Assembly: GCF_037892425.1 (NCBI RefSeq)
Contig: NZ_JBBKTT010000001.1
Location: 4,464,001-4,528,000, forward strand
DNA length: 64,000 nt
Reading direction: 5' to 3'
Origin: Lacibacter sp. H375
GTDB taxonomy: Bacteria > Bacteroidota > Bacteroidia > Chitinophagales > Chitinophagaceae
A program made the position numbers and the translations under genes. Of this stretch, positions 1-64,000 are shown in pieces; position 1 is the stretch's first letter; each line of letters begins with the position of its first letter. Under the pieces are notes generated by a model. That model was not told the DNA's origin, searched no databases, and saw nothing but the letters and a program-made list of their open reading frames with translations.

Positions 1-246
1 ATATAAAAACAGGAACACTCTGCCACCTGTTTGATTTCCTACCCTGCTCAATTGTTCCTCATTCGCCGCTTTTGCCAGCAAAAGATAAGTGCTGCTGTTG
101 CCCGGAGGTGCCATCACAACCCATCGTTTTGTTTCACTCATCGTGGTATCTTCCACTAATCTGAATTTTAATTTGTCCCTGTAAAATGCAATGGCTTCAT
201 CATAATCTTTGACAACCAATGCTAATTGTGCTATTCTTTGCTGCAT
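1..246 (-). CDS. VOC/glyoxalase-family protein (C-terminus cut by window edge)
   Basis: This is the first 82 residues of a small glyoxalase/bleomycin-resistance (VOC) superfamily protein on the minus strand. It starts at ATG 246-244 and runs off the left edge in an open frame. The N-terminus (QQRIAQLALVVKDYDEAIAF, then YRDKL) is the usual first beta-alpha unit of a VOC module, with the 'V-D-Y-D-x-A-I-x-F-Y' pattern. A later stretch, RWVVMAPPG, followed by YLLLAKA, fits the next strands. Such proteins are soluble cytoplasmic metalloenzymes or binding proteins, and the substrate cannot be read here because the metal-binding C-terminal half is missing. It is divergent from the RRM gene at 456. 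Confidence 0.75.
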   Translation of the reverse strand, partial: MQQRIAQLALVVKDYDEAIAFYRDKLKFRLVEDTTMSETKRWVVMAPPGNSSTYLLLAKAANEEQLSRVGNQTGGRVFLFLY

Positions 247-342
247 AAGATCAAATAAGTGTTAAATATAAAGACGCCTTTGGAATCAAGTTAAAACGGG
301 CTTGCGGGTGAAAATAAATCGACTGATGCGGTCAATAAAGCT

Positions 343-350
343 TACCTTTA
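343..350 (+). promoter_or_regulatory. candidate -7 promoter box for the RRM gene
   Basis: TACCTTTA matches the Bacteroidota -7 consensus TAnnTTTG at seven of eight positions. Transcription would start near 357, leaving a leader of about 100 nt before the ATG at 456. No convincing -33 TTTG is visible. The assignment rests on the motif and position only. Confidence 0.3.
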
Positions 351-455
351 CACGTCATTTGAGTAACTTCTGTAAGCGAATTATCATTTCCTCCTCGTAT
401 TTTTCTTTTACACCAGTATTCTGCTCAAGTTTTTAATATTTAAATTCTCCTTGGT

Positions 456-725
456 ATGAATATTTATGTTTCCAATTTAGGTTTTAACGTGCAGGATGCC
501 GAATTAAAACAACTTTTCAATTCGTATGGCGAAGTTACTTCTGCCAAAGTGATCATGGATAAGTTCACTAACCAAAGCCGTGGTTTTGGTTTTGTGGAAA
601 TGCCTGATGATGCTGCTGCACAAAAAGCAATTGATGAGCTTAACGGTACGTCAACCGATGGCCGCTCATTGAAAGTTACTGAAGCAAGACCACGTGAGGA
701 AAAACCACGTACCAACAGATGGTAA
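456..725 (+). CDS. RRM-domain RNA-binding protein
   Basis: This 89-residue protein is essentially one RNA-recognition motif. RNP2 is IYVSNL at residues 3-8 and RNP1 is RGFGFVEM at about 42-49, with the aromatic residues that stack on RNA bases. The short tail is basic (ARPREEKPRTNRW). Small single-RRM proteins of this type occur in Bacteroidota and cyanobacteria, where they are typically cold- or stress-induced RNA chaperones; that role is inferred here. Two small conserved genes follow on the same strand (spacings of 47 and 31 nt), and a strong terminator follows the third, so the three probably form one transcript. Confidence 0.93.
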   Translation: MNIYVSNLGFNVQDAELKQLFNSYGEVTSAKVIMDKFTNQSRGFGFVEMPDDAAAQKAIDELNGTSTDGRSLKVTEARPREEKPRTNRW

Positions 726-772
726 TTGTTAATACCGTACAACTTATTTTATCACTTTAATCAGAATACAGT

Positions 773-1027
773 ATGACGAATGATATGATTGAAAAGTTTA
801 TTGAAACGAAAAATCGTGAAAATTCTCAAGTAAACATTCACTTTAAGCAGAGAGATACTGTGAAAGGTGTTTTTATCCGCAACAATGATTATGATGAGCT
901 GAAAAGCAAAAACTTCTGGCGCATTGTTTCAGAATCAAAACTGGAAGAATGGAAAAAAACAAAAGATAATACGCTTGCCCGCATTTTCAACGGTGCAGAA
1001 TTCACACGTTTAAGCGAAATAAACTAA
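773..1027 (+). CDS. conserved small protein of unknown function
   Basis: This 84-residue, charged, soluble protein has no signal peptide or membrane segment. It is predicted to be mixed alpha/beta, with a motif VNIHFKQRDTVKGVFIRNND that looks like a small beta-rich core, followed by 'SKNFWRIV' and a Lys/Glu-rich helix. I do not recognise a named family. It lies 47 nt behind the RRM gene and 31 nt before the next small gene, all ahead of one terminator, so a job connected with RNA handling is a guess from context only. Confidence 0.7.
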   Translation: MTNDMIEKFIETKNRENSQVNIHFKQRDTVKGVFIRNNDYDELKSKNFWRIVSESKLEEWKKTKDNTLARIFNGAEFTRLSEIN

Positions 1028-1058
1028 ACTGATATCGGTATCAATAAAAACTCTGAAT

Positions 1059-1439
1059 ATGTTTACACAAACCTGGAAAAAATATTTACCAGTCATTTTA
1101 ATCCTGATGAAAAAAGCTTCACAGGAAGATCAGGTATTAAAAGTGAACCAAACCGATTTTGAACGTGCTGCAGGCGGTCGTAAAATTAAATTCAGCTTTA
1201 GTAATGTAGAGTTGAAAAAAGCGAAATTAAATTCGCAAGCCAAGCATTCCCCTTTTGCAAAAGATTTTGCTACTGTCATGCAGGAAGATGATCTTACAAG
1301 AGGTTTTCTTTTACAACGCTGGTTTGAATTTTCAATGAGTACCGATTTTCAACTAACGATCAAAAATCATCCACTGGAAGCAGAACCATCACAGGATACT
1401 GCTGAACTTGAAAATAATGAAGTAGCATTAGCTGAATAA
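1059..1439 (+). CDS. conserved hypothetical protein, third gene of the RRM cluster
   Basis: This 126-residue soluble protein has the core 'DFERAAGGRKIKFSFSNVEL' (residues about 33-52) and an acidic, probably disordered C-terminal tail (EPSQDTAELENNEVALAE). The N-terminus MFTQTWKKYLPVILILMKKA is hydrophobic enough to be an amphipathic helix but is not a convincing signal peptide. No named family was recognised. It is the last gene before the hairpin at 1487-1517, which supports co-transcription with the RRM gene. Confidence 0.7.
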   Translation: MFTQTWKKYLPVILILMKKASQEDQVLKVNQTDFERAAGGRKIKFSFSNVELKKAKLNSQAKHSPFAKDFATVMQEDDLTRGFLLQRWFEFSMSTDFQLTIKNHPLEAEPSQDTAELENNEVALAE

Positions 1440-1486
1440 AGAATTGCAAAACACATTCAGCTGTCCTTAAACTAACAGCCTATACC

Positions 1487-1517
1487 GCTGTCTGCAACAA
1501 TTGCAGACAGCTTTTTT
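1487..1517 (+). terminator. strong rho-independent terminator
   Basis: A perfect 11-bp stem (GCTGTCTGCAA paired with TTGCAGACAGC) closes a 3-nt loop (CAA) and is followed directly by six T. It ends the RRM gene cluster but lies only 17 nt before the ATG of the ketosynthase gene, leaving no room for a separate promoter after it. Confidence 0.88.
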
Positions 1518-1534
1518 CATTAAAGGATTATTTT

Positions 1535-2608
1535 ATGCAACGTTCCGTAATTACAGGTACAGGCTCATACATACCTCCCGTTATTCAAACAAATACAGAT
1601 TTTGCCAAGCACTTATTTTATTCAGAAGATCATGAACCACTACCTACGCCACCCGGCGAAGTTGTAGAAAAATTTAAACAGATCACCGGTATTGAAGAGC
1701 GCAGGTATACCTCTGATGACCTGAGTACTGCAGATATTGGCGCTGTTGCAGCAAAAAAAGCATTGGACGATAGCGGTGTTGATCCTGAAACCATCGATCA
1801 ATTAATTGTTGCACATAATTTCGGCAATGTATTAAAACACACCATTCAAACAGATGCAGTGCCTTCGCTGGCCGCAAGCATCAAACATAAACTGGGTATT
1901 AAAAATCCTAACTGCGTTGCATATGATGTGCTGTTTGGTTGTCCAGGCTGGCTGCAGGGAGTAATACAAGCCGATGCTTTTTTTAAAGCTGGTATTGCTA
2001 ATAAAGCCTTGATCGTTGGTGCCGAAACACTATCAAGAGTGATTGATGTGTATGATCGTGACAGCATGATCTTCAGCGATGGCGCAGGTGCAGCTGTATT
2101 GGAATATAAAGAAACGACTGAAGACGGTGCTGGCATTCTCAGCGCATCTGTGCAAACACATTCAATGGAAGAAGTTGATTATATCAACATGGGGCCATCC
2201 TTTTACCCGGACAGTGATCCACATGTACGTTACATTAAAATGAAGGGAAGAAAAGTGTATGAATATGCCATGAAGCATGTGCCTGCTGCCATGAAAGACT
2301 GTTTAGACAAAAGTGGTGTCGCTATTTCGGATCTTAAAAAAGTTTTCATTCACCAGGCCAATGAAAAAATGGATGAAGGCATCATCAGCCGCCTGTATAA
2401 ACTATACAATATACCAACGCCTGCTGAACATGTAATGCCGATGAGTATTCATTGGCTGGGCAATAGTTCAGTTGCAACTATTCCAACATTGCTTGATCTT
2501 GTTCGCAAGGAAGAAATAAAAAATCACCGGCTTTCGACCGGTGATGTAATTATGTTTGCCTCTGTTGGGGCAGGCATGAATATTAATGCTGTCTGCTACC
2601 GTTACTGA
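1535..2608 (+). CDS. 3-oxoacyl-ACP synthase III-family ketosynthase
   Basis: This 357-residue thiolase-fold ketosynthase is close to FabH in length. The catalytic triad is readable: Cys136 in VLFGCPGW, His273 in FIHQAN and Asn310 in WLGNSS. KAS III enzymes condense an acyl-CoA with malonyl-ACP or a related acceptor in the cytoplasm. The N-terminal insertion around residues 25-45 (ACP-synthase-like but acidic and Pro-rich) and the lack of fatty-acid genes nearby suggest a dedicated paralogue rather than the housekeeping FabH. The start ATG is preceded by AAAGGA. It converges with the DEAD-box gene, with 9 nt between the stops. Confidence 0.92.
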   Translation: MQRSVITGTGSYIPPVIQTNTDFAKHLFYSEDHEPLPTPPGEVVEKFKQITGIEERRYTSDDLSTADIGAVAAKKALDDSGVDPETIDQLIVAHNFGNVLKHTIQTDAVPSLAASIKHKLGIKNPNCVAYDVLFGCPGWLQGVIQADAFFKAGIANKALIVGAETLSRVIDVYDRDSMIFSDGAGAAVLEYKETTEDGAGILSASVQTHSMEEVDYINMGPSFYPDSDPHVRYIKMKGRKVYEYAMKHVPAAMKDCLDKSGVAISDLKKVFIHQANEKMDEGIISRLYKLYNIPTPAEHVMPMSIHWLGNSSVATIPTLLDLVRKEEIKNHRLSTGDVIMFASVGAGMNINAVCYRY

Positions 2609-2617
2609 TTTTTATGC

Positions 2618-3865
2618 TCAACGTTGTGAAAACGTTTTTCCATAACGGCGACCACCACCCGCACTTCTGATAGTACTCACAGGTGCTGAACCGGTTGATG
2701 CTGCCACAGGTGAGTTATGCATAAAGCTGATATCAAACGGATGATCTTTTACAACATCAATTTGCTTCTTGATCAGTTTCTGAATATCGGTAAGGAATGT
2801 TTTCTCACTCCAATCACAAAACGAAATGGCAACGCCACTTGCTCCTGCCCTTCCTGTACGACCAATACGGTGTACATAAGTTTCAGGTACGTTTGGTAAC
2901 TCGAAGTTGAATACATGCGTTAACTCATCAATATCAATACCACGTGCAGCAATATCTGTTGCAACAAGCACACGTGTTTTACGCTTCTTGAAATTGCTTA
3001 ATGCATTTTGTCTTGCATTCTGCGATTTGTTTCCATGAATAGCTTCGGTACGAATACCTGCATTATTCAGGTTCTTCGCTAACTTATCAGCAGCATGTTT
3101 CATTTGCGTAAACACTAATACTGATTCAATTTTTTCATCTTTCAGCAATTGCACCATCAAGGGAAGTTTATTCTGCTTCTCAACATAATAAACCGATTGC
3201 TGAATGATTTCTACAGTAGACGACACCGGTGTTACTTCCACCTTTACAGGATTTGTAAGCAACATAGATGCTAACTGTTGAATTTCCGGAGGCATGGTTG
3301 CCGAGAAAAATAATGTTTGACGCTTTGCAGGTAATTTGGCAATGATGCGTTTTACATCATGCACAAAACCCATATCGAGCATACGATCAGCTTCATCCAA
3401 TACAAAGTATTTGATGTTGTTTAGATTGATATGACCTTGCTGCATCAGATCGAGTAAACGACCTGGTGTAGCTACGATAATATCAACACCACGTCTGATA
3501 TTCTGCACCTGGCTGTATTGCGGCACACCGCCAAAGATCACCTGGTGTTTAATGTTGAGAAAATGACCATATGCATGTACACTCTCACCGATCTGGATGG
3601 CCAGTTCTCTTGTGGGTGTAAGAACAAGCGTTTGCAATTGCGGTTGCTTTTTACCAGATTGCTGTTGCTCAAGATGCATGAGCTGTAAAACAGGAATGGT
3701 AAATGCGGCTGTTTTTCCGGTACCGGTTTGCGCACATCCCAACAAATCTCGTTGTTGTAAAATGGCGGGGATGGCTTTTTCCTGGATTGGTGTTGGGCTG
3801 CTGTAGCCTTCTTTGCTCAATGCCTGTAATACAGGCTCAATGAGCTGTAATTCGTTAAATAACAC
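2618..3865 (-). CDS. DEAD-box ATP-dependent RNA helicase, RhlE-like
   Basis: This 415-residue protein carries the full set of DEAD-box motifs: Q-motif GYSSPTPIQ (20-28), motif I AQTGTGKT (45-52), TPTRELA (83-89), DEAD (157-160), SAT (188-190), ATDIAARGIDI (302-312) and HRIGRTGR (332-339). The core is followed by a short Gly/Arg-rich tail (RSAGGGRRYGK) typical of RhlE-type helicases that remodel rRNA or mRNA structure in the cold. The start codon is GTG at 3865; the N-terminus 'LFNELQLIEPVLQAL' fits family starts. A candidate promoter at 4002-4009 gives a leader of about 130 nt. Confidence 0.95.
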   Translation of the reverse strand: MLFNELQLIEPVLQALSKEGYSSPTPIQEKAIPAILQQRDLLGCAQTGTGKTAAFTIPVLQLMHLEQQQSGKKQPQLQTLVLTPTRELAIQIGESVHAYGHFLNIKHQVIFGGVPQYSQVQNIRRGVDIIVATPGRLLDLMQQGHINLNNIKYFVLDEADRMLDMGFVHDVKRIIAKLPAKRQTLFFSATMPPEIQQLASMLLTNPVKVEVTPVSSTVEIIQQSVYYVEKQNKLPLMVQLLKDEKIESVLVFTQMKHAADKLAKNLNNAGIRTEAIHGNKSQNARQNALSNFKKRKTRVLVATDIAARGIDIDELTHVFNFELPNVPETYVHRIGRTGRAGASGVAISFCDWSEKTFLTDIQKLIKKQIDVVKDHPFDISFMHNSPVAASTGSAPVSTIRSAGGGRRYGKTFSQR

Positions 3866-4001
3866 GTAAAAATTTTTTAGTTTAAAAATGTGATAAGGCT
3901 ATCAAAAAAGGATTTGATACATTATCTGCCTTAGGTTAACATATCACATATTTGAGGAGGGTAACTACTACACAAACAGGGAGAGATAACAATAAGAAAT
4001 G

Positions 4002-4009
4002 CAAATCTA
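4002..4009 (-). promoter_or_regulatory. candidate -7 promoter box for the DEAD-box gene
   Basis: On the minus strand TAGATTTG is an exact match to TAnnTTTG. Transcription would start near 3997, leaving a leader of about 130 nt before the GTG start at 3865. The 364-nt region 3866-4229 holds this leader and the divergent leader of the cold-shock gene; no gene is visible in it. Confidence 0.35.
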
Positions 4010-4130
4010 CCCTTTTTTTGGCCAACGTAGGCATTTATTTTAAAAGTGCTCAATCGCAGACTTTTTCCACAATTAGCATAAGTGAATGATGCAACACATA
4101 GTTTTCGCTGATTGATCGGCAGTAAAATCG

Positions 4131-4138
4131 TACCTTTA
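4131..4138 (+). promoter_or_regulatory. candidate -7 promoter box for the cold-shock-domain gene
   Basis: TACCTTTA is the same octamer as at 343-350 before the RRM gene. A T-rich AGTTTTCGC lies roughly one promoter spacing upstream. The predicted leader to ATG 4230 is about 85-90 nt. Confidence 0.35.
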
Positions 4139-4229
4139 ACCAGTCTTCAGAAATTACAATCCCTTTTTCTCAGAACTTTTTGGCAATTCCGGCAACGGGG
4201 ATTCTTTTATTATTAAATCATTTACACGT

Positions 4230-4673
4230 ATGGCTGATACTTGGAACAAAAAAGAAAGAGAAAAGAAAAAACAACAAACAAAAAAGGAAAAAGAAGAACG
4301 CAAACAAGAGCGTAAAGAAAATTCAAAAACAAAAACGCTTGATGATATGCTTGCGTATGTAGATGAGAATGGGAACATCTCAGCTACCCCTCCTGACTTA
4401 AGCCGTGTTAAAAAAGTAAAGCTTGAAGATATAGAGATTGGTGTGCCAAAGCAAGCTCCCGTTGATCCGGCAGATCTAATCAGAACAGGTATTGTTACCT
4501 TCTTTAATGAATCAAAAGGATATGGTTTTATTAAAGATCTTCAAACACAGGAAAGTGTATTTGTGCATGTGAATGGTTTGAAAGAAGCGATCAAAGAAAA
4601 TAACAAAGTGAGTTTTGAAGTGGAGATGACACATAAAGGTGCAAGTGCAATCAATGTGAAACAGGTAGTATAA
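4230..4673 (+). CDS. cold-shock-domain protein with Lys-rich N-terminal extension
   Basis: This 147-residue protein has two parts. Residues 1-35 are almost only Lys, Glu, Arg and Gln, a charged helix likely to bind RNA or ribosomes. Residues 36-80 are a linker (DDMLAYVDENGNIS, DLSRVKKVKLEDIEIG). Residues about 85-147 form a cold-shock domain with GIVTFFNESKGYGFI (RNP1-like KGYGFI) and SVFVHVNGL (RNP2-like VFVHV). The family binds single-stranded RNA and prevents secondary structure. It is divergent from the DEAD-box helicase and both have long leaders, consistent with shared cold control. The Lys-rich extension is longer than in free-standing CspA proteins (about 70 residues). Confidence 0.92.
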   Translation: MADTWNKKEREKKKQQTKKEKEERKQERKENSKTKTLDDMLAYVDENGNISATPPDLSRVKKVKLEDIEIGVPKQAPVDPADLIRTGIVTFFNESKGYGFIKDLQTQESVFVHVNGLKEAIKENNKVSFEVEMTHKGASAINVKQVV

Positions 4674-4694
4674 TAAACTCCTTTATTAAAATAT

Positions 4695-4724
4695 AAAAGG
4701 TATCGCATATGCGATACCTTTTTT
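4695..4724. terminator. bidirectional terminator between convergent genes
   Basis: A palindromic stem of about 10-12 bp (AAAAGGTATCGC paired with GCGATACCTTTT) closes the loop ATAT. T runs follow on the plus strand, and the flanking A run gives T on the minus strand. It sits between the cold-shock gene and the oppositely oriented ABC ATPase gene. Confidence 0.85.
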
Positions 4725-4749
4725 GTTAGAAACAGTTCATAATATCAAC

Positions 4750-5718
4750 TCAAATTAACCAACGATCCTGCAGATTGATATTAAAACTCAACACCTCTCC
4801 CCGTTGTGGTAAACGGTCGGTACTTAAAATAAAAAACTGTTGCTGTTGCAAACTTATTTGCAGTAACTGGTATGCTCCACGATAATGCACTGCTTCTACC
4901 GTTCCGCTAAATGAGCCAATTCCATTCTTACTAACTTGTAGCTGATGTGGACGCAGAAATAATTTTTGTTGTGTTGATGCATTGCTGATATGAAGCACAG
5001 AAGTATCAACCAAACTATAATCGCCTAATAAACCTGCCGCATATTCATTCACCGGTTGCAGATATACTTGTTGTGGATTACCCTGCTGAATGATCTTTCC
5101 ATCTTTCATTAACAATAACGCATCGGCCCATGAAAGCAGATCAGCAGGTTCATGACTAACCATAATGCAACTAATACCAAGTTCATCCCCAAGATCATGA
5201 ATCACTTCTTTCATGGTTTGTTTATGCAGAAAATCGAGATTGGAGAACGGTTCATCCAATATCAAAAGTTTTGGTGAACCGGTAAGTAGTCTTGCCAGTG
5301 CAATGCGTTGCTTTTCGCCACCTGAAAGTTGATGTGTTCTTCTCCTAAGTAAATGCTCAACCTGGCAAACAGTATAGATCTGCATGGCTTGCTCCGGCGT
5401 GAGCTTATTGGCCATCTCTAAAAAATCGCCCACCCAGTAATTATTCCGGAGTTCAAAATGTTGAGATAAATAACCAATGCCTTTGTGACCAGGAATAAGT
5501 TGCTCCCATGGGCCTAACACTTTTTCATCATTAAAATAAACTTCACCTGCATCGGGTTGAGCCAACCCTGCAATCATTTTCAGCAGTGTTGTTTTGCCCG
5601 ATCCTGTTTCGCCCGCAATACCAATTTTTTGAAAAGCGGTTTGTGTAAAACTGATGCCATTCACTGCATCCGTATCTCCCTCCTTTTTATACAAAGCATT
5701 TACCTCCAGAAAAGCCAT
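4750..5718 (-). CDS. ABC transporter ATP-binding protein (orphan)
   Basis: This 322-residue ATPase has Walker A GETGSGKT (36-43), a Q-loop near SQHFEL (85-90), signature LSGGEKQR (131-138), Walker B LLILDEP (151-157) and H-loop His189. Residues about 240-322 look like a TOBE-type regulatory domain (RPHQLQV, GTVEAVHYRGAYQLLQI), as in PotA/FbpC/CysA-type importers of polyamines, iron or anions. No permease or binding protein is adjacent, so its partners must be elsewhere and the substrate cannot be inferred. It is inner-membrane associated and energises transport. Confidence 0.9.
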   Translation of the reverse strand: MAFLEVNALYKKEGDTDAVNGISFTQTAFQKIGIAGETGSGKTTLLKMIAGLAQPDAGEVYFNDEKVLGPWEQLIPGHKGIGYLSQHFELRNNYWVGDFLEMANKLTPEQAMQIYTVCQVEHLLRRRTHQLSGGEKQRIALARLLTGSPKLLILDEPFSNLDFLHKQTMKEVIHDLGDELGISCIMVSHEPADLLSWADALLLMKDGKIIQQGNPQQVYLQPVNEYAAGLLGDYSLVDTSVLHISNASTQQKLFLRPHQLQVSKNGIGSFSGTVEAVHYRGAYQLLQISLQQQQFFILSTDRLPQRGEVLSFNINLQDRWLI

Positions 5719-5767
5719 GCCCGAAAATAGAACATAAGCTTAATACAGCAAACTGTTTGAACGATCC

Positions 5768-6202
5768 TTACTGACTGTAACGTTGAGCCAGTGAATGTGA
5801 GATCACTTTAAATTCCTGTTCCTTCATTGCTAGTTGATAGCTGTTATCAATGGCTTTTATGTTGGGATTGGAAAGATGTCGCTCATTATAAGGCCTTATG
5901 AGATCTATTTCACGAACTACCTTGCCATTTTCATCAATGGTTTTTGCAAACACCCTGTATTGAAAATGCCATGGGTTCAATTGATCATCAACACCGTTAG
6001 AATTATAGGTATCGTTAAACCCTTCAAAGATCAGCTCGCTGCTGTATTCAGGATGTTCGTGCAGGAGATCAGTGATGTTGATGAATTGGTTGATCTCAGG
6101 ATCACCATGCACAATACCACTGTCCCAAACCGTTTCGCCGTTCAGGAATATAACCAGCCTGTTATCAACGTGTTTTACGTTGATCCAATACTCTTTTTTC
6201 AT
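5768..6202 (-). CDS. conserved hypothetical protein
   Basis: This 144-residue soluble protein has no signal peptide. The N-terminal half is beta-rich (YWINVKHVDNRLVIFLNGET, then VWDSG) and acidic, with 'SELIFEGFNDTYNS' and 'NPWHFQYRVF' in the middle, which would fit a small jelly-roll or carbohydrate-binding-like fold. No catalytic motif was recognised. It is 49 nt upstream of the ABC ATPase on the same strand, so co-transcription is possible. Confidence 0.75.
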   Translation of the reverse strand: MKKEYWINVKHVDNRLVIFLNGETVWDSGIVHGDPEINQFINITDLLHEHPEYSSELIFEGFNDTYNSNGVDDQLNPWHFQYRVFAKTIDENGKVVREIDLIRPYNERHLSNPNIKAIDNSYQLAMKEQEFKVISHSLAQRYSQ

Positions 6203-6344
6203 ATTACTTACATTAAATCGTTTAAGAATTGTGTGTTGAATAACAGGTATAAAAGTCCAAAATCTGAAATAGGCAGGTAATGACGAATGTTATTTTTTCA
6301 ACTGATTAACATCCATTTTTAGCATTTGGAAAAGAGTACACTGG

Positions 6345-6662
6345 TTATACTTCGAAATAGAGGTGATTATGATTGCTGCACTTGGGGTTGAAGCTTGTAC
6401 TGCAATCAGGGCATTGATAATTGCTGTGTTGATATTGGTTGATGGTCATTTCCTGCTGGCATACTCCGCAAAGAATAGCCTTGGTATCAAATTCATTTTT
6501 GTTCCATACTTCAGCTTTATGTCCGGCGGTTTCTTCATGGCAATAAAAGCAGGGATAGTAAGTATTACAGCATTTAAACTTAATGGCAATAACATCAAGC
6601 GGGGAATGATAATGTGTGCAGCGTGTTTGCCCATCAATTGTTTTTCCTTTTACTACAATCAT
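6345..6662 (-). CDS. CHY-type zinc finger protein
   Basis: This 105-residue protein is dominated by zinc ligands: CTHYH (15-19) is the CHY signature, then CC (31-32), CFYCH (38-42), AGH, LCGVC, YQCPDC and NPKCSNHNH. The spacing corresponds to the CHY zinc-finger family, which binds three zinc ions. Eukaryotic members sit in ubiquitin ligases, while the role of stand-alone bacterial members is not established. It lies 10 nt downstream of the DUF3037 gene, so it may be the third gene of that operon. Confidence 0.88.
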   Translation of the reverse strand: MIVVKGKTIDGQTRCTHYHSPLDVIAIKFKCCNTYYPCFYCHEETAGHKAEVWNKNEFDTKAILCGVCQQEMTINQYQHSNYQCPDCSTSFNPKCSNHNHLYFEV

Positions 6663-6672
6663 TGCGTATCGT

Positions 6673-7059
6673 TTAACTTGCCACTAATTGTTGAAGGAGT
6701 TTCTCCACTGTTTTTTCTGCATCAATGCAGATACCGGGATGCACTGCCGATGTTTGCACAACAGTACTTCGCTTTGCTGTGAGCCAACGAAATCTTGCTG
6801 CATGATCGAGCAAGGCAATAGGGCCGGCGTCCTTATTTCCTTTGCTGATCTGCTCAAATGCCTGCAGGTGCTGACGTACATCTTCAAGATCAATTTTTGG
6901 ATACAGTGCCAGTATCCTCTTTTCATCCAACACATATTTCATTTCAAGAAAGGCAGGTCGTTTGCAGAATACAATAACACCCACATTCAGGAATTCCTCC
7001 CGTTCCACACGTGGCACCACACGTATGATAGCATACTCAAATGTGAACTTTTCCTGCAT
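6673..7059 (-). CDS. DUF3037-family protein
   Basis: This 128-residue protein begins with 'FEYAIIRVVPRVEREEFLNV', then GVIVFC, the hallmark N-terminus of the DUF3037 family. Its sequence ends in a charged helix (AEKTVEKLLQQL). The function is unknown. Its start overlaps the 3' end of the HipA-like kinase gene by 23 nt, a coupling often seen for this pair. The overlap implies translational coupling and joint function. Confidence 0.88.
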   Translation of the reverse strand: MQEKFTFEYAIIRVVPRVEREEFLNVGVIVFCKRPAFLEMKYVLDEKRILALYPKIDLEDVRQHLQAFEQISKGNKDAGPIALLDHAARFRWLTAKRSTVVQTSAVHPGICIDAEKTVEKLLQQLVAS

Positions 7060-7834
7060 TGATCGCTTCGTTTACAAAATTGGATGAATGTGCAATTCTT
7101 GTTGTTAGAAATTGATAATAAACATTTCTTATCTCATCAGCAGAAAGTTTTCCTTCTTCGTCCCTCAACCATGTGTCGGGCAATACGGAAACGATTGCCT
7201 GTATACGTTCAGGAACCAATATCTTTTTAAATAATGAATCTGTTTCTTCAATATTCGTTGCCTGTGGCAATAACACATGATCTTTGATCTGTACAAAAGG
7301 TCGTAATGCCTGTTCTTCCCAGTTAAAGCCTGAATGATGAAAATACAGTGAAGCACCATGATCGATCATCCACAATTCATTTCGCCAGGTAAGCATGTTT
7401 GTATTGCGTGCTGTACGATCAACATTGGTAAGCAATGCATCGAGCCAAACAATTTTTGATGCAGTGGCTGCATCAATTTTTGCAACAGCAGGATCATATG
7501 TAATAGCGCCTGATAAATAATGCAGACCAAGATTCAACCCTTCACTTGCACGTAAGAGATCTTGAATCTCTTCATCGGGTTCCATGCGGCCAAAGGCTTC
7601 ATCCAGTTCAGCAAAAACCAGCTCAGGAACTTTCAAACCAATTGCCCTTGCAATTTCAGCACCAATCACATCAGCGATCAAAGCTTTTGTTCCCTGCCCT
7701 GCGCCACGAAATTTCAAGACATACAAAAATCCATCATCAGCTTCGGCAATGGCAGGCAATGAACCACCTTCTCGCAAGGGCGTAACATAGCGTGTTACCT
7801 GCACTGTTCTGATATCGGGTGGTTGAATGCTCAT
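7037..7834 (-). CDS. HipA-like kinase (HipA_2 type)
   Basis: This 265-residue protein kinase-like protein has a lysine at 41 in YVLKFRG that fits the ATP-anchoring Lys, a catalytic-loop-like 'NVDRTARNTNML' (137-148; Asp139 and Asn144/146), and a metal-binding Asp158 in MIDHGAS, the DFG-like element. It lacks the HipA N-terminal subdomain and is about 60% of HipA length, matching the smaller HipA-like family often paired with DUF3037. HipA phosphorylates glutamyl-tRNA synthetase; the target here is unknown. No HipB-type antitoxin is nearby. It probably leads an operon with DUF3037 and CHY. Confidence 0.85.
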   Translation of the reverse strand: MSIQPPDIRTVQVTRYVTPLREGGSLPAIAEADDGFLYVLKFRGAGQGTKALIADVIGAEIARAIGLKVPELVFAELDEAFGRMEPDEEIQDLLRASEGLNLGLHYLSGAITYDPAVAKIDAATASKIVWLDALLTNVDRTARNTNMLTWRNELWMIDHGASLYFHHSGFNWEEQALRPFVQIKDHVLLPQATNIEETDSLFKKILVPERIQAIVSVLPDTWLRDEEGKLSADEIRNVYYQFLTTRIAHSSNFVNEAINAGKVHI

Positions 7835-7922
7835 TATTGTATTGCTGATGGAATAAACGCTAAGCTAAACCAAGATTCCATCAAAACAAAAAGAGGATAA
7901 AGAAGTATTACTGAACGTGCTT

Positions 7923-8354
7923 CTATTGCATGTATTTCATGCTGAGCAATGGAAACGGTCTGCCCAACCCATCTGTTTCTTTTCGTTCAATAACGGTGAA
8001 ACCCATGTGCTGATAAAATCCAACAGCTTGTTCATTTTGTTCATTCACATCCAACTCGTATGCACCGAGGATATACATAGAATAGTGCAACAGAATTTTA
8101 CCAATGCCCTTTCCTCTTGCTTCGGGACGAAGAAAGAGCATTTCAATTTTACCATCAGCAACACCTGTAAACCCAAGAAGCTGTTTTGCATCATCTTCAT
8201 AAACGTAGACAGGAACTGCTGGAAAGATTGCAGGCAGCATGAGTTTTATTTCCTGCAAATAATCTTCTGGCAAAAAATGATGCGTGGCTCTAACCGACTG
8301 TTCCCACAAATCAACTAAATGCGGGTAATCTTTTTCTGTAGCAACTCTGATCAT
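7923..8354 (-). CDS. GNAT-family N-acetyltransferase
   Basis: This 143-residue protein has the acetyl-CoA-binding motif A 'RPEARGKGIGKILL' (R/Q-x-x-G-x-G/A) at about 77-90 and the C-terminal 'NEQAVGFYQHMGF' motif. It transfers acetyl from acetyl-CoA to an unidentified amine substrate. Its ATG overlaps the stop of the alpha/beta hydrolase gene (ATGA, 4 nt), so the two are translationally coupled. Confidence 0.9.
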   Translation of the reverse strand: MIRVATEKDYPHLVDLWEQSVRATHHFLPEDYLQEIKLMLPAIFPAVPVYVYEDDAKQLLGFTGVADGKIEMLFLRPEARGKGIGKILLHYSMYILGAYELDVNEQNEQAVGFYQHMGFTVIERKETDGLGRPFPLLSMKYMQ

Positions 8355-9049
8355 CTTTCATTTGTTTTACAGAATTTACGAATAATACCTGCCAACACAG
8401 CAATGTTTACTTTTTCAATTGGATGGGCTGTTTGTTCGAGCAGTTGAAAATGACTGTTGGGTATTGCTTTTTGTACAGCTTCGGTTTCTTCTCTGGTCAC
8501 CATTTTATCATTATCACCAAGTAATAAAAGTACTGGCTGTTCAATAGTTGTATAATCGTTTAATTGAAGTGGGTTTTCTTTTCCCATTTGCAGCAGCATA
8601 GCTTTTGTTTGTTCCAACACAAGTTTCCAATCGTTAGGTGCATGTCGTTGTTGTAACTGCTCAGCAAATACCGGTACTTTTTCTAGAATGATTTCTGTGT
8701 TCAACATACCAGCTTCTTTTGCGGCTACTGTTTCATCCCACTGAAATTTTGTAGCAAGTGTTACAATTTCACTGAGTAGTTGTGGCTGTTGCTTAGCAAG
8801 ATACAAAGCTACATAACCGCCCATGCTGTAACCAAATACAGATGCCTGTTGTATTTTATGCGTTGAAAGATATTCTCCTACTTCATTTGCAAATGCTTCT
8901 ATTGAAAAAGGTTCTTGAGCAAAGGGTTTGCTGCCATGTCCACTGAAGTTGAAAAGATGAACACTAAAATCATTCTTCAATAAATCAGCCAATGGTAGCA
9001 GTTGATCTTTCGAGCCGATAGCGCCATGCAATAACAGGAGATGTTTCAT
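8351..9049 (-). CDS. alpha/beta hydrolase
   Basis: This 232-residue alpha/beta-fold hydrolase has LLHGAIGSK (oxyanion-hole HG motif, residues 5-13), nucleophile elbow GYSMGG (Ser near residue 75), an acid in LLGDNDKMV, and a His in 'TAHPIEK'. The short cap region suggests a small ester or thioester substrate, but none can be named. There is no signal peptide, so it is cytoplasmic. It is first in a two-gene operon with the GNAT gene and divergent from the WYL regulator at 9133, which may control it. Confidence 0.9.
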   Translation of the reverse strand: MKHLLLLHGAIGSKDQLLPLADLLKNDFSVHLFNFSGHGSKPFAQEPFSIEAFANEVGEYLSTHKIQQASVFGYSMGGYVALYLAKQQPQLLSEIVTLATKFQWDETVAAKEAGMLNTEIILEKVPVFAEQLQQRHAPNDWKLVLEQTKAMLLQMGKENPLQLNDYTTIEQPVLLLLGDNDKMVTREETEAVQKAIPNSHFQLLEQTAHPIEKVNIAVLAGIIRKFCKTNER

Positions 9050-9132
9050 TCTATAAATAAACTCATTTTTCAGTAATACAACAACGGGTATTGATTTTTT
9101 TACGGAATTGAAAAATCCATTTACTTTACCAT

Positions 9133-9822
9133 ATGAACCGCATGGATCGCCTTTTAGGAATTGTTACACTGCTGCAATCGAAAAAATATGTTGCGGCAGA
9201 AAAGATAGCTGACAAATACAACATCAGCGTACGTACTGTTTACCGTGATGTAAAAGCATTGGTGGAGTTGGGCATACCGGTGAGCTTTGAACCGAACCGT
9301 GGTTACTTTGTGGTGCAGGGTTATTTTCTACCACCTGTTGCTTTCAGCAGTGAAGAAGCAAATGCATTGTTACTGACAGAATCGCTGGTATATGGTTTTG
9401 CAGATAAATCAATACAGAAGTACTACTCGTCTGCATTGAATAAAGTAAAGGCTGTTCTCCGATCCACACAAAAAGAAAAACTGGATTTTCTCGATAACAG
9501 CATTCGCATGCAAATGCACCCGAACCTTCAAATGAACTTTGAATACCTTTCGCAATTGCAGGCGGCCATCACCAATAAAACAATCATTCATCTCGATTAT
9601 ACAAATGCCAAAGAAGAGAGCAGTAAACGGAAGCTAGAACCCATTGGTCTCATTTATTATGCATTCAGTTGGCATCTGATCGGCTGGTGCTATTTAAGAA
9701 AAGATTACCGTGATTTTAAGTTGATGCGCATCAAAAGTCTGCAAGTATCTGACCAGCCTTTTCAGAAAAAAGACCATATCAGCATTTCTGAATTCATGAA
9801 GCAACTACCGGTGAATTATTAA
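9133..9822 (+). CDS. WYL-domain transcriptional regulator (YafY-like)
   Basis: This 229-residue regulator has an N-terminal HTH_11 winged helix (MDRLLGIVTLLQSKKYVAAE, then DKYNISVRTVYRDVKAL, residues 4-45) and a C-terminal WYL ligand-sensing domain (IHLDYTNAKEESS, 'YYAFSWHLIGWCYLRKDYRDF', where Trp-His-Leu replaces the strict WYL triplet). Such regulators bind small ligands or nucleic acid and control neighbouring or divergent genes. The gene is divergent from the hydrolase-GNAT pair. A TACTTTAC element ends 6 nt before the ATG, suggesting a very short leader. Confidence 0.92.
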   Translation: MNRMDRLLGIVTLLQSKKYVAAEKIADKYNISVRTVYRDVKALVELGIPVSFEPNRGYFVVQGYFLPPVAFSSEEANALLLTESLVYGFADKSIQKYYSSALNKVKAVLRSTQKEKLDFLDNSIRMQMHPNLQMNFEYLSQLQAAITNKTIIHLDYTNAKEESSKRKLEPIGLIYYAFSWHLIGWCYLRKDYRDFKLMRIKSLQVSDQPFQKKDHISISEFMKQLPVNY

Positions 9823-9901
9823 TTTTTTTGAGACCAGAAAACACACTGCCATAGGGTTGTCAGCGGGCGATTGTTGTTTTGTGTATCAAAATCAAAACAT
9901 C

Positions 9902-10402
9902 ATGACATTTACCGAATCATTTCTCAATGAATTGAAACAAGAAGCAGTAACAACCCGTAAAATGCTGGAGCGTGTACCAGCCGATCTTTTCCATTGGCAG
10001 CCGCACCAAAAAAGCATGACGTTGAAACAACTGGCCACACACGTAGCGGAGTTACCATCATGGGTGAATCTTGTATTAAACACAAAAGAATTGGATTTTG
10101 CAGTTAATCCTTACCAACCTGTAGCACTTACAAATGAACAGGATCTGATGGGCTATTTTCAACAATCGCTGACAGAAGGTGAAAACGCATTGGCACAAGC
10201 AACTGACGAACAGTTAACAGACCGTTGGGTATTACGCAGCGGCGAAACAATTTACAGCGACGAACTAAAACGTGATTTTTTGCGCCAGTGTTTTTGCCAG
10301 GTAGTACACCATCGTGCACAGCTGGGCGTATATCTCCGGCTACTTGACATCCCAATTCCCGGAAGCTATGGCCCGAGTGCTGATGAACAAAATTTTAATT
10401 AG
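9902..10402 (+). CDS. DinB-family protein
   Basis: This four-helix-bundle protein has 166 residues from ATG 9902; a longer frame from 9857 would add 15 poorly conserved residues. Candidate metal ligands typical of the family are visible: His in LATHVAELPSW (about residue 43) and His-His in CQVVHHRAQLGVYL (about 134-135). DinB/YfiT proteins include thiol-dependent S-transferases (for example bacillithiol or mycothiol dependent) and uncharacterised metalloproteins, so the precise reaction is open. It ends just before a hairpin shared with the convergent phosphoesterase gene. Confidence 0.9.
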   Translation: MTFTESFLNELKQEAVTTRKMLERVPADLFHWQPHQKSMTLKQLATHVAELPSWVNLVLNTKELDFAVNPYQPVALTNEQDLMGYFQQSLTEGENALAQATDEQLTDRWVLRSGETIYSDELKRDFLRQCFCQVVHHRAQLGVYLRLLDIPIPGSYGPSADEQNFN

Positions 10403-10410
10403 TGCCAATT

Positions 10411-10436
10411 AACCGGGGCTTGCAAAAGCTCCGGTT
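10411..10436. terminator. intergenic hairpin, probable terminator
   Basis: AACCGGGGCTT pairs with AAGCTCCGGTT (10 Watson-Crick pairs and one G-T) around a GCAA tetraloop. The T tract is poor. The right arm ends inside the stop codon of the convergent phosphoesterase gene. Confidence 0.5.
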
Positions 10437-11664
10437 ATGTTATAATGTAAGTGCCCACTTCTTTACCTGCATCATCAAGCATTTGAACATTCAATTGTTG
10501 CTGATTGGCATTGATCTTCATTAATGTTCTTGTACCAGGCTTTGGCCCACCACCAATAATAATGGGGTAATCATGCTCACCTTTCACCGGTGGATGTACA
10601 CCATGCACATGTGTGTGGCCGCAAACAACAAGATCAACTTTGTATTTATCAAAGAGTGGAGAAAATAATTTCCGGCTATGCATGCTTCCATGCGCATCGT
10701 TTGAGTAAAACGGCGGAATATGCATGAACACAACTTTATAACGTGCATTTCTGTAAGCTTCTGATTGCATTAACTTTTCCATCCACACTGCTTGCTTTTC
10801 CCTGAAAGCATCAAAGGCTGCAAGCCCTGCATATACTGGTTTATCATCTTCTTTATCTTCTCCCGTATCAAGTGCAATGGCGAATACAGGTCCGCATTGA
10901 AAATGAAAATAATATCCCTGCGGATAAGAAAAATAATCTTTCAGTTGATGTGCAAAGGGACCACGCACTTCATGGTTACCTCTTACAAATAACAATGGCT
11001 TCTGTATAGCAAACCCGTTTGTACAAGGCGTGATAAGATGATTGATGATCTGTGCTTCTCCTGTTTGATAGTTGAACATATCGCCATTGAGAAAAACAAG
11101 ATCATAAGGATTGTTACCGTTCAGTTTTAGCAAATGCGGAAATGATGACGGTGTATCGTGCAGATCATTTAACACAAGAAGATTCACTTCACTTGCATCA
11201 TCAGTAATTGTTTTGAAGCTGTATGTTTTACTAAAGATGGTTTCGCCAAACACCGCAATATCTTCATCCCAGCGCCTGATCTCTTTTGAAGCAACACGGT
11301 AGTTATAGGTTTTACCCGGAACAAGGTTTTCCAAAACAATTTCATGCACACGGTTATTTGAATTCACCAATCCATCTGCTACGGCATGAACTTTTTTATC
11401 AAGTGTAGCTGTTTCACCATACTCCACCCAACTGTAACAGTTGCGATTGCTGATCCAGCGGATATACATCTGCTTATTATTCAGCGTATGTAAATAAGGC
11501 TGAGTAAGAAATTCGTGTTGAATAATTGGAGGAGGAACAACTACCGCTTTATCATCGGTATTACAACCCCTGATGTAGATATAACCTGCAGCACCAACGC
11601 CTGCAATTTTTGCGGCATTGGTTAAAAATTTACGGCGGTTAAAGGATGGTTTTTGGTTTTCCAT
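10435..11664 (-). CDS. Tat-exported metallophosphoesterase
   Basis: This 409-residue protein has a twin-arginine signal (FNRRKFLTNAAKIAGVGAAG, residues 8-27), then Cys34 in YIRGC, which could be lipidated although the lipobox is atypical. Residues about 45-155 resemble the fibronectin-III-like N-domain of purple acid phosphatases. The catalytic domain shows NDLHD (Asp167/His169), NGD (193-195), RGNHE (228-232), MHIPP (His315) and CGHTHVHG (348-355). It should act in the periplasm on a phosphate mono- or diester with two metal ions. No operon partner is evident. Confidence 0.92.
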   Translation of the reverse strand: MENQKPSFNRRKFLTNAAKIAGVGAAGYIYIRGCNTDDKAVVVPPPIIQHEFLTQPYLHTLNNKQMYIRWISNRNCYSWVEYGETATLDKKVHAVADGLVNSNNRVHEIVLENLVPGKTYNYRVASKEIRRWDEDIAVFGETIFSKTYSFKTITDDASEVNLLVLNDLHDTPSSFPHLLKLNGNNPYDLVFLNGDMFNYQTGEAQIINHLITPCTNGFAIQKPLLFVRGNHEVRGPFAHQLKDYFSYPQGYYFHFQCGPVFAIALDTGEDKEDDKPVYAGLAAFDAFREKQAVWMEKLMQSEAYRNARYKVVFMHIPPFYSNDAHGSMHSRKLFSPLFDKYKVDLVVCGHTHVHGVHPPVKGEHDYPIIIGGGPKPGTRTLMKINANQQQLNVQMLDDAGKEVGTYIIT

Positions 11665-11758
11665 TTTAAGGATGGGCTTTTTTCATTTGCAGTGATCGAA
11701 CAAGTCTATCTGCTGCAGCCCAATATTACAACCAACAGCCTGATTTTACAAATTGGGT

Positions 11759-12385
11759 TTAGCTGTTGGCTTTATAATATTCACAAACCTTTGTCATCAA
11801 ACATTTCTCACAATTCGGTTTTGGCCGGCAGATTTCCCGTCCTAAAAAAGACATCGCCATACCTGCATCCCAATCTTTCTGCGGCAACACTTCCATGATC
11901 TGTTTTTCAATTTTCTTAGGATCGGTGCCGGTTGCAATAACAAGTCTTGGAGCAACACGCACCACATGCAGATCAACAATAACACCTTCAGCAGGTTTAC
12001 CACTTTCACGGAGAATAACGCAGGCAGATTTACGGCCAATACCAGGCAACTCAACCAACTCATCAATCGTTTCAGGAATATTAGTGTTCTTTTTTATTTT
12101 ACTTGCAATTCCAGTGAGCCATTTTGCTTTGTTGCCAAAATTCCGAACCTTGCTTATGAAAGGAAATAAGGTTTCTTCTGTTGCTTTTGTCAAAGCCTGC
12201 ATGTTGGGATATGCTTCAAAGAGTTTTGGTGCAAGACTATTAATATTCCTGTCAGAATCCTGTGCAGATAGTACTACCATCACGACTAACTGGTAAGTAT
12301 TTTTATACTCCAGCGGATGTTGTTTGCCTTTGTATTTCTTCAATAAAGGTTTAATGGCTTCTGGCCAATTGGTTTTTCTTGGCAT
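11759..12385 (-). CDS. nth: endonuclease III-type DNA glycosylase/AP lyase
   Basis: This 208-residue HhH-GPD protein has the helix-hairpin-helix ELPGIGRKSA with catalytic Lys119, and Asp138 in VIVDLHVVRV. Four cysteines at 186, 192, 195 and 201 form the iron-sulphur cluster loop. Spacing is C-x5-C-x2-C-x5-C, one residue shorter in the first gap than E. coli Nth (x6). It removes oxidised pyrimidines in base-excision repair. The next gene upstream on the same strand is an AlkD-like alkylation-repair protein, so this is a small repair neighbourhood. Confidence 0.92.
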   Translation of the reverse strand: MPRKTNWPEAIKPLLKKYKGKQHPLEYKNTYQLVVMVVLSAQDSDRNINSLAPKLFEAYPNMQALTKATEETLFPFISKVRNFGNKAKWLTGIASKIKKNTNIPETIDELVELPGIGRKSACVILRESGKPAEGVIVDLHVVRVAPRLVIATGTDPKKIEKQIMEVLPQKDWDAGMAMSFLGREICRPKPNCEKCLMTKVCEYYKANS

Positions 12386-12442
12386 GATGAATGGTTTTAT
12401 AGCAATAAATCTACATGATTTAAAAACACGGTTAACTCAATT

Positions 12443-13198
12443 TTACTTGAGTGCCATGTAATGTGTTTTTTGTTTTTTACTCATTTTCTCAATTGAATTA
12501 CGTAACATTACACGTGGCATAATGGACGCATGTTTATCAAGAAAACTGAGCAACCTTTTTTTGTCTTTATCCCCTGCAAATCGCAACATCCATCCTGCTG
12601 CTTTATGCACGAGGTCTTCTTTGTCTTTCAACAATTCTTCCGCAAGTTTGTAGGTATCATCAAGATCATTTTGCCTGATGAAATAACAGGTGCTTAAAAT
12701 AGCTGTGCGTCGTTCCCACATATTTTTTGAACGAACCAATTTGTAAAGGATCTTTCTTGGCTTATCAAAAAGATAACTGCCCGTCATGTACAAGCAACCA
12801 AGATCAACCAGGTCCCAATTATTCACACGGTCGTGTTTGCCGATATAGAGTTCAAAAAAAGATTTCAAACGTTCGGGTGTTATTTTTTTACTGCGTGATT
12901 CTTTATCCATAATGCTGATCGCCCCTGCCCTTACTTCATGAATGGGACTATCAAGTAACTTTTCAATTTCAGTAATGGGCAAACCTGCAAATGAAATGGC
13001 GAGCTTAAAAAGATCACCCATCTTTACTCCTATAAACTGATCACCATAACCATAATCGCCTTCAGCACTTTTGAAATAGCGTTGTATCTTTTTCAACTCT
13101 ACATCAGACTGCATTGCTTTTAATCGCTCTATAAACAGTTTTGCAGTAAATTTTTCTTCCTTTACAGGTGATGATTTTTTAACAGCCGCTTTTGCCAT
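12443..13198 (-). CDS. AlkD-like DNA alkylation repair protein
   Basis: This 251-residue HEAT-repeat protein of the DNA alkylation repair family has QRYFKSAEGDYGYGDQFIGV, residues about 40-59, then KMGDL as the N-terminal signature, followed by helical pairs (HEVRAGAISIMDKES; NNWDLVDLGCLYMTGSYL; MWERRTAILSTCYFI; LVHKAAGWMLR). AlkD excises positively charged alkylated bases such as 3-methyladenine and 7-methylguanine without base flipping. The conserved WDLVD and W-R residues are present. The N-terminus is Lys/Ala-rich. It is 14 nt downstream of the VOC gene, so they are probably co-transcribed. Confidence 0.92.
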   Translation of the reverse strand: MAKAAVKKSSPVKEEKFTAKLFIERLKAMQSDVELKKIQRYFKSAEGDYGYGDQFIGVKMGDLFKLAISFAGLPITEIEKLLDSPIHEVRAGAISIMDKESRSKKITPERLKSFFELYIGKHDRVNNWDLVDLGCLYMTGSYLFDKPRKILYKLVRSKNMWERRTAILSTCYFIRQNDLDDTYKLAEELLKDKEDLVHKAAGWMLRFAGDKDKKRLLSFLDKHASIMPRVMLRNSIEKMSKKQKTHYMALK

Positions 13199-13212
13199 AA
13201 TTATTTCTGTGA

Positions 13213-13659
13213 TTATGCATTTTCCAGATCAGCAATAATGATCTTCTTCATCTGCATCATGGCCTGCATAACACGGCCCGCTTTCTCCCGATCAGGATCG
13301 CCTAGTAATTTACCAAGAATTGGTGGAACGATCTGCCAGCTTAAACCAAATTTATCTTTCAGCCAGCCGCACATGCTTTCTTCTCCACCATCGGCTGTAA
13401 GTTTTTCCCAATAATAATCTATCTCCTCTTGTGTATCCGACTTCACAAAAAACGAAACAGCTTCGTTGAACTTAAACATTGGCCCTGCATTCAATCCATG
13501 GAATTCCAATCCTTCCAGTTCAAATGTAACTCCCATTACAGAACCGCCAGGACCAGGCATGGTTGAAATTTTCTTTGAATTCTTGAAGACAGAAAAATAG
13601 AAATCCATGGCCTCTTCAGCATTACCATCGAACCATAAAAACGGAGTGATCTTTTGCAT
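13213..13659 (-). CDS. PhnB-like VOC-family protein
   Basis: This 148-residue VOC protein of the PhnB/'3-demethylubiquinone methyltransferase-like' group has [20 protein letters not shown], then 'VFKNSK' at the N-terminus, with '[20 protein letters not shown]' at about 110-129. No quinone methyltransferase activity is implied; the reaction is unknown. It is closely similar in motifs to the second half of the tandem protein at 40715 and to the protein at 42038, so the genome carries several paralogues. Confidence 0.9.
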
Positions 13660-13770
13660 GATGATGTAGTTTTATTGATTTGCTTAACCACATCAAACAT
13701 AAAGCCATTCTGCAATGAATAAAAGGTGGAATAACGACAATCTGCGGGGTTAATTACGCCATCCTCAAAT

Positions 13771-13796
13771 AAGAAAAGGCAGGAATAAATCCTGCC
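13771..13796 (-). terminator. rho-independent terminator of the beta-barrel gene
   Basis: GGCAGGA (13778-13784) pairs with TCCTGCC (13790-13796). On the minus strand the hairpin is followed by TTTTCTT. It lies 28 nt beyond the stop of the minus-strand gene at 13824. Confidence 0.7.
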
Positions 13797-13823
13797 CCGA
13801 ATTAACCAGAAACCAGCAAAATT

Positions 13824-14516
13824 TTATTTATCACTTCCTGATTTACGACAGGTGAGTGTTGCCTGTTTTATATGACCTGATGTGGAAGAGCCCATTGTAA
13901 AACTCAGCAATAGAAAAGCCATTCCGTTTCTTGAAGAACGTCGTGCTTCTGATACATCAACATCTACAAAACCTCTTTGTACTCCTCCCTCTAAAAGAAT
14001 ACGGGGAGTTAAGCGGTAACCTGCAGTTAACAATGCACCTGCATCATAGTTTTTATATTTTTCAAAATTCAAACTCATCTGTTCAGTACTGTGTGATAGT
14101 AATGCTGCAATATATCCGCCGCCTCCTGCAAACAAACGTTTTGAGCGGCCGATATAAAAATGATATTGCACAGGAATATTCAGATAGCGTAGCATGAGAA
14201 GCCCGTCTTCAACACCCTTTGTTGTAACCTTTAAACCTCCCTCTTGATATTGTGCACTAACAATCAAGCGGCCAACACGAAAATCATCAGCTATAAATGA
14301 AACGCCGGCACGAAATGACAACTTAGGGCTGAGAGTTGTTCGTTCCGACACATCAGAGATCGACATGCTTGAAAAAGCTTCACCTGCTTCCACCTTCCAG
14401 CCATATTCAACATTTCCTTTACTCTTTCCTTTCCCGGAAGTGTCTGGTTGTATAGTGTGCGCCTGCATTTGTATTGTAACCAGCAAGCAAAAAACTGATC
14501 CATAAATTGCTTTCAT
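13824..14516 (-). CDS. outer-membrane beta-barrel protein, PorT/OmpX-like
   Basis: From ATG 14516 this is a 230-residue protein with a signal peptide (MKAIYGSVFCLLVTIQMQAH). An upstream ATG at 14558 would bury the signal. The mature part consists of alternating amphipathic strands (YGWKVEAGEAF, KLSFRAGVSFIADDFRVGRL, YLNIPVQYHFYIG, RLFAGGGGYIAALLSH, ALLTAGYRLTPRILLEGGVQ, MAFLLLSFTMG), as in small outer-membrane barrels. The 'YLNIPVQYHFYIG' strand is typical of Bacteroidota PorT-like proteins. The C-terminus has an unusual Cys/Lys tail. Transport or adhesion role unknown. Confidence 0.85.
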   Translation of the reverse strand: MKAIYGSVFCLLVTIQMQAHTIQPDTSGKGKSKGNVEYGWKVEAGEAFSSMSISDVSERTTLSPKLSFRAGVSFIADDFRVGRLIVSAQYQEGGLKVTTKGVEDGLLMLRYLNIPVQYHFYIGRSKRLFAGGGGYIAALLSHSTEQMSLNFEKYKNYDAGALLTAGYRLTPRILLEGGVQRGFVDVDVSEARRSSRNGMAFLLLSFTMGSSTSGHIKQATLTCRKSGSDK

Positions 14517-14702
14517 TGTAAATAGTTTTAGTTTTTGGTTGAACTGAAATAAATACACTTTCGTACTTTGTTTCTTTATCTATGTAAAACTATTACGCTG
14601 GTAAATCTATATCAGCACCCAACTTAGTTACTGGCTATTGCTGTTGAGTTAACGGTTATTCCGTTTTAACAGATAGCGGCTTATTGCATTTGATCGAGTT
14701 CT

Positions 14703-14710
14703 TATCTTTG
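14703..14710 (+). promoter_or_regulatory. candidate -7 box immediately before the GH20 start codon
   Basis: TATCTTTG is an exact TAnnTTTG match ending 4 nt before the ATG at 14715. If used, transcription would begin at or next to the start codon, giving an almost leaderless mRNA. A -33 TTTG at good spacing is not visible. Confidence 0.4.
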
Positions 14711-14714
14711 CCGA

Positions 14715-16352
14715 ATGCAACATTTACGTTTACGTGTTTTTAGTTTACTGTTTCTTTTTATTGCCACGAACACCGCAGCCCAACAGTTGAACAATATTGT
14801 TCCGAAGCCTGTAAAGACAGAAGCATTCGCTTCAGGCACTGTGGCATTAAAAACAAATGCTACGATTGAATTTGATAGCAGATTTAAAGACCAGGCAAAT
14901 TACCTGCAGCAGCAGTTATTGCAACAATGTGGATTGCAAACAAACCTTCAGCTATCTAAAACAGGTAAAACCAAAGCTTCTATAGTTTTGCAATACGATG
15001 CATCTGTTATTACAAAAGAAGAAATGTATGAACTGACGATTCAACAACAACAGGTAGTGATCAAAGCAATATCTGTTCGTGGTGTGATGAATGGCATGCA
15101 GACCTTGTTTCAATTATTACCACTGCAAAAAACAGCCGAAGTAAGTTTACCTGCCGGTCGCATTATTGACTATCCTCGTTTTGCTTATCGTGGCATGCAC
15201 CTCGATGTAGTGCGTCATATGTTTCCGTTGGATTACATTAAGAAATATATTGACTATCTCACCTTTCACAAGTTCAATACATTTCATTGGCATTTAACAG
15301 ATGACCAGGGCTGGCGCATTGAAATACTTTCTTATCCTAAACTGAACAGCGTTGGTTCATGGAGAGATTCTACACTCATTGGTCATTTTAAAGATACACC
15401 TGCACGTTACGAACATAAACGTTATGGTGGTTATTATACGAGAGCCGAAGTGAAAGAGATCATTGCTTATGCAACTGTGCGTGGCATTACCATCATACCT
15501 GAAATTGATATACCAGGACATAGTCGTGCAACTATCACTGCCTATCCCGAATTCAGTACAGATCCTAATAATAAATGGGGCGTTGCAGCAACATGGGGTA
15601 TGTACAACCGGGTAAACAATGTGCTTGCACCTAACCCGGCAACATTTACTTTTTTACGTACTGTGTTTCATGAAATAGCTGATCTGTTTCCATCGCCCTA
15701 TATTCATGTTGGCGGAGATGAGTGCAGTAAAATGTGGTGGAAGCAAAGTGCAGCCACACAACAATTCATCAAAGACAATAAGCTGAAAGATGAAGTAGCA
15801 CTACAAACTTATTTTATTGAACAGGTGAGTAAATACCTGAAAGAAAAAAAGAAAAAGGTAATTGGCTGGCACGAGATCATGGAAGGAAAACTTGATACAT
15901 CAACCATTGTGATGAATTGGGCGAACGATGCAAAAGCAATTGAAGCAGCAGGCAAAGGTTTCAATGTGATCATGACACCCGGCAAACCTTATTACTTCGA
16001 TCATTTTCAAAGCAAAGATCCTAAAGACAGTTTAGCGATCCATGGTTACAATCCGTTACAGGCGGTGTATAATTATGATCTTGTTCCTGCATCCATCAAA
16101 CAAAAGGGATTGGCGCATAAAATTCTTGGTGGACAAGCAAACGTTTGGACCGAGTATATGGAATGGAGTACAAAAGTTGATTATATGATATTCCCTCGTA
16201 TGACCGCAGTAAGTGAAAGCTTATGGAGCCAACCGGCGCAAAAAAACTATACTGATTTTGTGCGTCGCTTAAAAGCTAACATCATTCCCCGTTATAAATA
16301 CTGGAATAGTAGTTGGTTCAAAGGTTTTGAAACATGGACAGCGGACAAATAA
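14715..16352 (+). CDS. beta-N-acetylhexosaminidase, GH20
   Basis: This 545-residue secreted enzyme has a signal peptide (1-22, ending TAAQQ), a GH20b alpha/beta domain (about 28-150), then the catalytic barrel beginning YPRFAYRGMHLDVVRHM. Substrate-site motif FHWHLTDDQGW is at 190-200 and catalytic Asp335-Glu336 is in HVGGDECSKMWW, with WNEY-equivalent NVWTEYMEW near the C-terminus. It removes terminal GlcNAc/GalNAc from chitin-type or glycoconjugate chains by substrate-assisted catalysis in the periplasm or outside. The length is normal. It is followed after 13 nt by a helicase gene that is probably co-transcribed but functionally unrelated. Confidence 0.95.
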   Translation: MQHLRLRVFSLLFLFIATNTAAQQLNNIVPKPVKTEAFASGTVALKTNATIEFDSRFKDQANYLQQQLLQQCGLQTNLQLSKTGKTKASIVLQYDASVITKEEMYELTIQQQQVVIKAISVRGVMNGMQTLFQLLPLQKTAEVSLPAGRIIDYPRFAYRGMHLDVVRHMFPLDYIKKYIDYLTFHKFNTFHWHLTDDQGWRIEILSYPKLNSVGSWRDSTLIGHFKDTPARYEHKRYGGYYTRAEVKEIIAYATVRGITIIPEIDIPGHSRATITAYPEFSTDPNNKWGVAATWGMYNRVNNVLAPNPATFTFLRTVFHEIADLFPSPYIHVGGDECSKMWWKQSAATQQFIKDNKLKDEVALQTYFIEQVSKYLKEKKKKVIGWHEIMEGKLDTSTIVMNWANDAKAIEAAGKGFNVIMTPGKPYYFDHFQSKDPKDSLAIHGYNPLQAVYNYDLVPASIKQKGLAHKILGGQANVWTEYMEWSTKVDYMIFPRMTAVSESLWSQPAQKNYTDFVRRLKANIIPRYKYWNSSWFKGFETWTADK

Positions 16353-16365
16353 TCTGAAAGAAACT

Positions 16366-18198
16366 ATGCATCCGCAAATAGCAACATTTTTAAAGTGTAT
16401 TGATCTCGAAGAGAACGAGCAGGCAAACCGTTACCAGCTTGATCAAGTGCATACATTAAAACAACTGAAAGCCGAAGGCCTTGCCTTACATCCCATTATT
16501 GTTACACGCAGAAGCTTTGGCTATGCAGATTATCCTGAAATAAGTTTCAAATTAAGTTTCCCACCTGAAGCAAATATGTTCAGGGATGGAGCAGCAATTG
16601 AATGTTTTATTTCGGGTGAAGAACCGGTGAAAGGAGTTTTATTAAATCTTGAGGGAAAGAATGGCGAGTTCCGTTTGTTTGCTCCTGACTTTCCTGATTG
16701 GATTGAAGACAATGGTGTAGGTATCAAACTCGCTCCTGATACACGCACAACGAGTATCATGAAAAAAACATTGCAGGGTTTGGAGAATAATAAACCGCTC
16801 TATAGTTTATTTGAACAGCTGCATAACACTTCAACTGCTACCCATTCAACAATTCAACAACATACCGCTAACATTCAATTCAGGAATAAGAAGCTGAATG
16901 AAAGTCAGCAGCAGGCAATTGCAAACATTATTGCCAATGAACAGCTTTGTATTGTGCATGGCCCTCCCGGTACCGGCAAAACAACCACACTTATTGAAGC
17001 TATTGTACAATTGGTGCAGCAAGGTGAAAAAGTTTTGGTATCGGCACCAAGCAATACTGCTGTTGATCATTTAGCAAAAGGATTATTGCAGCAAGGCATT
17101 AACCTGTTACGAGTAGGCAATACAAGTAAAGTGGATGAGCTGATCTATAAACATACGCCTGAAGGCAAACTCAATAACAGCAGCGCATTAAAAGAGATCA
17201 AGCAACTAAAAATCCGTGCCGAAGAATTCAGGAAGATGGCACTGAAATACAAACGGAGTTTTGGAAAGTCTGAACGTGAACAACGAAGCCTGTTATTTAA
17301 AGAAGTAAAAAATATACGAACTGAAATAAAAAAACTGCAGCATTATAACGAAGAAAAATTATTTGCAGAAGCACAAGTGATTGCAGGAACGCCTATTGGA
17401 TTGTATGATGCTGATCTGAAACAATCATTTCACACGCTGGTAATCGATGAAGCAGGGCAATGTATTGAGCCATTGGCCTGGTGCATTTTCCCAATGGCCG
17501 AAAAGATCGTATTGGCGGGTGATCATTGGCAGTTACCTCCTACTGTGTTGAGTAATGAAGCAGCAGTGCTTGGCTTCAATCGATCAGTTTTAGAAGCAGC
17601 TATTGAAAAGACAGCAGCAGTTTCGTTGCTGAATATTCAATACCGTATGCGCAAAGCCATTGCAGGTTTCAGCAGCAGTTATTTTTATAAGGACCTTTTG
17701 CATACTGCTGAGCATTTGCAAAACACCGGAGTACATTTAACATTCATTGATACCGCAGGTTCAGGTTATAATGAAACACATGGACCGGATGGTGTGAGTT
17801 TACAAAATGAAGGCGAGCTAAACATTGTTCGTCAATTATTGGAACAGGAACAGTTCGATCCCGTTCATACTGCTTTTATTTCACCTTATTCGGGTCAAGT
17901 GTTGGCTGCAAAAGAACAATTGCCAAATGGCATGCGCATCAGCACTATTGACAGCTTCCAGGGGCAGGAAAAAGAAAACATTATTGTATCATTAGTACGA
18001 AGTAATGAAGATGGCGTTATTGGCTTCTTAAAAGATTACCGTCGTATGAATGTGGCAATGACAAGAGCCAAGGAAAAACTCTTTGTGATTGGTGATAGTG
18101 CAACCATAGGTGCAGATACATTTTACGGAGCATTCTTAACTTATGTGGAGCAACACGGCACTTACAGAACAGTGTGGGAATTTGAAATACAGATCTGA
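16366..18198 (+). CDS. superfamily 1 helicase, Upf1/SMUBP2-like
   Basis: From ATG 16366 (610 residues; an upstream ATG at 16327 overlaps the GH20 gene) this is a UvrD/Upf1-clade helicase. Motifs: N-terminal OB-like region with 'AIECFISGEEPVKGVLLN'; Walker A GPPGTGKT (199-206); Ia SAPSNTAVD (226-234); coiled-coil-like insertion (270-335); motif II DEAG (361-364); III GDHWQLPP (385-392); IV/V QYRM, TIDSFQGQE; VI NVAMTRAK. IGHMBP2-type proteins unwind RNA or DNA 5'-3'. It is cytoplasmic. The stop codon directly abuts that of the convergent gene at 18199. Confidence 0.92.
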   Translation: MHPQIATFLKCIDLEENEQANRYQLDQVHTLKQLKAEGLALHPIIVTRRSFGYADYPEISFKLSFPPEANMFRDGAAIECFISGEEPVKGVLLNLEGKNGEFRLFAPDFPDWIEDNGVGIKLAPDTRTTSIMKKTLQGLENNKPLYSLFEQLHNTSTATHSTIQQHTANIQFRNKKLNESQQQAIANIIANEQLCIVHGPPGTGKTTTLIEAIVQLVQQGEKVLVSAPSNTAVDHLAKGLLQQGINLLRVGNTSKVDELIYKHTPEGKLNNSSALKEIKQLKIRAEEFRKMALKYKRSFGKSEREQRSLLFKEVKNIRTEIKKLQHYNEEKLFAEAQVIAGTPIGLYDADLKQSFHTLVIDEAGQCIEPLAWCIFPMAEKIVLAGDHWQLPPTVLSNEAAVLGFNRSVLEAAIEKTAAVSLLNIQYRMRKAIAGFSSSYFYKDLLHTAEHLQNTGVHLTFIDTAGSGYNETHGPDGVSLQNEGELNIVRQLLEQEQFDPVHTAFISPYSGQVLAAKEQLPNGMRISTIDSFQGQEKENIIVSLVRSNEDGVIGFLKDYRRMNVAMTRAKEKLFVIGDSATIGADTFYGAFLTYVEQHGTYRTVWEFEIQI

Positions 18199-18678
18199 TC
18201 AGTTCCCCTCAAGCTTTTTCACTGCTTTTATATAATCGTATTGCAGATCTTCATGCATTGATGCAATGGCTTTATTGATCTTCTTCAATTGCGCTTTGTA
18301 TATATTGCTGATGATAGTATTGCTGTTAATTGCAGTACCAAGCTCATTTATTCTGGTGCATAAATGAATCAGCACTTCGGCTTCTACTGTTTCATTGCCG
18401 CTGTAACGAATATATTTGGCAGCAGTCCTTGCGATTTTTCGTAGCGTCTTCTTTACAAAATACACGTTGCTTTTATTGATCTCTTCAAACATCTCATCTA
18501 CTTCTTCATTCACATGTTTGATGTATAAAGCAGTATCATCAGCTTCAAATAAAAGATAAGTAAGTAATTCTTTGTTCTCTTTTTTGAAACGTGCCAGCCG
18601 CAAACAAAGCTCTGTTACTTTTGCTTGCGGCAGATTTACTAACTCCTGTTTAATTTCCTGTACTGTTGCTGCTTTCAT
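18199..18678 (-). CDS. conserved hypothetical all-helical protein
   Basis: This 159-residue soluble protein is strongly helical (KQELVNLPQAKVTELCLRLA, residues about 10-29; EVDEMFEEINKS; KKTLRKIARTAAKYIRYS). It has no signal peptide and no recognised motif. The sequence 'LTYLLFEADD' followed by a Tyr-Ile-Lys run is distinctive. It starts 2 nt after the stop of the FKBP gene on the same strand, so the two are translationally close-coupled, and it ends against the helicase stop with no spacer. The function is unknown. Confidence 0.8.
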   Translation of the reverse strand: MKAATVQEIKQELVNLPQAKVTELCLRLARFKKENKELLTYLLFEADDTALYIKHVNEEVDEMFEEINKSNVYFVKKTLRKIARTAAKYIRYSGNETVEAEVLIHLCTRINELGTAINSNTIISNIYKAQLKKINKAIASMHEDLQYDYIKAVKKLEGN

Positions 18679-18680
18679 AA

Positions 18681-19706
18681 CTATAACTGCGGTTTTACGT
18701 CAACCACTTCAACTTCAAACACTAGCGGGCTATTGGGTGGAATTTTTGCAGCTCTTGTGCGAATGGAATATGCAAGACCTGATGGTATCACTATTTTGAT
18801 CTTTCCCCCCACTTTGCAGTAAGGTACAGCCAGCTGCCAGCCACGGATCAAGCGGCTTAGAGGGAACGTTGCAGTCTTATCTTTTGTTTGATCGAATACT
18901 GAACCATCTTCAAGTAAATAACCTTTGTAGTAAACCACCACTGTGTCTGTCACTAAAACGTTACGCCCTGTGCCTTCTTTCATGATTGTGTAATAAACAT
19001 CATTCCCCTTGAGTTTTGCATCTGTCTTACCTGATGTGATGGCCTGTTGAATAAGCTGTTCATCAATTGCTGCCTGCTGCACACTGTCAATACTGGAGAA
19101 TGGTGCTAGTACTGGTGCTTTAGCAGCTGTTGCAGATAATTCAACGAATGAGCCATTGCCCCGTTGTACCCAAACCTGCGGAATACTCAAAGCTGTTGGT
19201 TGTTTTTTAGTATTTGAAATAAAAGTTAAGGCTGATTTTAAAGCACCCCATGTGCCATTTATTTTACAGGTACCGATCAGCTTCCATTTATTTTGTTTGG
19301 AATAATAAACATACCCTGAGTACAGTGTGAAGTTTGCAGCAGAGTCACTTGCCGTAGCAAGATATAGTTGTACAACTTCGTTTACCGGAAGATCATATTC
19401 CCATTCCAGTTCATCTTTATCGTCTTCTTCCACGTTAATTCCTTTTGCAACAACAATTGCGGTTTCAGGAAAACTCAATACGATCTCTTTTTCCTTCTTA
19501 TTTGCTTCAATAAATAATTTCACATCACCACTCTGTACACCTGCTTTTACTTCTTTTCGTGTGTTGATCTGTTGTGCGTTCACTTGTACAAGCAAACCAT
19601 TTGCCCTTAAACTATCAGCCAATGGAAATGTTTTATCCGCATTATTTTGCGCAGATACATTTGCGTTGAGAAAAATACTGATCGCAATAAATAAGAAGTA
19701 TTTCAT
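18681..19706 (-). CDS. secreted FKBP-type peptidyl-prolyl isomerase
   Basis: This 341-residue protein has a signal peptide (MKYFLFIAISIFLNANVSAQ). Residues about 21-215 are a lineage-specific region resembling DUF-type beta domains ('KWKLIGTCKINGTWGALKSA'). Residues about 240-338 are an FKBP domain: VVYYKGYLLEDGSVFDQT, a central 'SRLIRGWQLAVPYCKVGGKI' and 'KIVIPSGLAYSIR', 'PPNSPLVFEVEVVDV'. It catalyses prolyl cis-trans isomerisation in the periplasm; active-site aromatic residues (Tyr, Phe, Trp) are kept. The first gene of a two-gene operon with 18199. Confidence 0.92.
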   Translation of the reverse strand: MKYFLFIAISIFLNANVSAQNNADKTFPLADSLRANGLLVQVNAQQINTRKEVKAGVQSGDVKLFIEANKKEKEIVLSFPETAIVVAKGINVEEDDKDELEWEYDLPVNEVVQLYLATASDSAANFTLYSGYVYYSKQNKWKLIGTCKINGTWGALKSALTFISNTKKQPTALSIPQVWVQRGNGSFVELSATAAKAPVLAPFSSIDSVQQAAIDEQLIQQAITSGKTDAKLKGNDVYYTIMKEGTGRNVLVTDTVVVYYKGYLLEDGSVFDQTKDKTATFPLSRLIRGWQLAVPYCKVGGKIKIVIPSGLAYSIRTRAAKIPPNSPLVFEVEVVDVKPQL

Positions 19707-19825
19707 CTGTGCTTTGTTATTTTTTATTGTACCGATAGCTGTAACTCCAATAAATGAAATAATGCTTCAAACATACTAAAGCATCATCAATAAGAATAAA
19801 AAGAGATTGGCTGTGTGAAGAAATA

Positions 19826-21787
19826 TCAACGGATGATGGTGAGCATACCTTTACGGTTATAAATTTTCCCATCAATACCTATACCGCTGAACTGCCATAC
19901 ATATGCCCCGGGATTCTGTGGAATGCCTTTATACGTTCCATCCCAGCCAAGACTACCAACAGGCCAGTCGAACAGTTCCATGCCCCAACGATTAAATACT
20001 TTAAACGAGTAGATCGTTTTGATACCGTCCGTTACGGGATAAAAACGATCGTTTAAATTATCATTATTAGGCGTAAACACATTGGGTACGTACACCGTTA
20101 CTTCTTTAATTGTTTTCACAAGCTGAGTATCTATAGTAACGCATCCTACTCTTGTGATCATTCGTATTTGATATAACTGATCGCCAATGTTATCCCGCTC
20201 AAAAACCGGAGAGCTTGTGTCAGCATTATTCAGATAAATCGGCGGCAGCCATGCTACTTCTATACCAATCGGCCTCGATTGCAATGGAAGTGCTGTATTT
20301 TGAAACGTATATTGTATTGGATAGGTTTGCCCGGGCACGGGATCTTCAATTGTTACAGAAACACTCCGTGTATTTAATGCACATCCATCAGCATTTTTTA
20401 CAACAGCATAATAGCTGCCCGATTTTGTTAAGCGCAATCGGTTTTGATTTGCACCTGATAATATAATACCATCTCTGAACCACTGCACATTCACATCCGG
20501 CGAAACAATCAATACTGCACTATCAGATGCCGACGTACTGCAAAACATTGTTGAACCGAGGAATTGCAAAGTGGTATCAGGCGAGGTAGAAGTAACAAAA
20601 ACAGTATCCCTTTTAAAACATCCGCCACCTCCACTAAACACGGTAACTACATATTGCGTGGAAAATGCCGGCGTTGCAAATGGGTTGGCAATGTTTGGAT
20701 TGGATAAACCCGTTGCCGGCGACCAACGGTAAGTCAAACCCGGTTTTGGATTTTCCCCTATAAGTATAGGGACAGAACCACAGTAAACCGTATCGGACCC
20801 TGCATTGGCTTTTAATGTAAGCGTATCAACCAATCTCGCATATAAAGTATCCTTACAGCCATATCCATTAAATGGTGTTACTTCAACAGCAAGTAATGAA
20901 CCTGTCGGGAATGGCGGACGTAATACTAAATACTGGCTGCTACCTAACAATTGTGAAAAGTTACTGTTGAACCACTTGTAATCCTGGAAACCGAATGGCG
21001 CAACTACATTCACGAGTGTATCATTAGGGCAGTATGTAGCTCCTGTAAACTCGCCGGTACATTCTGTATTAACATCAATGTATGCATAACCAAAATGACG
21101 AACAAAAGTACAATCAGCTGTTTTGAAAAATAAGCGAATGGTTTTACCAGCCTGCCCATTTAAGTTGATGGTTACAGCCGTCCAGTCTTTAACCCAAACT
21201 GGTGTGTTTTCATTTGCTCTTACAGGTGCTTCAAAAAAACCTGGAAGTCCACTACCAAATGGAATAAATTCAAACGATGAACATTCGATCACTTTATTGT
21301 CCGATACATTCAAGACTTCAATTTCAAGACGTGGCTGTTCTTCTATGCGATGATTTGGTCCTTCAAATACTACTGCATAATGATAGGTAATTGAATAATT
21401 GTTCATGTTGGCAGGAATCGTAAACTCATAGGCGAGTCCTTCTGCCTGTGCGCCCCCCATTGTATTTCCTAATTTAACAGAGTAGCCGCTACCGTTAGGA
21501 CATACAACCGGAAATCCTCCAAACATATCTCGATCTGTTGCATTAAGAGATCTGCTGAACATTTCATGCTGTCCACCACCCGGAAATCCGTTAGGCGATA
21601 ATGTGATCGTATTGGTGCCACTTCCTGCAGATACTGAGCCAGTGTACGCAGTCCAGTTAGCAAAATCACCTCGTTCAAAATCTATATTCGGGGGACAAAT
21701 TTGTGCGTTGGAAGATAAACATAGAAACAAGCCGGTAAGCACTGTTACCATATGTGTACGAATAGTTCCATGTTGATGAATCTTCAT
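19826..21787 (-). CDS. secreted protein with T9SS type B sorting domain
   Basis: From ATG 21787 (653 residues) the protein begins with a signal peptide ending LFLCLSSNAQ. Residues about 20-230 look like a lectin-like or jelly-roll domain (CPPNIDFERGDFANWTAYTG, 'RLEIEVLNVSDNKVIECSSF'). Then come Ig-like/PKD-like modules, and finally a gliding-motility-associated C-terminal domain (VPNVFTPNNDNLND, FKVFNRWGMELFDW, GAYVWQFSG), which is the type B signal recognised by T9SS. It is expected to be cell-surface anchored or released, perhaps as an adhesin. An upstream start at 21811 is possible but would lengthen the signal. Confidence 0.92.
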   Translation of the reverse strand: MKIHQHGTIRTHMVTVLTGLFLCLSSNAQICPPNIDFERGDFANWTAYTGSVSAGSGTNTITLSPNGFPGGGQHEMFSRSLNATDRDMFGGFPVVCPNGSGYSVKLGNTMGGAQAEGLAYEFTIPANMNNYSITYHYAVVFEGPNHRIEEQPRLEIEVLNVSDNKVIECSSFEFIPFGSGLPGFFEAPVRANENTPVWVKDWTAVTINLNGQAGKTIRLFFKTADCTFVRHFGYAYIDVNTECTGEFTGATYCPNDTLVNVVAPFGFQDYKWFNSNFSQLLGSSQYLVLRPPFPTGSLLAVEVTPFNGYGCKDTLYARLVDTLTLKANAGSDTVYCGSVPILIGENPKPGLTYRWSPATGLSNPNIANPFATPAFSTQYVVTVFSGGGGCFKRDTVFVTSTSPDTTLQFLGSTMFCSTSASDSAVLIVSPDVNVQWFRDGIILSGANQNRLRLTKSGSYYAVVKNADGCALNTRSVSVTIEDPVPGQTYPIQYTFQNTALPLQSRPIGIEVAWLPPIYLNNADTSSPVFERDNIGDQLYQIRMITRVGCVTIDTQLVKTIKEVTVYVPNVFTPNNDNLNDRFYPVTDGIKTIYSFKVFNRWGMELFDWPVGSLGWDGTYKGIPQNPGAYVWQFSGIGIDGKIYNRKGMLTIIR

Positions 21788-21914
21788 AATGTAAACCCAG
21801 GCAAACAACACTAACCCCGGCTTACTAATTTACCAAAAAAACAAACCCATAGTATATGAATTTTAAAATGTTGAATGTTTGGACAATGATTTTAACGAAA
21901 AAACCGACAAGACA

Positions 21915-21943
21915 AACAAAAGCCGGTCAATTAATATTGACCG
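21915..21943 (-). terminator. terminator of the S9 peptidase gene
   Basis: CGGTCAAT (21924-21931) pairs with ATTGACCG (21936-21943) across the loop TAAT. On the minus strand it is followed by GGCTTTTGTTTGT, a T-rich tail. It lies 27 nt past the stop at 21971. Confidence 0.75.
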
Positions 21944-21970
21944 CCTTTCAATTCTATGACAATTGTATGC

Positions 21971-24475
21971 TTATTTGCCGGGATCGCCACGCTCAATTTC
22001 ACGGTTCATTTCTTCCATATCTACCGGCTGCGAATCATCGCCTAACAAGTAACGGCAGAAATAATCGCACATTTTCCAGAAGAAATATTCAGTCATTGTT
22101 CCATAACCATGACGCTGACCAGGCAATACAACAAGTTCGAAACGTTTATTCGCTTTGATCAATGCATTTGCCATGCGGATAGTATTAGCAGGGTGTACGT
22201 TATTATCAATATCACCATGACTCAACATCAAACGTCCTTTCAGGTTCTTCGCTAATTCGGGATTACGCTCAATTGAATAAACAAAGCTGGTATCACCTTT
22301 ATCACTCACCTGTTCTTTTACACCGTGATGTTTCTCACTCCACCAACGGTTGTAAATATTATTCTCATGGTTACCTGCGCTGCTTACTGCCACCTTAAAG
22401 AAATCAGGATATACCAACATCGCTGCAGTACTCATAAAACCACCACCACTATGCCCATGAATACCCACTTTACTTGCATCAATAAATTTATGACGATAGC
22501 TTAGTTGTTCGATCGCTGCTTTTTTATCAGCCAAACCATAATCACGCAGGTTGCCATAGCCATAGTTATGATACCATTTACTGCGTGATGGATGACCACC
22601 ACGATTACCAACTGTGATCACCACAAAACCTAATTGCGCCAGACGATCAACACGATCCATACCACGACCAAAGGCTTTGTTAACCGCTTCTGTTTGAGGA
22701 CCCGGATAAACATATTCGATGATGGGATATGTTTTTGTGCTATCGAAATCAAATGGCTTGTACATGACACCATACAGATCAGTAATACCATCTGCTGCTT
22801 TCACTTTAAATGGTTCCGGGAATTTATATCCAGCTTCAAGCAAACCGCTCATATCTGTTTTTTCCAGTTCCATAATAGTTCGGCCGTTATTATCCTGCAA
22901 CAACGAAACCGGCACAGTGTTCACACGTGAATAAGTATTTACAAAGTAGCGGATGTTGTCATCCATACTTGCATTGTTATCATAACCGGCACGTGTAAGT
23001 AATTTCAAACCTGTACCATCGAAATTGATACGATACAGATGCAGATAGTATGGATCTTCATTTGGTTCACGACCATTGGCCGTGAAATACAATACACGAT
23101 TCTTTTCATCAATACTTTCGATATCCTCGCAATGGAAAGCACCACTGGTAATCTGGTTTTTGAGTTTGCCATTTTCATCATACAAATAAAAATGTGCCCA
23201 GCCATCACGCTCACTCCATTCAATTAATTCTTTACCCGCATTTATCAACCCAAGTCTGCGATTTTCAACATAAGTGTTCATGCGCTCTTCGATCAACGGA
23301 GTAACAGACCCGCTGCTTACATTTACAGCACATGCGTCAATACGTTTCAGATCACGACTTGTACGTGACATGTAAAACTTCTCGTTGGTGCCATGCCAGA
23401 TAGTAGCACGGTTTTCTTCATCACGTTGACTTTGCTTTAAAGGAGAAGACCATACAGCGATCTCCTGGTCTTTAAATGCAGCCGCATTAATTTTCTTTGA
23501 TGTTTTACTTTCAAAATTGAAAATATAAAGCTCACGTATAGGCGCTTCTTTTTCGCCGGGCATCTGGTACTTGTAGGTTTCAAGTGTAGGACGTGGTTCT
23601 GCAATGTTGTTGATTACCCAGAGATCTTTTACTTTTCGATTATCAGTACGTGTAAGTACAAAATGTTTACCATCCGGACTCCACATCACAAACACTGATT
23701 TGCGCTTATCCTTATTTTTTTCCTTGTCTACATTGGTTTCATTACCGAAACCACCACCATAACCGTAATCTTCAACACCATCAGTTGTTAACTGGTACTC
23801 AACAATGGTACTGTCTTCTTCTTTGATCTGTGCTTTACGGTAGTTTGCACTATCCATATAATACAGGTTATGTTTTTTAGAGAAGAGAACATATTTTTTA
23901 TCGGGCGAGAACGAGGCCCACATTAATCGGTCTTTCGGTTTTTGATAATCCTTCAGTTCAGTTAATACCGCTGTGTTGAGATTGTATTCAAAATAGAATA
24001 TTTTTTTCTCTGTTGCTGCAGGTGCTCCCGGACGGGCTCCACCTCTTCCACCTGTACGTGCTGCAGCAGTATCTTTCTTTACTTCATCAATGGTACTCTT
24101 GATTTCAAACGTAATACTGTTTTCATCTTTTGTGAATTTCAGTTTTTCAATTGGCAAGTGTTGTGCATCAAATGGATCTTTTACAATCTTCGTGATCTCT
24201 GCTGCAAGCTTTGCATGATCGAACATGGCACGTTTGCTACCCTTTGTTGCATCAACAATGTACCAGGTCTTTCCTTCACGTGTTTCGTACACATACCAGA
24301 AACGATCAGTGAGTTTCAGCCAATGCGGATCAACCGACGTGCTGAATAACATTTTATTAATTTTCTCTGGTGAAAAACGGGCAGCTAAAGCGTAATTGCC
24401 TTTTTTAGCAGCCGGCTGCTGTGCAAACAATGCAACAGACAGAAACATCATAATGATGCTGACAAAAATTCTCAT
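21971..24475 (-). CDS. S9-family prolyl oligopeptidase (DPP-IV-like)
   Basis: From ATG 24475 (834 residues) there is a signal peptide (MRIFVSIIMMFLSVALFAQQ). An N-terminal beta-propeller (DPPIV_N; for example 'FWYVYETREGKTWYIVDATK', 'FVMWSPDGKHFVLTRTDN') precedes an alpha/beta hydrolase domain with nucleophile motif GIHGHSGGGFM, Asp in DIDNNVHP and His in GQRHGYG, in the order Ser-Asp-His. A low-complexity GGRGGARPGAPAA insert lies near residue 145. It cleaves dipeptides or short peptides after proline-like residues in the periplasm. The frame from 24547 adds a region without signal-peptide character. Confidence 0.94.
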   Translation of the reverse strand: MRIFVSIIMMFLSVALFAQQPAAKKGNYALAARFSPEKINKMLFSTSVDPHWLKLTDRFWYVYETREGKTWYIVDATKGSKRAMFDHAKLAAEITKIVKDPFDAQHLPIEKLKFTKDENSITFEIKSTIDEVKKDTAAARTGGRGGARPGAPAATEKKIFYFEYNLNTAVLTELKDYQKPKDRLMWASFSPDKKYVLFSKKHNLYYMDSANYRKAQIKEEDSTIVEYQLTTDGVEDYGYGGGFGNETNVDKEKNKDKRKSVFVMWSPDGKHFVLTRTDNRKVKDLWVINNIAEPRPTLETYKYQMPGEKEAPIRELYIFNFESKTSKKINAAAFKDQEIAVWSSPLKQSQRDEENRATIWHGTNEKFYMSRTSRDLKRIDACAVNVSSGSVTPLIEERMNTYVENRRLGLINAGKELIEWSERDGWAHFYLYDENGKLKNQITSGAFHCEDIESIDEKNRVLYFTANGREPNEDPYYLHLYRINFDGTGLKLLTRAGYDNNASMDDNIRYFVNTYSRVNTVPVSLLQDNNGRTIMELEKTDMSGLLEAGYKFPEPFKVKAADGITDLYGVMYKPFDFDSTKTYPIIEYVYPGPQTEAVNKAFGRGMDRVDRLAQLGFVVITVGNRGGHPSRSKWYHNYGYGNLRDYGLADKKAAIEQLSYRHKFIDASKVGIHGHSGGGFMSTAAMLVYPDFFKVAVSSAGNHENNIYNRWWSEKHHGVKEQVSDKGDTSFVYSIERNPELAKNLKGRLMLSHGDIDNNVHPANTIRMANALIKANKRFELVVLPGQRHGYGTMTEYFFWKMCDYFCRYLLGDDSQPVDMEEMNREIERGDPGK

Positions 24476-24684
24476 GCGTGGATGGTTTGTATTGAATTGG
24501 TATGAAGGACATGAAGCCCGGAAAGCTTTAAAGATAAGGGGCGTCATTAAACCAAAGCATTTCGGAAATATTAATTACATGAACGGTTGAGAAAAGCTAC
24601 CAGCTGCTGTATACGCAACTATGTAGTGAGAATCGGGATGATTCCATTGACTAATGACTCACAACTATCGGCTAACGGCTTTCT

Positions 24685-25395
24685 TTACAATCCTCGTGTC
24701 CAGATCTCATGAATGGGTTCACCACGGGAACTGAGGCCTGAGTGATGCCAGTTGTTACCTTCTACCTTTCCATCAAAACTTAACGACGCACCTACCCTTG
24801 TGCTGTCTCTTGAAAAGAATTCAATGTTCTCGGTATACTTGCCATTGACAAATGTGTAAGTGCCGCCGCCTGTTCCGAAGAATTCTTTGGTTTCTATATT
24901 AATGGCGATCCATTGAAAGCGTGTACCGGTCAGCAATTTAATTGTTCGTCTGGCCCCGGGTGTAATGGTTTGCATGTTACCATTGTTCATACGACCTGTA
25001 ATGAGCCAATGGCCTGCTAATTGACTTTTACTGTCATCGACTCGTTTATAAGTTTCGGTTGCCCCATTAACAATAAGCCCCAATGTTTTTTGACTGACCG
25101 ACATACTCATCGTTTCACTTGTACCTACAACATCTTTCTCTGCTGTATGAAAAAGGTATTTGATCGAAAGCTGGTTGCCCGCAACTGTATAGGAACCACC
25201 TTTTGTAAAACTGAAAACTTTGTGTGCTACATCATACTTTGTATAAGAATAATATCCATCCTGGAACAAGAGTGTAATTGTTGATAATCCATCCTGTCTG
25301 CTCCATGCACCTGTAATATTTGATTGTGCAGACATGCTAAAACTGTTCAGTAATGACAGTAGCAAAAGAAAAGCAATCGTTTTTATCTGTTTCAT
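24685..25395 (-). CDS. secreted protein with two lipocalin-like repeats
   Basis: The true start is ATG 25395 (236 residues); the longer frame begins with TTG. A signal peptide ends near FSMSAQS. The mature protein has two related halves of about 100 residues, each beginning G-x-W (GAWSRQDGLSTITLLFQDG and GHWLITGRMNNGN) and each containing a G-G-x-Y-T-V/F turn (GGSYTVAGNQL, GGGTYTFVNGKY). This looks like a duplicated lipocalin-like beta-barrel unit. No enzymatic motif was seen. It is 25 nt from the NamZ-like gene, so they are probably co-transcribed. Confidence 0.8.
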   Translation of the reverse strand: MKQIKTIAFLLLLSLLNSFSMSAQSNITGAWSRQDGLSTITLLFQDGYYSYTKYDVAHKVFSFTKGGSYTVAGNQLSIKYLFHTAEKDVVGTSETMSMSVSQKTLGLIVNGATETYKRVDDSKSQLAGHWLITGRMNNGNMQTITPGARRTIKLLTGTRFQWIAINIETKEFFGTGGGTYTFVNGKYTENIEFFSRDSTRVGASLSFDGKVEGNNWHHSGLSSRGEPIHEIWTRGL

Positions 25396-25420
25396 AACCT
25401 TCAATTAAATGAGTGAATGA

Positions 25421-26656
25421 CTATGGATATAGCAAGTATTTCTTGCGCATTGTTTTATACTTCGATAAGCCCGGCTCCCATGATGCATAAATTTCAGCAG
25501 CTGATTTCCCTGCGATGATCTGTTCTTTAAATTCTGCATTACCCACAAGCTTATTAATATCACCCATCTGGTTACTCTGTGACCGATCAAAGAATTTTGG
25601 TTTATCAGGAAAGGCAGCGTACAATTCTTTCATCCATTGTACATTAATTCGTTTTGTTTTACGCAGTTGATTGATATCATACTTACGCAGATCAAGCCCA
25701 AAACATTCTTTGTTCATATGCAATGGTGTTTCTGCCATTCCCTTTATTCCAACAGGTGTAAAAGAGAATTCATATTTCCCTTTCAACAACGGACTACCCA
25801 ATAATGTAAATGGAAAATAAGTACCACGACCATGATTGAGCGCCACACCTTCAAACAAACAAGTAGAAGGATATAGCATGATTGCCTGCTGCGTATTTAA
25901 GTTGGGCGATGGAGCAACAGGCAATGTATACTCCATATCGTGATTGTAATTCGCCACTTTTATGATCTTGAGTTTGCATTTCATTTTGTTGGGCAACCAA
26001 CCTTCCCCATTGATCATTTGTGCAAATTCAGCAATGGTCATGCCATGCGCAATAGGTATAGGGAACATGCCAATGCCTGATTTATATTTCATGTCAAGAA
26101 TTGGCCCATCAACCAAATATCCATTAGGATTTGGACGATCAAGTATCAACAACTCTTTGTTATTTTCAGCACATGCTTCCATGATATGGCTGAGTACATT
26201 AATGTATGTATAAAACCTGCAACCAACATCCTGTATGTCGAAGATCATCAGATCTACATTCGCCATATCCTCTTTTGATGGTTTACGTTTTGGACCGTAT
26301 AAAGAAATAACAGGGACGCCTGTTGCAGGATCTTTTTCATCTTTCACTTTCACACCGGCACTCGCTTTGCCTCTGAACCCATGTTCGGGGCCAAATACTT
26401 TTACAATATTTACACCTAATGAAACAAGACTATCAACCAAATGACGTTGGCCGATGATAGTGGTAGGATTCGCCAACACCGCAATACGTTTTCCTTTTAA
26501 GTAAGGAAGATATTTTTCAGTTTGATCTGCACCCGTGATTAATTGTTTTTGTTGGACTGGCTTTGCTTTTTTACTGTTTACACTTTGCAATAAAACCAGG
26601 CAAATAAAACCGGCGATCAAAAAATAAAATGACTTTGTTCTCATGATCAATTTCAT
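25421..26656 (-). CDS. DUF1343/NamZ-family exo-beta-N-acetylmuramidase
   Basis: This 411-residue secreted protein has a signal anchor near residues 8-26 (ATG 26644 is an alternative start four codons in). Family motifs are GKRIAVLANPTTIIGQRHLV, 'VFGPEHGFRGKASAG', 'SLYGPKRKPS', 'MIFDIQDVGCRFYTYINVL', then 'LDRPNPN' and 'FEGVALNHGRGTYFPFT'. NamZ enzymes remove N-acetylmuramic acid from the non-reducing end of muropeptide glycans for cell-wall recycling or scavenging. A GH20 hexosaminidase lies in the same window (14715) but not in the same operon. Upstream is a short TAGTTTAG element that could be a -7 box. Confidence 0.92.
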   Translation of the reverse strand: MKLIMRTKSFYFLIAGFICLVLLQSVNSKKAKPVQQKQLITGADQTEKYLPYLKGKRIAVLANPTTIIGQRHLVDSLVSLGVNIVKVFGPEHGFRGKASAGVKVKDEKDPATGVPVISLYGPKRKPSKEDMANVDLMIFDIQDVGCRFYTYINVLSHIMEACAENNKELLILDRPNPNGYLVDGPILDMKYKSGIGMFPIPIAHGMTIAEFAQMINGEGWLPNKMKCKLKIIKVANYNHDMEYTLPVAPSPNLNTQQAIMLYPSTCLFEGVALNHGRGTYFPFTLLGSPLLKGKYEFSFTPVGIKGMAETPLHMNKECFGLDLRKYDINQLRKTKRINVQWMKELYAAFPDKPKFFDRSQSNQMGDINKLVGNAEFKEQIIAGKSAAEIYASWEPGLSKYKTMRKKYLLYP

Positions 26657-26797
26657 ATTGCTAAACTATAGCATTTGTTCAAAGACACATTACCACTTAA
26701 AAAAGAAAACTCAGCTTTTTTTTGTAATTTAACACTAACCATAGCTAATGTTTAATGCTACGGAGATATGTGTTAATTTTTATGTAATGCATAAGTT

Positions 26798-27355
26798 ATG
26801 AAGAATTGCCTCATAGTTATTTGCTTAATACTCATTTGTTCCTGTAAGAAGAACAGGACCGAACGCAAAATTTTCAATGAAAAAGAATCAGATTTCTTAA
26901 GCTACTCGCAAGGACAACAGATTAAATTGATTGATAGTAACAATACTGTCCACTCACTTAATCAAACACAATACTTACGGGATTTCGTTCCAATTCCCAG
27001 TATTTTTGGTAATAGCACTAAATTTTATGAAAAGTATGAGGTTACTTTTAATTCATCAATATCTCCTTCATTAATTGTTGTTGACATTCGATTGTATGGA
27101 AAATACGAACCATACTATCCCGGAACCATACTGATTAATGCCTGTAATTATGTTACTTATACCAGCGTAGATTCATTGAAACCAATTAATAGCTTGCTGG
27201 TAAATGGAAAAAATTATTCGAAAGTTTATCCTATAAAATGCAGTAAAAACGGAGTATTCAACAGTAATGATACGGCGATGATATTTTGGAATAAGGAATT
27301 TGGATTTATACAACTACTGTTTCCAACAGGAAAAGCTATTATTAGAACAGAATAG
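26798..27355 (+). CDS. small hypothetical lipoprotein
   Basis: This 185-residue protein starts MKNCLIVICLILICSCKKN, a lipoprotein signal with the lipobox I-C-S-C and a typical Bacteroidota CKK start. The mature part is beta-rich and unremarkable (YLRDFVPIPSIFGNST; SPSLIVVDIRLYGKYEPYYP). No family was recognised. Base composition is visibly AT-richer than neighbouring genes, and the gene is flanked downstream by an inverted-repeat element, so recent acquisition is plausible but unproved. Confidence 0.8.
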   Translation: MKNCLIVICLILICSCKKNRTERKIFNEKESDFLSYSQGQQIKLIDSNNTVHSLNQTQYLRDFVPIPSIFGNSTKFYEKYEVTFNSSISPSLIVVDIRLYGKYEPYYPGTILINACNYVTYTSVDSLKPINSLLVNGKNYSKVYPIKCSKNGVFNSNDTAMIFWNKEFGFIQLLFPTGKAIIRTE

Positions 27356-27422
27356 TTGTTTACTTTATATTAGGTTCACAGGGTTTACCTCTTCTGATTT
27401 TTTCATTACCGTCCTATTAATA

Positions 27423-27513
27423 AGGGCTAAAGCCAATTGGAAACAGCATTAGAAATTAACTCCGGTTTTAAACTCGGGGTTATGAAAGCTGCACCACCAA
27501 AAGCTTTAGCCCT
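27423..27513. repeat. inverted-repeat (REP-like) intergenic element
   Basis: AGGGCTAAAGC (27423-27433) is exactly inverted as GCTTTAGCCCT (27503-27513). Between them lies a second imperfect palindrome around CTCCGGTTTTAAACTCGGGG (27460-27479). The nested design, about 90 bp and without an ORF, resembles REP/BIME-type or miniature elements. It sits between two convergent genes and could also act as a terminator or mRNA stabiliser. Confidence 0.6.
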
Positions 27514-27537
27514 GATTGCTTATTTTTCTAATTCTAT

Positions 27538-27963
27538 TTACAGCTGCTCTGTATAGTTTTTAAAATTATCGAGTATTGCCTGCCAGCCCGCTTGTTGCAT
27601 TTCAATTGAGTTTTCACTTTCAGCTTCAAAGCTCTCAACAACTTTTGTACCGTTACCCTCAGCAGTAAAATAAATGTTTACTTTTCGTCCATCGCCCATT
27701 GTGTAGGCAATATGTTCATTGGTTGTAACCACATCATAAACGCCGCCAAATTCAAAACCAAAACTTCCATCTTTCGCTTCCATGCGGGAAGAGAAATTAC
27801 CTCCCACACGAAGATCGTTCTTCGCCCAGGGTGTATGCCAATCAGGTGAGGCAAAAGCCCACTTCGTGATATGCTCGGGGTTATTCCAGCTTTCCCATAC
27901 TGTTGCAATTGGTGCGTTTACTGTTGTTTGTACAGTGATAACTGTTGCTGCTTGTGTTTCCAT
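27538..27963 (-). CDS. SRPBCC (AHSA1-like START) domain protein
   Basis: This 141-residue protein is one SRPBCC ligand-binding fold: TTVNAPIATVWESWNNPEHI, then 'TKWAFAS' at the N-terminus, 'GGNFSSRMEAKDGSFGFEFG' in the middle and a C-terminal helix 'EMQQAGWQAILDNFKNYTEQL'. This is the AHSA1-like group common in Bacteroidota. It is cytoplasmic, and the hydrophobic ligand is unknown. Confidence 0.92.
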   Translation of the reverse strand: METQAATVITVQTTVNAPIATVWESWNNPEHITKWAFASPDWHTPWAKNDLRVGGNFSSRMEAKDGSFGFEFGGVYDVVTTNEHIAYTMGDGRKVNIYFTAEGNGTKVVESFEAESENSIEMQQAGWQAILDNFKNYTEQL

Positions 27964-28135
27964 ACAATTTGTTTTTATACTGATGATGATTGTTTAACAG
28001 TACAAACTTCCGAACTATTTTTTAAATTAACACTGGGCGAAAACGAAATAATAACGGGCTAAATGCGACATGTTTTCATCAGCTTGAAAAATGCAGCAAT
28101 AACAGAAAACTGTATTTTTAGAAAAAGAATTTTAT

Positions 28136-28945
28136 ATGAAACAATACCTCCCTGTTTTATTCATCACTGCTCTTAGTTGCAATCAACCTGCAGAAAAACA
28201 AACGCTCTCCCAATTTCTTTCAAAAGGAAAATGGATAGACCTGAGCTACGATTTTTCCAGTGAAACGATCTACTGGCCAAATAACCCTGTTGGCTTTAAA
28301 CTCGATACACAATTCAATGGCAAAACTGCCGGCGGATATTATTATTCTTCCAACGCATTCTTTTCGCCTGAACATGGCGGCACACACCTTGATGCACCAG
28401 TGCATTTTGCCGAAGGCAAATGGAGTGCAGACCAGATTCCATTGGAGCAACTGTTAGGAGAAGCAGTGGTAATTGATGTAACTGCAAAAACAATCAACAA
28501 TGCCGACTACCAGATAACAGTGGAGGATGTTACTGCATGGGAAAAAGAAAACGGTTCGATACCCGATGGAGCAATAGTTTTATTCCGCACTGGCTGGGGA
28601 AAGTTTTATCCTGATGCCGCAAAATATTTAGGCACTGCTGAAAAGGGCGAAGCAGCCACAGCAAAACTGCATTTCCCTTCCATACATCCGGAGTTGGCTG
28701 CATGGCTCATCAAAAACAGGAAGATCAAAGCCGTTGGTGTTGATACAGCAAGCATTGATTACGGACAGTCGAAAGATTTCAGAACACATCAATTATTGTA
28801 TGCAGAAAATATTCCCGGTTTTGAAAATGTTGCAAATTTAGATGCTCTTCCAATAAAAGGTGCTTACGTTTTTGCATTACCTATGAAGATAAAAGGTGGA
28901 AGTGGCGGACCCTTGCGCATGATCGCCTGGGTGGAGCAACCTTGA
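28136..28945 (+). CDS. cyclase-family metal hydrolase, lipoprotein form
   Basis: This 269-residue protein of the cyclase/kynurenine-formamidase family has the metal-binding signature HGGTHLDAPVHF (about 81-92; H-x-G-T-H-x-D-x-P-x-H). The N-terminus MKQYLPVLFITALSCNQP is a lipoprotein signal with the lipobox A-L-S-C, so the enzyme should be membrane-anchored and periplasmic rather than cytosolic like KynB. Later motifs 'VLFRTGWGKF' and 'VGVDTASIDYGQS' are typical. It probably hydrolyses an amide or ester; no tryptophan-catabolism genes are nearby, so formamidase is not asserted. TATTTTTA 17 nt upstream of the start suggests a short leader. Confidence 0.9.
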   Translation: MKQYLPVLFITALSCNQPAEKQTLSQFLSKGKWIDLSYDFSSETIYWPNNPVGFKLDTQFNGKTAGGYYYSSNAFFSPEHGGTHLDAPVHFAEGKWSADQIPLEQLLGEAVVIDVTAKTINNADYQITVEDVTAWEKENGSIPDGAIVLFRTGWGKFYPDAAKYLGTAEKGEAATAKLHFPSIHPELAAWLIKNRKIKAVGVDTASIDYGQSKDFRTHQLLYAENIPGFENVANLDALPIKGAYVFALPMKIKGGSGGPLRMIAWVEQP

Positions 28946-29033
28946 TGTTTCTTTTTACGGATCAACGTAATGCAACAAATGAATACAACATTTTTAAAGA
29001 TGTAGATGAAGTGTATCGATAATCCAAAAAACT

Positions 29034-30029
29034 CTAATCTCCCTTCTTTCTCTCAGAATTGGCAGGCACTTCAATCACTGTTTTAGCTTCCGGTTGTTGT
29101 TCTATAGATTTCTCAGACTCCACTTCTATTTCCTGTACCCACACTGCATATTTGTTCGGGTATATTTTTGAGCCTCTGTGTGCAGTATAAACATGTGTAA
29201 AGACAGCACCCAAATACAAGATCATAGCTGAATAGTAAACCCACAACAACAATACAATTGCCGACCCCGCTGTACCATAGGTTGTTGATAGTTGGCTTTG
29301 CCCCAAATAAAAACCGATCAGGAATTTACCTCCCATGAAAAGCAGGGCTGTTGTAATTGCACCTGCACGCACATGTTTCCATTCTATCCGTGCATCGGGC
29401 AACACTTTAAAGATCATTCCAAATAATAAAGAGGTAATCAAAAAGGTAACAATGAGATTAAACACATAAATCACCACCACTGTCATTTCAGGAAACAGCA
29501 AGGTTAACCTGTTACTAAGCAGATCCATCAATCCATTTATAACTAACGATACCAGCAAAATAAAACCAAGTGCTATCACAATTGAAAATGACAGCAACCT
29601 GTTGACAATTAAACGCAGGTAACTCTTTCCTTTGTACGGTTTCGCTTTTAATTTCCATATCTGGTTAATGGAATCCTGGATTTCAGTAAACACACTTGTG
29701 GCACCAATGATAAGTGTAACTAATCCCACCAATGTTGCAAACTTACTGTCGTGTGACAAAGCTGCATTGCGAATGATCTCTTGAATTTGTAAGGCGGCTT
29801 CTTTTCCTACAAATCCGGATATCTGGTTATACAATGTGCCTTCAATTGCATCACGGCCATAAAAAATATCACTTACAGAAATGATAATGATGAGCATTGC
29901 AGGCAGAGAGAAGATGGTGTAAAATGCAAGTGCTGCACTCAACTTCAAAACCTTATTATCAATAAAATCGAAGAATGATTGTTTAATGATCGACCACATG
30001 GTTGTAAATAAAAGTTTAATATTTTTCAT
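29034..30029 (-). CDS. YihY/BrkB-family membrane protein
   Basis: From ATG 30029 this is a 331-residue protein; the longer frame starts with GTG at 30053. It has about six membrane helices: ALAFYTIFSLPAMLIIIISV, 'ATLVGLVTLIIGATSVFTEI', 'SFSIVIALGFILLVSLVING', 'VIYVFNLIVTFLITSLLFGM', 'GAITTALLFMGGKFLIGFYL', 'AGSAIVLLLWVYYSAMILYL'. The motif 'GSAxxLLxWVYYSA' is diagnostic of the family. Once called ribonuclease BN by mistake, it is an inner-membrane protein of unsettled function. The C-terminus is charged. Confidence 0.93.
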   Translation of the reverse strand: MKNIKLLFTTMWSIIKQSFFDFIDNKVLKLSAALAFYTIFSLPAMLIIIISVSDIFYGRDAIEGTLYNQISGFVGKEAALQIQEIIRNAALSHDSKFATLVGLVTLIIGATSVFTEIQDSINQIWKLKAKPYKGKSYLRLIVNRLLSFSIVIALGFILLVSLVINGLMDLLSNRLTLLFPEMTVVVIYVFNLIVTFLITSLLFGMIFKVLPDARIEWKHVRAGAITTALLFMGGKFLIGFYLGQSQLSTTYGTAGSAIVLLLWVYYSAMILYLGAVFTHVYTAHRGSKIYPNKYAVWVQEIEVESEKSIEQQPEAKTVIEVPANSERKKGD

Positions 30030-30261
30030 TGCAGCAAAATTTTCAGCAACCACCTCAATCTTCTGTTCACCGCTGCCGGTTGATTGTGTGCTAAAGATAG
30101 CTGATCGTCCTGCAAACAGCAGTAATGCTTTAATCTGTCCAATTCAACTCCCCTTTCAGCCCCGTAAACAGGTTAAAAGTGGCAAATACTATACCTGATG
30201 ACAAAAACGATTGCAGATGCTTGAAATAATTACCTTCGCCGCCTTAATCAAAAACGAAACG

Positions 30262-30858
30262 ATGAAACTGGCAGATATCCTGCAACAAAGAAGCGAAAAC
30301 AAATGCGAGTTATGTAAAGCGGAAACAGATCTTGCAGTGTATGAAGTTCCGCCACAAGATCAATCAAATACCGATAACAGCATTCTCATCTGCAGCAAAT
30401 GTTTGGCACAGGTTGAAAAAAAGGAGGAACTTGACTGTAAGCATTGGAATTGTTTAACAGAGAGCATGTGGAGCGAGGTGCCGGGTGTTCAGGTTGTATC
30501 GTGGCGCATGCTTAACCGTTTACGCAATGAGAGCTGGGCGGCAGATAATTTAGATATGATGTATCTCGATGAAGATCGTTTGGCTTGGGCGAAGGCAACC
30601 GGTGATCATGAAAACGACGGCAGTGTTGATCTGCACAAAGATTGTAATGGCGCACAATTACTAACCGGCGATTCAGTTGTGTTGATCAAATCACTCGATG
30701 TAAAAGGCTCAACGCTTAATGCAAAGATGGGAACTGTGGTAAAGAATATCCGTTTGGTGCAAGAAAATACCGATCAAATTGAAGGAAAAATTGAAGGTCA
30801 AACTATTGTGATACTTACAAAATATGTACGCAAGCAGAATGCTTCTCAAAACGCATGA
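30262..30858 (+). CDS. PhnA/YjdM-like zinc-ribbon protein
   Basis: From ATG 30262 (198 residues) the protein has an N-terminal zinc ribbon (KCELC near residue 14, then ICSKC near 46) and a C-terminal SH3-like PhnA domain (DLHKDCNGAQLLTGDSVVLI, then KSLDVKGS and 'GTVVKNIRL'). PhnA is named after the phosphonate operon, but its role is unknown; there are no phn genes here. A long frame starting at 30211 has no conserved extra residues. TACCTTCG about 33 nt upstream may be the -7 box. Confidence 0.88.
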   Translation: MKLADILQQRSENKCELCKAETDLAVYEVPPQDQSNTDNSILICSKCLAQVEKKEELDCKHWNCLTESMWSEVPGVQVVSWRMLNRLRNESWAADNLDMMYLDEDRLAWAKATGDHENDGSVDLHKDCNGAQLLTGDSVVLIKSLDVKGSTLNAKMGTVVKNIRLVQENTDQIEGKIEGQTIVILTKYVRKQNASQNA

Positions 30859-30870
30859 ACAATCTCATAA

Positions 30871-30904
30871 AAACAAGGCACGGTAATACAGCCGTGCCTT
30901 GTTT
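30871..30904. terminator. bidirectional terminator
   Basis: A perfect 13-bp stem (AAACAAGGCACGG paired with CCGTGCCTTGTTT) closes an 8-nt loop. It lies between the PhnA-like gene and the convergent CHRD gene, with A/T runs on both sides. Confidence 0.85.
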
Positions 30905-30927
30905 ATTAGAATCAACTTTCAAAATTA

Positions 30928-32640
30928 TTATTCAACTTTTATAAGTTTCAGCAAAGAAACTTTATTGCCGCTTCTAATTTCAGCCATATAAATTCCAGCC
31001 CCTAATTTATCTCCAACCCGTATGATCTGTGAAGATGAATTTGTTGCTTCAACCATTCTTCCTGTCATATCAAACAATCTTACCGTAACATTTTCAGGTC
31101 TTGTACCCGGCTCAACACTCAAGGTGAAATAATTCTTTGATGGATTACTATACACAGAAACTGCAAGTGTACCCTCTCCTGTTCTGCCGCCATTTGCTCG
31201 TGATTTAACTGACATATCATGAGGCACCATGACCGTTGTTGTTGCCACACCCGTATTACCAGCCTGATCTGTGCATCTTATTGTGATCGTGTAAACTCTT
31301 CCTGTTCCTGCTCCTGAACGTTCCGCTCTTAATTTCACTGAATGATTATTTACAATTTCCCAATCAGGAGCTGTGTTTCCATCACCCGATCCATTCATTA
31401 CTTCGTTACTTGTTACACTCAGTACACAGGTGACTGCTCCGGGACAATTGTCTGTACTATTGTAAGTAACCATAACATTTCTCATTTTATGATTTGCAGG
31501 CCACAGCACAGAAGGATCTACACTTACGTTGGTTATTACAGGAGCTTCAGTATCATTTACTGTTACCGTAAACGAACATGTGGCAAATCCACCTCCGTTA
31601 ATAGCACTCACATTAACAGTTGTTGTGCCAACAGGAAATACATATGGTGATGTAATAACGGTACTGCCAACTCTATAAGTTACTACTGGTGCAGGCGAAC
31701 CTGTAACAGATGCTGCAAATGAAACTAATGCTGAACATAAACCAGGATCGTTCGATACAGTAATATTAGCAGGACAAGTGAGCACCGGTGCAACGAATGG
31801 CGCATTTAAGAAAATCTGTGTTCTTATTTCACCTCCCGGTAATGCAGTTGTATGAATGTTTGAATACATTAAACCAGCCAACAGGTTTGTTTCCTGTGCA
31901 GCGGTAAAAACATCTGTCTTACTATATGTGCCGCTTGTAACACCTGTAGGAAAACCTGCATGACCAAGCGTAACACTTGCATTAAATCCAGGTGTTGCAG
32001 GTGCATGAAAGTGTGCGGCTACTGTGTTTGCAGAAAGTCCACCGAACTGAATGTTATAGAAGATGGTATTAGTAGCAGCGTTGTAAGCACCCATAATTGT
32101 TCCTGTGGCAGTTGAAGTGTTTGGCGGAAATTCATTTGCACCGCTATATGTTCTGGTGAATGTGTAAATTTCAGATGATGCAGCACCAAGTGTGATCTGT
32201 GCCCTTATTTCACCACCAGGCAATGCTGATGTGTGAATGTTTGAATACATTAAACCAGCTTTCAGATTTGTTTCCTGTGCATCGGTAAACACATCGATCT
32301 TGCTGTAATTGCCGGCCATGACTCCTGCCGGAAAACCGGCATGACCAAGCGTAACACCAGCGTTTACACCAGGCGCAGCGGGTGCATGAAAATGGGCAGC
32401 AGTTGTATTGGCCGATAAACCACTGAATACAATGTTGTAATAAATGGTGTTGGTCGCATCGTTATAAACGCCAACAATTGTTCCTGTTGCTGTGGATGCA
32501 TTGGCAGGCACTTCATTTGCTCCCGAATAAGTGGCACTAAACGGAAACAAATCAGCTTTTGCTTTCAGGAAACTAAAACCTACAAATAAACACAGAAGGA
32601 AGGCGACCCTTAAGCAGGGACGTAAGTAGAATTTTTTCAT
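30928..32640 (-). CDS. double-CHRD, HYR-domain T9SS secreted protein
   Basis: This 570-residue protein has an N-terminal signal (to about residue 29), followed by two CHRD domains at about 32-150 and 160-278 that are nearly identical (for example TAAHFHAPAAPGVNAGVTLG and VAAHFHAPATPGFNASVTLG). Next are an HYR/Ig-like region (LTCPANITVSNDPGLCSALV) and a second beta module ('NHKMRNVMVTYNSTDNCPGA'). The C-terminus is a type A T9SS domain (VSVYSNPSKNYFTLSVEPGT; VRLFDMTGRMVE; GAGIYMAEIRSGNKVS). CHRD domains bind ligands in chordin, but their bacterial role is unknown. The two repeats reflect a recent internal duplication. Confidence 0.9.
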   Translation of the reverse strand: MKKFYLRPCLRVAFLLCLFVGFSFLKAKADLFPFSATYSGANEVPANASTATGTIVGVYNDATNTIYYNIVFSGLSANTTAAHFHAPAAPGVNAGVTLGHAGFPAGVMAGNYSKIDVFTDAQETNLKAGLMYSNIHTSALPGGEIRAQITLGAASSEIYTFTRTYSGANEFPPNTSTATGTIMGAYNAATNTIFYNIQFGGLSANTVAAHFHAPATPGFNASVTLGHAGFPTGVTSGTYSKTDVFTAAQETNLLAGLMYSNIHTTALPGGEIRTQIFLNAPFVAPVLTCPANITVSNDPGLCSALVSFAASVTGSPAPVVTYRVGSTVITSPYVFPVGTTTVNVSAINGGGFATCSFTVTVNDTEAPVITNVSVDPSVLWPANHKMRNVMVTYNSTDNCPGAVTCVLSVTSNEVMNGSGDGNTAPDWEIVNNHSVKLRAERSGAGTGRVYTITIRCTDQAGNTGVATTTVMVPHDMSVKSRANGGRTGEGTLAVSVYSNPSKNYFTLSVEPGTRPENVTVRLFDMTGRMVEATNSSSQIIRVGDKLGAGIYMAEIRSGNKVSLLKLIKVE

Positions 32641-32786
32641 ACCGTAATTTTTTTTTAGAATGAATAGTTACGGTTGCTCATAAGAAGTTGAATAGTGAGA
32701 GATTAATGGACAAGCAGTAAGTAGTTCTTTAAAGTTACAACATTCAATGAGCTATCCTATTATTTCTGCGTAAAGTTTTAATGACA

Positions 32787-33707
32787 TTAGTTTGATGTAA
32801 ACACCTTCACAAAATCAACATACATGCTTCCAGTTGTTATTTGTGATGTGTTTAGGTTTGAGAAGAAATTACCTCCAACAGCAAGATTGAGTACTATTCG
32901 CTCTGTTTTACCAAATAAATTTGGAATGTAACCTCCCGTTTTGGTTTCTATCACCTTCCCATCGAGTAAAGAAGTTAAGCTGTTTTGCGACCAGATCATT
33001 TCATATACATGATAACAGGTTGTAAGATCTACACTGGATGTAATAAACCCAACCTGGTTCTTTACCAGATTTCGGTTAGCTGCCCGTCCGTAAAAATAAT
33101 TGGTTTGATATTTAAATGGGTCCTGACCTCTTGCTTCAATAATATCTATTTCACCCTGCGTAGGCCAAGGGTCGCCATAACTCCAGAAGGCAGGCCACAT
33201 ACCATAGCCAGATGCAAGCTTTACACGGGCTACTATCCTTACTTTTGGTGTAGCGGTTGAAGCAGAAATGTTGGTTTTGCATTCAATACGTCCGGAAGTA
33301 TAGTTGAATGTTTTGGGTGTTGCATCAAATGGATTTGTTGCTCCTGTTACCGTTTCTTTTCTTGCAGTAATCACAAGGTTACCGTTTTGTATTTCCATAT
33401 TATCTGCCTTGTAATATTGCAGCTCGTTATTAAACGCTCCTCCTGTCCACACGTTCCATTTGCTGAGGTCGGTATCAAAATTATCTTCAAATTGTTTGGT
33501 ATAACCCTCGGCTAATACAGCTGCTTCATTGAATGGATGATCGCAGATTCCTGTTGCATTTACATACACATTACGAAAAGCTACAGACCGGCTTTCAACT
33601 GTTGTTTGTGCAGAAGTTTTGTTGATTTGTTTTTTGCAGGCAGAAAAACCAACTATGATAATAACTGATGTAACAAGCAAATGATCGGCAAGAATCACCT
33701 TTTTCAT
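32787..33707 (-). CDS. GH16-family glycoside hydrolase lipoprotein
   Basis: From ATG 33707 (306 residues) the protein has a lipoprotein signal with lipobox F-S-A-C (Cys24) and CKK start. The GH16 catalytic motif GEIDIIEARG gives nucleophile Glu186, Asp188 and acid/base Glu191 (E-x-D-x-x-E without the extra residue of lichenases' partners). Other GH16 features are GYGMWPAFWSYG and 'YHVYEMIWSQNSLTSLLDGK'. It most likely cleaves beta-1,3- or mixed-linkage glucans (laminarinase type) on the cell surface. It stands alone, without SusC/SusD genes. The frame from 33752 adds residues that would spoil the signal. Confidence 0.92.
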   Translation of the reverse strand: MKKVILADHLLVTSVIIIVGFSACKKQINKTSAQTTVESRSVAFRNVYVNATGICDHPFNEAAVLAEGYTKQFEDNFDTDLSKWNVWTGGAFNNELQYYKADNMEIQNGNLVITARKETVTGATNPFDATPKTFNYTSGRIECKTNISASTATPKVRIVARVKLASGYGMWPAFWSYGDPWPTQGEIDIIEARGQDPFKYQTNYFYGRAANRNLVKNQVGFITSSVDLTTCYHVYEMIWSQNSLTSLLDGKVIETKTGGYIPNLFGKTERIVLNLAVGGNFFSNLNTSQITTGSMYVDFVKVFTSN

Positions 33708-33847
33708 ATTCAGCATTTTTGGATGAGGAAAATATCGATACTGAATATACAATAAAAAAAAATGAATGGGAATAAACAGCGAACCAGACTTAATCTGGCT
33801 TTGTAATTTAGGACGAACGGAAATAACCGTTCAGCATATTATTGCGA

Positions 33848-33889
33848 AAACAAAATAAGCTGCAATTACAATAGCAATTGCAGCTTATT
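33848..33889 (-). terminator. terminator of the lipoprotein gene at 33924
   Basis: A perfect 14-bp stem (AATAAGCTGCAATT, 33854-33867, with AATTGCAGCTTATT, 33876-33889) has an 8-nt loop. On the minus strand it is followed by TTGTTTTCGC, a short T-rich tail. Confidence 0.75.
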
Positions 33890-33923
33890 ACACCGTTACC
33901 AGATGGATTTGTTATTGAGAATT

Positions 33924-34535
33924 TCAGGGCAATTTCACATACTTAAAAGAACCACTTAACGTAAGGTTGCATTGGTTAATGGGATCAATTGGCGATCCAA
34001 CAGATTGTACTGTTGGATCATTGATAAGATTTTTTGCTTTTATTTCGTAGTGACCACTTATGAGCTTACGTTTTGAATCGTAACCCGTAATAACCAGCTC
34101 CCCTTCGAACACAACGCCGAATCTTGAATCGGTAATGCTCGACCAAATGTCGCCGCTTGATTGCCTGCTTGAATATACATAACGGGCATGTAACGACGTT
34201 GGTGCTGCCTGATTGAAACTGTAGGTTTTTACCAATCCTGTTGCAAGGTTAGAAGCATTAATGCTAAGTAATAATGCATCACCTGTGCTGTTATTTACAG
34301 ATGGTGCCGCATCAAAAAAGAAGAACAGTTGATCAGCCTCAATCCCGGCTCTGAGTTTTAACTGATCTGTATTGATGTAAAGCGCCTGCTTTACAAAGTT
34401 GCTCTGATTTGGCAACAGTATTACACGTGATAAACTTGATTCGGTAACAGGATCAGTTATTTCTTCAACAGGTTTTCGGCAGGAAGAAACAGCAACTAAG
34501 CAGATTAATACAAGGAAAAGAATAATTCGGTTCAT
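33924..34535 (-). CDS. hypothetical lipoprotein
   Basis: This 203-residue protein has a lipoprotein signal (MNRIILFLVLICLVAVSSCR, lipobox V-S-S-C). The mature part is beta-rich with no recognised domain: 'LPNQSNFVKQALYINTDQLK' and 'GVVFEGELVITGYDSKRKLI' with 'SGHYEIKAK', resembling the closing strands of DUF-type outer-surface lipoproteins. 'CNLTLSGSFKYVKLP' ends it. Likely surface or periplasmic; function not known. Confidence 0.82.
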   Translation of the reverse strand: MNRIILFLVLICLVAVSSCRKPVEEITDPVTESSLSRVILLPNQSNFVKQALYINTDQLKLRAGIEADQLFFFFDAAPSVNNSTGDALLLSINASNLATGLVKTYSFNQAAPTSLHARYVYSSRQSSGDIWSSITDSRFGVVFEGELVITGYDSKRKLISGHYEIKAKNLINDPTVQSVGSPIDPINQCNLTLSGSFKYVKLP

Positions 34536-34678
34536 GACGATAAGGTTTACTAAAACAAGCCTTTAAAACAGTAGCTCATTTGTTGCAAACCTAAGAAACA
34601 CTTTTTTGCCGCTTGCCACATAAACATGTGAATCCTTGAATCTCACTATAACAACAGGTATTGAAATAATGCTAAAAA

Positions 34679-34963
34679 CTACAGCAATGCTTTAACAATT
34701 GTTTTCCACTCTTCCTGTAAGGATACAGCAGGTCTTATTTTATCGGCCCTATGATACCAGTAATCAGCATTGGCAATATCCCCTTCTTTGCGATGAAGAT
34801 ACGCATGCACCCAACATGCAGTCGGGTCGTGCATGTGATCGACCAATGAGTGAGCCTTATGCCAATCTCCTTTTGCATCGTACCACATTGATTGCAAATA
34901 CACACTGCTATTTGGCGGCGGAGCTGATGTGGAAATACTTTGAACAAAGCTTTCGAATTGCAT
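34679..34963 (-). CDS. small conserved hypothetical protein
   Basis: From ATG 34963 this is a 94-residue soluble protein; the longer frame to 35086 runs into the YqgE gene and has no conserved residues. It contains 'SVYLQSMWYDAKGDWHKAHS' and 'HDPTACWVHAYLHRKEGDIA', which look like two short tetratricopeptide-like helical pairs rich in Trp and His. The family is conserved in Bacteroidota but unnamed. It is 46 nt from the YqgE/AlgH gene and likely co-transcribed. Confidence 0.75.
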   Translation of the reverse strand: MQFESFVQSISTSAPPPNSSVYLQSMWYDAKGDWHKAHSLVDHMHDPTACWVHAYLHRKEGDIANADYWYHRADKIRPAVSLQEEWKTIVKALL

Positions 34964-35009
34964 GGATGATTTTATTTTAAGAACACGAAACAATAAAAGA
35001 AATTGAAAT

Positions 35010-35519
35010 TTATGCCTGCAAACTTGTGTGTAATTCATTCCATACTGATTCTGCCGAAGTTGAAAAAACAAGATCAGCTGGTGCATTGGTTAATTGCCAG
35101 CTGCCTTCGGCAATTTCCTCTTCCAGCTCTTTTACATCCCAGCCACAATACCCGATGTAAAGTCTTACATCAGCAACGGGCAATTGTCCATTGTTCAACA
35201 GCAGCACAGCTTTTTTAAAATCGCCACCCATGTATACATTGCCATTAACCTTTTGTCCCTCTGAAATAAGATCGGGTCTGCAATGCATAAAATAAAGCAT
35301 ATCGGTTTGAACCTGCCCTCCTGCATATAAGGGAACAGGATTAGAGTGTTTAAATTCTTCCAGCTCATTAAAGTTTCTTGGAAACAATTGATTGAACACG
35401 TAGCCGATCGTTCCTTTTTCGTTATGTTCAGTTATAATGATTGCTACTTTTTCAAACTCAGTGTCGTTAAGTAAATCGGTACTGATAATGATATTGCCTG
35501 CTTGTAAATTCATGATCAT
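35010..35519 (-). CDS. YqgE/AlgH-family protein
   Basis: This 169-residue protein starts MIMNLQAGNIIISTDLL (ATG 35513 is equally possible). Characteristic UPF0301 features are TGTIGYVFNQ-like GTIGYVFNQLFPRNF, 'PLYAGGQVQTDMLYFMHCRP', 'VYMGGDFKKAVLLLNNGQLP' and 'YIGYCGWDVKELEEEIAEGS', then W. YqgE-like proteins are cytosolic with unsettled function (AlgH affects alginate and stress responses in pseudomonads). Downstream lies the small helical protein at 34679. Confidence 0.92.
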   Translation of the reverse strand: MIMNLQAGNIIISTDLLNDTEFEKVAIIITEHNEKGTIGYVFNQLFPRNFNELEEFKHSNPVPLYAGGQVQTDMLYFMHCRPDLISEGQKVNGNVYMGGDFKKAVLLLNNGQLPVADVRLYIGYCGWDVKELEEEIAEGSWQLTNAPADLVFSTSAESVWNELHTSLQA

Positions 35520-35577
35520 GTTTTAAGCAACAACAAGGTAAGCAAGAAATCAAACGAAAAGCAATGACGTGGAACAG

Positions 35578-36624
35578 TTAATCTTTATACAGTATTTCCG
35601 AAATACCTTGCGCAATAATGCCGGCATTTGTATGATCTGAATTTGTAAGAATGATAAACGCAGTTTTATCAGCAGGGAAACGATAATAGATACTGCGGAA
35701 GCCCGGCAATGATCCTCCATGGTTGACAAGCAAACGGTTTTTAAACGTTGTTACACGCCAGCCATACCCATAATAATCGATCTTGGGAACAACTACATCT
35801 GTTCTTACTGTATCTGTCCACATTTGTTGCCAGCTTTGCTTTGATAATACTTGAGCATCCTGCATCAGCATTTCCCATTTCAACATATCGGTAATGCTCG
35901 ACATGAAAGCACCACTTGGGCGAAAAGCAACATAGTCGGTTGCATTATACAACGTATCCTTACCTGCCAGCACATAACCATCAGCTCTTTCAGGCACAAT
36001 CATCTTGGTTGATGTTGGCTGTATGTTTAATCCCTGTTTTGAAAAAATATCTTCCTGCATAAATTGAGAAAACGTTTTACCACTCACCTGCCTGATGATA
36101 TCAGCCAACATGAAATAACCAAGATTGCAATATTGCCATTTTGTTCCTGTTGCAAATACCAATGGCATTTTGTAGGCTGCCTTTATCAAAACAGTATCGT
36201 GTTGCAACAGCATTGGCTGAAAGGCCGGCGATTCTCTTACAAGGCCGGACGTATGATTCAAGAGATGACGGATAGTAATGTTACCCCATGTTGCAGGGGC
36301 GTCTTTAAAATATTTTGTAACGGTATCGGTCAGCTTTATTTTTCCTGATTGGATCATTGTCATAATACCAGCAGCCACCACCTGTTTACTCAGCGATCCT
36401 ATTTTGTACACCGTGTTTTGCGAAGCAGGTATTTTATGTTCAACGTTTGCCAACCCATAACCTTTTGTCATCACTATTCTTCCATTTACAATAATACCGA
36501 TACTCAGGCCCGTGATCTTTTGATCTTGAACTTGTTTGGAAACAAACTTGTCGATCTCATCAAGTTGTTGGGCATTTGTAACCAGCGAAACAACGAGAAG
36601 AATAAAGAAAATAATCGATCTCAT
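35578..36624 (-). CDS. serine hydrolase, beta-lactamase class C-like
   Basis: This 348-residue secreted protein has a signal peptide (MRSIIFFILLVVSLVTNAQQ). The active-site serine lies in SLSK (77-80), the second motif YCN is in KWQYCNLGYF, and the third motif is HGGSLPG (HxG in place of KTG). Such enzymes are peptidases or esterases of the penicillin-binding-protein fold; beta-lactamase activity is not implied. There are no resistance genes nearby. It acts in the periplasm. Confidence 0.93.
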   Translation of the reverse strand: MRSIIFFILLVVSLVTNAQQLDEIDKFVSKQVQDQKITGLSIGIIVNGRIVMTKGYGLANVEHKIPASQNTVYKIGSLSKQVVAAGIMTMIQSGKIKLTDTVTKYFKDAPATWGNITIRHLLNHTSGLVRESPAFQPMLLQHDTVLIKAAYKMPLVFATGTKWQYCNLGYFMLADIIRQVSGKTFSQFMQEDIFSKQGLNIQPTSTKMIVPERADGYVLAGKDTLYNATDYVAFRPSGAFMSSITDMLKWEMLMQDAQVLSKQSWQQMWTDTVRTDVVVPKIDYYGYGWRVTTFKNRLLVNHGGSLPGFRSIYYRFPADKTAFIILTNSDHTNAGIIAQGISEILYKD

Positions 36625-36959
36625 GAAAAGTAAAATTTTAGTGAGCCGATGTTGGCAGCGGTACTAAAATTGAAGATACAGATATCCCGGGTAGAACAAC
36701 CACCGATACATGTCAAAGCAGGCAGGCAAGCTACTGGCGGAAAGACGAAGCGTTAAAACATTGTAGAAAAAGCGGGAATGAAACCCACGCAAAAAGGCAC
36801 AAGTATTAAAAATCAAGTAATCATTTAGTGGAGCTGGGCAAGTATTTAGTTTCGGAATAAGTGTAAAACAGTATATACAAAAATGAGCTTCCAGCAACTC
36901 TGGAAATTGATTTAATCTTGCATTGTAAAACCCGAAATAAATCCAAAATCCATTCAACT
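36625..36959. other. intergenic region without recognised gene
   Basis: This is 335 nt between divergent genes. A minus-strand frame at 36664-36957 is open but has no protein-like composition and is taken as a shadow. TAATCTTG at 36914-36921 is a one-mismatch -7 box for the gene at 36960. Nothing else is visible. Confidence 0.6.
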
Positions 36960-38147
36960 ATGAAAAAATTTTTCTTTTCTATTGGTTTTTCCTTTTCATT
37001 ACTCCTTCTCAATGCACAGGCCTCCAGTATTCCTTATACAGGTTTGTTGATTGCCAGTGGGACAGCAGGCCCGGCAGGCGATGATGTTGTTTTAGATGCC
37101 AATATCCCTTTTACGTTTAGTTTTTATGGAACAGGTTATACCACCGCCCGTATCAGCACTAACGGTTTCATTTGGTTATCTGATGCAGGTAGCGAGGGCT
37201 GTTGTAATGGTTTTTCAATTCCTGCTGATCCGGATATAACAAATGCCTTTATAGCACTTACGCAAACCGATTGGCTTCCGGATGCACCGGCCAATGGCAC
37301 AATTTTTTATGCCGTAACAGGCACCGCACCCAACCGAGTATTTGTGGTACACTATGAAAATATAAAACATATTTCATCAGCCGACAGAATGACCGGAGAA
37401 ATTCAACTGTATGAAACCACGAATGAGATCAGGTTTGTGATGAGTAGCCTCACAGGTATTGCAGGAGGCTATACTGCAACGATGGGTATTGCTGCTGGCG
37501 ATGGAGTAAATGGTTATGCTGTTGGCACCCGGAACCAAAGTACCAGCTATTCAATTACAAACGAAGCCTGGTCTTTGGTTACACCGAGTTCTACCTTACC
37601 TGTTAAACTAACTGGTTATGACGCAAGAAAAGTTTCCGGCACATCTGTCGTAGCGTGGAGTACAGACTTTGAAGAGAACAATAGTCATTTTGCAATTGAG
37701 CGTAGCGCAACAGGTCGTAATTTCAAACAAATTGCAAAGATCAATTCAAAAGGTAATACTACAGCAGGTCACCAATACAGTTATACAGACGTTAACCCAT
37801 TAAACGGAAAGAACTACTATCGTTTGGTGCAATATGATCTTGACGGTAAATCTGTTTACTACGGTATCAAGTTGGTGAATTTCGAATCAGCATCGCAAAT
37901 AAAAATAATGCCCAACCCTATTGCTGACAACTTCAGCATATCTATTCAAAGCAAGCATGCTGCCGCAGTACGAGTAACAGTGTTTGATACACATGGCAGA
38001 AAAATAACAGAACAAACTGTCGATATCAGAACCGGCACAAACCTAATTCCTGTTGATTCAAAGCAATGGGCTACTGGTTTTTATACTATTAAAATTGACC
38101 AGGGTGGTGTTATAACAAACCATAGAATAATTAAGCAGGCGAACTAA
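36960..38147 (+). CDS. T9SS type A-sorted secreted protein
   Basis: From ATG 36960 (395 residues) a signal peptide (MKKFFFSIGFSFSLLLLNAQ) precedes a beta-sandwich of about 180 residues typical of T9SS cargo ('NIPFTFSFYGTGYTTARIST', 'NGFIWLSD'). A short linker and the widespread module 'LPVKLTGYDARKVSGTSVVA', 'NNSHFAIERSATGRNFKQIA', 'NYYRLVQYDLDGKSVYYGI' follow, then a type A sorting domain (IMPNPIADNFSISI; VFDTHGRKITEQTV; ATGFYTIKIDQGG). No catalytic residues are seen; it is likely a surface or released structural or binding protein. The frame from 36918 has a non-signal N-terminus. Confidence 0.92.
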   Translation: MKKFFFSIGFSFSLLLLNAQASSIPYTGLLIASGTAGPAGDDVVLDANIPFTFSFYGTGYTTARISTNGFIWLSDAGSEGCCNGFSIPADPDITNAFIALTQTDWLPDAPANGTIFYAVTGTAPNRVFVVHYENIKHISSADRMTGEIQLYETTNEIRFVMSSLTGIAGGYTATMGIAAGDGVNGYAVGTRNQSTSYSITNEAWSLVTPSSTLPVKLTGYDARKVSGTSVVAWSTDFEENNSHFAIERSATGRNFKQIAKINSKGNTTAGHQYSYTDVNPLNGKNYYRLVQYDLDGKSVYYGIKLVNFESASQIKIMPNPIADNFSISIQSKHAAAVRVTVFDTHGRKITEQTVDIRTGTNLIPVDSKQWATGFYTIKIDQGGVITNHRIIKQAN

Positions 38148-38207
38148 CAAAATGACTTTATCTATTATGTAACGAAACCATTATTTTAGCGGCTACATTA
38201 AGTCAGT

Positions 38208-38660
38208 ATGGTAAAAACAGTTATACTTAAAAGCTACCGACCCTATTTCTATACATTTTTATTTGCAGCTTGTGCCACCACTCTTGGTTCTTATCTTGCT
38301 GTAACTGCCGGATTTTTTATTGAGTGGGAGCCGGCACAATCAAGACTACTAAAAAACATTCTTGTTGTGTTAATTATAGCTTCTTCGTTTGGTTATAGTT
38401 ATTACCTGAAAAAGCAAAGAGAACGTTTACAAAGCATTGAAGATTTTGATGCCAAACTCAACTTTCACACAACTGTTTATCGCAAACGGATCTTATGGGG
38501 CTTCATCAATTGTCTATTCGCCTGTATACTTTATCCTGTTGTTGCATACACAACTTTTCTATATTTCGCAGTGTTTGACATTATCATGATCCTCACACAA
38601 TTTCCAAACAGGATCATCTTTAGCAAAGAACTCAATGATGATGAGATCGAATTTATTTAA
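38208..38660 (+). CDS. hypothetical four-helix membrane protein
   Basis: This 150-residue protein has hydrophobic segments at about 12-36 (FYTFLFAACATTLGSYLAVT), 46-64 (ILVVLIIASSFGYSYYL), 101-117 and 118-136 (YPVVAYTTFLYFAVFDIIMI). A charged loop 'KKQRERLQSIEDFDAKLNF' separates the second and third. No family was recognised. It is inner-membrane. It has its own short intergenic spacer (60 nt) after the T9SS gene. Confidence 0.75.
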   Translation: MVKTVILKSYRPYFYTFLFAACATTLGSYLAVTAGFFIEWEPAQSRLLKNILVVLIIASSFGYSYYLKKQRERLQSIEDFDAKLNFHTTVYRKRILWGFINCLFACILYPVVAYTTFLYFAVFDIIMILTQFPNRIIFSKELNDDEIEFI

Positions 38661-38758
38661 TCAAAACCCCGTAGTAAAGGTTGGGGTATCTCAAAACGGG
38701 TGTGCAGTTTGGTGATTAACAAATAAGGTACAAAAAAGTATTGCTACTGAGGCAGAGA

Positions 38759-39214
38759 TCAATCTGCGTCTTCTTCGCCTCTGAATGTATAAATCGCAAC
38801 AGCTCCACCACTGCCATACATCATGTTTCCACCGAACGGGCCCTTAATGATCTTGATCATTGCAATATCTGCAGTGGAAAGCATATTGACAGTTGAAGGT
38901 TGAACAGGCATTTCATCAAGGAATACAGTTGCATACTGGTTACGAAAAACAGGAACAGCAACTCCTGAACGTGAAGTATAGATGTTTAATCCGGCCACAC
39001 GCCCTTGCAACCAGTAAAGGATATTAGTAAAGCCTTGGGCTGCGATATCATCAGTAAAATCGAAGATGGTACCATAGGCAGTTTTAAACATTGGAGAACA
39101 ATATTCTTCATTCAATTGCTCCTCCCTGCTGATCGGTCTTTTATTGCTGTACATCTGCGCCTCGGCAGCAAAACAAAGTGCTGACAGGAACAGCAAAAGG
39201 ATATACTTTTTCAT
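38759..39214 (-). CDS. secreted stand-alone TonB plug-like protein
   Basis: This 151-residue protein has a signal peptide (MKKYILLLFLSALCFAAEAQ). The rest resembles only the plug domain of SusC/TonB-dependent receptors: NILYWLQGRVAGLNIYTSR (in place of the usual LQGRVAGL), 'VFLDEMPVQPSTVNMLSTAD', then 'IAMIKIIKGPFGGN', 'YGSGGAVAIYTFRGE'. There is no barrel after it: the reading frame ends within a few residues of the plug's terminal strand. It is a free plug, perhaps regulatory, a decoy or a broken receptor, but the ORF is intact. It is isolated from any receptor gene. Confidence 0.85.
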   Translation of the reverse strand: MKKYILLLFLSALCFAAEAQMYSNKRPISREEQLNEEYCSPMFKTAYGTIFDFTDDIAAQGFTNILYWLQGRVAGLNIYTSRSGVAVPVFRNQYATVFLDEMPVQPSTVNMLSTADIAMIKIIKGPFGGNMMYGSGGAVAIYTFRGEEDAD

Positions 39215-39341
39215 AGTTCTCGTTTTAAGTACTATAAGTTACGAAAAACTGCTGTTAGCATTGCGTTAAAGGAACTAGTATAGCCCCTTTGAGGGATAAT
39301 ATGACAGTAGCCGTACACAAAGCGTTGCGATATGACTATTG

Positions 39342-39740
39342 CTAACAGGTTCTGTTAAGGATGAAACTGTTCCCCAATTTTACGAAACCAACTTTTGGAT
39401 AATACTCCATTGCTGTTGGAACTGATAACAGCAAAACCATTGACTGCTCTCCTACTTTTTCTTTTGTTAAAAGAATCAATTGTTTACCAATCCCTTCTTT
39501 TTGATAATCTTGTCTAACTGCAAGATCGGCCAGGTAGCAACTCCAAACCCAATCTGTTATGCAACGGGAAACTCCCACTAACACTTCGTTGTGCCACGCA
39601 GTAACAATCAGATTTGAGTTATCGAACATTTTTTGAATCCTGTCTTTATCTTTTGTAGGACGAGGCAACCCGGCACTGTCGTAAAGTTCAATAACCTGTT
39701 CGGCGTTTGGTCGCCTGTCAAAACTATAAATGATGTCCAT
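39342..39740 (-). CDS. GNAT-family N-acetyltransferase
   Basis: This 132-residue acetyltransferase has the acetyl-CoA loop RQDYQKEGIGKQLI (about 78-91; the usual Q/R-x-x-G-x-G/A has an E-G-I-G variant), 'YLADLAVRQDY' before it, and the C-terminal 'AMEYYPKVGFVKLGNSF'. It is cytoplasmic. The acceptor amine is unknown. It lies alone between the plug protein and the divergent AraC regulator. Confidence 0.9.
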   Translation of the reverse strand: MDIIYSFDRRPNAEQVIELYDSAGLPRPTKDKDRIQKMFDNSNLIVTAWHNEVLVGVSRCITDWVWSCYLADLAVRQDYQKEGIGKQLILLTKEKVGEQSMVLLLSVPTAMEYYPKVGFVKLGNSFILNRTC

Positions 39741-39857
39741 TACTTAAAGTGTTTAGAAGCGTTATAGCAAAATTGGAAATTACTGAATCAAAAGCAAAAG
39801 ACAATAAGTAACCATTGTGTATATTTATACATGCTGCAATTCAACAACATCTAACAA

Positions 39858-40640
39858 ATGAAATACTGGTATCAAAAACCAAATCAGTTATTATCAGACT
39901 ATGTAAGAACAGTGTTGATACTCGAAGGTTTTTCGCAAGCAGAAAAAGAACAACTTCCTCTTGTTACCAATGGAATACCTGCCTTTCTTTGTCGCACTGA
40001 AAAAACTAAAGCAGACAATGAACATATTTCACAGCTATCACTGTTTGGAAAATCAAGCACTGAAGATTCATGGACCATCAATAACACTACAACCATTATT
40101 GCATATTTCTTTAAGCCATTTGCATTATCAACGGTATTTAATGTGCCGGCAAAAACAATAATGGATGCCGCTCTTGATCTTAGCATCTGGAGCCCGCATA
40201 AAACAAATGCACTTAAAACACAATTGGCTTATGCATCATCAACAGAAAAGAAAACAGAAGTGCTTGATCATTTATTGATTGAGCAACTGCAACAAAATAA
40301 AAAAGAATGCGAAATCATTAAATACGCCACTGACGAGATCATGTGTAACCCCGACACAGAAATACTATCAGCGATATTGACCAAATTAAATATCAACGAG
40401 CGAACCTTTCAACGAACTTTTAAAAAGTATGTGGGCGTTACAGCTAATCAATACAGACGCATTTGCCAGTTCCAGGTTTCATTTGATCAATTGAGAGGAA
40501 AAGAATTTACCAAGCTTACGGATATTGCTTATGATAATGGTTTTGCAGACCAGAGTCATTTTATCCGTTCCTTCAAAGAGTTTACACAAACCACTCCGAA
40601 TGACTATTTAAAATCGGGTTTGAAAGAAAAAGAGCAATAG
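39858..40640 (+). CDS. AraC-family transcriptional regulator
   Basis: This 260-residue regulator has an N-terminal ligand domain of the DUF6597 type (MKYWYQKPNQLLSDYVRTVL with 'TIIAYFFKPFALSTVFNVPA') and a C-terminal double helix-turn-helix: ILTKLNINERTFQRTFKKYV and 'LTDIAYDNGFADQSHFIRSF', then 'FTQTTPNDYL'. It binds DNA as an activator or repressor. The VOC gene starts 75 nt downstream on the same strand and may be a target or co-operonic. Confidence 0.92.
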   Translation: MKYWYQKPNQLLSDYVRTVLILEGFSQAEKEQLPLVTNGIPAFLCRTEKTKADNEHISQLSLFGKSSTEDSWTINNTTTIIAYFFKPFALSTVFNVPAKTIMDAALDLSIWSPHKTNALKTQLAYASSTEKKTEVLDHLLIEQLQQNKKECEIIKYATDEIMCNPDTEILSAILTKLNINERTFQRTFKKYVGVTANQYRRICQFQVSFDQLRGKEFTKLTDIAYDNGFADQSHFIRSFKEFTQTTPNDYLKSGLKEKEQ

Positions 40641-40714
40641 TGTCGTTTTTATTCTATTCCCTGCTTTTATGCTTTTATAGGTTTGCATGATTAAATCATT
40701 TAAAAAATAAACAG

Positions 40715-41569
40715 ATGAAAGAAACTATCACTCCTTGTCTTTGGTATAATGGCCAGGCAAAAGAAGCTGCCGCATTATACTGCTCTGTATTTGCTGATGC
40801 AAAGATCACAGCGCAATCGCCTATTGTAACATCTATTTCAATTGGCGGACAAAGCTTCACTCTGTTAGATGGCGGGCCAATGTACAAACCCACTCCTTCC
40901 ATTTCATTTTATTATATCTGCGAAAAGGAAGAGGAATTAAATACAATCTGGAATGCTTTCAGCAAAGAAGGCCAGGTATTGATGCCGTTAGATAAATATC
41001 CATGGGGTGAAAAGTATGGGTGGATCAATGATAAGTTTGGTATTTCCTGGCAACTGGCATTGGGCAACATAAGTGATGTGGGTCAACGCATAACGCCTTG
41101 CCTGATGTTCACCGGTAAACAATATGGCAGAGCCGATGAAGCCATCGCACATTACGATTCTGTTTTCAACGATCTGAAAGTTGATGGCATACTTCGCTAT
41201 GGCGCCAATGAATCGCCTGATGTGGAAGGGAAAATAAAACATGCACTGTTTGCCATGAACGATCAGAAATTTATGATCATGGAGAATGCAGGAGCACACA
41301 ACTTTGGTTTTACTGAAGGTGTATCACTAACTGTACATTGCGAAACGCAGGAAGAAATAGATCATTACTGGAACAGGCTTACAGAAAGCGGTGGAGAAGA
41401 GAGTATGTGTGGATGGCTGAAGGATAAGTTTGGCGTATCGTGGCAGATCGTTCCAAATGTGTTGAATAAGATCATGAGCGATCCTGCTAAAGCGGGCAAA
41501 GCTGCTCAGGCATTTATGAGTATGCGGAAATTAAATATTGAACAGATTGTGCAGGCTTCTATTGCTTAA
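40715..41569 (+). CDS. tandem VOC-domain protein, PhnB-like
   Basis: This 284-residue protein consists of two PhnB-like VOC modules (about 1-130 and 130-284). The first starts ITPCLWYNGQAKEAAALYCS, the second 'ITPCLMFTGKQYGRADEAIA'. The module is repeated: 'GWINDKFGISWQLALGNIS' in the first and '[20 protein letters not shown]' in the second. Function not known; such genes are often near AraC-type or Fis-type regulators. Compare the single-module relatives at 13213 and 42038. Confidence 0.92.
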   Translation: MKETITPCLWYNGQAKEAAALYCSVFADAKITAQSPIVTSISIGGQSFTLLDGGPMYKPTPSISFYYICEKEEELNTIWNAFSKEGQVLMPLDKYPWGEKYGWINDKFGISWQLALGNISDVGQRITPCLMFTGKQYGRADEAIAHYDSVFNDLKVDGILRYGANESPDVEGKIKHALFAMNDQKFMIMENAGAHNFGFTEGVSLTVHCETQEEIDHYWNRLTESGGEESMCGWLKDKFGVSWQIVPNVLNKIMSDPAKAGKAAQAFMSMRKLNIEQIVQASIA

Positions 41570-41588
41570 CAATTATGCATTGAAAATA

Positions 41589-41622
41589 AAAAGCATGTTG
41601 AGTGAGAAGTCAACATGCTTTT
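41589..41622 (+). terminator. rho-independent terminator after the tandem VOC gene
   Basis: A stem of about 13 bp (AAAAGCATGTTGA with TCAACATGCTTTT) encloses an 8-nt loop (GTGAGAAG) and is followed by T. The A-rich left flank makes it usable for the convergent minus-strand gene at 41643 as well. Confidence 0.85.
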
Positions 41623-41642
41623 TTATATCGTCCTGAAAAATA

Positions 41643-41897
41643 TTATTGCAGCTTCCGTTGTTTCAAAATTGCTTCCACTGCTTTTAACCGCTTGCTTCTT
41701 GGGTCGTTCACTAACTTATAAATAATGTACAACGGAATGAGCATTAAAAATCCAAAGCTGTTGTTAAAAACACTGTACACAACAATGCCGAAAAGAAAAC
41801 CAATGAACAAAGCGTTTGTTATTGAAAACGATCGCAGTTTTTTTGCTTCTGCCAACAATTCTTCATCTGATAAAGTCGAAAAATCTATTTGTTCCAT
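41643..41897 (-). CDS. small hypothetical membrane protein
   Basis: This 84-residue protein starts with an acidic helix (MEQIDFSTLSDEELLAEAKK) followed by two closely spaced hydrophobic segments (ALFIGFLFGIVVYSV and FGFLMLIPLYIIYKLV), then a basic tail (DPRSKRLKAVEAILKQRKLQ). No family was recognised beyond a typical Bacteroidota 'two-TM hairpin with charged ends' layout. Inner-membrane. Convergent with the VOC gene. Confidence 0.72.
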   Translation of the reverse strand: MEQIDFSTLSDEELLAEAKKLRSFSITNALFIGFLFGIVVYSVFNNSFGFLMLIPLYIIYKLVNDPRSKRLKAVEAILKQRKLQ

Positions 41898-42037
41898 TCG
41901 TATTTACAATTAAGTTTTTGAGCAGCTCTTTCCATGCAAAATAGCTGCTGTTTGTTACAAAAACAAACAGAGATCCTTGCATATGGCATGCAACTCTTCA
42001 ATCCCAACAAATTTATTCAATTGTAAATGCGATCATC

Positions 42038-42472
42038 TCAGCTTGTGCTATTCGCTGCATCAAATTCAACCATCCATTCAATACCATATTTATCCCTGAA
42101 CATACCAAAATAAGAACCCCAGGGACTGGTATCAATTGGCATTTCAATTTCGCCACCTGCTGAAAGACCATTAAACAATTGATCGGCCTCCTCTTTACTG
42201 GCAGCATTTATTACAATTTTACTTCTGTTTTCACGCTCGTTGGTAGGCCCCATAAATTCAGGCACATCATTACCCATTAAGGTACTGCTGCCAATAGGCA
42301 ATGCAATGTGCATGATTTTATCAGCTTCCTTTTCAGGTATCTCAAAACCCGGGGCGGACATGTCTTTAAACCGAACAACCCTTTTAAATGCGCCACCGAA
42401 TACAGATTGATAAAACAAAAAAGCTTCTTCGGCATTGCCGTTAAAGTTGATGTGTGGGTTGATGTGTGCCAT
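42038..42472 (-). CDS. PhnB-like VOC-family protein
   Basis: This 144-residue single-module VOC protein starts 'INPHINFNGNAEEAFLFYQS', with VFGGAFKRVVRFKD and 'FGMFRDKYGIEWMVEFDA' near the C-terminus. It is the third PhnB-like gene in this window. Metal or substrate unknown. The intergenic stretch upstream of it (from 42473) is the start of the repeat-containing accessory zone. Confidence 0.92.
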   Translation of the reverse strand: MAHINPHINFNGNAEEAFLFYQSVFGGAFKRVVRFKDMSAPGFEIPEKEADKIMHIALPIGSSTLMGNDVPEFMGPTNERENRSKIVINAASKEEADQLFNGLSAGGEIEMPIDTSPWGSYFGMFRDKYGIEWMVEFDAANSTS

Positions 42473-42580
42473 GTTTGTTTTTTGTTTGATGTTGTTTCAA
42501 AGCTAGCATTTATCAATATTACTCCACAGGCGAACTGCGACAAAATACAGGTTGATTGCGGCAATGGTTTGTTGTAGTTT

Positions 42581-42787
42581 CTGGCGCAAGTGTTTCGTAG
42601 GATTATTTGTTGCAATTTATTTCTGTTCCGATGACATCGGAAACTTCAAACGCTTTACAGTCACGGTAAAGTACAAGGCCGACCATTCTTACAAATACTT
42701 TGCTTTTGTTTTTCAAATTTCCCGATACAATCGGTGCCAAATCAGTTGGCTTCAAGTGATCCTCTCAGGTGGAACACTTGCGCCAGT
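42581..42787. repeat. 207-bp inverted-repeat element containing palindromic repeat copy A
   Basis: The left end CTGGCGCAAGTGTT (42581-42594) is exactly inverted at the right end AACACTTGCGCCAG (42773-42786). The right 67 bp (42721-42787) is copy A of the dispersed repeat: a hairpin CCGAT-ACA-ATCGG, then ATCAGTTGGCTTCAAGTGAT, then CCTCTCAGGTGG, then AACACTTGCGCCAGT. The 480-nt space from 42473 to 42951 contains this element and no other gene that I can support. Confidence 0.7.
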
Positions 42788-42951
42788 GCAGGACTAACCT
42801 TGATTAAATTTCGATTTACTCGTATAGGCATACCTTTGTTTAGTTACATCTTGGCTGTACGGTTGCCGCTTTTGACAAGACAACCTGTAAGAAAGGGAAG
42901 AAATACTATGCAGCCATAAGTAAGTAATTCACTAATCTTAAATTTAAATTT

Positions 42952-43050
42952 ATGTCGAAAAAGAAAGTTGAACCCAGAAAGAATAAGCCTACTCAAAAGA
43001 AAAGCTCAGCACAGAAAAAAGCGGATCCAAAGAAAAAAGCACGTAGGTAA
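42952..43050 (+). CDS. 32-residue Lys-rich microprotein
   Basis: ATG 42952 to TAA 43048-43050 encodes 32 residues: MSKKKVEPRKNKPTQKKSSA, then Q, then a run of Lys, Ala, Asp and Pro ending ARR. About half of the residues are Lys or Arg. It is followed 11 nt later by a terminator hairpin, which supports a real transcription unit, and preceded by an AT-rich TTAAATTTAAATTT stretch. It may bind RNA, DNA or ribosomes electrostatically; no family is known to me. It lies between repeat copies A and B. Confidence 0.6.
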   Translation: MSKKKVEPRKNKPTQKKSSAQKKADPKKKARR

Positions 43051-43061
43051 AAAATGCAGAG

Positions 43062-43091
43062 AGCCCGGTTTACAGAGCCGGGTTTCTTTTT
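43062..43091 (+). terminator. terminator of the microprotein gene
   Basis: AGCCCGG (43062-43068) pairs with CCGGGTT (43078-43084; one G-T pair), loop 9 nt, followed by TCTTTTT. Confidence 0.75.
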
Positions 43092-43198
43092 ACGCCCTTT
43101 ATTCTCCGGCCTGTCTCCTGAAATGGACACGCCGTTGTTAGTTCATTGTTTCATTATGGCAAATCGGTTTAACCAGACTCGCCTGCGAAGAAAATTCA

Positions 43199-43262
43199 CC
43201 GATACTATCGGGGCTAAATCAGTTGACATAAAGTGGTCCACTTAGGTGGAACACTTGCGCCT
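43199..43262. repeat. dispersed palindromic repeat, copy B
   Basis: Begins CCGATACTATCGG (hairpin 1), then CTAAATCAGTTGACATAAAG and the cruciform TCCACTTAGGTGGA, then ACACTTGCGCC. Its right end overlaps the stop codon of the minus-strand gene at 43261. The preceding 43051-43198 has the microprotein terminator and no other supported gene. Confidence 0.75.
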
Positions 43263-45414
43263 ATGGGTGGTGTTTTGCCGTCTTTGCCGTCTTTGCCATC
43301 TCCACATCCTTTAATACTTCTGTCCGCAGATCGGTCCAATGGAAGGTTCTGTAAAAATTCTCCGGGGTTTCCTTACCACCCTGCTGGCTCAGGTGCACCA
43401 GCGGCATCCGTTCATATAAAGGCGCAGTAATGCGTATAACATCATCCCAATAAATAAGTGCCTGTTGTAAATATTGGATAGCCTGCTGTTTGTATTGCTC
43501 ACCACCACTTGTACGGTATCGTTGCAGCGCAAGGCCGCCTCTTATTTTAGCAGCAAAATGCAAACCGAGATAAGACCAGGTTTGTATATCGGCAACTTCA
43601 TAAACCAGTTGTTTGTTACCGTTAGCTTTGGTATCGATAGTACGCACCAGTTCCAATGCATTACGTCCATCCTTTTCCAACAGGTTGGCCAGTTGTAACG
43701 GTGTCAGCTTGTTTTTACTTATAACCGTATCGTTATTGATGGCCCGTACATAATCTTTAATAGAAATGTAACTTGTATCCATAGGTGGCTGGTTAATAAG
43801 TTTATCAACAGATATATAACCTACCGACTGTGTTACAGGATCTCTCGCCATCATACCTTCGGTATACAACGTAAAATCCCAACCGCAATCATAATCGGAT
43901 GCAATTCGCAAAGCAGCTTTACCTGCTAATGCAGATGCCTGCAACAGATCCTTACCCTGTTTGCCGTAACGATATATAAATTCATTATGAAACAATTGAT
44001 CGCTGCTTGTAGGGTTGTACAATAATCTTCCCCATAATTTATAAAACAACCATTGCCGTTCAAAAGCAAATTGCCGTGGCGTATTTAATGTTCCCTTGGT
44101 AAAATAATCTTTGGCAGGTATGTATGTCTCGGAGCCAATAATAAAACCACCACCCCACGAATGAGTGTTCTTTGTAACGAGATCTCTTACAAAAAAAGGA
44201 ACACCCCAACGCAAACAAAAGAAATCTTCGTTCCGTGCCGTCCACACAATTTTGTAAATGTCAGACTCCGGTTTGAAATACGTATCATACAATTTACCAC
44301 CATGTACTTTTATAAGTGTGGAAGTGGAATGTGCATGCGACCAATTGAATTTAAGATCGGCCCAGATGGGTCCTTCTAAAAAACCCATTGCAGCTTCTTC
44401 TTCCATTTTGCGGCGTGTGAGTTTTTCTGTTTCAATACTTGTTACGCCTAACGATCCTGTGGTACTGGAGAAAGGAATACGGTGTATGAGTTTTGTTTTA
44501 CGATTGGCCTGTCGCATACCTGCTATGATGGTTTCATGCATCCAGTCTTCCCGCTGTTGTGGTGTCATCCCTCCCATTCCTTCGCCCAATGTAATTCCCA
44601 TACCTGTAATCTCCGGGTATTCATTCAGCATTTGTGTTACACACTCACGGGTATAACGCTTAATAATCTCCGAGGTATCGCCATCTACAAAATAATCATG
44701 CTGCAGGTTATCCATTGCTACATTATGCGCTTTGGCAAACTCCGGCGTTACAAAAATGTTGAAGGGAATAATGTACACATCAATTGCTCTTTCACCTGCC
44801 ATGCGCATAATGCTGTGAAAAAGTGTTTGCCATTGTTTCATTTCTGCTGCTGTCCAGGGACTGGCTTCAGGAAAATTGGTGGGCTTTATTAAAAAAGTAT
44901 ATGGATGCAGATTCCATAACGTAAGACTGTTAAACCTGTTCTCCACCATCATATCAAGAAAAGATTTCCAGTACAAGGTATCTCTGCAGGTAGTATCGTG
45001 CAACTGAAGTGCATAGCTGTGGCGATAGCTGTCCCATGGTAAATCATACTTGATGGCACGCAAAGGCACAAAGGCTTTTTCTTCTCTTGGTTTGATAGTA
45101 TTTAAGGCGCTACCATTACGTACTTCTTCTGCAATTGAAAGTGCCGCATAAATCAACGCTCTGTTACTGCCGCCGGTAATGCGGATGTGATTGCCGGTAC
45201 GACTGATGGCAAAGTTTTCTTTACCATGTGCAATGCTATCCGTTACAAACGAAAAACGGAATTGCTTAGCGGTTACAAGTTTACGTAGTTGTGCAGACAG
45301 TTTTTGTACGGCATACACCTGCTGTGGCGATCGTTTATCATATTCAAATGATTGGGCAAGGCTTTGCTGCACAATTAAACCGCACAGTATCATCACGAAT
45401 AGTACTCTTATCAT
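43261..45414 (-). CDS. secreted glycoside hydrolase-like protein (GH20/GH67-type N-domain)
   Basis: This 717-residue protein has a signal peptide (MIRVLFVMILCGLIVQQSLA). The N-terminal 100 residues resemble the zincin-like domain that precedes GH20/GH67 barrels (HIRITGGSNRALIYAALSIA). The barrel part starts 'AIKYDLPWDSYRHSY' and includes 'NRFNSLTLWNLHPYTFLIKP' and 'EITGMGITLGEGMGGMTPQQ', then REDW. Candidate catalytic Glu/Asp residues are in the GEGMGG region and in 'LKFNWSHAHS'. The substrate is unknown; polysaccharide breakdown is likely. The last residues (MAKTAKTAKHHP) come from a 9-nt tandem repeat next to repeat B, so the natural C-terminus may be altered. Confidence 0.85.
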   Translation of the reverse strand: MIRVLFVMILCGLIVQQSLAQSFEYDKRSPQQVYAVQKLSAQLRKLVTAKQFRFSFVTDSIAHGKENFAISRTGNHIRITGGSNRALIYAALSIAEEVRNGSALNTIKPREEKAFVPLRAIKYDLPWDSYRHSYALQLHDTTCRDTLYWKSFLDMMVENRFNSLTLWNLHPYTFLIKPTNFPEASPWTAAEMKQWQTLFHSIMRMAGERAIDVYIIPFNIFVTPEFAKAHNVAMDNLQHDYFVDGDTSEIIKRYTRECVTQMLNEYPEITGMGITLGEGMGGMTPQQREDWMHETIIAGMRQANRKTKLIHRIPFSSTTGSLGVTSIETEKLTRRKMEEEAAMGFLEGPIWADLKFNWSHAHSTSTLIKVHGGKLYDTYFKPESDIYKIVWTARNEDFFCLRWGVPFFVRDLVTKNTHSWGGGFIIGSETYIPAKDYFTKGTLNTPRQFAFERQWLFYKLWGRLLYNPTSSDQLFHNEFIYRYGKQGKDLLQASALAGKAALRIASDYDCGWDFTLYTEGMMARDPVTQSVGYISVDKLINQPPMDTSYISIKDYVRAINNDTVISKNKLTPLQLANLLEKDGRNALELVRTIDTKANGNKQLVYEVADIQTWSYLGLHFAAKIRGGLALQRYRTSGGEQYKQQAIQYLQQALIYWDDVIRITAPLYERMPLVHLSQQGGKETPENFYRTFHWTDLRTEVLKDVEMAKTAKTAKHHP

Positions 45415-45627
45415 ATGGTCTTATGCTGATTGATAAAAAATTGATCAATCAACCAAATGAAGATAATAACAATTGAAGAAAGGATGATTAAATAAGAAGA
45501 TGCAGGATGATTGCAAACAGCAATGTAACCTACGAAGCGTCTTTACGAGGATGTGAGTTCTGTGGTAAGTTTTGTACCAAAGCAATCTTTTGTTTGCAAT
45601 TGTTATTCAATCTAAGAGATGAAAATT

Positions 45628-45667
45628 CCCCGTTTCCATCGGGATCGAATCAGTTGGCATCAAGTGG
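45628..45667. repeat. dispersed palindromic repeat, copy C (truncated)
   Basis: CCCCGTTTCCATCGGG (hairpin 1, with the loop changed to TTCC) is followed by ATCGAATCAGTTGGCATCAA and GTGG, and then stops 8 nt before the stop codon of the gene at 45675. The second half of the repeat is missing, as if cut by insertion of that gene. The rest of the 260-nt region 45415-45674 shows no gene. Confidence 0.75.
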
Positions 45668-45674
45668 GATTATT

Positions 45675-46217
45675 CTAAATGTGGCTATACACTATGTTTA
45701 AGTCACAATCTAATTTTTGCTTGAAGTCGTTTATGAAACTTTCCGTAAAACCTGGCCAATTCCAAAACCTAAAACCGAAATCACTAAAGCCCCATTCGGG
45801 TGAAAATTTAAATTGATGAATATCTGTCCCAATATTGCATAAAGGACAAGTCAAATTATTGCTTTTATTGTCGCCCCACTCGCTTAAAAAATCCCAATCT
45901 TCGTTTGCAATATCTTGTTTACAATGTGGGCAAAGAAGTACTTCTATTCCATTTTGTCCCGTATCAAAAACCTGTCGGTCAGTAATTATTTCTAATCCAT
46001 TTACACCTAATTCAAATGGTAAATATTCTGGTTCTGCCGTTATAAGTTTTGCCCCTTCGGAAATTGCATAGCCATCGGTTGAGCCAAGAACACAATCTGA
46101 CAGTGTTGGCTTAACTATGTCAAAAGAAACAAGCCATTGTAAAATTTCTTTCGCTTTAATTTCTTTGCCAGGATATTCTGATTGTCTTGGTACGATTGAA
46201 ATGCTATTATCGCTCAT
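45675..46217 (-). CDS. hypothetical double zinc-ribbon protein between two repeats
   Basis: This 180-residue soluble protein has two Cys pairs, LCPHC (about residues 94-98) and TCPLC (about 123-127), spaced as one zinc ribbon, followed by Trp/Phe-rich 'HQFKFSPEWGFSDFGFRFWN' and 'WPGFTESFINDFKQKLDC'. The N-terminal part 'YPGKEIKAKEILQWLVSFDI' is helical. The product resembles a conserved bacterial protein sometimes labelled 'sugar ABC transporter ATPase' without basis: no Walker motif is present. It is flanked by repeat copies C and D, and its 3' end abuts C. Confidence 0.78.
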   Translation of the reverse strand: MSDNSISIVPRQSEYPGKEIKAKEILQWLVSFDIVKPTLSDCVLGSTDGYAISEGAKLITAEPEYLPFELGVNGLEIITDRQVFDTGQNGIEVLLCPHCKQDIANEDWDFLSEWGDNKSNNLTCPLCNIGTDIHQFKFSPEWGFSDFGFRFWNWPGFTESFINDFKQKLDCDLNIVYSHI

Positions 46218-46276
46218 ATTTTATAATCAGATTTAAGTTATGTGGTGTGCCAATGCTCAGTTTTTTTTCTCAAATT

Positions 46277-46344
46277 CCTTGATACAATCAGGGACGAATC
46301 AGTTGGCATCAAGTGATCCACTGAGGTGGAACACTTGCGTCAGT
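46277..46344. repeat. dispersed palindromic repeat, copy D
   Basis: CCTTGATACAATCAGGG (hairpin 1, with changes on both arms that keep pairing) leads to ACGAATCAGTTGGCATCAAG, then TGATCCACTGAGGTGGAACA and CTTGCGTCAGT. The core pairs as CAAGTG/CACTTG and TCCAC/GTGGA around TGAG. It ends 16 nt before the stop codon of the minus-strand gene at 46360. Confidence 0.8.
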
Positions 46345-46359
46345 AGAGTGGCGACTTCA

Positions 46360-47652
46360 TCACATCTTTTTGCCAAACCACATAGAAAACTGATTCTTAC
46401 TAATGTCCATTTCCAAAGAATGATAAAACTCCCGTTTAATAACAATTTGAATCTTCTTTGTGTCTATTCCAAGGGAGACTAAAATCAACGCTCTCATAAA
46501 TATCCGGACAACCTTATTTATTTCATATAGCTGAAAAATAGTCCACACAAATGACTTCTCATCATAGTGAGTGTAATAATTTCGTGAATCAAGTAAATAA
46601 CTAAGAAATTCCTTTTTCTCTAACGGCAGATCAATCTTCAACCCTTCGCTCTCAAGAATACTAAAAAAATGAAAGTAACGCATCATATTAGTCCATTCTT
46701 TTCTTTTATTATTCTGCAAACCAAATTCCACATCCACCTCGCTCTTTATTCTATCACGAAGTTCCACGTCATCTTCATAAAAATACTTGTGAAGAACTTC
46801 AATAGATTGAGTTAGATATAGAAATATTATTTCCGGGTTATTTGACTTCAATCCAGTCTCCCACAGAGAAACGACTTGATCAAACTTCTCTCTTTGTGAA
46901 AAATATTTTTGAACTACTACACTAAAATTTTCCACCTCATTATATTGAAGCAAAACATGAAATCTACTCTCTTCGAAATCAACTTCACTAAGAATTAAGT
47001 TTACGAATTGCACACCTCTTTCAAAGACGAGTTTTTTTGTATTAGGTACAACTGTCAAAAAAAGGGTGTAAAAATTAAGCAGCGAATAATAAGCAGCGAA
47101 TAATCTATTTCTCGACGTCGGATTGGCTGCATAAACCGTCATAGAAACATCTTCAAAAAATCTAACCTCACCCGACTTTAAACTAAAATGCGGCCTCAAT
47201 AAAAACTTCAAAAAATATTCTTCAGATAAAAAGTATTCGATCGAAACCTCATTGCCAATACTAACTGAAATTAATTTCTCTCCTCCTTTTTCATGGGAAA
47301 TATCAATAAGCTTTGGAGGTATCCAGTTAGACATATTTGTTACCTCTGCGTTTAAACTTGTATAGGCTTTGCTATCAAATAAATCATCCACGATATTATC
47401 ATAAAGTTCATTTATTATGTAAGAAACCTTATTGCCATTACTTTTCGAAAAGATGCTCTGAATAAGCGTAAAGTTTTGCTTTGGGGAATAGCAAAACATT
47501 ATAGGGATTGTATCAAATGACATTCTCCCATAAGGATGTTCCGAAAATTCAATCACTTTTTGTTTTGAGGAAATAATTAAAACACCTAACATTTCCTTTC
47601 CTTCTAAATCTGGTATGATTACTTTAACATGCAATGTGTTGTTTTCATCCAT
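46360..47652 (-). CDS. ApeA-like HEPN-domain protein, candidate anti-phage factor
   Basis: The start is ATG 47652 (430 residues; the longer frame begins with TTG). The N-terminal about 210 residues are a beta-rich domain resembling ApeA N-domains (CYSPKQNFTLIQSIFSKSNG in the middle). The C-terminal about 200 residues are helical, with 'FLYLTQSIEVLHKYFYEDD' and 'EFLSYLLDSRNYYTHYDEKS' carrying the HEPN signature R-N-x3-H (Arg357, His362). HEPN proteins are typically RNases that act in toxin-antitoxin and phage defence; ApeA is an abortive single-gene defence. AT-rich relative to neighbours, and next to repeat D, so probably acquired. Defence function here is inference. Confidence 0.75.
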   Translation of the reverse strand: MDENNTLHVKVIIPDLEGKEMLGVLIISSKQKVIEFSEHPYGRMSFDTIPIMFCYSPKQNFTLIQSIFSKSNGNKVSYIINELYDNIVDDLFDSKAYTSLNAEVTNMSNWIPPKLIDISHEKGGEKLISVSIGNEVSIEYFLSEEYFLKFLLRPHFSLKSGEVRFFEDVSMTVYAANPTSRNRLFAAYYSLLNFYTLFLTVVPNTKKLVFERGVQFVNLILSEVDFEESRFHVLLQYNEVENFSVVVQKYFSQREKFDQVVSLWETGLKSNNPEIIFLYLTQSIEVLHKYFYEDDVELRDRIKSEVDVEFGLQNNKRKEWTNMMRYFHFFSILESEGLKIDLPLEKKEFLSYLLDSRNYYTHYDEKSFVWTIFQLYEINKVVRIFMRALILVSLGIDTKKIQIVIKREFYHSLEMDISKNQFSMWFGKKM

Positions 47653-47733
47653 AATCAAAACTCAGTTTTTATTAACAATAGATAGCTTGACATTTACTGC
47701 ATCCACTACCAAGAGAAATTCGCTTTAGGCATC

Positions 47734-50700
47734 CTACTTCCAAATCGCTCCCACTCCTGCTTCACTCAACTTTTTATTCAATGCATTCAAACGCAGTTCC
47801 AGTGCATCTGCTCTTTGTTTTAATGCAGTCCATTGTGTATCGTATTCTTTTTTCAAATCAAGGCTTGGTTGGTTCACACGAGGTATATCGCTTTCTGTTT
47901 GATTGATTAGGAAAAGGTAGTTGGCGGTAAACTTATTGGGGAAATTTTCTACATCATCATAAGCTTTGCTTTTGCGCTGCACCATGTCATCATCCCATGC
48001 TTTCATGTCTTTACTTAACGAATCAGCTTCTTTTTTAAGCGCTGCGAATTTCGCATCGGTTAAGTTTTTGATGAGATCATTCAACTGCAAACGTTTACCA
48101 TTGAGTTTATTGATGAGGTTATGCATGGCCGTTACATCTGCTTCCATAGTACTCATCAACGCATCATATGCAGCATACTCAGCAGGCGTTGTTGAATACA
48201 AGGGATTAGCAGCAATCACAGCCGTAGTGATTGTTTGCTGCGTTCCTGCTTTAATGGTAACGTTATAAGTACCGGGGATGGCTTTATGTCCTGCATAACT
48301 GCTTTCGATATACACATTCGGTATGCCGGGCATGGTTGCATGACGCATATCCCACACAAAACGATTCAATCCTTTTTGTTTATTGAGTGTAGGGTTTGGA
48401 GATGGTGCGCCATCATAGTACGCTACATTATCTGCCACCGAACTAAAACTGCGGATGAGTTTTCCTTTTGCATCAGTGATCGTCATCGTTACCGTATCGG
48501 TTGCTTTCAACTCCGGTAAGTTGTAATACAGCACTACGCCATTAGCAGGATTAACACCCACACCACGTGCCGTACCGGTTGGACTGGCTGTATTCATGGC
48601 ACTGAAACCATTGGCGATATACGCCTCTTCGGGTTGATATACCTGCAAACCGCTTTGTTCTTTTTTGTATTGACGTAAAACATGCAGATCATCTAACACC
48701 CAAAAGCTTCTGCCCGATGTTGCTGCAATCAAATCGCCTTTGTGTACACGCAGATCGGTAATGGGTGTAACAGGTAAATTCAATTGAAACGGTTGCCATT
48801 GCTTACCGCCGTCAAATGAAACAAATACACCTAACTCTGTACCTGCATACAGCAGGTCTTTGCGCATATCATCTTCACGCACTACACGTGTAAATGCATT
48901 GTTGGGCAAACCGTTTACAAGCTTGGTCCATGTTTTACCATAGTCGGTTGTTTTGTAAATGGCCGGCGCATGATCGTTAAACTTATAACGTGTGGTAGCA
49001 ATGTAAGCCGTTGCTTTATCGTGTGGGGATACTTCAATGGCATTGATGAGACATTCCTGCAAACCTGCTGGCGTAATGTTTGTCCATGTTGCACAACCAT
49101 CTTTTGTTACATATACATAACCATCATCACTACCCGTATAGATCACACCTTTTTCGTGTGGTGATTCTATGACGTAAGCCAGTGTTCCATAGTTCTCCGC
49201 TCCCACGGCTTCATTGGTATACGGCACACCGCCTTTGCCTTGTTTTTCTTTTTCGTTGCGTGTAAGATCAGGTGATACTTCTTTCCAGCTACGTCCCATA
49301 TCGGTTGTCTTCAACAATAACTGTGAACCATGATAATAAGTATTCGGTTCATGTTTGCTCCAGATGATAGGCGCATTCCAGTTGTAACGGTACTTAATAT
49401 CTTTTGCATCCTTGCCAAGATACTGAATAGGTGCAGGCATGATGTTGGTGCTTGCTTTTGCTTTGGTATCGAGCACTTCAATAGTGCCCTGGTAACTGCC
49501 GCCCAACACATAACGTGGATCGTTCGGGTCGAATGCAAGGAAGGCACTTTCGCCACCTGCTGATGCTTCCCAATCACTTGCAGTGATACTGCTTCCGCCA
49601 AATGAACGATGGGGAATAGACACCGATGTATTATCCTGCTGACCTGCATAGATGCGATACGGAAATTGATTATCTACATTGATGCGGTAGAACTGTGCCG
49701 TGGGCATTTGATTCTGTGGACTCCATGTTTTTGCAAAGTTCACTGACACAGAACAACCGCCATCGTTACTGATGATCATGTTGTTTGAATTTTTTGGATT
49801 GATCCAGAGATCATGATAATCGCCATGTGTACCGCTTAAGTTCTCCCATGTTTTGCCACCATCTCTTGAACGCAAAGCCGGTGCACTCAACACATAAATG
49901 GTTTGATCGTTATTAGGATCGATAAACAATTCGATGTAATACCATGCACGTTGAATCAAGCGATGATCATCTGTAATGCGGCTCCAGCTGGCACCTGCAT
50001 TGTTGCTTACGAATAAACCACCAGCTTCTTTTTCACTGTCACTTTCAATCAACGCATATACTTTCTCGGGATTGGAACGACTAACGGCAATGGACATCTT
50101 ACCCATTTCTGTTGGCAATCCTGTTGTTAACTTCTGCCATGTATCACCACCATCCACACTTTTATACAAACCACTTCCTGCACCACCACTGATCACCTGC
50201 CAGGGTTTGCGGCCATGCTCCCACATGGATGCATAGATGATACGTGGATTGTTCATGTCCATGCTCAATTCATTGCAACCTGTATTTTCATTTACAAATA
50301 ATACATTTTTCCAGGTGGCACCACCATCCGTTGATTTATAGATACCACGTTCTTTACTCTTGCTGTACAATGCACCTTGTGCTGCTACAAGCAAAGTGTT
50401 GGGGTCTTTTGGATGCACTACAATGCGTGCAATATGTTGTGTGGCTTCGAGGCCGAGGTGTTTCCATGTTTTGCCTGCATCAGTACTCTTGTATACACCA
50501 TCACCATGATGCGTCATTACACCACGCACTGCATGTTCACCCATGCCAACATAAACTACGTTTGCATCACTTTCAGGAACAGTCAACGCACCCACACTTC
50601 CTGTTTTAAAATAACCATCAGAGATATTGTTCCAGTTTAAACCAAGATCATCTGTCTTCCACAAACCACCACCTGTTGTACCCATGTAATAGGTATTGAT

Positions 50701-50874
50701 ATCGCCGGGAACACCTGTGCCGCAGTTGGATCGTCCTCCACGGAAGGGGCCAATACTGCGCCACTTAACTGCCGAGAATTGTTTGTTGAGATCGGTTTTG
50801 CTTGTGTCTGTTTTTGTTTGAGCGTTGATAGTTATTGCTGAGAGAAGAAGTGCAAGGAGGAAATATTTCTGCAT
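47734..50874 (-). CDS. BNR/sortilin-like beta-propeller secreted protein
   Basis: From ATG 50874 (1046 residues; the ORF is open to 51018 but the N-terminus there is not a signal) a signal peptide [19 protein letters not shown] precedes many Asp-box/BNR repeats (S-x-D-x-G-x-T-W: [10 protein letters not shown], '[20 protein letters not shown]', '[12 protein letters not shown]', '[12 protein letters not shown]'), forming sortilin/VPS10-like ten-bladed propellers. The C-terminal part is a beta-sandwich followed by a helical coiled-coil-like end ('[14 protein letters not shown]'). No catalytic residue is evident; the Asp-boxes are structural. It is divergent from the M28 peptidase. Confidence 0.93.
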
Positions 50875-51073
50875 GCTTATTGTTTTGGAATGGGAATATA
50901 AAACAAGTTTGCCAGAGATGAGTAAGCAGATATATAGATGGATGTGATCTGGGAAGAAGTTCACGCAAGGTAAGCAGAGGAACGGAGACGAAAAGTTGTT
51001 TGGCCACGGATGGAACAAATAAGGAGAGATGAACTTGTTGAAACGGGTATCTTATTTTCGGTATCTTGGTTAC

Positions 51074-52705
51074 ATGAAAAAGTATGTACTTCTATTGCTG
51101 AGTATAGCAACCTTACATGGTTCTGCACAGCAGGTAAAAATTTCAAAGAACATTCAACAGGCTATGAACAGGATCGATACCAATACGATCCGTTCGCATA
51201 TTGCGTACCTGGCCGATGATAAATTAAAAGGCCGCTTACCCGGCACCGAAGGTTATCAATTGGCTGTTGACTATGTGGTTGAACAATATAAAAAAATGGG
51301 TGTTGCCCCCGGTGGTGATAATGGAGGCTATACACAAAAATTAATTCTGCGTCGTTCGTTGCTGAATAATAAATCTTCTGTTGCAGTTTTGAAAGACAAA
51401 CAAGGTAATATTGATTCCTTACAATTTGCAATTGATTATACCGCTGCCCCACATCCCATGCTTGCCAATGCTGCAGCAGAAGCAGAATTGGTATTTGCCG
51501 GCTATGGTGTAGAAATTCCAGGACAGTATTCTGATTACACTGGCATCGATGTAAAAGGAAAAATTGTTGTTCTTATTGCAGGCGCACCAGATGGATTGAT
51601 CTCAACACTAACAGCGCATTTCTCTAATGCAGGAAATAAAATGACGACTGCATTTACAAAAGGGGCCGTTGGAGCTGTACTGATCAATTTAACAACAAGA
51701 TTGTCGGGAAATGCTACGGCTGCCATACAATCGAATGTGGCAGTTAACCCAACTAAAACAGAAGCCTATGGCCGTGGTTTTACAGGCAATCTGAAAGTAG
51801 TACTCAACGGCGGCAAAGCATTGCTCAGCCGTTTTTTTATGCACTCCGGTAAAAACATGGAGCAGGTGTTGATTGATATTAAAAAAGGAAAAGCATCGTC
51901 CTTTGCATTGCCGTACAGTATAGCTGCATCGTACAGCACAGCACATACCGATTTTGAAAGTTATAATGTGGTTGGATTAATTCCGGGTAGTGATAACGTA
52001 TTGAAAAATGAATATGTGGTGCATTCTGCACATCTCGATCATGTGGGCATTGGTCGTGCAGTCAATGGTGATTCGATTTATAATGGTGCACATGATAATG
52101 CATCGGGTGTTGCTTCATTACTTGAGATTGCACGTATCTACAAAACGTCAAATGCAAAACCAAAACGTTCAGTATTGATCGTGATGGTAACAGCTGAAGA
52201 AATGGGATTGGTTGGTTCCTCTTATTTTGCTGCAAACCCTACTGTACCAAAAGCATCAATTGTTGCTGATGTAAATACGGATATGCCGACCGTGATCGCT
52301 CCGCTGCTTTCCGTTGTGCCGTTAGGTGCCGAACATTCAAGCATTATGAACAATGTAAAATTTGCAGCTTCCTATTTAAAACTGGATGTAGAAAAAGATC
52401 CGGAGCCTGAACAAAACCGTTTTGTTCGTAGTGATCAATACAGTTTCGTGATGAATGGAATTCCCGCCCTGCATATCAAGTATGGCAACAAAACAAATAT
52501 CCCCGGTTTTGACCTGGATGCATTTATCAAACAATGGCGTGCGAAATACTATCACCAAAGTGCAGATGGTTTAGATGGCATTTTCAATTTTACAGCAGCA
52601 AAAACCTATGTGCAGTTGAATTTCCTCATCAGTTATTCCATTGCGCAAACAACTGAACGTCCCATGTGGAATAAGGGTGATTTGTTTGGAACGGTGCAGC
52701 AATAA
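51074..52705 (+). CDS. M28-family zinc aminopeptidase with PA domain
   Basis: From ATG 51074 (543 residues) there is a signal peptide (MKKYVLLLLSIATLHGSAQQ). A protease-associated domain is inserted at about 130-255. The M28 core shows the zinc ligands: His in VVHSAHLDHVG, Asp in GAHDNASGVAS, Glu-Glu in VTAEEMGLVGS (catalytic base and ligand), Asp in VADVNTDMP, and His in ALHIKYGN. It releases N-terminal amino acids from peptides in the periplasm or outside. The upstream frame from 51029 is less signal-like. Fits a peptide-utilising lifestyle with the S9 peptidase at 21971. Confidence 0.93.
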   Translation: MKKYVLLLLSIATLHGSAQQVKISKNIQQAMNRIDTNTIRSHIAYLADDKLKGRLPGTEGYQLAVDYVVEQYKKMGVAPGGDNGGYTQKLILRRSLLNNKSSVAVLKDKQGNIDSLQFAIDYTAAPHPMLANAAAEAELVFAGYGVEIPGQYSDYTGIDVKGKIVVLIAGAPDGLISTLTAHFSNAGNKMTTAFTKGAVGAVLINLTTRLSGNATAAIQSNVAVNPTKTEAYGRGFTGNLKVVLNGGKALLSRFFMHSGKNMEQVLIDIKKGKASSFALPYSIAASYSTAHTDFESYNVVGLIPGSDNVLKNEYVVHSAHLDHVGIGRAVNGDSIYNGAHDNASGVASLLEIARIYKTSNAKPKRSVLIVMVTAEEMGLVGSSYFAANPTVPKASIVADVNTDMPTVIAPLLSVVPLGAEHSSIMNNVKFAASYLKLDVEKDPEPEQNRFVRSDQYSFVMNGIPALHIKYGNKTNIPGFDLDAFIKQWRAKYYHQSADGLDGIFNFTAAKTYVQLNFLISYSIAQTTERPMWNKGDLFGTVQQ

Positions 52706-52865
52706 ACAAACGTTTTAAAAAAGCCCGATACCGGCCGATCTGTCCCTCGGTTATTACTGCTCACCCCAAACAAAAAGTCTGCTTAATGTTTTGCAGCCGG
52801 ATGAAGCATGATAATAATCAGTTTTCTAAAGAGTCTATCCCATTTTTAGGCCTTTAAGACTGTAA

Positions 52866-52873
52866 TAAATTTG
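52866..52873 (+). promoter_or_regulatory. candidate -7 box for pta-ackA
   Basis: TAAATTTG is an exact TAnnTTTG match about 165 nt before the pta start. No clean -33 TTTG is present. The 331-nt region 52706-53036 otherwise shows no gene and no strong hairpin. Confidence 0.3.
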
Positions 52874-53036
52874 CACAAACAAAATAAAACTGCCGGTAAA
52901 AGGCTGTTTATTTCATTTGTTCATTTTTATTTGCTTTTTGGGCAAATAGTATATCCACAAAATTATTATCGCTGTGGTTATAAATTAGCTCGATAATTTT
53001 TATGGATATTTCCTGTATTCAACTAATTTTTACTTT

Positions 53037-55124
53037 ATGAATCGGTCGGTTTACATCATCACACCATCTAACCAAAGCGGAAAATCCATCATCAGCCTGG
53101 GGCTTATGCAAATGTTGCAGCGCACCACTCCACGGGTTGCTTTTTTTAAACCTGTGATTGAAGACAAAGAAGAAAAGGATAATCACATCGATGCTGTTCT
53201 TTCACACTTTAAAATTCCGATGGAATATGAAGAAGCCTATGCTTTTTCACGAAGTGAACTGAATGAGCTCCGCAACCAGGGACGCATTAACTATGTGTAT
53301 GATGAGATCATTGAAAAATACAAGAAGCTGGAAGAGCGGTTTGATTTTGTATTGGTGGAAGGCAGCGATTTTAATGAAGAAACTTCTGTATTTGAAGTAG
53401 ACTTTAATGCATCACTGGCTACATCGCTTGGTATGCCGGCATTACTTGTTATCAAAGATAATTTTGATTCTGTTGATGAACTGGTAGAACATGTGCAGTT
53501 ACAACTGCATTCCTTCGTTGCAAAAAATATCAAGATCATTGGCGTGTTTGTGAGCCGCTGCACCAAAGATGTAACGGTGGCGGAAAAGGCGCTGAAAGCA
53601 AGATTGCCGAAAGAGTTAATCGTGGCGCTTATTCCCAACAGTGAGGAGTTAGGACATCCTACCATGAAAGAAATTGCCGATGAATTGAAAGCGCATGTGT
53701 TGTTTGGCAGTGATAAGCTGGATGCAATTGCACGTAATTCAATCATTGGTGGTATGCAGCTGGCAAATTATCTCAACCGCATTTCACCGGATTGTGTAGC
53801 TGTAATGCCTGGCGACAGATCGGATCTTGTTATTGGTACCATGCTGGCAAACATGTCGCCTAATTATCCCCGTGTTGCAGGCATTGTTCTTACAGGTGGT
53901 TTTTTACCCGAACGTTCTGTTGTAAATCTCATGGATGGAACACAACAAACACTTCCTGTATTGGCAGTTAGTACAGGCACATTTGAAACTGCTTCACGTA
54001 TTGCCAACATACAACCGAAAATTTATGCTGGCAACGAATACAAAATAAGACTGGCCATTGATGTTTTTGAATCGGCTGTTGACACAGATGCGTTGAGTGA
54101 AAAAATCAACTCTGTAAAATCGGAAGCCATTACACCCATTATGTTCCAGCACAATTTACTGGCAAAGGCGAAAAAAGCACAAACGCATATTGTGTTACCG
54201 GAAAGCGAAGATGAACGGATTTTAAAAGCCGCATCACGTTTGGCAAAAGATAAAATTGGTTACCTCACGTTATTGGGTAAAGCAGATGAAGTAAAAGCGA
54301 GAGTAAAGGATCTTGGTTTGTATTGGGATGATGAACGCATTCAGATCGTTGACCCGATGACGAGTAACAAGTATGAAGATTATTATACAACCCTGTACGA
54401 ACTGCGTAAGGCAAAGGGTATGGAAATAACTTCTGCTGCAGATCTCATGACAGATCCATCCTATTACGGAACAATGATGGTGTATAAAGGTGATGCCGAT
54501 GGTATGGTTTCAGGTGCAGCACATACAACAGCACATACCATTAAACCGGCCTTGCAGTTTGTGAAAACAAGAAAAGGTTTTAATACCGTGTCATCTGTTT
54601 TCTTTATGTTATTGCCCGACAGAGTTGTGTTGTATGGCGATTGTGCGATTGTTCCAAATCCTACTGCGGAACAGTTGGCAGAGATCGCTATATCATCAGC
54701 CGATTCAGCCACAACATTTGGTATTGAAACAGCAAGAGTGGCGATGCTATCCTATTCATCAGGCACATCGGGCACCGGTGAAGAAGTTGAGAAAGTGCGT
54801 TCAGCAACAGCTATTGTAAAACAACGTCGTCCGGATATTCTGGTGGAAGGACCAATTCAATACGATGCAGCAGTTGATCCTGTCGTGGGCCGTAGTAAAA
54901 TGCCCGGATCGGAAGTGGCAGGACAAGCCAACGTACTCATCTTCCCCGATCTCAACACAGGTAACAATACCTACAAAGCAGTGCAACGTGAAACAGGCGC
55001 ATTGGCCGTTGGACCAATGTTACAGGGTTTAAACAAACCGATCAACGACTTAAGCCGTGGTGCTACCATTGACGACATTTATAACACAGTAGTGATTACA
55101 GCTATTCAATCAACGAACAAATAA
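53037..55124 (+). CDS. pta: phosphate acetyltransferase
   Basis: This 695-residue enzyme converts acetyl-CoA and phosphate to acetyl phosphate. The N-terminal region is a dethiobiotin-synthetase-like P-loop domain (YIITPSNQSGKSIISLGLMQ with NQSGKS), then a DRTGG domain (about 215-330), then the PTA_PTB catalytic domain from about 370, with HIVLPESEDERILKAASRLA, 'MVSGAAHTTAHTIKPALQFV' and 'SYSSGTSGTGEEVEKVRSAT' as hallmarks. Its length is near that of the E. coli enzyme (714). Only 3 nt separate it from ackA, so the two form the pathway for acetate overflow and assimilation. Confidence 0.97.
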   Translation: MNRSVYIITPSNQSGKSIISLGLMQMLQRTTPRVAFFKPVIEDKEEKDNHIDAVLSHFKIPMEYEEAYAFSRSELNELRNQGRINYVYDEIIEKYKKLEERFDFVLVEGSDFNEETSVFEVDFNASLATSLGMPALLVIKDNFDSVDELVEHVQLQLHSFVAKNIKIIGVFVSRCTKDVTVAEKALKARLPKELIVALIPNSEELGHPTMKEIADELKAHVLFGSDKLDAIARNSIIGGMQLANYLNRISPDCVAVMPGDRSDLVIGTMLANMSPNYPRVAGIVLTGGFLPERSVVNLMDGTQQTLPVLAVSTGTFETASRIANIQPKIYAGNEYKIRLAIDVFESAVDTDALSEKINSVKSEAITPIMFQHNLLAKAKKAQTHIVLPESEDERILKAASRLAKDKIGYLTLLGKADEVKARVKDLGLYWDDERIQIVDPMTSNKYEDYYTTLYELRKAKGMEITSAADLMTDPSYYGTMMVYKGDADGMVSGAAHTTAHTIKPALQFVKTRKGFNTVSSVFFMLLPDRVVLYGDCAIVPNPTAEQLAEIAISSADSATTFGIETARVAMLSYSSGTSGTGEEVEKVRSATAIVKQRRPDILVEGPIQYDAAVDPVVGRSKMPGSEVAGQANVLIFPDLNTGNNTYKAVQRETGALAVGPMLQGLNKPINDLSRGATIDDIYNTVVITAIQSTNK

Positions 55125-55127
55125 GCT

Positions 55128-56339
55128 ATGCAGATATTAGTGATCAATGCCGGTAGTTCATCTATGAAATACCAGCTGATAGAAACAGAGGATAAAACCG
55201 TTTTAGCCAAAGGACTTGCAGAACGGATTGGTATTGCAGGGAGCAGGGTAAAACATCAGTTCACTAAAAACGGAACAACTGGTGAAAAAGTTGTTGAGCA
55301 AGATCTTCCCGACCATAACGTTGCGTTTGAAATAATTACACAACTGTTGACCGATAAGGAGGATGCAGTTATTCCATCACCTGAAACAATTAAAGCTGTC
55401 GGGCATCGCATTGTACATGGTGGTGAAAAATTTTCCGACACACAAGTGATCACTGAAGAAGTAAAAGACACCATTCGTGCATTGATCCCATTGGCACCTT
55501 TACACAACCCTGCCAATTTAATTGGCGTGGAAGCTGCTGAAAAATTCTTTCCGAAAGCTGTGCAGGTGGCAGTGTTCGATACAGCTTTTCATCAAACACT
55601 TCCTGAGCATGCATTCCGTTATGCCATTCCTGAAAAATTTTATATAGAAGATAAAATACGGGTGTATGGTTTTCATGGTACCAGCCATAAGTATGTGTAC
55701 AACGAAGCGAAAAAGTTTTTACACAATGATAAGTTGAAAGCTATTACCATTCATCTCGGCAATGGCAGCAGCATGGCGGCTATTGATGAGAACGGGCATA
55801 GTGTTGATACAAGTCTTGGCTTTGGTCCACTGTGTGGTCTTGTAATGGGCACACGTAGCGGCGATATTGATCCATCAGTCATTTTCCATATGATCGAGCA
55901 ATTGAACATGCCTTTGGAAAAAATAAAAAATGTGCTGAATAAAGAAAGCGGAATGCTCGGACTTGCAGGCAGCAGCGATGCACGGGATGTCGCTGCAAAA
56001 TATAATACCGGCGACGGTAATGCTAAACTCACGTTTGAGCTGTATGGTTATCGCATCCGCAAATACATCGGTGCCTACATGGCCGCACTCAACGGTGTAG
56101 ATGCATTGATCTTTACTGCAGGGCTTGGTGAAAACTCTGTACTCACACGCAGCTATGCATGTAAAAACCTTCAAAACTTAGGCATCGAGTTGGATGACCA
56201 ATTAAATGTTGAAAACAACCATGCATCTACACCGGTTGAAATACAAACTGCCGCAAGCAAAGTGAAAATATTGATCGTGCCTACCAATGAAGAATGGCAG
56301 ATAGCAAAAGAAGTATCAGAGTTAGTGACGAGGTCTTAG
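55128..56339 (+). CDS. ackA: acetate kinase
   Basis: This 403-residue ASKHA-fold kinase begins MQILVINAGSSSMKYQLIET, the standard phosphate-1 motif. Further motifs: GHRIVHGGEKFSD, VFDTAFHQTLPEHAF, YGFHGTSHKYV, 'AITIHLGNGSSMAAIDENGH', 'DTSLGFGPLCGLVMGTRSGD' and 'LIFTAGLGENS'. It transfers phosphate from acetyl phosphate to ADP (or the reverse). It is in the cytoplasm. With pta it forms a two-gene operon. Length normal. Confidence 0.97.
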   Translation: MQILVINAGSSSMKYQLIETEDKTVLAKGLAERIGIAGSRVKHQFTKNGTTGEKVVEQDLPDHNVAFEIITQLLTDKEDAVIPSPETIKAVGHRIVHGGEKFSDTQVITEEVKDTIRALIPLAPLHNPANLIGVEAAEKFFPKAVQVAVFDTAFHQTLPEHAFRYAIPEKFYIEDKIRVYGFHGTSHKYVYNEAKKFLHNDKLKAITIHLGNGSSMAAIDENGHSVDTSLGFGPLCGLVMGTRSGDIDPSVIFHMIEQLNMPLEKIKNVLNKESGMLGLAGSSDARDVAAKYNTGDGNAKLTFELYGYRIRKYIGAYMAALNGVDALIFTAGLGENSVLTRSYACKNLQNLGIELDDQLNVENNHASTPVEIQTAASKVKILIVPTNEEWQIAKEVSELVTRS

Positions 56340-56394
56340 ACGTTGACAATCGTTTACATAACACCCTATACTTTCCAGCTTTCTTCAAAAATGT

Positions 56395-56565
56395 CTATTT
56401 CCTGCTGCCTTTCAGAATATCTTCAATCTTACCCGGCATATATAAGGCAAAATAATCAACATAGATATAGAGAAACATCAAACCCGCCCACAGTGCAGCA
56501 AGCTTCAGTTTCAAATTTGCTTTCATGACTTCCGGTGAATTTTGTAGCATGTTTTGTGTAGACAT
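56395..56565 (-). CDS. short single-helix membrane protein (possibly truncated)
   Basis: ATG 56565 to TAG 56395 encodes 56 residues: a polar start MSTQNMLQNSPEVMKANLKL, then one hydrophobic stretch LAALWAGLMFLYIYVDYFAL, then YMPGKIEDILKGSRK. The pattern K-L-x-A-L-W plus Y-x-D/Y is like the first helix of small multi-helix (DUF6326-like) membrane proteins, which are normally about twice as long. It begins 10 nt after the stop of the gene at 56576 and ends just before ackA, so it may be a truncated relic of a second gene in that operon. Confidence 0.5.
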   Translation of the reverse strand: MSTQNMLQNSPEVMKANLKLKLAALWAGLMFLYIYVDYFALYMPGKIEDILKGSRK

Positions 56566-56575
56566 AAATAATCAG

Positions 56576-57202
56576 CTAAAAATTAAATCCGAAGTGAAAT
56601 CCCGGTTCTCCGAAAACTAACTTTGACCACTTATCATCCAACTGCTTAAATCCTTCAGGTAATTTTGTATGATAAGCACGATGGGTAATTGCAATGGATG
56701 GTTGAATAAAAAACCGGTCTTTAAAAAGTTTGATGTGATAACCGGCCCGGTAAGTATTGAAAACCTGAAACCCATTGTCAATTTTTTTGCCCGCATCATT
56801 CATAAACGTTTGCCAGGTAGGCATTACATTCAGTTCGGCATATAAACCTTTCCAAAAAAACCGTTGGTAAGCTACAGACACGCCATACTCACGAACATAG
56901 CCCGGAAACTTTTCTTCCGCCTTTCCATATGATTTGTTGAAGAATGGATGAATGCCGTTGGGCCATGCATATTTCCAGGTTTTTGGCTCTATTGTAATTA
57001 CATCTTTACCTGTAATACGATAACCAAAATTAAGTTGAACGAAGTTTGGAGGATTTGTAGAAGATAAATTTCCCAATAGAAATAATGTGCTGCCAACAAA
57101 CCACTTTTTGTAGGTGCTGTCTGTTTCTGCATATTGTGCTTTGAGTTGTGGAGTACTGATCATCATCAACACGAAACCAATGAATAAAACTTTCTTTTGC
57201 AT
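56576..57202 (-). CDS. hypothetical outer-membrane protein
   Basis: This 208-residue protein has a signal peptide (MQKKVLFIGFVLMMISTPQL, then KAQ). The mature part has alternating beta strands ('WFVGSTLFLLGNLSSTNPPN', 'FVQLNFGYRITGKDVITIEP', 'YGVSVAYQRFFWKGLYAELN', 'FIQPSIAITHRAYH', ending GFHFGFNF with a C-terminal Phe), the pattern of a small outer-membrane barrel. The Crp-type regulator gene 83 nt upstream on the same strand may control it. Confidence 0.85.
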   Translation of the reverse strand: MQKKVLFIGFVLMMISTPQLKAQYAETDSTYKKWFVGSTLFLLGNLSSTNPPNFVQLNFGYRITGKDVITIEPKTWKYAWPNGIHPFFNKSYGKAEEKFPGYVREYGVSVAYQRFFWKGLYAELNVMPTWQTFMNDAGKKIDNGFQVFNTYRAGYHIKLFKDRFFIQPSIAITHRAYHTKLPEGFKQLDDKWSKLVFGEPGFHFGFNF

Positions 57203-57285
57203 ATCTTTTTATTGATGTTAAACGATACTGCAAAGAAAGTTTGGCAATACATTTCTAAACGTTCACTTAAGTTAAGAAATGGATG

Positions 57286-57864
57286 TCAGCTCTTTTTTTC
57301 AAGAATTCTTGCTCTCAGCCTGCTTAATGATTGTGGCTTAATGCCTAAATAACTCGCTAACTGGTGTTGTGGAACACGCTGAATAAGGTCTGGTTTTTTT
57401 TGCAATAAGTTCAGGTAGCGTTCTTCAGGAGAAGAAGTCTTAAACTCGTCAAAGTCTATACGTTGTTTAGCTAACAATTCTTCCGACATTAATCTGCACA
57501 TGATTTCAAACTTTGGAAATTTACTGTTTATTTCCAGTTCCATATCAGAATTTGAAACGGTAAGAATAGTGTCTTCTATACAACTTACATAATATTCCGA
57601 CGGCGTTTTGTTTATCACACAAGGTGGTGTAAACGCTTCCATTTCTGTGTAGAAAGCGGTTGTTTTTTCTTCGCCGTCTATGATGTAATACGTGCGGATA
57701 CAGCCTTTTAAAACAAAGTAACTTTCTTTCGAATGCTGTCCTTCTTTGAGTAAAACAGTCCCTTTCTTTACTGAGTGAAACAGGTCTAACGATAGCAATG
57801 CGTTTTTTTCATCCTCTGTCAGGGTTACGTAGTTTGAGATAAAGTCAAATAGTATATTTTCCAT
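57286..57864 (-). CDS. Crp/Fnr-family transcriptional regulator
   Basis: This 192-residue regulator has an N-terminal cyclic-nucleotide-binding-like beta roll (SVKKGTVLLKEGQHSKESYF, VLKGCIRTYYI) and a C-terminal helix-turn-helix ('RVPQHQLASYLGIKPQSLSR', then LRARI). It lacks a cysteine cluster for an iron-sulphur sensor. The typical target in Bacteroidota is an adjacent transporter or hypothetical gene; here the outer-membrane gene 56576 is next. DNA-binding in the cytoplasm. Confidence 0.92.
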   Translation of the reverse strand: MENILFDFISNYVTLTEDEKNALLSLDLFHSVKKGTVLLKEGQHSKESYFVLKGCIRTYYIIDGEEKTTAFYTEMEAFTPPCVINKTPSEYYVSCIEDTILTVSNSDMELEINSKFPKFEIMCRLMSEELLAKQRIDFDEFKTSSPEERYLNLLQKKPDLIQRVPQHQLASYLGIKPQSLSRLRARILEKKS

Positions 57865-58055
57865 TGTTTTTGTTGTTACTGTCGGTTACACTTGCTTATT
57901 ATAACAGAAGCCGATTAAAAAAGAAGCTGAAGTTAACAACTAAACGCCAAATGGAATCCGGTCAAACCTGATGTTAATTGCAAGTAGTACAACCGCTGAT
58001 TGCTTTTCCGTTTACAGGCCTTACGGCAAATCTTTCCTGGCAGCAGTTTTTCAAA

Positions 58056-59045
58056 TTATTCTACAATAAGTTTTTGTTGCTCCACTATAAAATCGAATGA
58101 AAGTTCTTCCAGTTTTTTTCCATTTACAACAGCATCCCATGGCCCGTGTCCTCTGTTTACAAGCGTGTGTAATTTATACGCAGCTCCTGTTGATGTGTAT
58201 ATATCCCGCAATTCAATTGCATTGGTATATTTTACTGTAGAATCTGCTGTACCATGGGCAATCATAATAGGAGCATCTGAACGGTCAAAACGCTGATAGC
58301 CATAAATACTATTTACTGCAGTAACTGCAACACCGCTGCCCCAGAAATCTAATATCGTTTTTACGGTGTAAGTCTTATTCAAATTGGTAGTTGTCAAGGT
58401 CGGGTCTATATTTAAAGATATTTCGTTTGTAAAATCTGTTGTATTTGTTATTCCCAGCGTTGTAGCGATAACTGCACCAGCCGAACCTCCTCCCACTGTG
58501 ATGTAATTTGTATCAATATTGTAATTGTCTGCATTTGCTATCAGCCACCTGACCGCAGCCTTTGCATCCCGATGTGCCGGATACATAGCTATGAATTGCG
58601 ATTGGTCAACAGCTGCTACACTACTTTGTGCATATTGAATCCATTGTGCAGGTACGGTACCTTTATCTCCCAGTAACCGATAGTTTATCGAAAAAGCTAC
58701 CCAACCTCTGGCGGCAAAGTAATTCGCAAGATTTACAATGTTAACATCAGTTTTATTCCCGCCAACAAATCCTCCTCCGTGAATCAATAATATGGCCGGT
58801 TTCTTTTTTGTATTGTTTGCAGGTTTATAAACGTCTAATGTTAGATCCATCGTTGAATAAGACGGACTGTTTAATGTTTGATGGCTGAGTCCCTGACAAT
58901 ACTTGACGTTTTGTTCAACGATTACAGTATATGTTGCTGATGATTTAACGGATACAGGATTCGAAACCTGCGTGTCTGGACGTTTTTCTTTTTTACAAGA
59001 CGATATAACAGTCAGTAACAGTAATACTCTTATCAAATGGTTCAT
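58056..59045 (-). CDS. lipoprotein alpha/beta hydrolase (carboxylesterase-like)
   Basis: From ATG 59045 (329 residues; a longer open frame to 59207 overlaps the next gene and lacks a signal) the N-terminus is a lipoprotein signal (MNHLIRVLLLLTVISSCKKE). The carboxylesterase/HSL-like core has LLIHGGGFVGGNKTDV (oxyanion HGGG), nucleophile GGGSAGA, and Asp-His near the end (MIAHGTADSTVKY, 'VNRGHGPWDAVV'). It hydrolyses an ester. It is probably anchored at the outer membrane or periplasm. The N-terminus of the mature part has a low-complexity linker. Confidence 0.9.
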   Translation of the reverse strand: MNHLIRVLLLLTVISSCKKEKRPDTQVSNPVSVKSSATYTVIVEQNVKYCQGLSHQTLNSPSYSTMDLTLDVYKPANNTKKKPAILLIHGGGFVGGNKTDVNIVNLANYFAARGWVAFSINYRLLGDKGTVPAQWIQYAQSSVAAVDQSQFIAMYPAHRDAKAAVRWLIANADNYNIDTNYITVGGGSAGAVIATTLGITNTTDFTNEISLNIDPTLTTTNLNKTYTVKTILDFWGSGVAVTAVNSIYGYQRFDRSDAPIMIAHGTADSTVKYTNAIELRDIYTSTGAAYKLHTLVNRGHGPWDAVVNGKKLEELSFDFIVEQQKLIVE

Positions 59046-59194
59046 GCTCTTTACTTTGAAGTAGTTAGACCTTTTGAATGACAAAAGGTTTAACAAATTA
59101 CTGTAACCCAGATATATCTGCTGTGATACCCAACATCTTTTAAAACGCAAAGACTGAGCACAACTTTCATAAAAAACAAGGTAAGCAACAGTTT

Positions 59195-59896
59195 TTAGTC
59201 CCACCAAAAGTATAGACGTTTTGTTCTTTTCATTTCGTCTGCAAGAGCCTGAACAGTCTCTGTTCCCTGGTCAACAACGTCTGGGCATACTTTATAAACT
59301 TCTTTAGCAAACTGTGTCCAGTTTTTGGGTTCATTATGAATAATAAACTCACACCAGTCGCCTGATGCACCAATGAGTTCAATAGAATATTTTTTGTCAA
59401 AGGTCTTAATGATTGAAATTAAGCTGTCATTTGTAATGTCCCAGTTAATACCATCTGTTGCAAGTTGTTTGAGAACCGTGTACTTATCTGTTGTTTTAAG
59501 AATACCAATATTGTCGGGCTTATTGCCTATGTTAAAATTGTTCTCTAAAAGAAAAACACTGTATCCCTTTTCTTTAAACCTGTCCTTTAACGAGAATACT
59601 AAGTCATAAGATTTTGAATTTGTTTCTTTAACAACAAGCCCTTGTAAAAATATTGGGTCTGTTTCAATTTCTCCGTCCTTAGTGATCAATTTTCCCAAAG
59701 AATAATGAAACGGTTCAATTTTGTTCGTATTAAATTGCCGGAGGTCTTTAATGATAGTTGTGTCTAACTGTAAAGTGTCACAAATAGTTTTTTCGTCAGT
59801 TGTCAACAAGTAGCTTTTTTCGACCGGTTGTGATTTGCAGGCAATAGTAATTGTCAAAACGATCGCAAGGAAAAAATAGGAAACTTTTGGAGTCAT
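59195..59896 (-). CDS. DUF4253-domain lipoprotein
   Basis: This 233-residue protein has a lipoprotein signal (MTPKVSYFFLAIVLTITIACKS, lipobox I-A-C, first 22 residues). The C-terminal about 100 residues match the DUF4253 pattern: SGDWCEFIIHNEPKNWTQFA, 'KEVYKVCPDVVDQGTETVQA', then LADEMKRTKRLYFWWD, ending at the canonical W-W-D. The function is unknown. It is AT-rich, and its start lies only about 23 nt from the palindromic element at 59919, so it may belong to an acquired segment. Confidence 0.85.
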   Translation of the reverse strand: MTPKVSYFFLAIVLTITIACKSQPVEKSYLLTTDEKTICDTLQLDTTIIKDLRQFNTNKIEPFHYSLGKLITKDGEIETDPIFLQGLVVKETNSKSYDLVFSLKDRFKEKGYSVFLLENNFNIGNKPDNIGILKTTDKYTVLKQLATDGINWDITNDSLISIIKTFDKKYSIELIGASGDWCEFIIHNEPKNWTQFAKEVYKVCPDVVDQGTETVQALADEMKRTKRLYFWWD

Positions 59897-59918
59897 TAAG
59901 GTTTTTTTAAAAATTGTA

Positions 59919-60121
59919 GCTAACGTTCAGGCATTTGTGCTGTTGGGGACTTCATCTATTCGTCGCCCCCGGCGACGGCTGCCGAACATTGATATTAAAG
60001 ATAAAATTTTATTTTGTTGCTTAATAGTAAATGTCAAGCCGGGACAAAAAGCTGAACAGTGTTACTGCTGTTGAACGACGCTTTGCGTCGCACCCCAATA
60101 GCACAAATGCAGCTGTTGGGC
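59919..60121. repeat. palindromic element with attC-like arms
   Basis: Left arm GCATTTGTGCTGTTGGGG (59931-59948) is inverted as CCCCAATAGCACAAATGC (60093-60110), 17 of 18 matching. The element is bounded by GCTAACG on the left and GTTGGGC (60115-60121) on the right, like the RYYYAAC...GTTRRRY boxes of integron attC sites. Two internal hairpins are perfect: CGTCGCC-CCC-GGCGACG (59961-59977) and CGACGC-TTT-GCGTCG (60076-60090). It is longer than typical attC (up to about 140 bp) and no integrase is present. Confidence 0.65.
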
Positions 60122-60141
60122 GTAAGTGCTACTAAACATCA

Positions 60142-60639
60142 TTATTTAAAATCAAATTGGATAAAACTAAATTCTGGATCACTGAGCTTGTAAGAATTAT
60201 TGTCTTCAGAATATTCAAATTCTTTCTCTTTATTTTTTGTCAACCATTTTGGATGTCGAGTTTTTATTATTTCAATGTCAGGGTTTGTTGATTTGAAAGC
60301 AAAAGCTGTTGATTCGTCATATGGTTCGTTATGAATTATTGGTGCTCCGAACAGGGCTTCTAATTCACTTAATTTGATTTTTAAGTCAAAAACAATTGCA
60401 TTAATTTTCTCGGGCTTATCATAAACGATTTCAAAACTCTCAAATCTACGGTCGGTTGATTTTATTTTTCTACGGTACAAGTATGGCTTTTCAGTGTGAT
60501 AATTATCGTCGCTCGAAAAATGCTTTGTCAAAGATTCTAAAGTTGTATTCTTTTGAATTTATTTTTCAAAGTTTTTCAAATATTCACTTGTTGAAAGTCT
60601 GTTGTTCGTAATTGTATGGTTTAGCAAAAAGTCAGTCAT
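60142..60639 (-). pseudogene. hypothetical gene interrupted by one in-frame stop
   Basis: Reading on the minus strand from ATG 60639 gives 26 residues (MTDFLLNHTITNNRLSTSEY, then LKNFEK), a TAA at codon 27, and then continues in the same frame for 138 more residues (IQKNTTLESLTKHFSSDDNY...) to the stop at 60142. The downstream part alone has no ATG nearby, only TTG at 60531. A CAA-to-TAA change would explain it (EKQIQKN). The product was probably a 165-residue protein of unknown function, with 'VFDLKIKLSELEALFGAPII'. The gene is enclosed by 11-bp inverted repeats. Confidence 0.65.
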
Positions 60640-60690
60640 CAAAAATGATTCGTTTCAAATTAAGGTGCTCAACTCAGAGGTTCTCAAGCA

Positions 60691-60720
60691 TTACGCCCAA
60701 CGCTTGTATTTGCGCTATTA
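60691..60720. repeat. second attC-like arm (half-site)
   Basis: TTACGCCCAAC (60691-60701) is the exact inverse of GTTGGGCGTAA (60115-60125), and the following GCTTGTATTTGCGCTATT resembles the arm at 60093-60110. No second arm was found to its right. The rest of the 261-nt gap (60640-60900) has one small hairpin (GCAAACG...CGTTTGC, 60820-60842) and no gene. Confidence 0.6.
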
Positions 60721-60900
60721 TACGCAACATCTCCCAATAAACAAAGCTTGTGAATCAATTATTTAGTGTTCGCCTTTTTGTATTGTAGTTGCGCAATTGC
60801 ATTTTTCATACAACCGTGTGCAAACGTTTCATAAGCGTTTGCTCATAGTTATAAATGTGCTGTCATTCTTTTCCTGCTTTAGCAATGTTCAACTATTCCC

Positions 60901-61605
60901 TCACACCCATCTTGCATCCACTACCCCTGCCGGTAAAAACGCAGCCCTCTTCTCCGGCACTCCATCAGCCAGTGTATAGCGCATAGCCGCTGCCGTTACC
61001 ACTAAGCTGCCTGCTGTTAACGGGAGTTCTAACAACATCTGCTGTGCGGGCTGCAACACATGGGTATAAGGCAATTGCAGTTGTGCCAATACCCCACCCC
61101 TGTATTCCCGTTGCGCAAGACCGCAGGCTGCAGCAGCAAACAGGAGTTCCACACTTACTGTTGCAGAAGGTGCGGTAATATTTTGCGTGGGTACAAAGGC
61201 AGGCATATCCAGCACAAGCCCGTTGCTGTTTGCTGTAACGGCAAGGGGTATGCGCAAACGTTCGGCCAGTGTTGTTTCGGTGCTGAAACAAAACCCGTTA
61301 ATAAAGGGCAGGTTTTCCTGCGGCGGCAAATCCTGTACCACTGCCTGCCCCAGCCATTTGGCAATGACACCTGAAAAACGGCTCTGCATGTGTTTATCTT
61401 TCGGGTTGGGCAGCAGCTCCTGCCAGTAACTGCGCAGAATGCGGCCCGCTGCAGCGGCCACACCAAAATTGCGGCTGCGGCTTTGCATGGCTTCTGTTTG
61501 ATGCACCTGTGCAGGCAGTCTCCGGGCAACATAACTGTCGCCCAGCTGGTAAAACAGCACATTGTTCAAACGTCCTTTCAGAAATGCAGCGATCTGTTTG
61601 GCCAT
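60901..61605 (-). CDS. conserved hypothetical protein, GC-rich
   Basis: This 234-residue protein begins MAKQIAAFLKGRLNNVLFYQ, then LGDSYVARRLPAQVHQT and 'AMQSRSRNFGVAAAAGRILR'. This N-terminal pattern (K-G-x-L-x-N-V-x-F-Y-x-x-G-x-x-Y-V-A-R) recurs in several Bacteroidota proteins of unknown function. The rest is Ala/Leu/Val-rich and beta-like. There is no signal peptide. The local GC content is clearly higher than in the flanks, which creates several long shadow frames. Function not recognised. Confidence 0.8.
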   Translation of the reverse strand: MAKQIAAFLKGRLNNVLFYQLGDSYVARRLPAQVHQTEAMQSRSRNFGVAAAAGRILRSYWQELLPNPKDKHMQSRFSGVIAKWLGQAVVQDLPPQENLPFINGFCFSTETTLAERLRIPLAVTANSNGLVLDMPAFVPTQNITAPSATVSVELLFAAAACGLAQREYRGGVLAQLQLPYTHVLQPAQQMLLELPLTAGSLVVTAAAMRYTLADGVPEKRAAFLPAGVVDARWV

Positions 61606-61658
61606 AGGCGCTTGTTCAGGCGTTGGTGGTTCTGTTGTTGGGTACTGCTTCGCAGCAA

Positions 61659-61698
61659 CTGCGTTGTTTCTGCGTCAACTGACGTAGAAACAACGCAG
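61659..61698. repeat. 18-bp-stem hairpin upstream of the GC-rich gene
   Basis: CTGCGTTGTTTCTGCGTC pairs with GACGTAGAAACAACGCAG across an AACT loop, one mismatch in 18. A smaller palindrome TGCTTCGCAGCA lies 6 nt to its left. No T tract follows. The whole 370-nt gap 61606-61975 shows no other gene; the structure could be a regulatory or mobile remnant. Confidence 0.65.
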
Positions 61699-61975
61699 AA
61701 ACCACGGGCATGGTAAGACAAAGTAAAGAGGCAGGGACATAGCGGGCAACCGTGTTTTAACGGGTTTTTAAAAAAGTGAGGCCGGTATTTCATCCGGTTG
61801 CATCAAATGAACAGGTTAAACAGCCTATGTTGAGGTAAAGACAATACATGCTGGAAAACACCTACACAAAGCAATTGCAAAGGGAAAGAAAACTGAGTAT
61901 GTGTACTTGCAAATAACCTTTGCATGTAGTAGTTTTAACGGTCATACACATTGTAACAGCAACCCTATTCTGCTT

Positions 61976-63850
61976 ATGATACTACACCCAGGCGCCTGTA
62001 TAAAGTCGGGCTTGCTTACAGCAAAACGTCTTTTCATTTTTTTCATTTCGGTGCTGGTTTTTATTGAAACAAAGGCCCAACCAATCATTTCTTCTTTCTC
62101 CCCTGTATCGGGACCGGCAGGAACAATTGTTACGATCAACGGCAATAACTTCAGTACAAACACGGCTGAAAATATTGTTTACTTTGGTTTGGTTCGTGGA
62201 GCAGTAATCAGTGCAAACAGTACAAGTATACAGGCAGTTGTTCCTTTGAATGCATCGGGGCATTTGTTAACCGTTACCACTAATTCCAAAACAGCATCTG
62301 CCAGTCGTCCTTTCCTGATCACTTACAATGGCAGCGGACACAGCATCAGCAAAGAAGCTTATAAAGCAGAAATAAAAATTCCCTTGTACAGGCGCAATAA
62401 AGATGGACAGGGTGACTATTTCAATTTTTATAATATGCTTACTGCCGACTTTGATGCAGATGGAAAAATTGACATCGTGAGCGTTGGCGGTAATGATGAT
62501 TCATTGGTTGTGGCACGAAATACAACAACAAACAGAAATTTTTCATTCGACAGCAGCTTTATAAAAACAACCACACCTGTATCAGAATTACTTTTAACCG
62601 AAGACTTTAATGCAGATGGTTATGCCGATATTCTCTACTACCATTATCAAGACACAGGTATTTATATTCTTTCGAATAAAAGCAGTGCAGGACAAATTTC
62701 ATTTGAAACTACCGGAAAGATCACGAAGCATAATCCCACTTTTTTTAATCAGTTTACAACCGGCGATTTTAACCAGGATGGCCTGATCGATCTTGTTTTT
62801 TGGCACGTTGATTCTGCTGCCGCTTTCTTTTATAAAAACATCAGTGCAAATGGCACTATTTCATTTGCTGCAAAACAGAAATTCTTTACTTACCAGGATC
62901 CGAACTTTGTAGTGTCCAGCTTTGAACCCGGCGCTTCCTCCGGTGACCTGAACAACGATGGCAAAAAAGACCTGATCATCTATCTTACTCCTGCGGTAGC
63001 CGGTGGTGGAGATTATAATGGAGAAACAATTATACTGCAAAATAAAGGTACAGCAGGGCAGCTTCTGTTTGAAAAGGCAAGCTCCTTTCGTACGAACAGA
63101 GCCCTGGTACCAATCGAAATATTTACAGCAGATATGAACGGTGACGGATACAACGACCTGTTACAAACGATCAATTTAGATTTTCATGAACTTGAAATTT
63201 ATCTTAATACCGGATCAAATCAAACCATTGGCATTAATCCAATGAGTACCAGTTATTATGGATACAGTAACCACATCAAAACCATTCCTCAACCGATTCC
63301 TTATGATCTGAATGGTGATACAAAAATTGACATCTTCCTTTCCACGCAGTATCATGACTATGATTCACTGGCCTGTTATATTTATCTTTTTGAAAATAAA
63401 AGTTCAAATGGCAGTCTTCATTTTGGTGCAGGAACAGAAATGATGAAAAACGGCGTACATGATATGTCTGTAGCTGACCTTAACAACGATAGCAAGCCGG
63501 AAATTTTTTATATCCGCCATAATTATTATAACGGCAGCGATACACTGATCATCCTGGAGAATCAACCACAGCTGACCACATCAGTAAATGAACCGGGCAG
63601 TGATGGCTTTTTATTTTCGTTTTATCCCAATCCGGCAGAGCATCAATTAGTGATTCAGTTACCGGCAGTAAACAGTCCGTCTGTTATTATAATCAGTAAC
63701 CAGTTGGGGCAGGAGGTAAAGCGTTTTCAGCTAAACAGAAACAGTTCTGCAATGCAAACTCTTGATGTGAGTAGTTTAATGCCGGGCATGTACCTGGTAA
63801 CATGGACAGATGGAAAAAGAAAACAATCCAAACAACTTTTCATTCAATAG
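61976..63850 (+). CDS. VCBS-repeat T9SS secreted protein with IPT domain
   Basis: From ATG 61976 (624 residues; the frame is open from 61901) an N-terminal hydrophobic signal ends about VFIETKAQ. An IPT/TIG domain follows (PIISSFSPVSGPAGTIVTIN, then GNNF, residues about 36-120). A VCBS/FG-GAP propeller then carries Ca-binding-like D-x-D/N-x-D-G motifs (DFDADGKIDI, DFNADGYADI, DFNQDGLIDL, DLNNDGKKDL, DMNGDGYNDL, DLNGDTKIDI, DLNNDSKPEI). The C-terminus is type A T9SS (SFYPNPAEHQLVIQLP; IISNQLGQEVKRFQL; MPGMYLVTWTDGKRKQSKQL). Probably a cell-surface binding protein. Confidence 0.92.
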   Translation: MILHPGACIKSGLLTAKRLFIFFISVLVFIETKAQPIISSFSPVSGPAGTIVTINGNNFSTNTAENIVYFGLVRGAVISANSTSIQAVVPLNASGHLLTVTTNSKTASASRPFLITYNGSGHSISKEAYKAEIKIPLYRRNKDGQGDYFNFYNMLTADFDADGKIDIVSVGGNDDSLVVARNTTTNRNFSFDSSFIKTTTPVSELLLTEDFNADGYADILYYHYQDTGIYILSNKSSAGQISFETTGKITKHNPTFFNQFTTGDFNQDGLIDLVFWHVDSAAAFFYKNISANGTISFAAKQKFFTYQDPNFVVSSFEPGASSGDLNNDGKKDLIIYLTPAVAGGGDYNGETIILQNKGTAGQLLFEKASSFRTNRALVPIEIFTADMNGDGYNDLLQTINLDFHELEIYLNTGSNQTIGINPMSTSYYGYSNHIKTIPQPIPYDLNGDTKIDIFLSTQYHDYDSLACYIYLFENKSSNGSLHFGAGTEMMKNGVHDMSVADLNNDSKPEIFYIRHNYYNGSDTLIILENQPQLTTSVNEPGSDGFLFSFYPNPAEHQLVIQLPAVNSPSVIIISNQLGQEVKRFQLNRNSSAMQTLDVSSLMPGMYLVTWTDGKRKQSKQLFIQ

Positions 63851-64000
63851 CGTTTTGTACTCCCTCCTCTTATCAGACAACTTAGTGTTGTGTGTTCATT
63901 GAAGCGGGCAGACAGATTCCTCTTCAGGAACAAATCTATTTAACATTTACTTGTTTACTTTTACAGCCAATACATCATCCTTCATGAAACAACCACCGTA

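What the first reader, a model, noticed from the sequence alone, without database searches (positions are those of the whole stretch)
42721..46344. Four copies of an undescribed palindromic repeat in 3.7 kb, tracking gene 3' ends
Copies at 42721-42787 (A), 43199-43262 (B), 45628-45667 (C, truncated) and 46277-46344 (D) share a two-part structure: a short hairpin (CCGAT-n3-ATCGG; both arms change together in D) and a longer cruciform AGTTGGC-AT-CAAGTG-AT-CCAC-n4-GTGG-AA-CACTTG-C-GCCAGT. Arm changes are compensatory, which suggests selection on folded single-stranded DNA or RNA rather than on sequence. B, C and D sit at or within about 16 nt of the stop codon of three successive minus-strand genes. 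Possible identities: recombination sites of a cassette system, REP-like elements, or a terminator family.
Basis: partly seen in the sequence, partly recalled or inferred. Interest (0 to 1): 0.7.

Follow-up and report, generated by a model that had tools for sequence, protein, structure and literature searches.

The report
Orphan copies of RAYT-linked hairpin repeats
These repeats are leftover copies of a small hairpin-shaped mobile DNA element that, in related bacteria, sits on both sides of the gene for a single-strand-DNA-cutting enzyme, so the find is a new form of a known kind of bacterial repeat and most likely not a gene-cassette system.

Summary
The window's genome shows six copies in all and no Y1/RAYT transposase. 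A covariance model of the repeat finds the same two-hairpin unit beside REP-associated tyrosine transposase (RAYT) genes. In 15 of 16 loci whose RAYT is at least 65% identical to the query, an inverted pair brackets the gene; 13 of 14 without the two loci used for training. The RAYTs pass NCBIfam's REP_Tyr_transpos cut-off (two tested) and match most features of published subclass 2.6, a Bacteroidetes group "flanked by atypical secondary structures". Both hairpins covary. CCAG, not the complement of GT[AG]G, follows hairpins in 73 of 151 RAYT flanks against 15 of 550 control stretches. The doublet is absent at the same place in a congener. Best reading: an orphan REPIN plus three decayed singlets. 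The cassette idea is not supported (0 of 9 outside homologues examined of the gene between C and D carry the repeat), but the genes beside the repeat do differ in all four congeners compared.

The parts
42581..42786 (.). Complete inverted doublet (REPIN-like unit), CTGG...CCAG, 206 bp
   Evidence: Aligns end to end with 8 other doublets from 6 congeners; absent at the same place in G160
42580..42651 (-).
   Evidence: R1 37.4 bits, E 2e-6
42711..42787 (+). Right half of the doublet (copy A): hairpin 1 at 42722-42734, hairpin 2 at 42753-42780, CCAG at 42783-42786
   Evidence: Sequence; R1 91.8 bits
43188..43264 (+). Copy B, singlet; its end overlaps the stop codon of the 717-aa ORF
   Evidence: R1 76 bits; no left partner with filters off
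45619..45667 (+). Copy C, truncated singlet (hairpin 2 broken near the junction with the 180-aa ORF)
   Evidence: R1 24.6 bits, E 0.003, match drawn to 45703 with a broken 3' part
46268..46344 (+). Copy D, singlet; compensatory change in hairpin 1, CCAG mutated to TCAG
   Evidence: R1 90.5 bits
43261..45414 (-). 717-aa ORF between B and C; distant to alpha-D-galacturonidase; at E<=1e-40 found only in this genome of 14 in the genus
   Evidence: NF049878 143 bits, below its cut-off of 1300
45675..46217 (-). 180-aa ORF between C and D, patchy in the family
   Evidence: 11 of 294 genomes, this one included
46360..47658 (-). 432-aa ORF with an Apea-like HEPN domain, next to D
   Evidence: PF18739 38.8 bits
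47734..50874 (-). 1,046-aa anchor gene shared with three congeners (G160, G292, G083); the genes beside its 3' end differ in all four
   Evidence: L085 16735-19875

Best explanation
The copies belong to a Bacteroidota REP family whose partner enzyme is a REP-associated tyrosine transposase (RAYT) of the subclass 2.6 type. One REP half is: short hairpin 1, a linker, longer hairpin 2, then CCAG. Read on the other strand it is a 5'-CTGG foot at or about 2 nt from the base of hairpin 2, followed by hairpin 1. Two halves face away from each other, giving CTGG-hairpin2-hairpin1-spacer-hairpin1-hairpin2-CCAG. This unit exists with a RAYT gene as its middle, or as a roughly 200-bp doublet without a gene. 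Inferred mechanism: the RAYT recognises the folded single strand by foot and hairpin, cuts it with its HuH/tyrosine chemistry and moves or copies doublets in trans. The window's genome now shows no such enzyme, so A is a stranded, once mobile REPIN and B, C and D are decayed singlets. Shown: anatomy, pairing, RAYT bracketing, an empty site, no enzyme found. Inferred: binding, cleavage, mobilisation in trans, loss of the enzyme in this lineage.
For: RAYT bracketing: of 79 RAYT loci (the best of 244), 26 have R1 hits in the expected inverted order on both sides, 14 on one, 39 on none; at RAYT identity of at least 65% it is 15 of 16 both, and the last has one. Of 105 hits in those loci, 75 lie within 300 nt of the RAYT in the expected orientation, 9 in the opposite one, 21 elsewhere. 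Two of the 16 loci (L158, L170) gave training sequences (without them 13 of 14); a third (L163) is from a genome that gave other copies. Of 34 testable loci among the 39 misses, 28 have a flanking inverted repeat above 60 shuffles, some only marginally. Enzyme: NF047646 REP_Tyr_transpos 97.7 and 87.2 bits, cut-off 80; profile A3 finds only 4er8 TnpArep in the PDB, E 2.3e-4; the 30 best fold matches are, by title, transposases, mostly ISDra2 and IS608, with 4er8 at rank 8. Covariation: 15 of 16 pairs with a double change, 0 of 500 shuffles reach the score (alignment fitted to the model), and 7 of 19 on the unfitted MAFFT alignment. Foot: CCAG 73/151 near against 15/550 far. Mobility: empty site in G160; in G292 and G213 the BLASTN similarity to the A region stops at the doublet. 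Co-occurrence: repeat in 24 of 117 family genomes with a RAYT at E<=1e-30 against 11 of 177 without; 10 of 15 against 25 of 279 for the closest RAYTs. No Y1 transposase found in the own genome (each of the two family searches rang in 6 of 14 control genomes, one search had no control).
Against: No binding, cleavage or movement was observed. Copy number is low (0 to 21 per genome in the genus, a lower bound since 150 candidates per genome were scored), unlike classical REPs. The GT[AG]G foot is absent. 11 of 35 repeat-bearing family genomes have no RAYT at E<=1e-30, the own genome included; G292 has 10 copies and no RAYT at 1e-5, and G160 has 6 copies with only distant RAYTs (about 32% identical); so loss or horizontal spread must be assumed. 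Conversely G298 and G301 have RAYTs about 50% identical and no R1 copy. 39 of 79 RAYT loci give no R1 hit. CTGG is exact at the left end of only 5 of 9 aligned doublets, CCAG at the right end of 9 of 9. The RAYTs do not match every published 2.6 motif. Why B, C and D are all right-type singlets pointing the same way is not explained.
Confidence: 0.88

Rival explanations
1. Recombination sites of a gene-cassette system: each copy marks the 3' end of a mobile gene cassette, as attC sites do in integrons.
For: B, C and D abut the stops of three successive same-strand ORFs. The 717-aa gene is in 1 of 14 congeners and the 180-aa gene in 11 of 294 family genomes. Between the repeat unit and the 3' end of the conserved anchor gene lie different genes in G000, G160, G292 and G083; G083 too has a broken remnant there (28-nt BLASTN match, E 5e-5; R1 11.2 bits, E 0.09), in the same orientation towards the anchor as B-D.
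Against: 0 of 9 outside homologues examined (of 10) of the 180-aa gene carry the repeat. No integron integrase over the cut-off (six partial matches below it; it also rang below cut-off in 14 of 14 controls and above it in none, so the search has no positive control). The repeats bracket RAYTs elsewhere. Gene content is just as unshared away from the copies: 2 of 13 ORFs in L085 1-10570 have a counterpart at 70% or more in the three congeners' stretches. Foot orientation in the genus is near even: 24 of 38.
Confidence: 0.05
2. A transcription terminator or RNA-stability element that simply sits at gene 3' ends.
For: Two covarying hairpins near stops; two of the four terminator-like matches overlap hairpin 1 of B and C on the minus strand.
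Against: 4 terminator-like sites against 2.9 expected; no Rfam family in the window; outward CTGG/CCAG ends, doublets and RAYT bracketing are not expected of a terminator; intergenic types match the background (10 convergent, 31 tandem, 6 divergent of 47). A secondary role in RNA ends remains possible.
Confidence: 0.04
3. A MITE derived from an ordinary insertion sequence (DDE transposase or true IS200/IS605) and not from a RAYT.
For: 206-bp unit with inverted ends and a spacer.
Against: The matching full-length unit encodes a protein over the REP_Tyr_transpos cut-off and under the IS200/IS605 one (27.3 and 29.1 bits against 55). 28 of 30 units tested show no flanking direct repeat within 200 nt.
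Confidence: 0.03

Closest known systems
TnpA-REP/RAYT subclass 2.6 (= Bertels RAYT group 5) and its 'atypical secondary structures', PMC6006769 (passages read; supplements not seen)
   Same: Bacteroidetes; about 180 aa; HuH-to-Y spacing 82 residues; C-terminal SS; gene flanked by secondary structures without GT[AG]G, with copies elsewhere in the genome
   Different: Here the structures get a defined anatomy (two covarying hairpins, linker, CTGG foot, outward ends, gene-free doublets) and are found stranded in a genome in which no RAYT was found. The paper calls the structures weaker; the string CTGG is not in its main text.
TIRtrons: RAYT-like genes flanked by long inverted repeats unrelated to GTAG REPs, some 'double palindromic', with repeat families in some genomes, PMC3733652 (passages)
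   Same: Tyrosine transposase bracketed by non-GTAG repeats, some with two palindromes, with solitary copies
   Different: The passages seen name other phyla and a GGGGWSAS motif; the figures were not seen, so identity of type cannot be judged
REPINs, PMC3116915 (passages read)
   Same: Inverted REP doublet with a spacer, extragenic; singlets read there as defunct remnants; excision of doublets
   Different: Unit is longer (206 bp against 71 and 110 bp), two hairpins per half, few copies, other foot
GTAG REPs and REPtrons, PMC2817692 and PMC8266576 (passages)
   Same: RAYT bracketed by two inverted palindromic repeats; foot at the base of the hairpin
   Different: Foot CTGG, not GTAG or GTGG; low copy number
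Integron attC sites / cassette arrays (recalled)
   Same: Folded single-strand sites near gene 3' ends
   Different: No integrase over the cut-off; the repeat was not seen to travel with a gene; RAYT partner

Membership tests
REP element / REPtron | RAYT gene bracketed by two inverted copies | tested here: met
   26 of 79 loci both sides, 14 one, 39 none; 15 of 16 at RAYT identity >=65%. In relatives only: no RAYT was found in the own genome.
REP element / REPtron | GT[AG]G foot at the hairpin base | tested here: not met
   0 of 105 seven-base tails; CGCCAG exact in 70 of 105. Reverse complements CTAC 7/151 and CCAC 2/151 near against 11/550 and 6/550 far; CCAG 73/151 against 15/550
REP element / REPtron | Extragenic position | tested here: met
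   0 of 49 genus units lie inside an ORF (simple ORF calling, 75 aa or more; 3 weak hits left out, copy C added)
REP element / REPtron | High copy number (usually >100 per genome) | tested here: not met
   0 to 21 matches per genome in 14 congeners, a lower bound
REP element / REPtron | Palindrome kept by compensatory change | tested here: met
REPIN | Inverted doublets | tested here: met
   9 of 49 genus units, copy A included; the nine align end to end
RAYT subclass 2.6 | NH[LIV]H motif, HuH-Y spacing about 82, about 179 aa, C-terminal SS, Bacteroidetes | tested here: met
   NH[VIL]H in 12 of 13 (one NHFH), S164 and S165 invariant; 17 proteins of 157-213 aa, most 181-187; spacing 82 in the one measured; the 79 named loci carry Bacteroidota names (phylum of the genera recalled)
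RAYT subclass 2.6 | WQ and YIH[QN]NP motifs | tested here: inconclusive
   W invariant, followed by K, R, Q or E; YLH[ENQ]NP
RAYT subclass 2.6 | Position in the published tree | not tested
   The paper's sequences were not on hand
RAYT (enzyme) | Cuts its REP as single strand | not testable with these tools
   Needs purified protein
Integron cassette array | Integron integrase in the genome | tested here: inconclusive
   Six partial matches, none over the TIGR02249 cut-off; none of 14 controls over it either
Integron cassette array | Repeat travels with the gene | tested here: not met
   0 of 9 homologues examined carry the repeat (one gene tested)
Any Rfam family | Score at or above the gathering cut-off | tested here: not met
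   0 matches in the window

The most novel reading that the evidence does not exclude
The 'atypical' subclass 2.6 RAYTs of Bacteroidota use a different address from the RAYTs studied so far: a 5'-CTGG foot plus a second, independently covarying hairpin. If the foot acts as the guide, as shown for a Marinomonas RAYT (PMC8266576, where GTGG moved cutting to CC), CTGG predicts cutting at C|C or C|A, not C|T; that would be a second guide code for REP mobilisation. REP singlets such as B-D could then also be the places where accessory genes settle: in all four congeners compared at the anchor gene, a copy or remnant in the same orientation bounds a different set of genes.
Probability: 0.3. Interest if true: 0.6.

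Novelty: new variant of a known kind. Interest (0 to 1): 0.42.

Why it matters
REPs are a leading case of a domesticated transposase keeping short repeats alive in bacterial genomes, but the Bacteroidota branch was left as 'atypical' in the one paper I found on it. A defined anatomy with a searchable covariance model turns it into something that can be counted, dated and tested in vitro. A lineage with copies but no enzyme found is a natural test of whether REPs move without a RAYT.

Tried and rejected
Rfam gave nothing. BLASTN in the own genome missed the left half of A and the far copy at 4,565 kb; the covariance model found both. Left partners for B, C and D were sought with filters off; apart from the left half of A and reverse readings of hairpin 2, no minus-strand match there exceeded 8 bits. 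A foot-linker helix (GGC/GCC) covaries only weakly: 71% of cells paired, 48 of 98 cells at the middle pair unpaired; I do not claim it as part of the fold. A shared target sequence outside the foot was sought in 105 flanks: only mild purine richness. Target duplications: 2 of 30 units. A preference for convergent intergenic regions: none. An argument I first made and dropped: that congener G083 is variable at the anchor gene without any copy. Searches show a broken remnant there, so this no longer counts against cassettes; I raised that rival from 0.03 to 0.05 and lowered the main reading from 0.90 to 0.88 for it. Literature: (RAYT or TnpAREP with Bacteroidetes) listed PMC6006769, PMC3733652 and one unrelated paper; (Chitinophaga with REP) listed none; two searches listed wider RAYT papers, of which I read passages of five in all. 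Supplements could not be read.

Full report
Observation. The four copies are present at the stated places. With up to 3 mismatches the 19-base core pattern occurs four times in 64 kb (0.24 expected) and the 20-base right end three times (0.00 expected). A, B and D fold 3.5 to 4.0 SD below shuffles as DNA; truncated C does not (z -0.44). Nothing in Rfam matches the window. BLASTN finds these four and one 17-base match in the 5.08-Mb genome. A covariance model (R1) built from 19 copies of nine genomes finds two more: an inverted partner of A at 42580-42651 (-), and one at contig position 4,565,110, outside the window. With C, that makes six copies seen in the genome, five of them in 3.8 kb.

Anatomy. 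Each half reads, in the window's + direction, hairpin 1 (5 bp or more, 3-nt loop), a linker of about 18 nt, hairpin 2 (6 bp, 1-nt internal loop, up to 5 bp), then CGCCAG. On the first alignment (MAFFT, 19 rows, not fitted to the structure) 91.2% of cells pair and 7 of 19 pairs change on both sides; 0 of 500 shuffles reach the covariation score, though 84 of 500 reach the number of pair types. On 105 matches from RAYT loci, an alignment fitted to the model and so leaning towards it, 95.1% of cells pair and 15 of 16 pairs change on both sides. Both hairpins covary, so the structure looks to be under selection. Nine doublets from seven genomes, given with about 10 nt of flank on each side, align end to end over about 200 bp; CCAG closes the right end in 9 of 9, CTGG opens the left end exactly in 5 of 9. 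Element A is therefore read as 42581-42786.

Partner enzyme. In two relatives (G284, G258) the inverted pair encloses an ORF that matches NCBIfam REP_Tyr_transpos at 97.7 and 87.2 bits (cut-off 80), and IS200/IS605 only far below its cut-off. A scan of the collection of 84,980 species genomes with an alignment of 13 such proteins found 244 relatives and kept the best 79 loci. R1 then found 105 hits in 0.6 Mb: 75 within 300 nt of the RAYT with the foot pointing away from it, 9 near it but opposite, 21 elsewhere. By RAYT identity, both sides are occupied in 15 of 16 loci (65% or more), 5 of 14 (60-64%), 3 of 20 (57-59%) and 3 of 29 (49-56%); loci with short flanks were not left out. Two of the 16 loci supplied training sequences; without them it is 13 of 14. 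Among the 39 loci without a hit, 34 could be tested for any inverted repeat between the flanks and 28 exceed 60 shuffles, some marginally; several show the same plan with other stems, others look quite different. The proteins fit subclass 2.6 of PMC6006769 in length, HuH-Y spacing (82), C-terminal SS and host phylum; the WQ motif fits only loosely. The solved RAYT 4er8 is the only PDB sequence match at E<=0.01 (E 2.3e-4). The predicted fold (mean pLDDT 75) matches ISDra2 first, IS608 and 4er8 (rank 8) at modest TM-scores (0.42-0.52 by query).

The foot. Without using R1, I listed every tetranucleotide 0-3 nt after a perfect 6-nt hairpin arm in the 250 nt on either side of each RAYT. CCAG tops the list: 73 of 151 segments against 15 of 550 control segments from the same loci. 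The reverse complements of GTAG and GTGG are not clearly enriched (7 and 2 of 151 against 11 and 6 of 550; p 0.08 and 0.68). The loci are related, so p-values overstate this; the contrast between motifs is the point. PMC6006769 says these structures lack GT[AG]G and are weaker; the string CTGG is not in its main text. Its supplements could not be read, and PMC3733652 mentions RAYT-like genes with 'double palindromic' terminal repeats whose figures I have not seen.

Mobility and loss. At the A site the congener G160 has homologous sequence on both sides and no doublet; about 17 nt left of the unit is also unmatched. G160 has its own doublet about 360 nt further on, near the place of B. In G292 and G213 the BLASTN similarity to the A region is confined to the doublet. 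No direct repeat within 200 nt flanks 28 of 30 units tested; two have repeats of 104 and 43 nt. No RAYT or Y1 transposase was found in the own genome by three searches (the two family searches each rang in 6 of 14 controls). In the genus, the two genomes with the closest RAYTs (G258, G294) hold 3 and 21 copies; G292 holds 10 with no RAYT at 1e-5, G160 holds 6 with only distant ones, and G298 and G301 have RAYTs about 50% identical and no copy. In 294 family genomes the repeat is found in 24 of 117 with a RAYT at E<=1e-30 and in 11 of 177 without (p 4e-4, not corrected for ancestry; the repeat search used strict filters, so counts are lower bounds).

Gene context. For 49 units in the genus (9 doublets, 40 singles, RAYT-flanking ones included; three weak hits left out), 0 lie inside an ORF. 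Neighbour types match the background, and single units face a gene 3' end with their foot in 24 of 38 cases (p 0.14); within 50 nt it is 14 of 17 (p 0.013), or 11 of 14 without B, C and D (p 0.057). Between the repeat and the 3' end of the conserved 1,046-aa gene lie different genes in G000, G160, G292 and G083. G083 has no R1 match at E<=0.01, but a broken remnant (28 nt by BLASTN, E 5e-5; R1 11.2 bits, E 0.09) in the same orientation towards that gene. So four of four congeners compared here have a copy or remnant beside a variable stretch; but gene content is as little shared away from the copies (2 of 13 ORFs in L085 1-10570 with a counterpart at 70% or more in the stretches compared). The 717-aa gene is in 1 of 14 congeners at E<=1e-40; the 180-aa gene is in 11 of 294 family genomes, and none of the 9 homologues examined, of 10 outside, has a repeat at E below 0.4 within the stretch held. 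So the region is variable, but the repeat was not seen to travel with a gene.

Conclusion. The repeat works like, and is anatomically tied to, the REPs of RAYTs. By the strict GTAG definition and by copy number it is not a classical REP; it fits the published but barely described 'atypical' structures of RAYT subclass 2.6. Steps shown: structure, pairing, bracketing, an empty site, no enzyme found. Steps inferred: single-strand recognition, cutting, movement in trans, decay of B-D. Unexplained: why three right-type singlets in the same orientation each abut an accessory gene, and why a fourth congener keeps a similar remnant at the same anchor.

Noticed in passing
L010 725-828 and 1592-1695 (G284); L156 (43-nt pair): Direct repeats of 104 nt (99% identical) and 43 nt bracket a RAYT unit, unlike IS200/IS605 insertions, which leave no target duplication (recalled). 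2 of 30 units tested.
   Followed up: partly
L019 735-1541 (G284 C23): An ORF starts with about 32 residues of a RAYT N-terminus and continues as an Rhs-like C-terminus (by eye), beside a repeat copy: a RAYT fragment fused into another gene, or an assembly join.
   Followed up: no
L095 9829-9891 (G083 C1:149863-149890): Broken repeat remnant near the same anchor gene as in the window, cut inside hairpin 2 like copy C.
   Followed up: partly
window 46360-47658: 432-aa protein with an Apea-like HEPN domain (PF18739), possibly a defence gene, next to copy D.
   Followed up: no
window 45675-46217: 180-aa family without a Pfam or NCBIfam match, in 11 of 294 family genomes from 11 genera, and in none of the five other congeners of that sample: looks horizontally spread.
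   Followed up: partly
window 43061-43085: A genuine-looking intrinsic terminator between A and B, with similar sequence in G160.
   Followed up: no
L197, L191, L230 (RAYT flanks): Other RAYTs carry quite different, very stable inverted repeats (L230: a 135-nt repeat, -64 kcal/mol as RNA), so this enzyme group has several repeat types.
   Followed up: no
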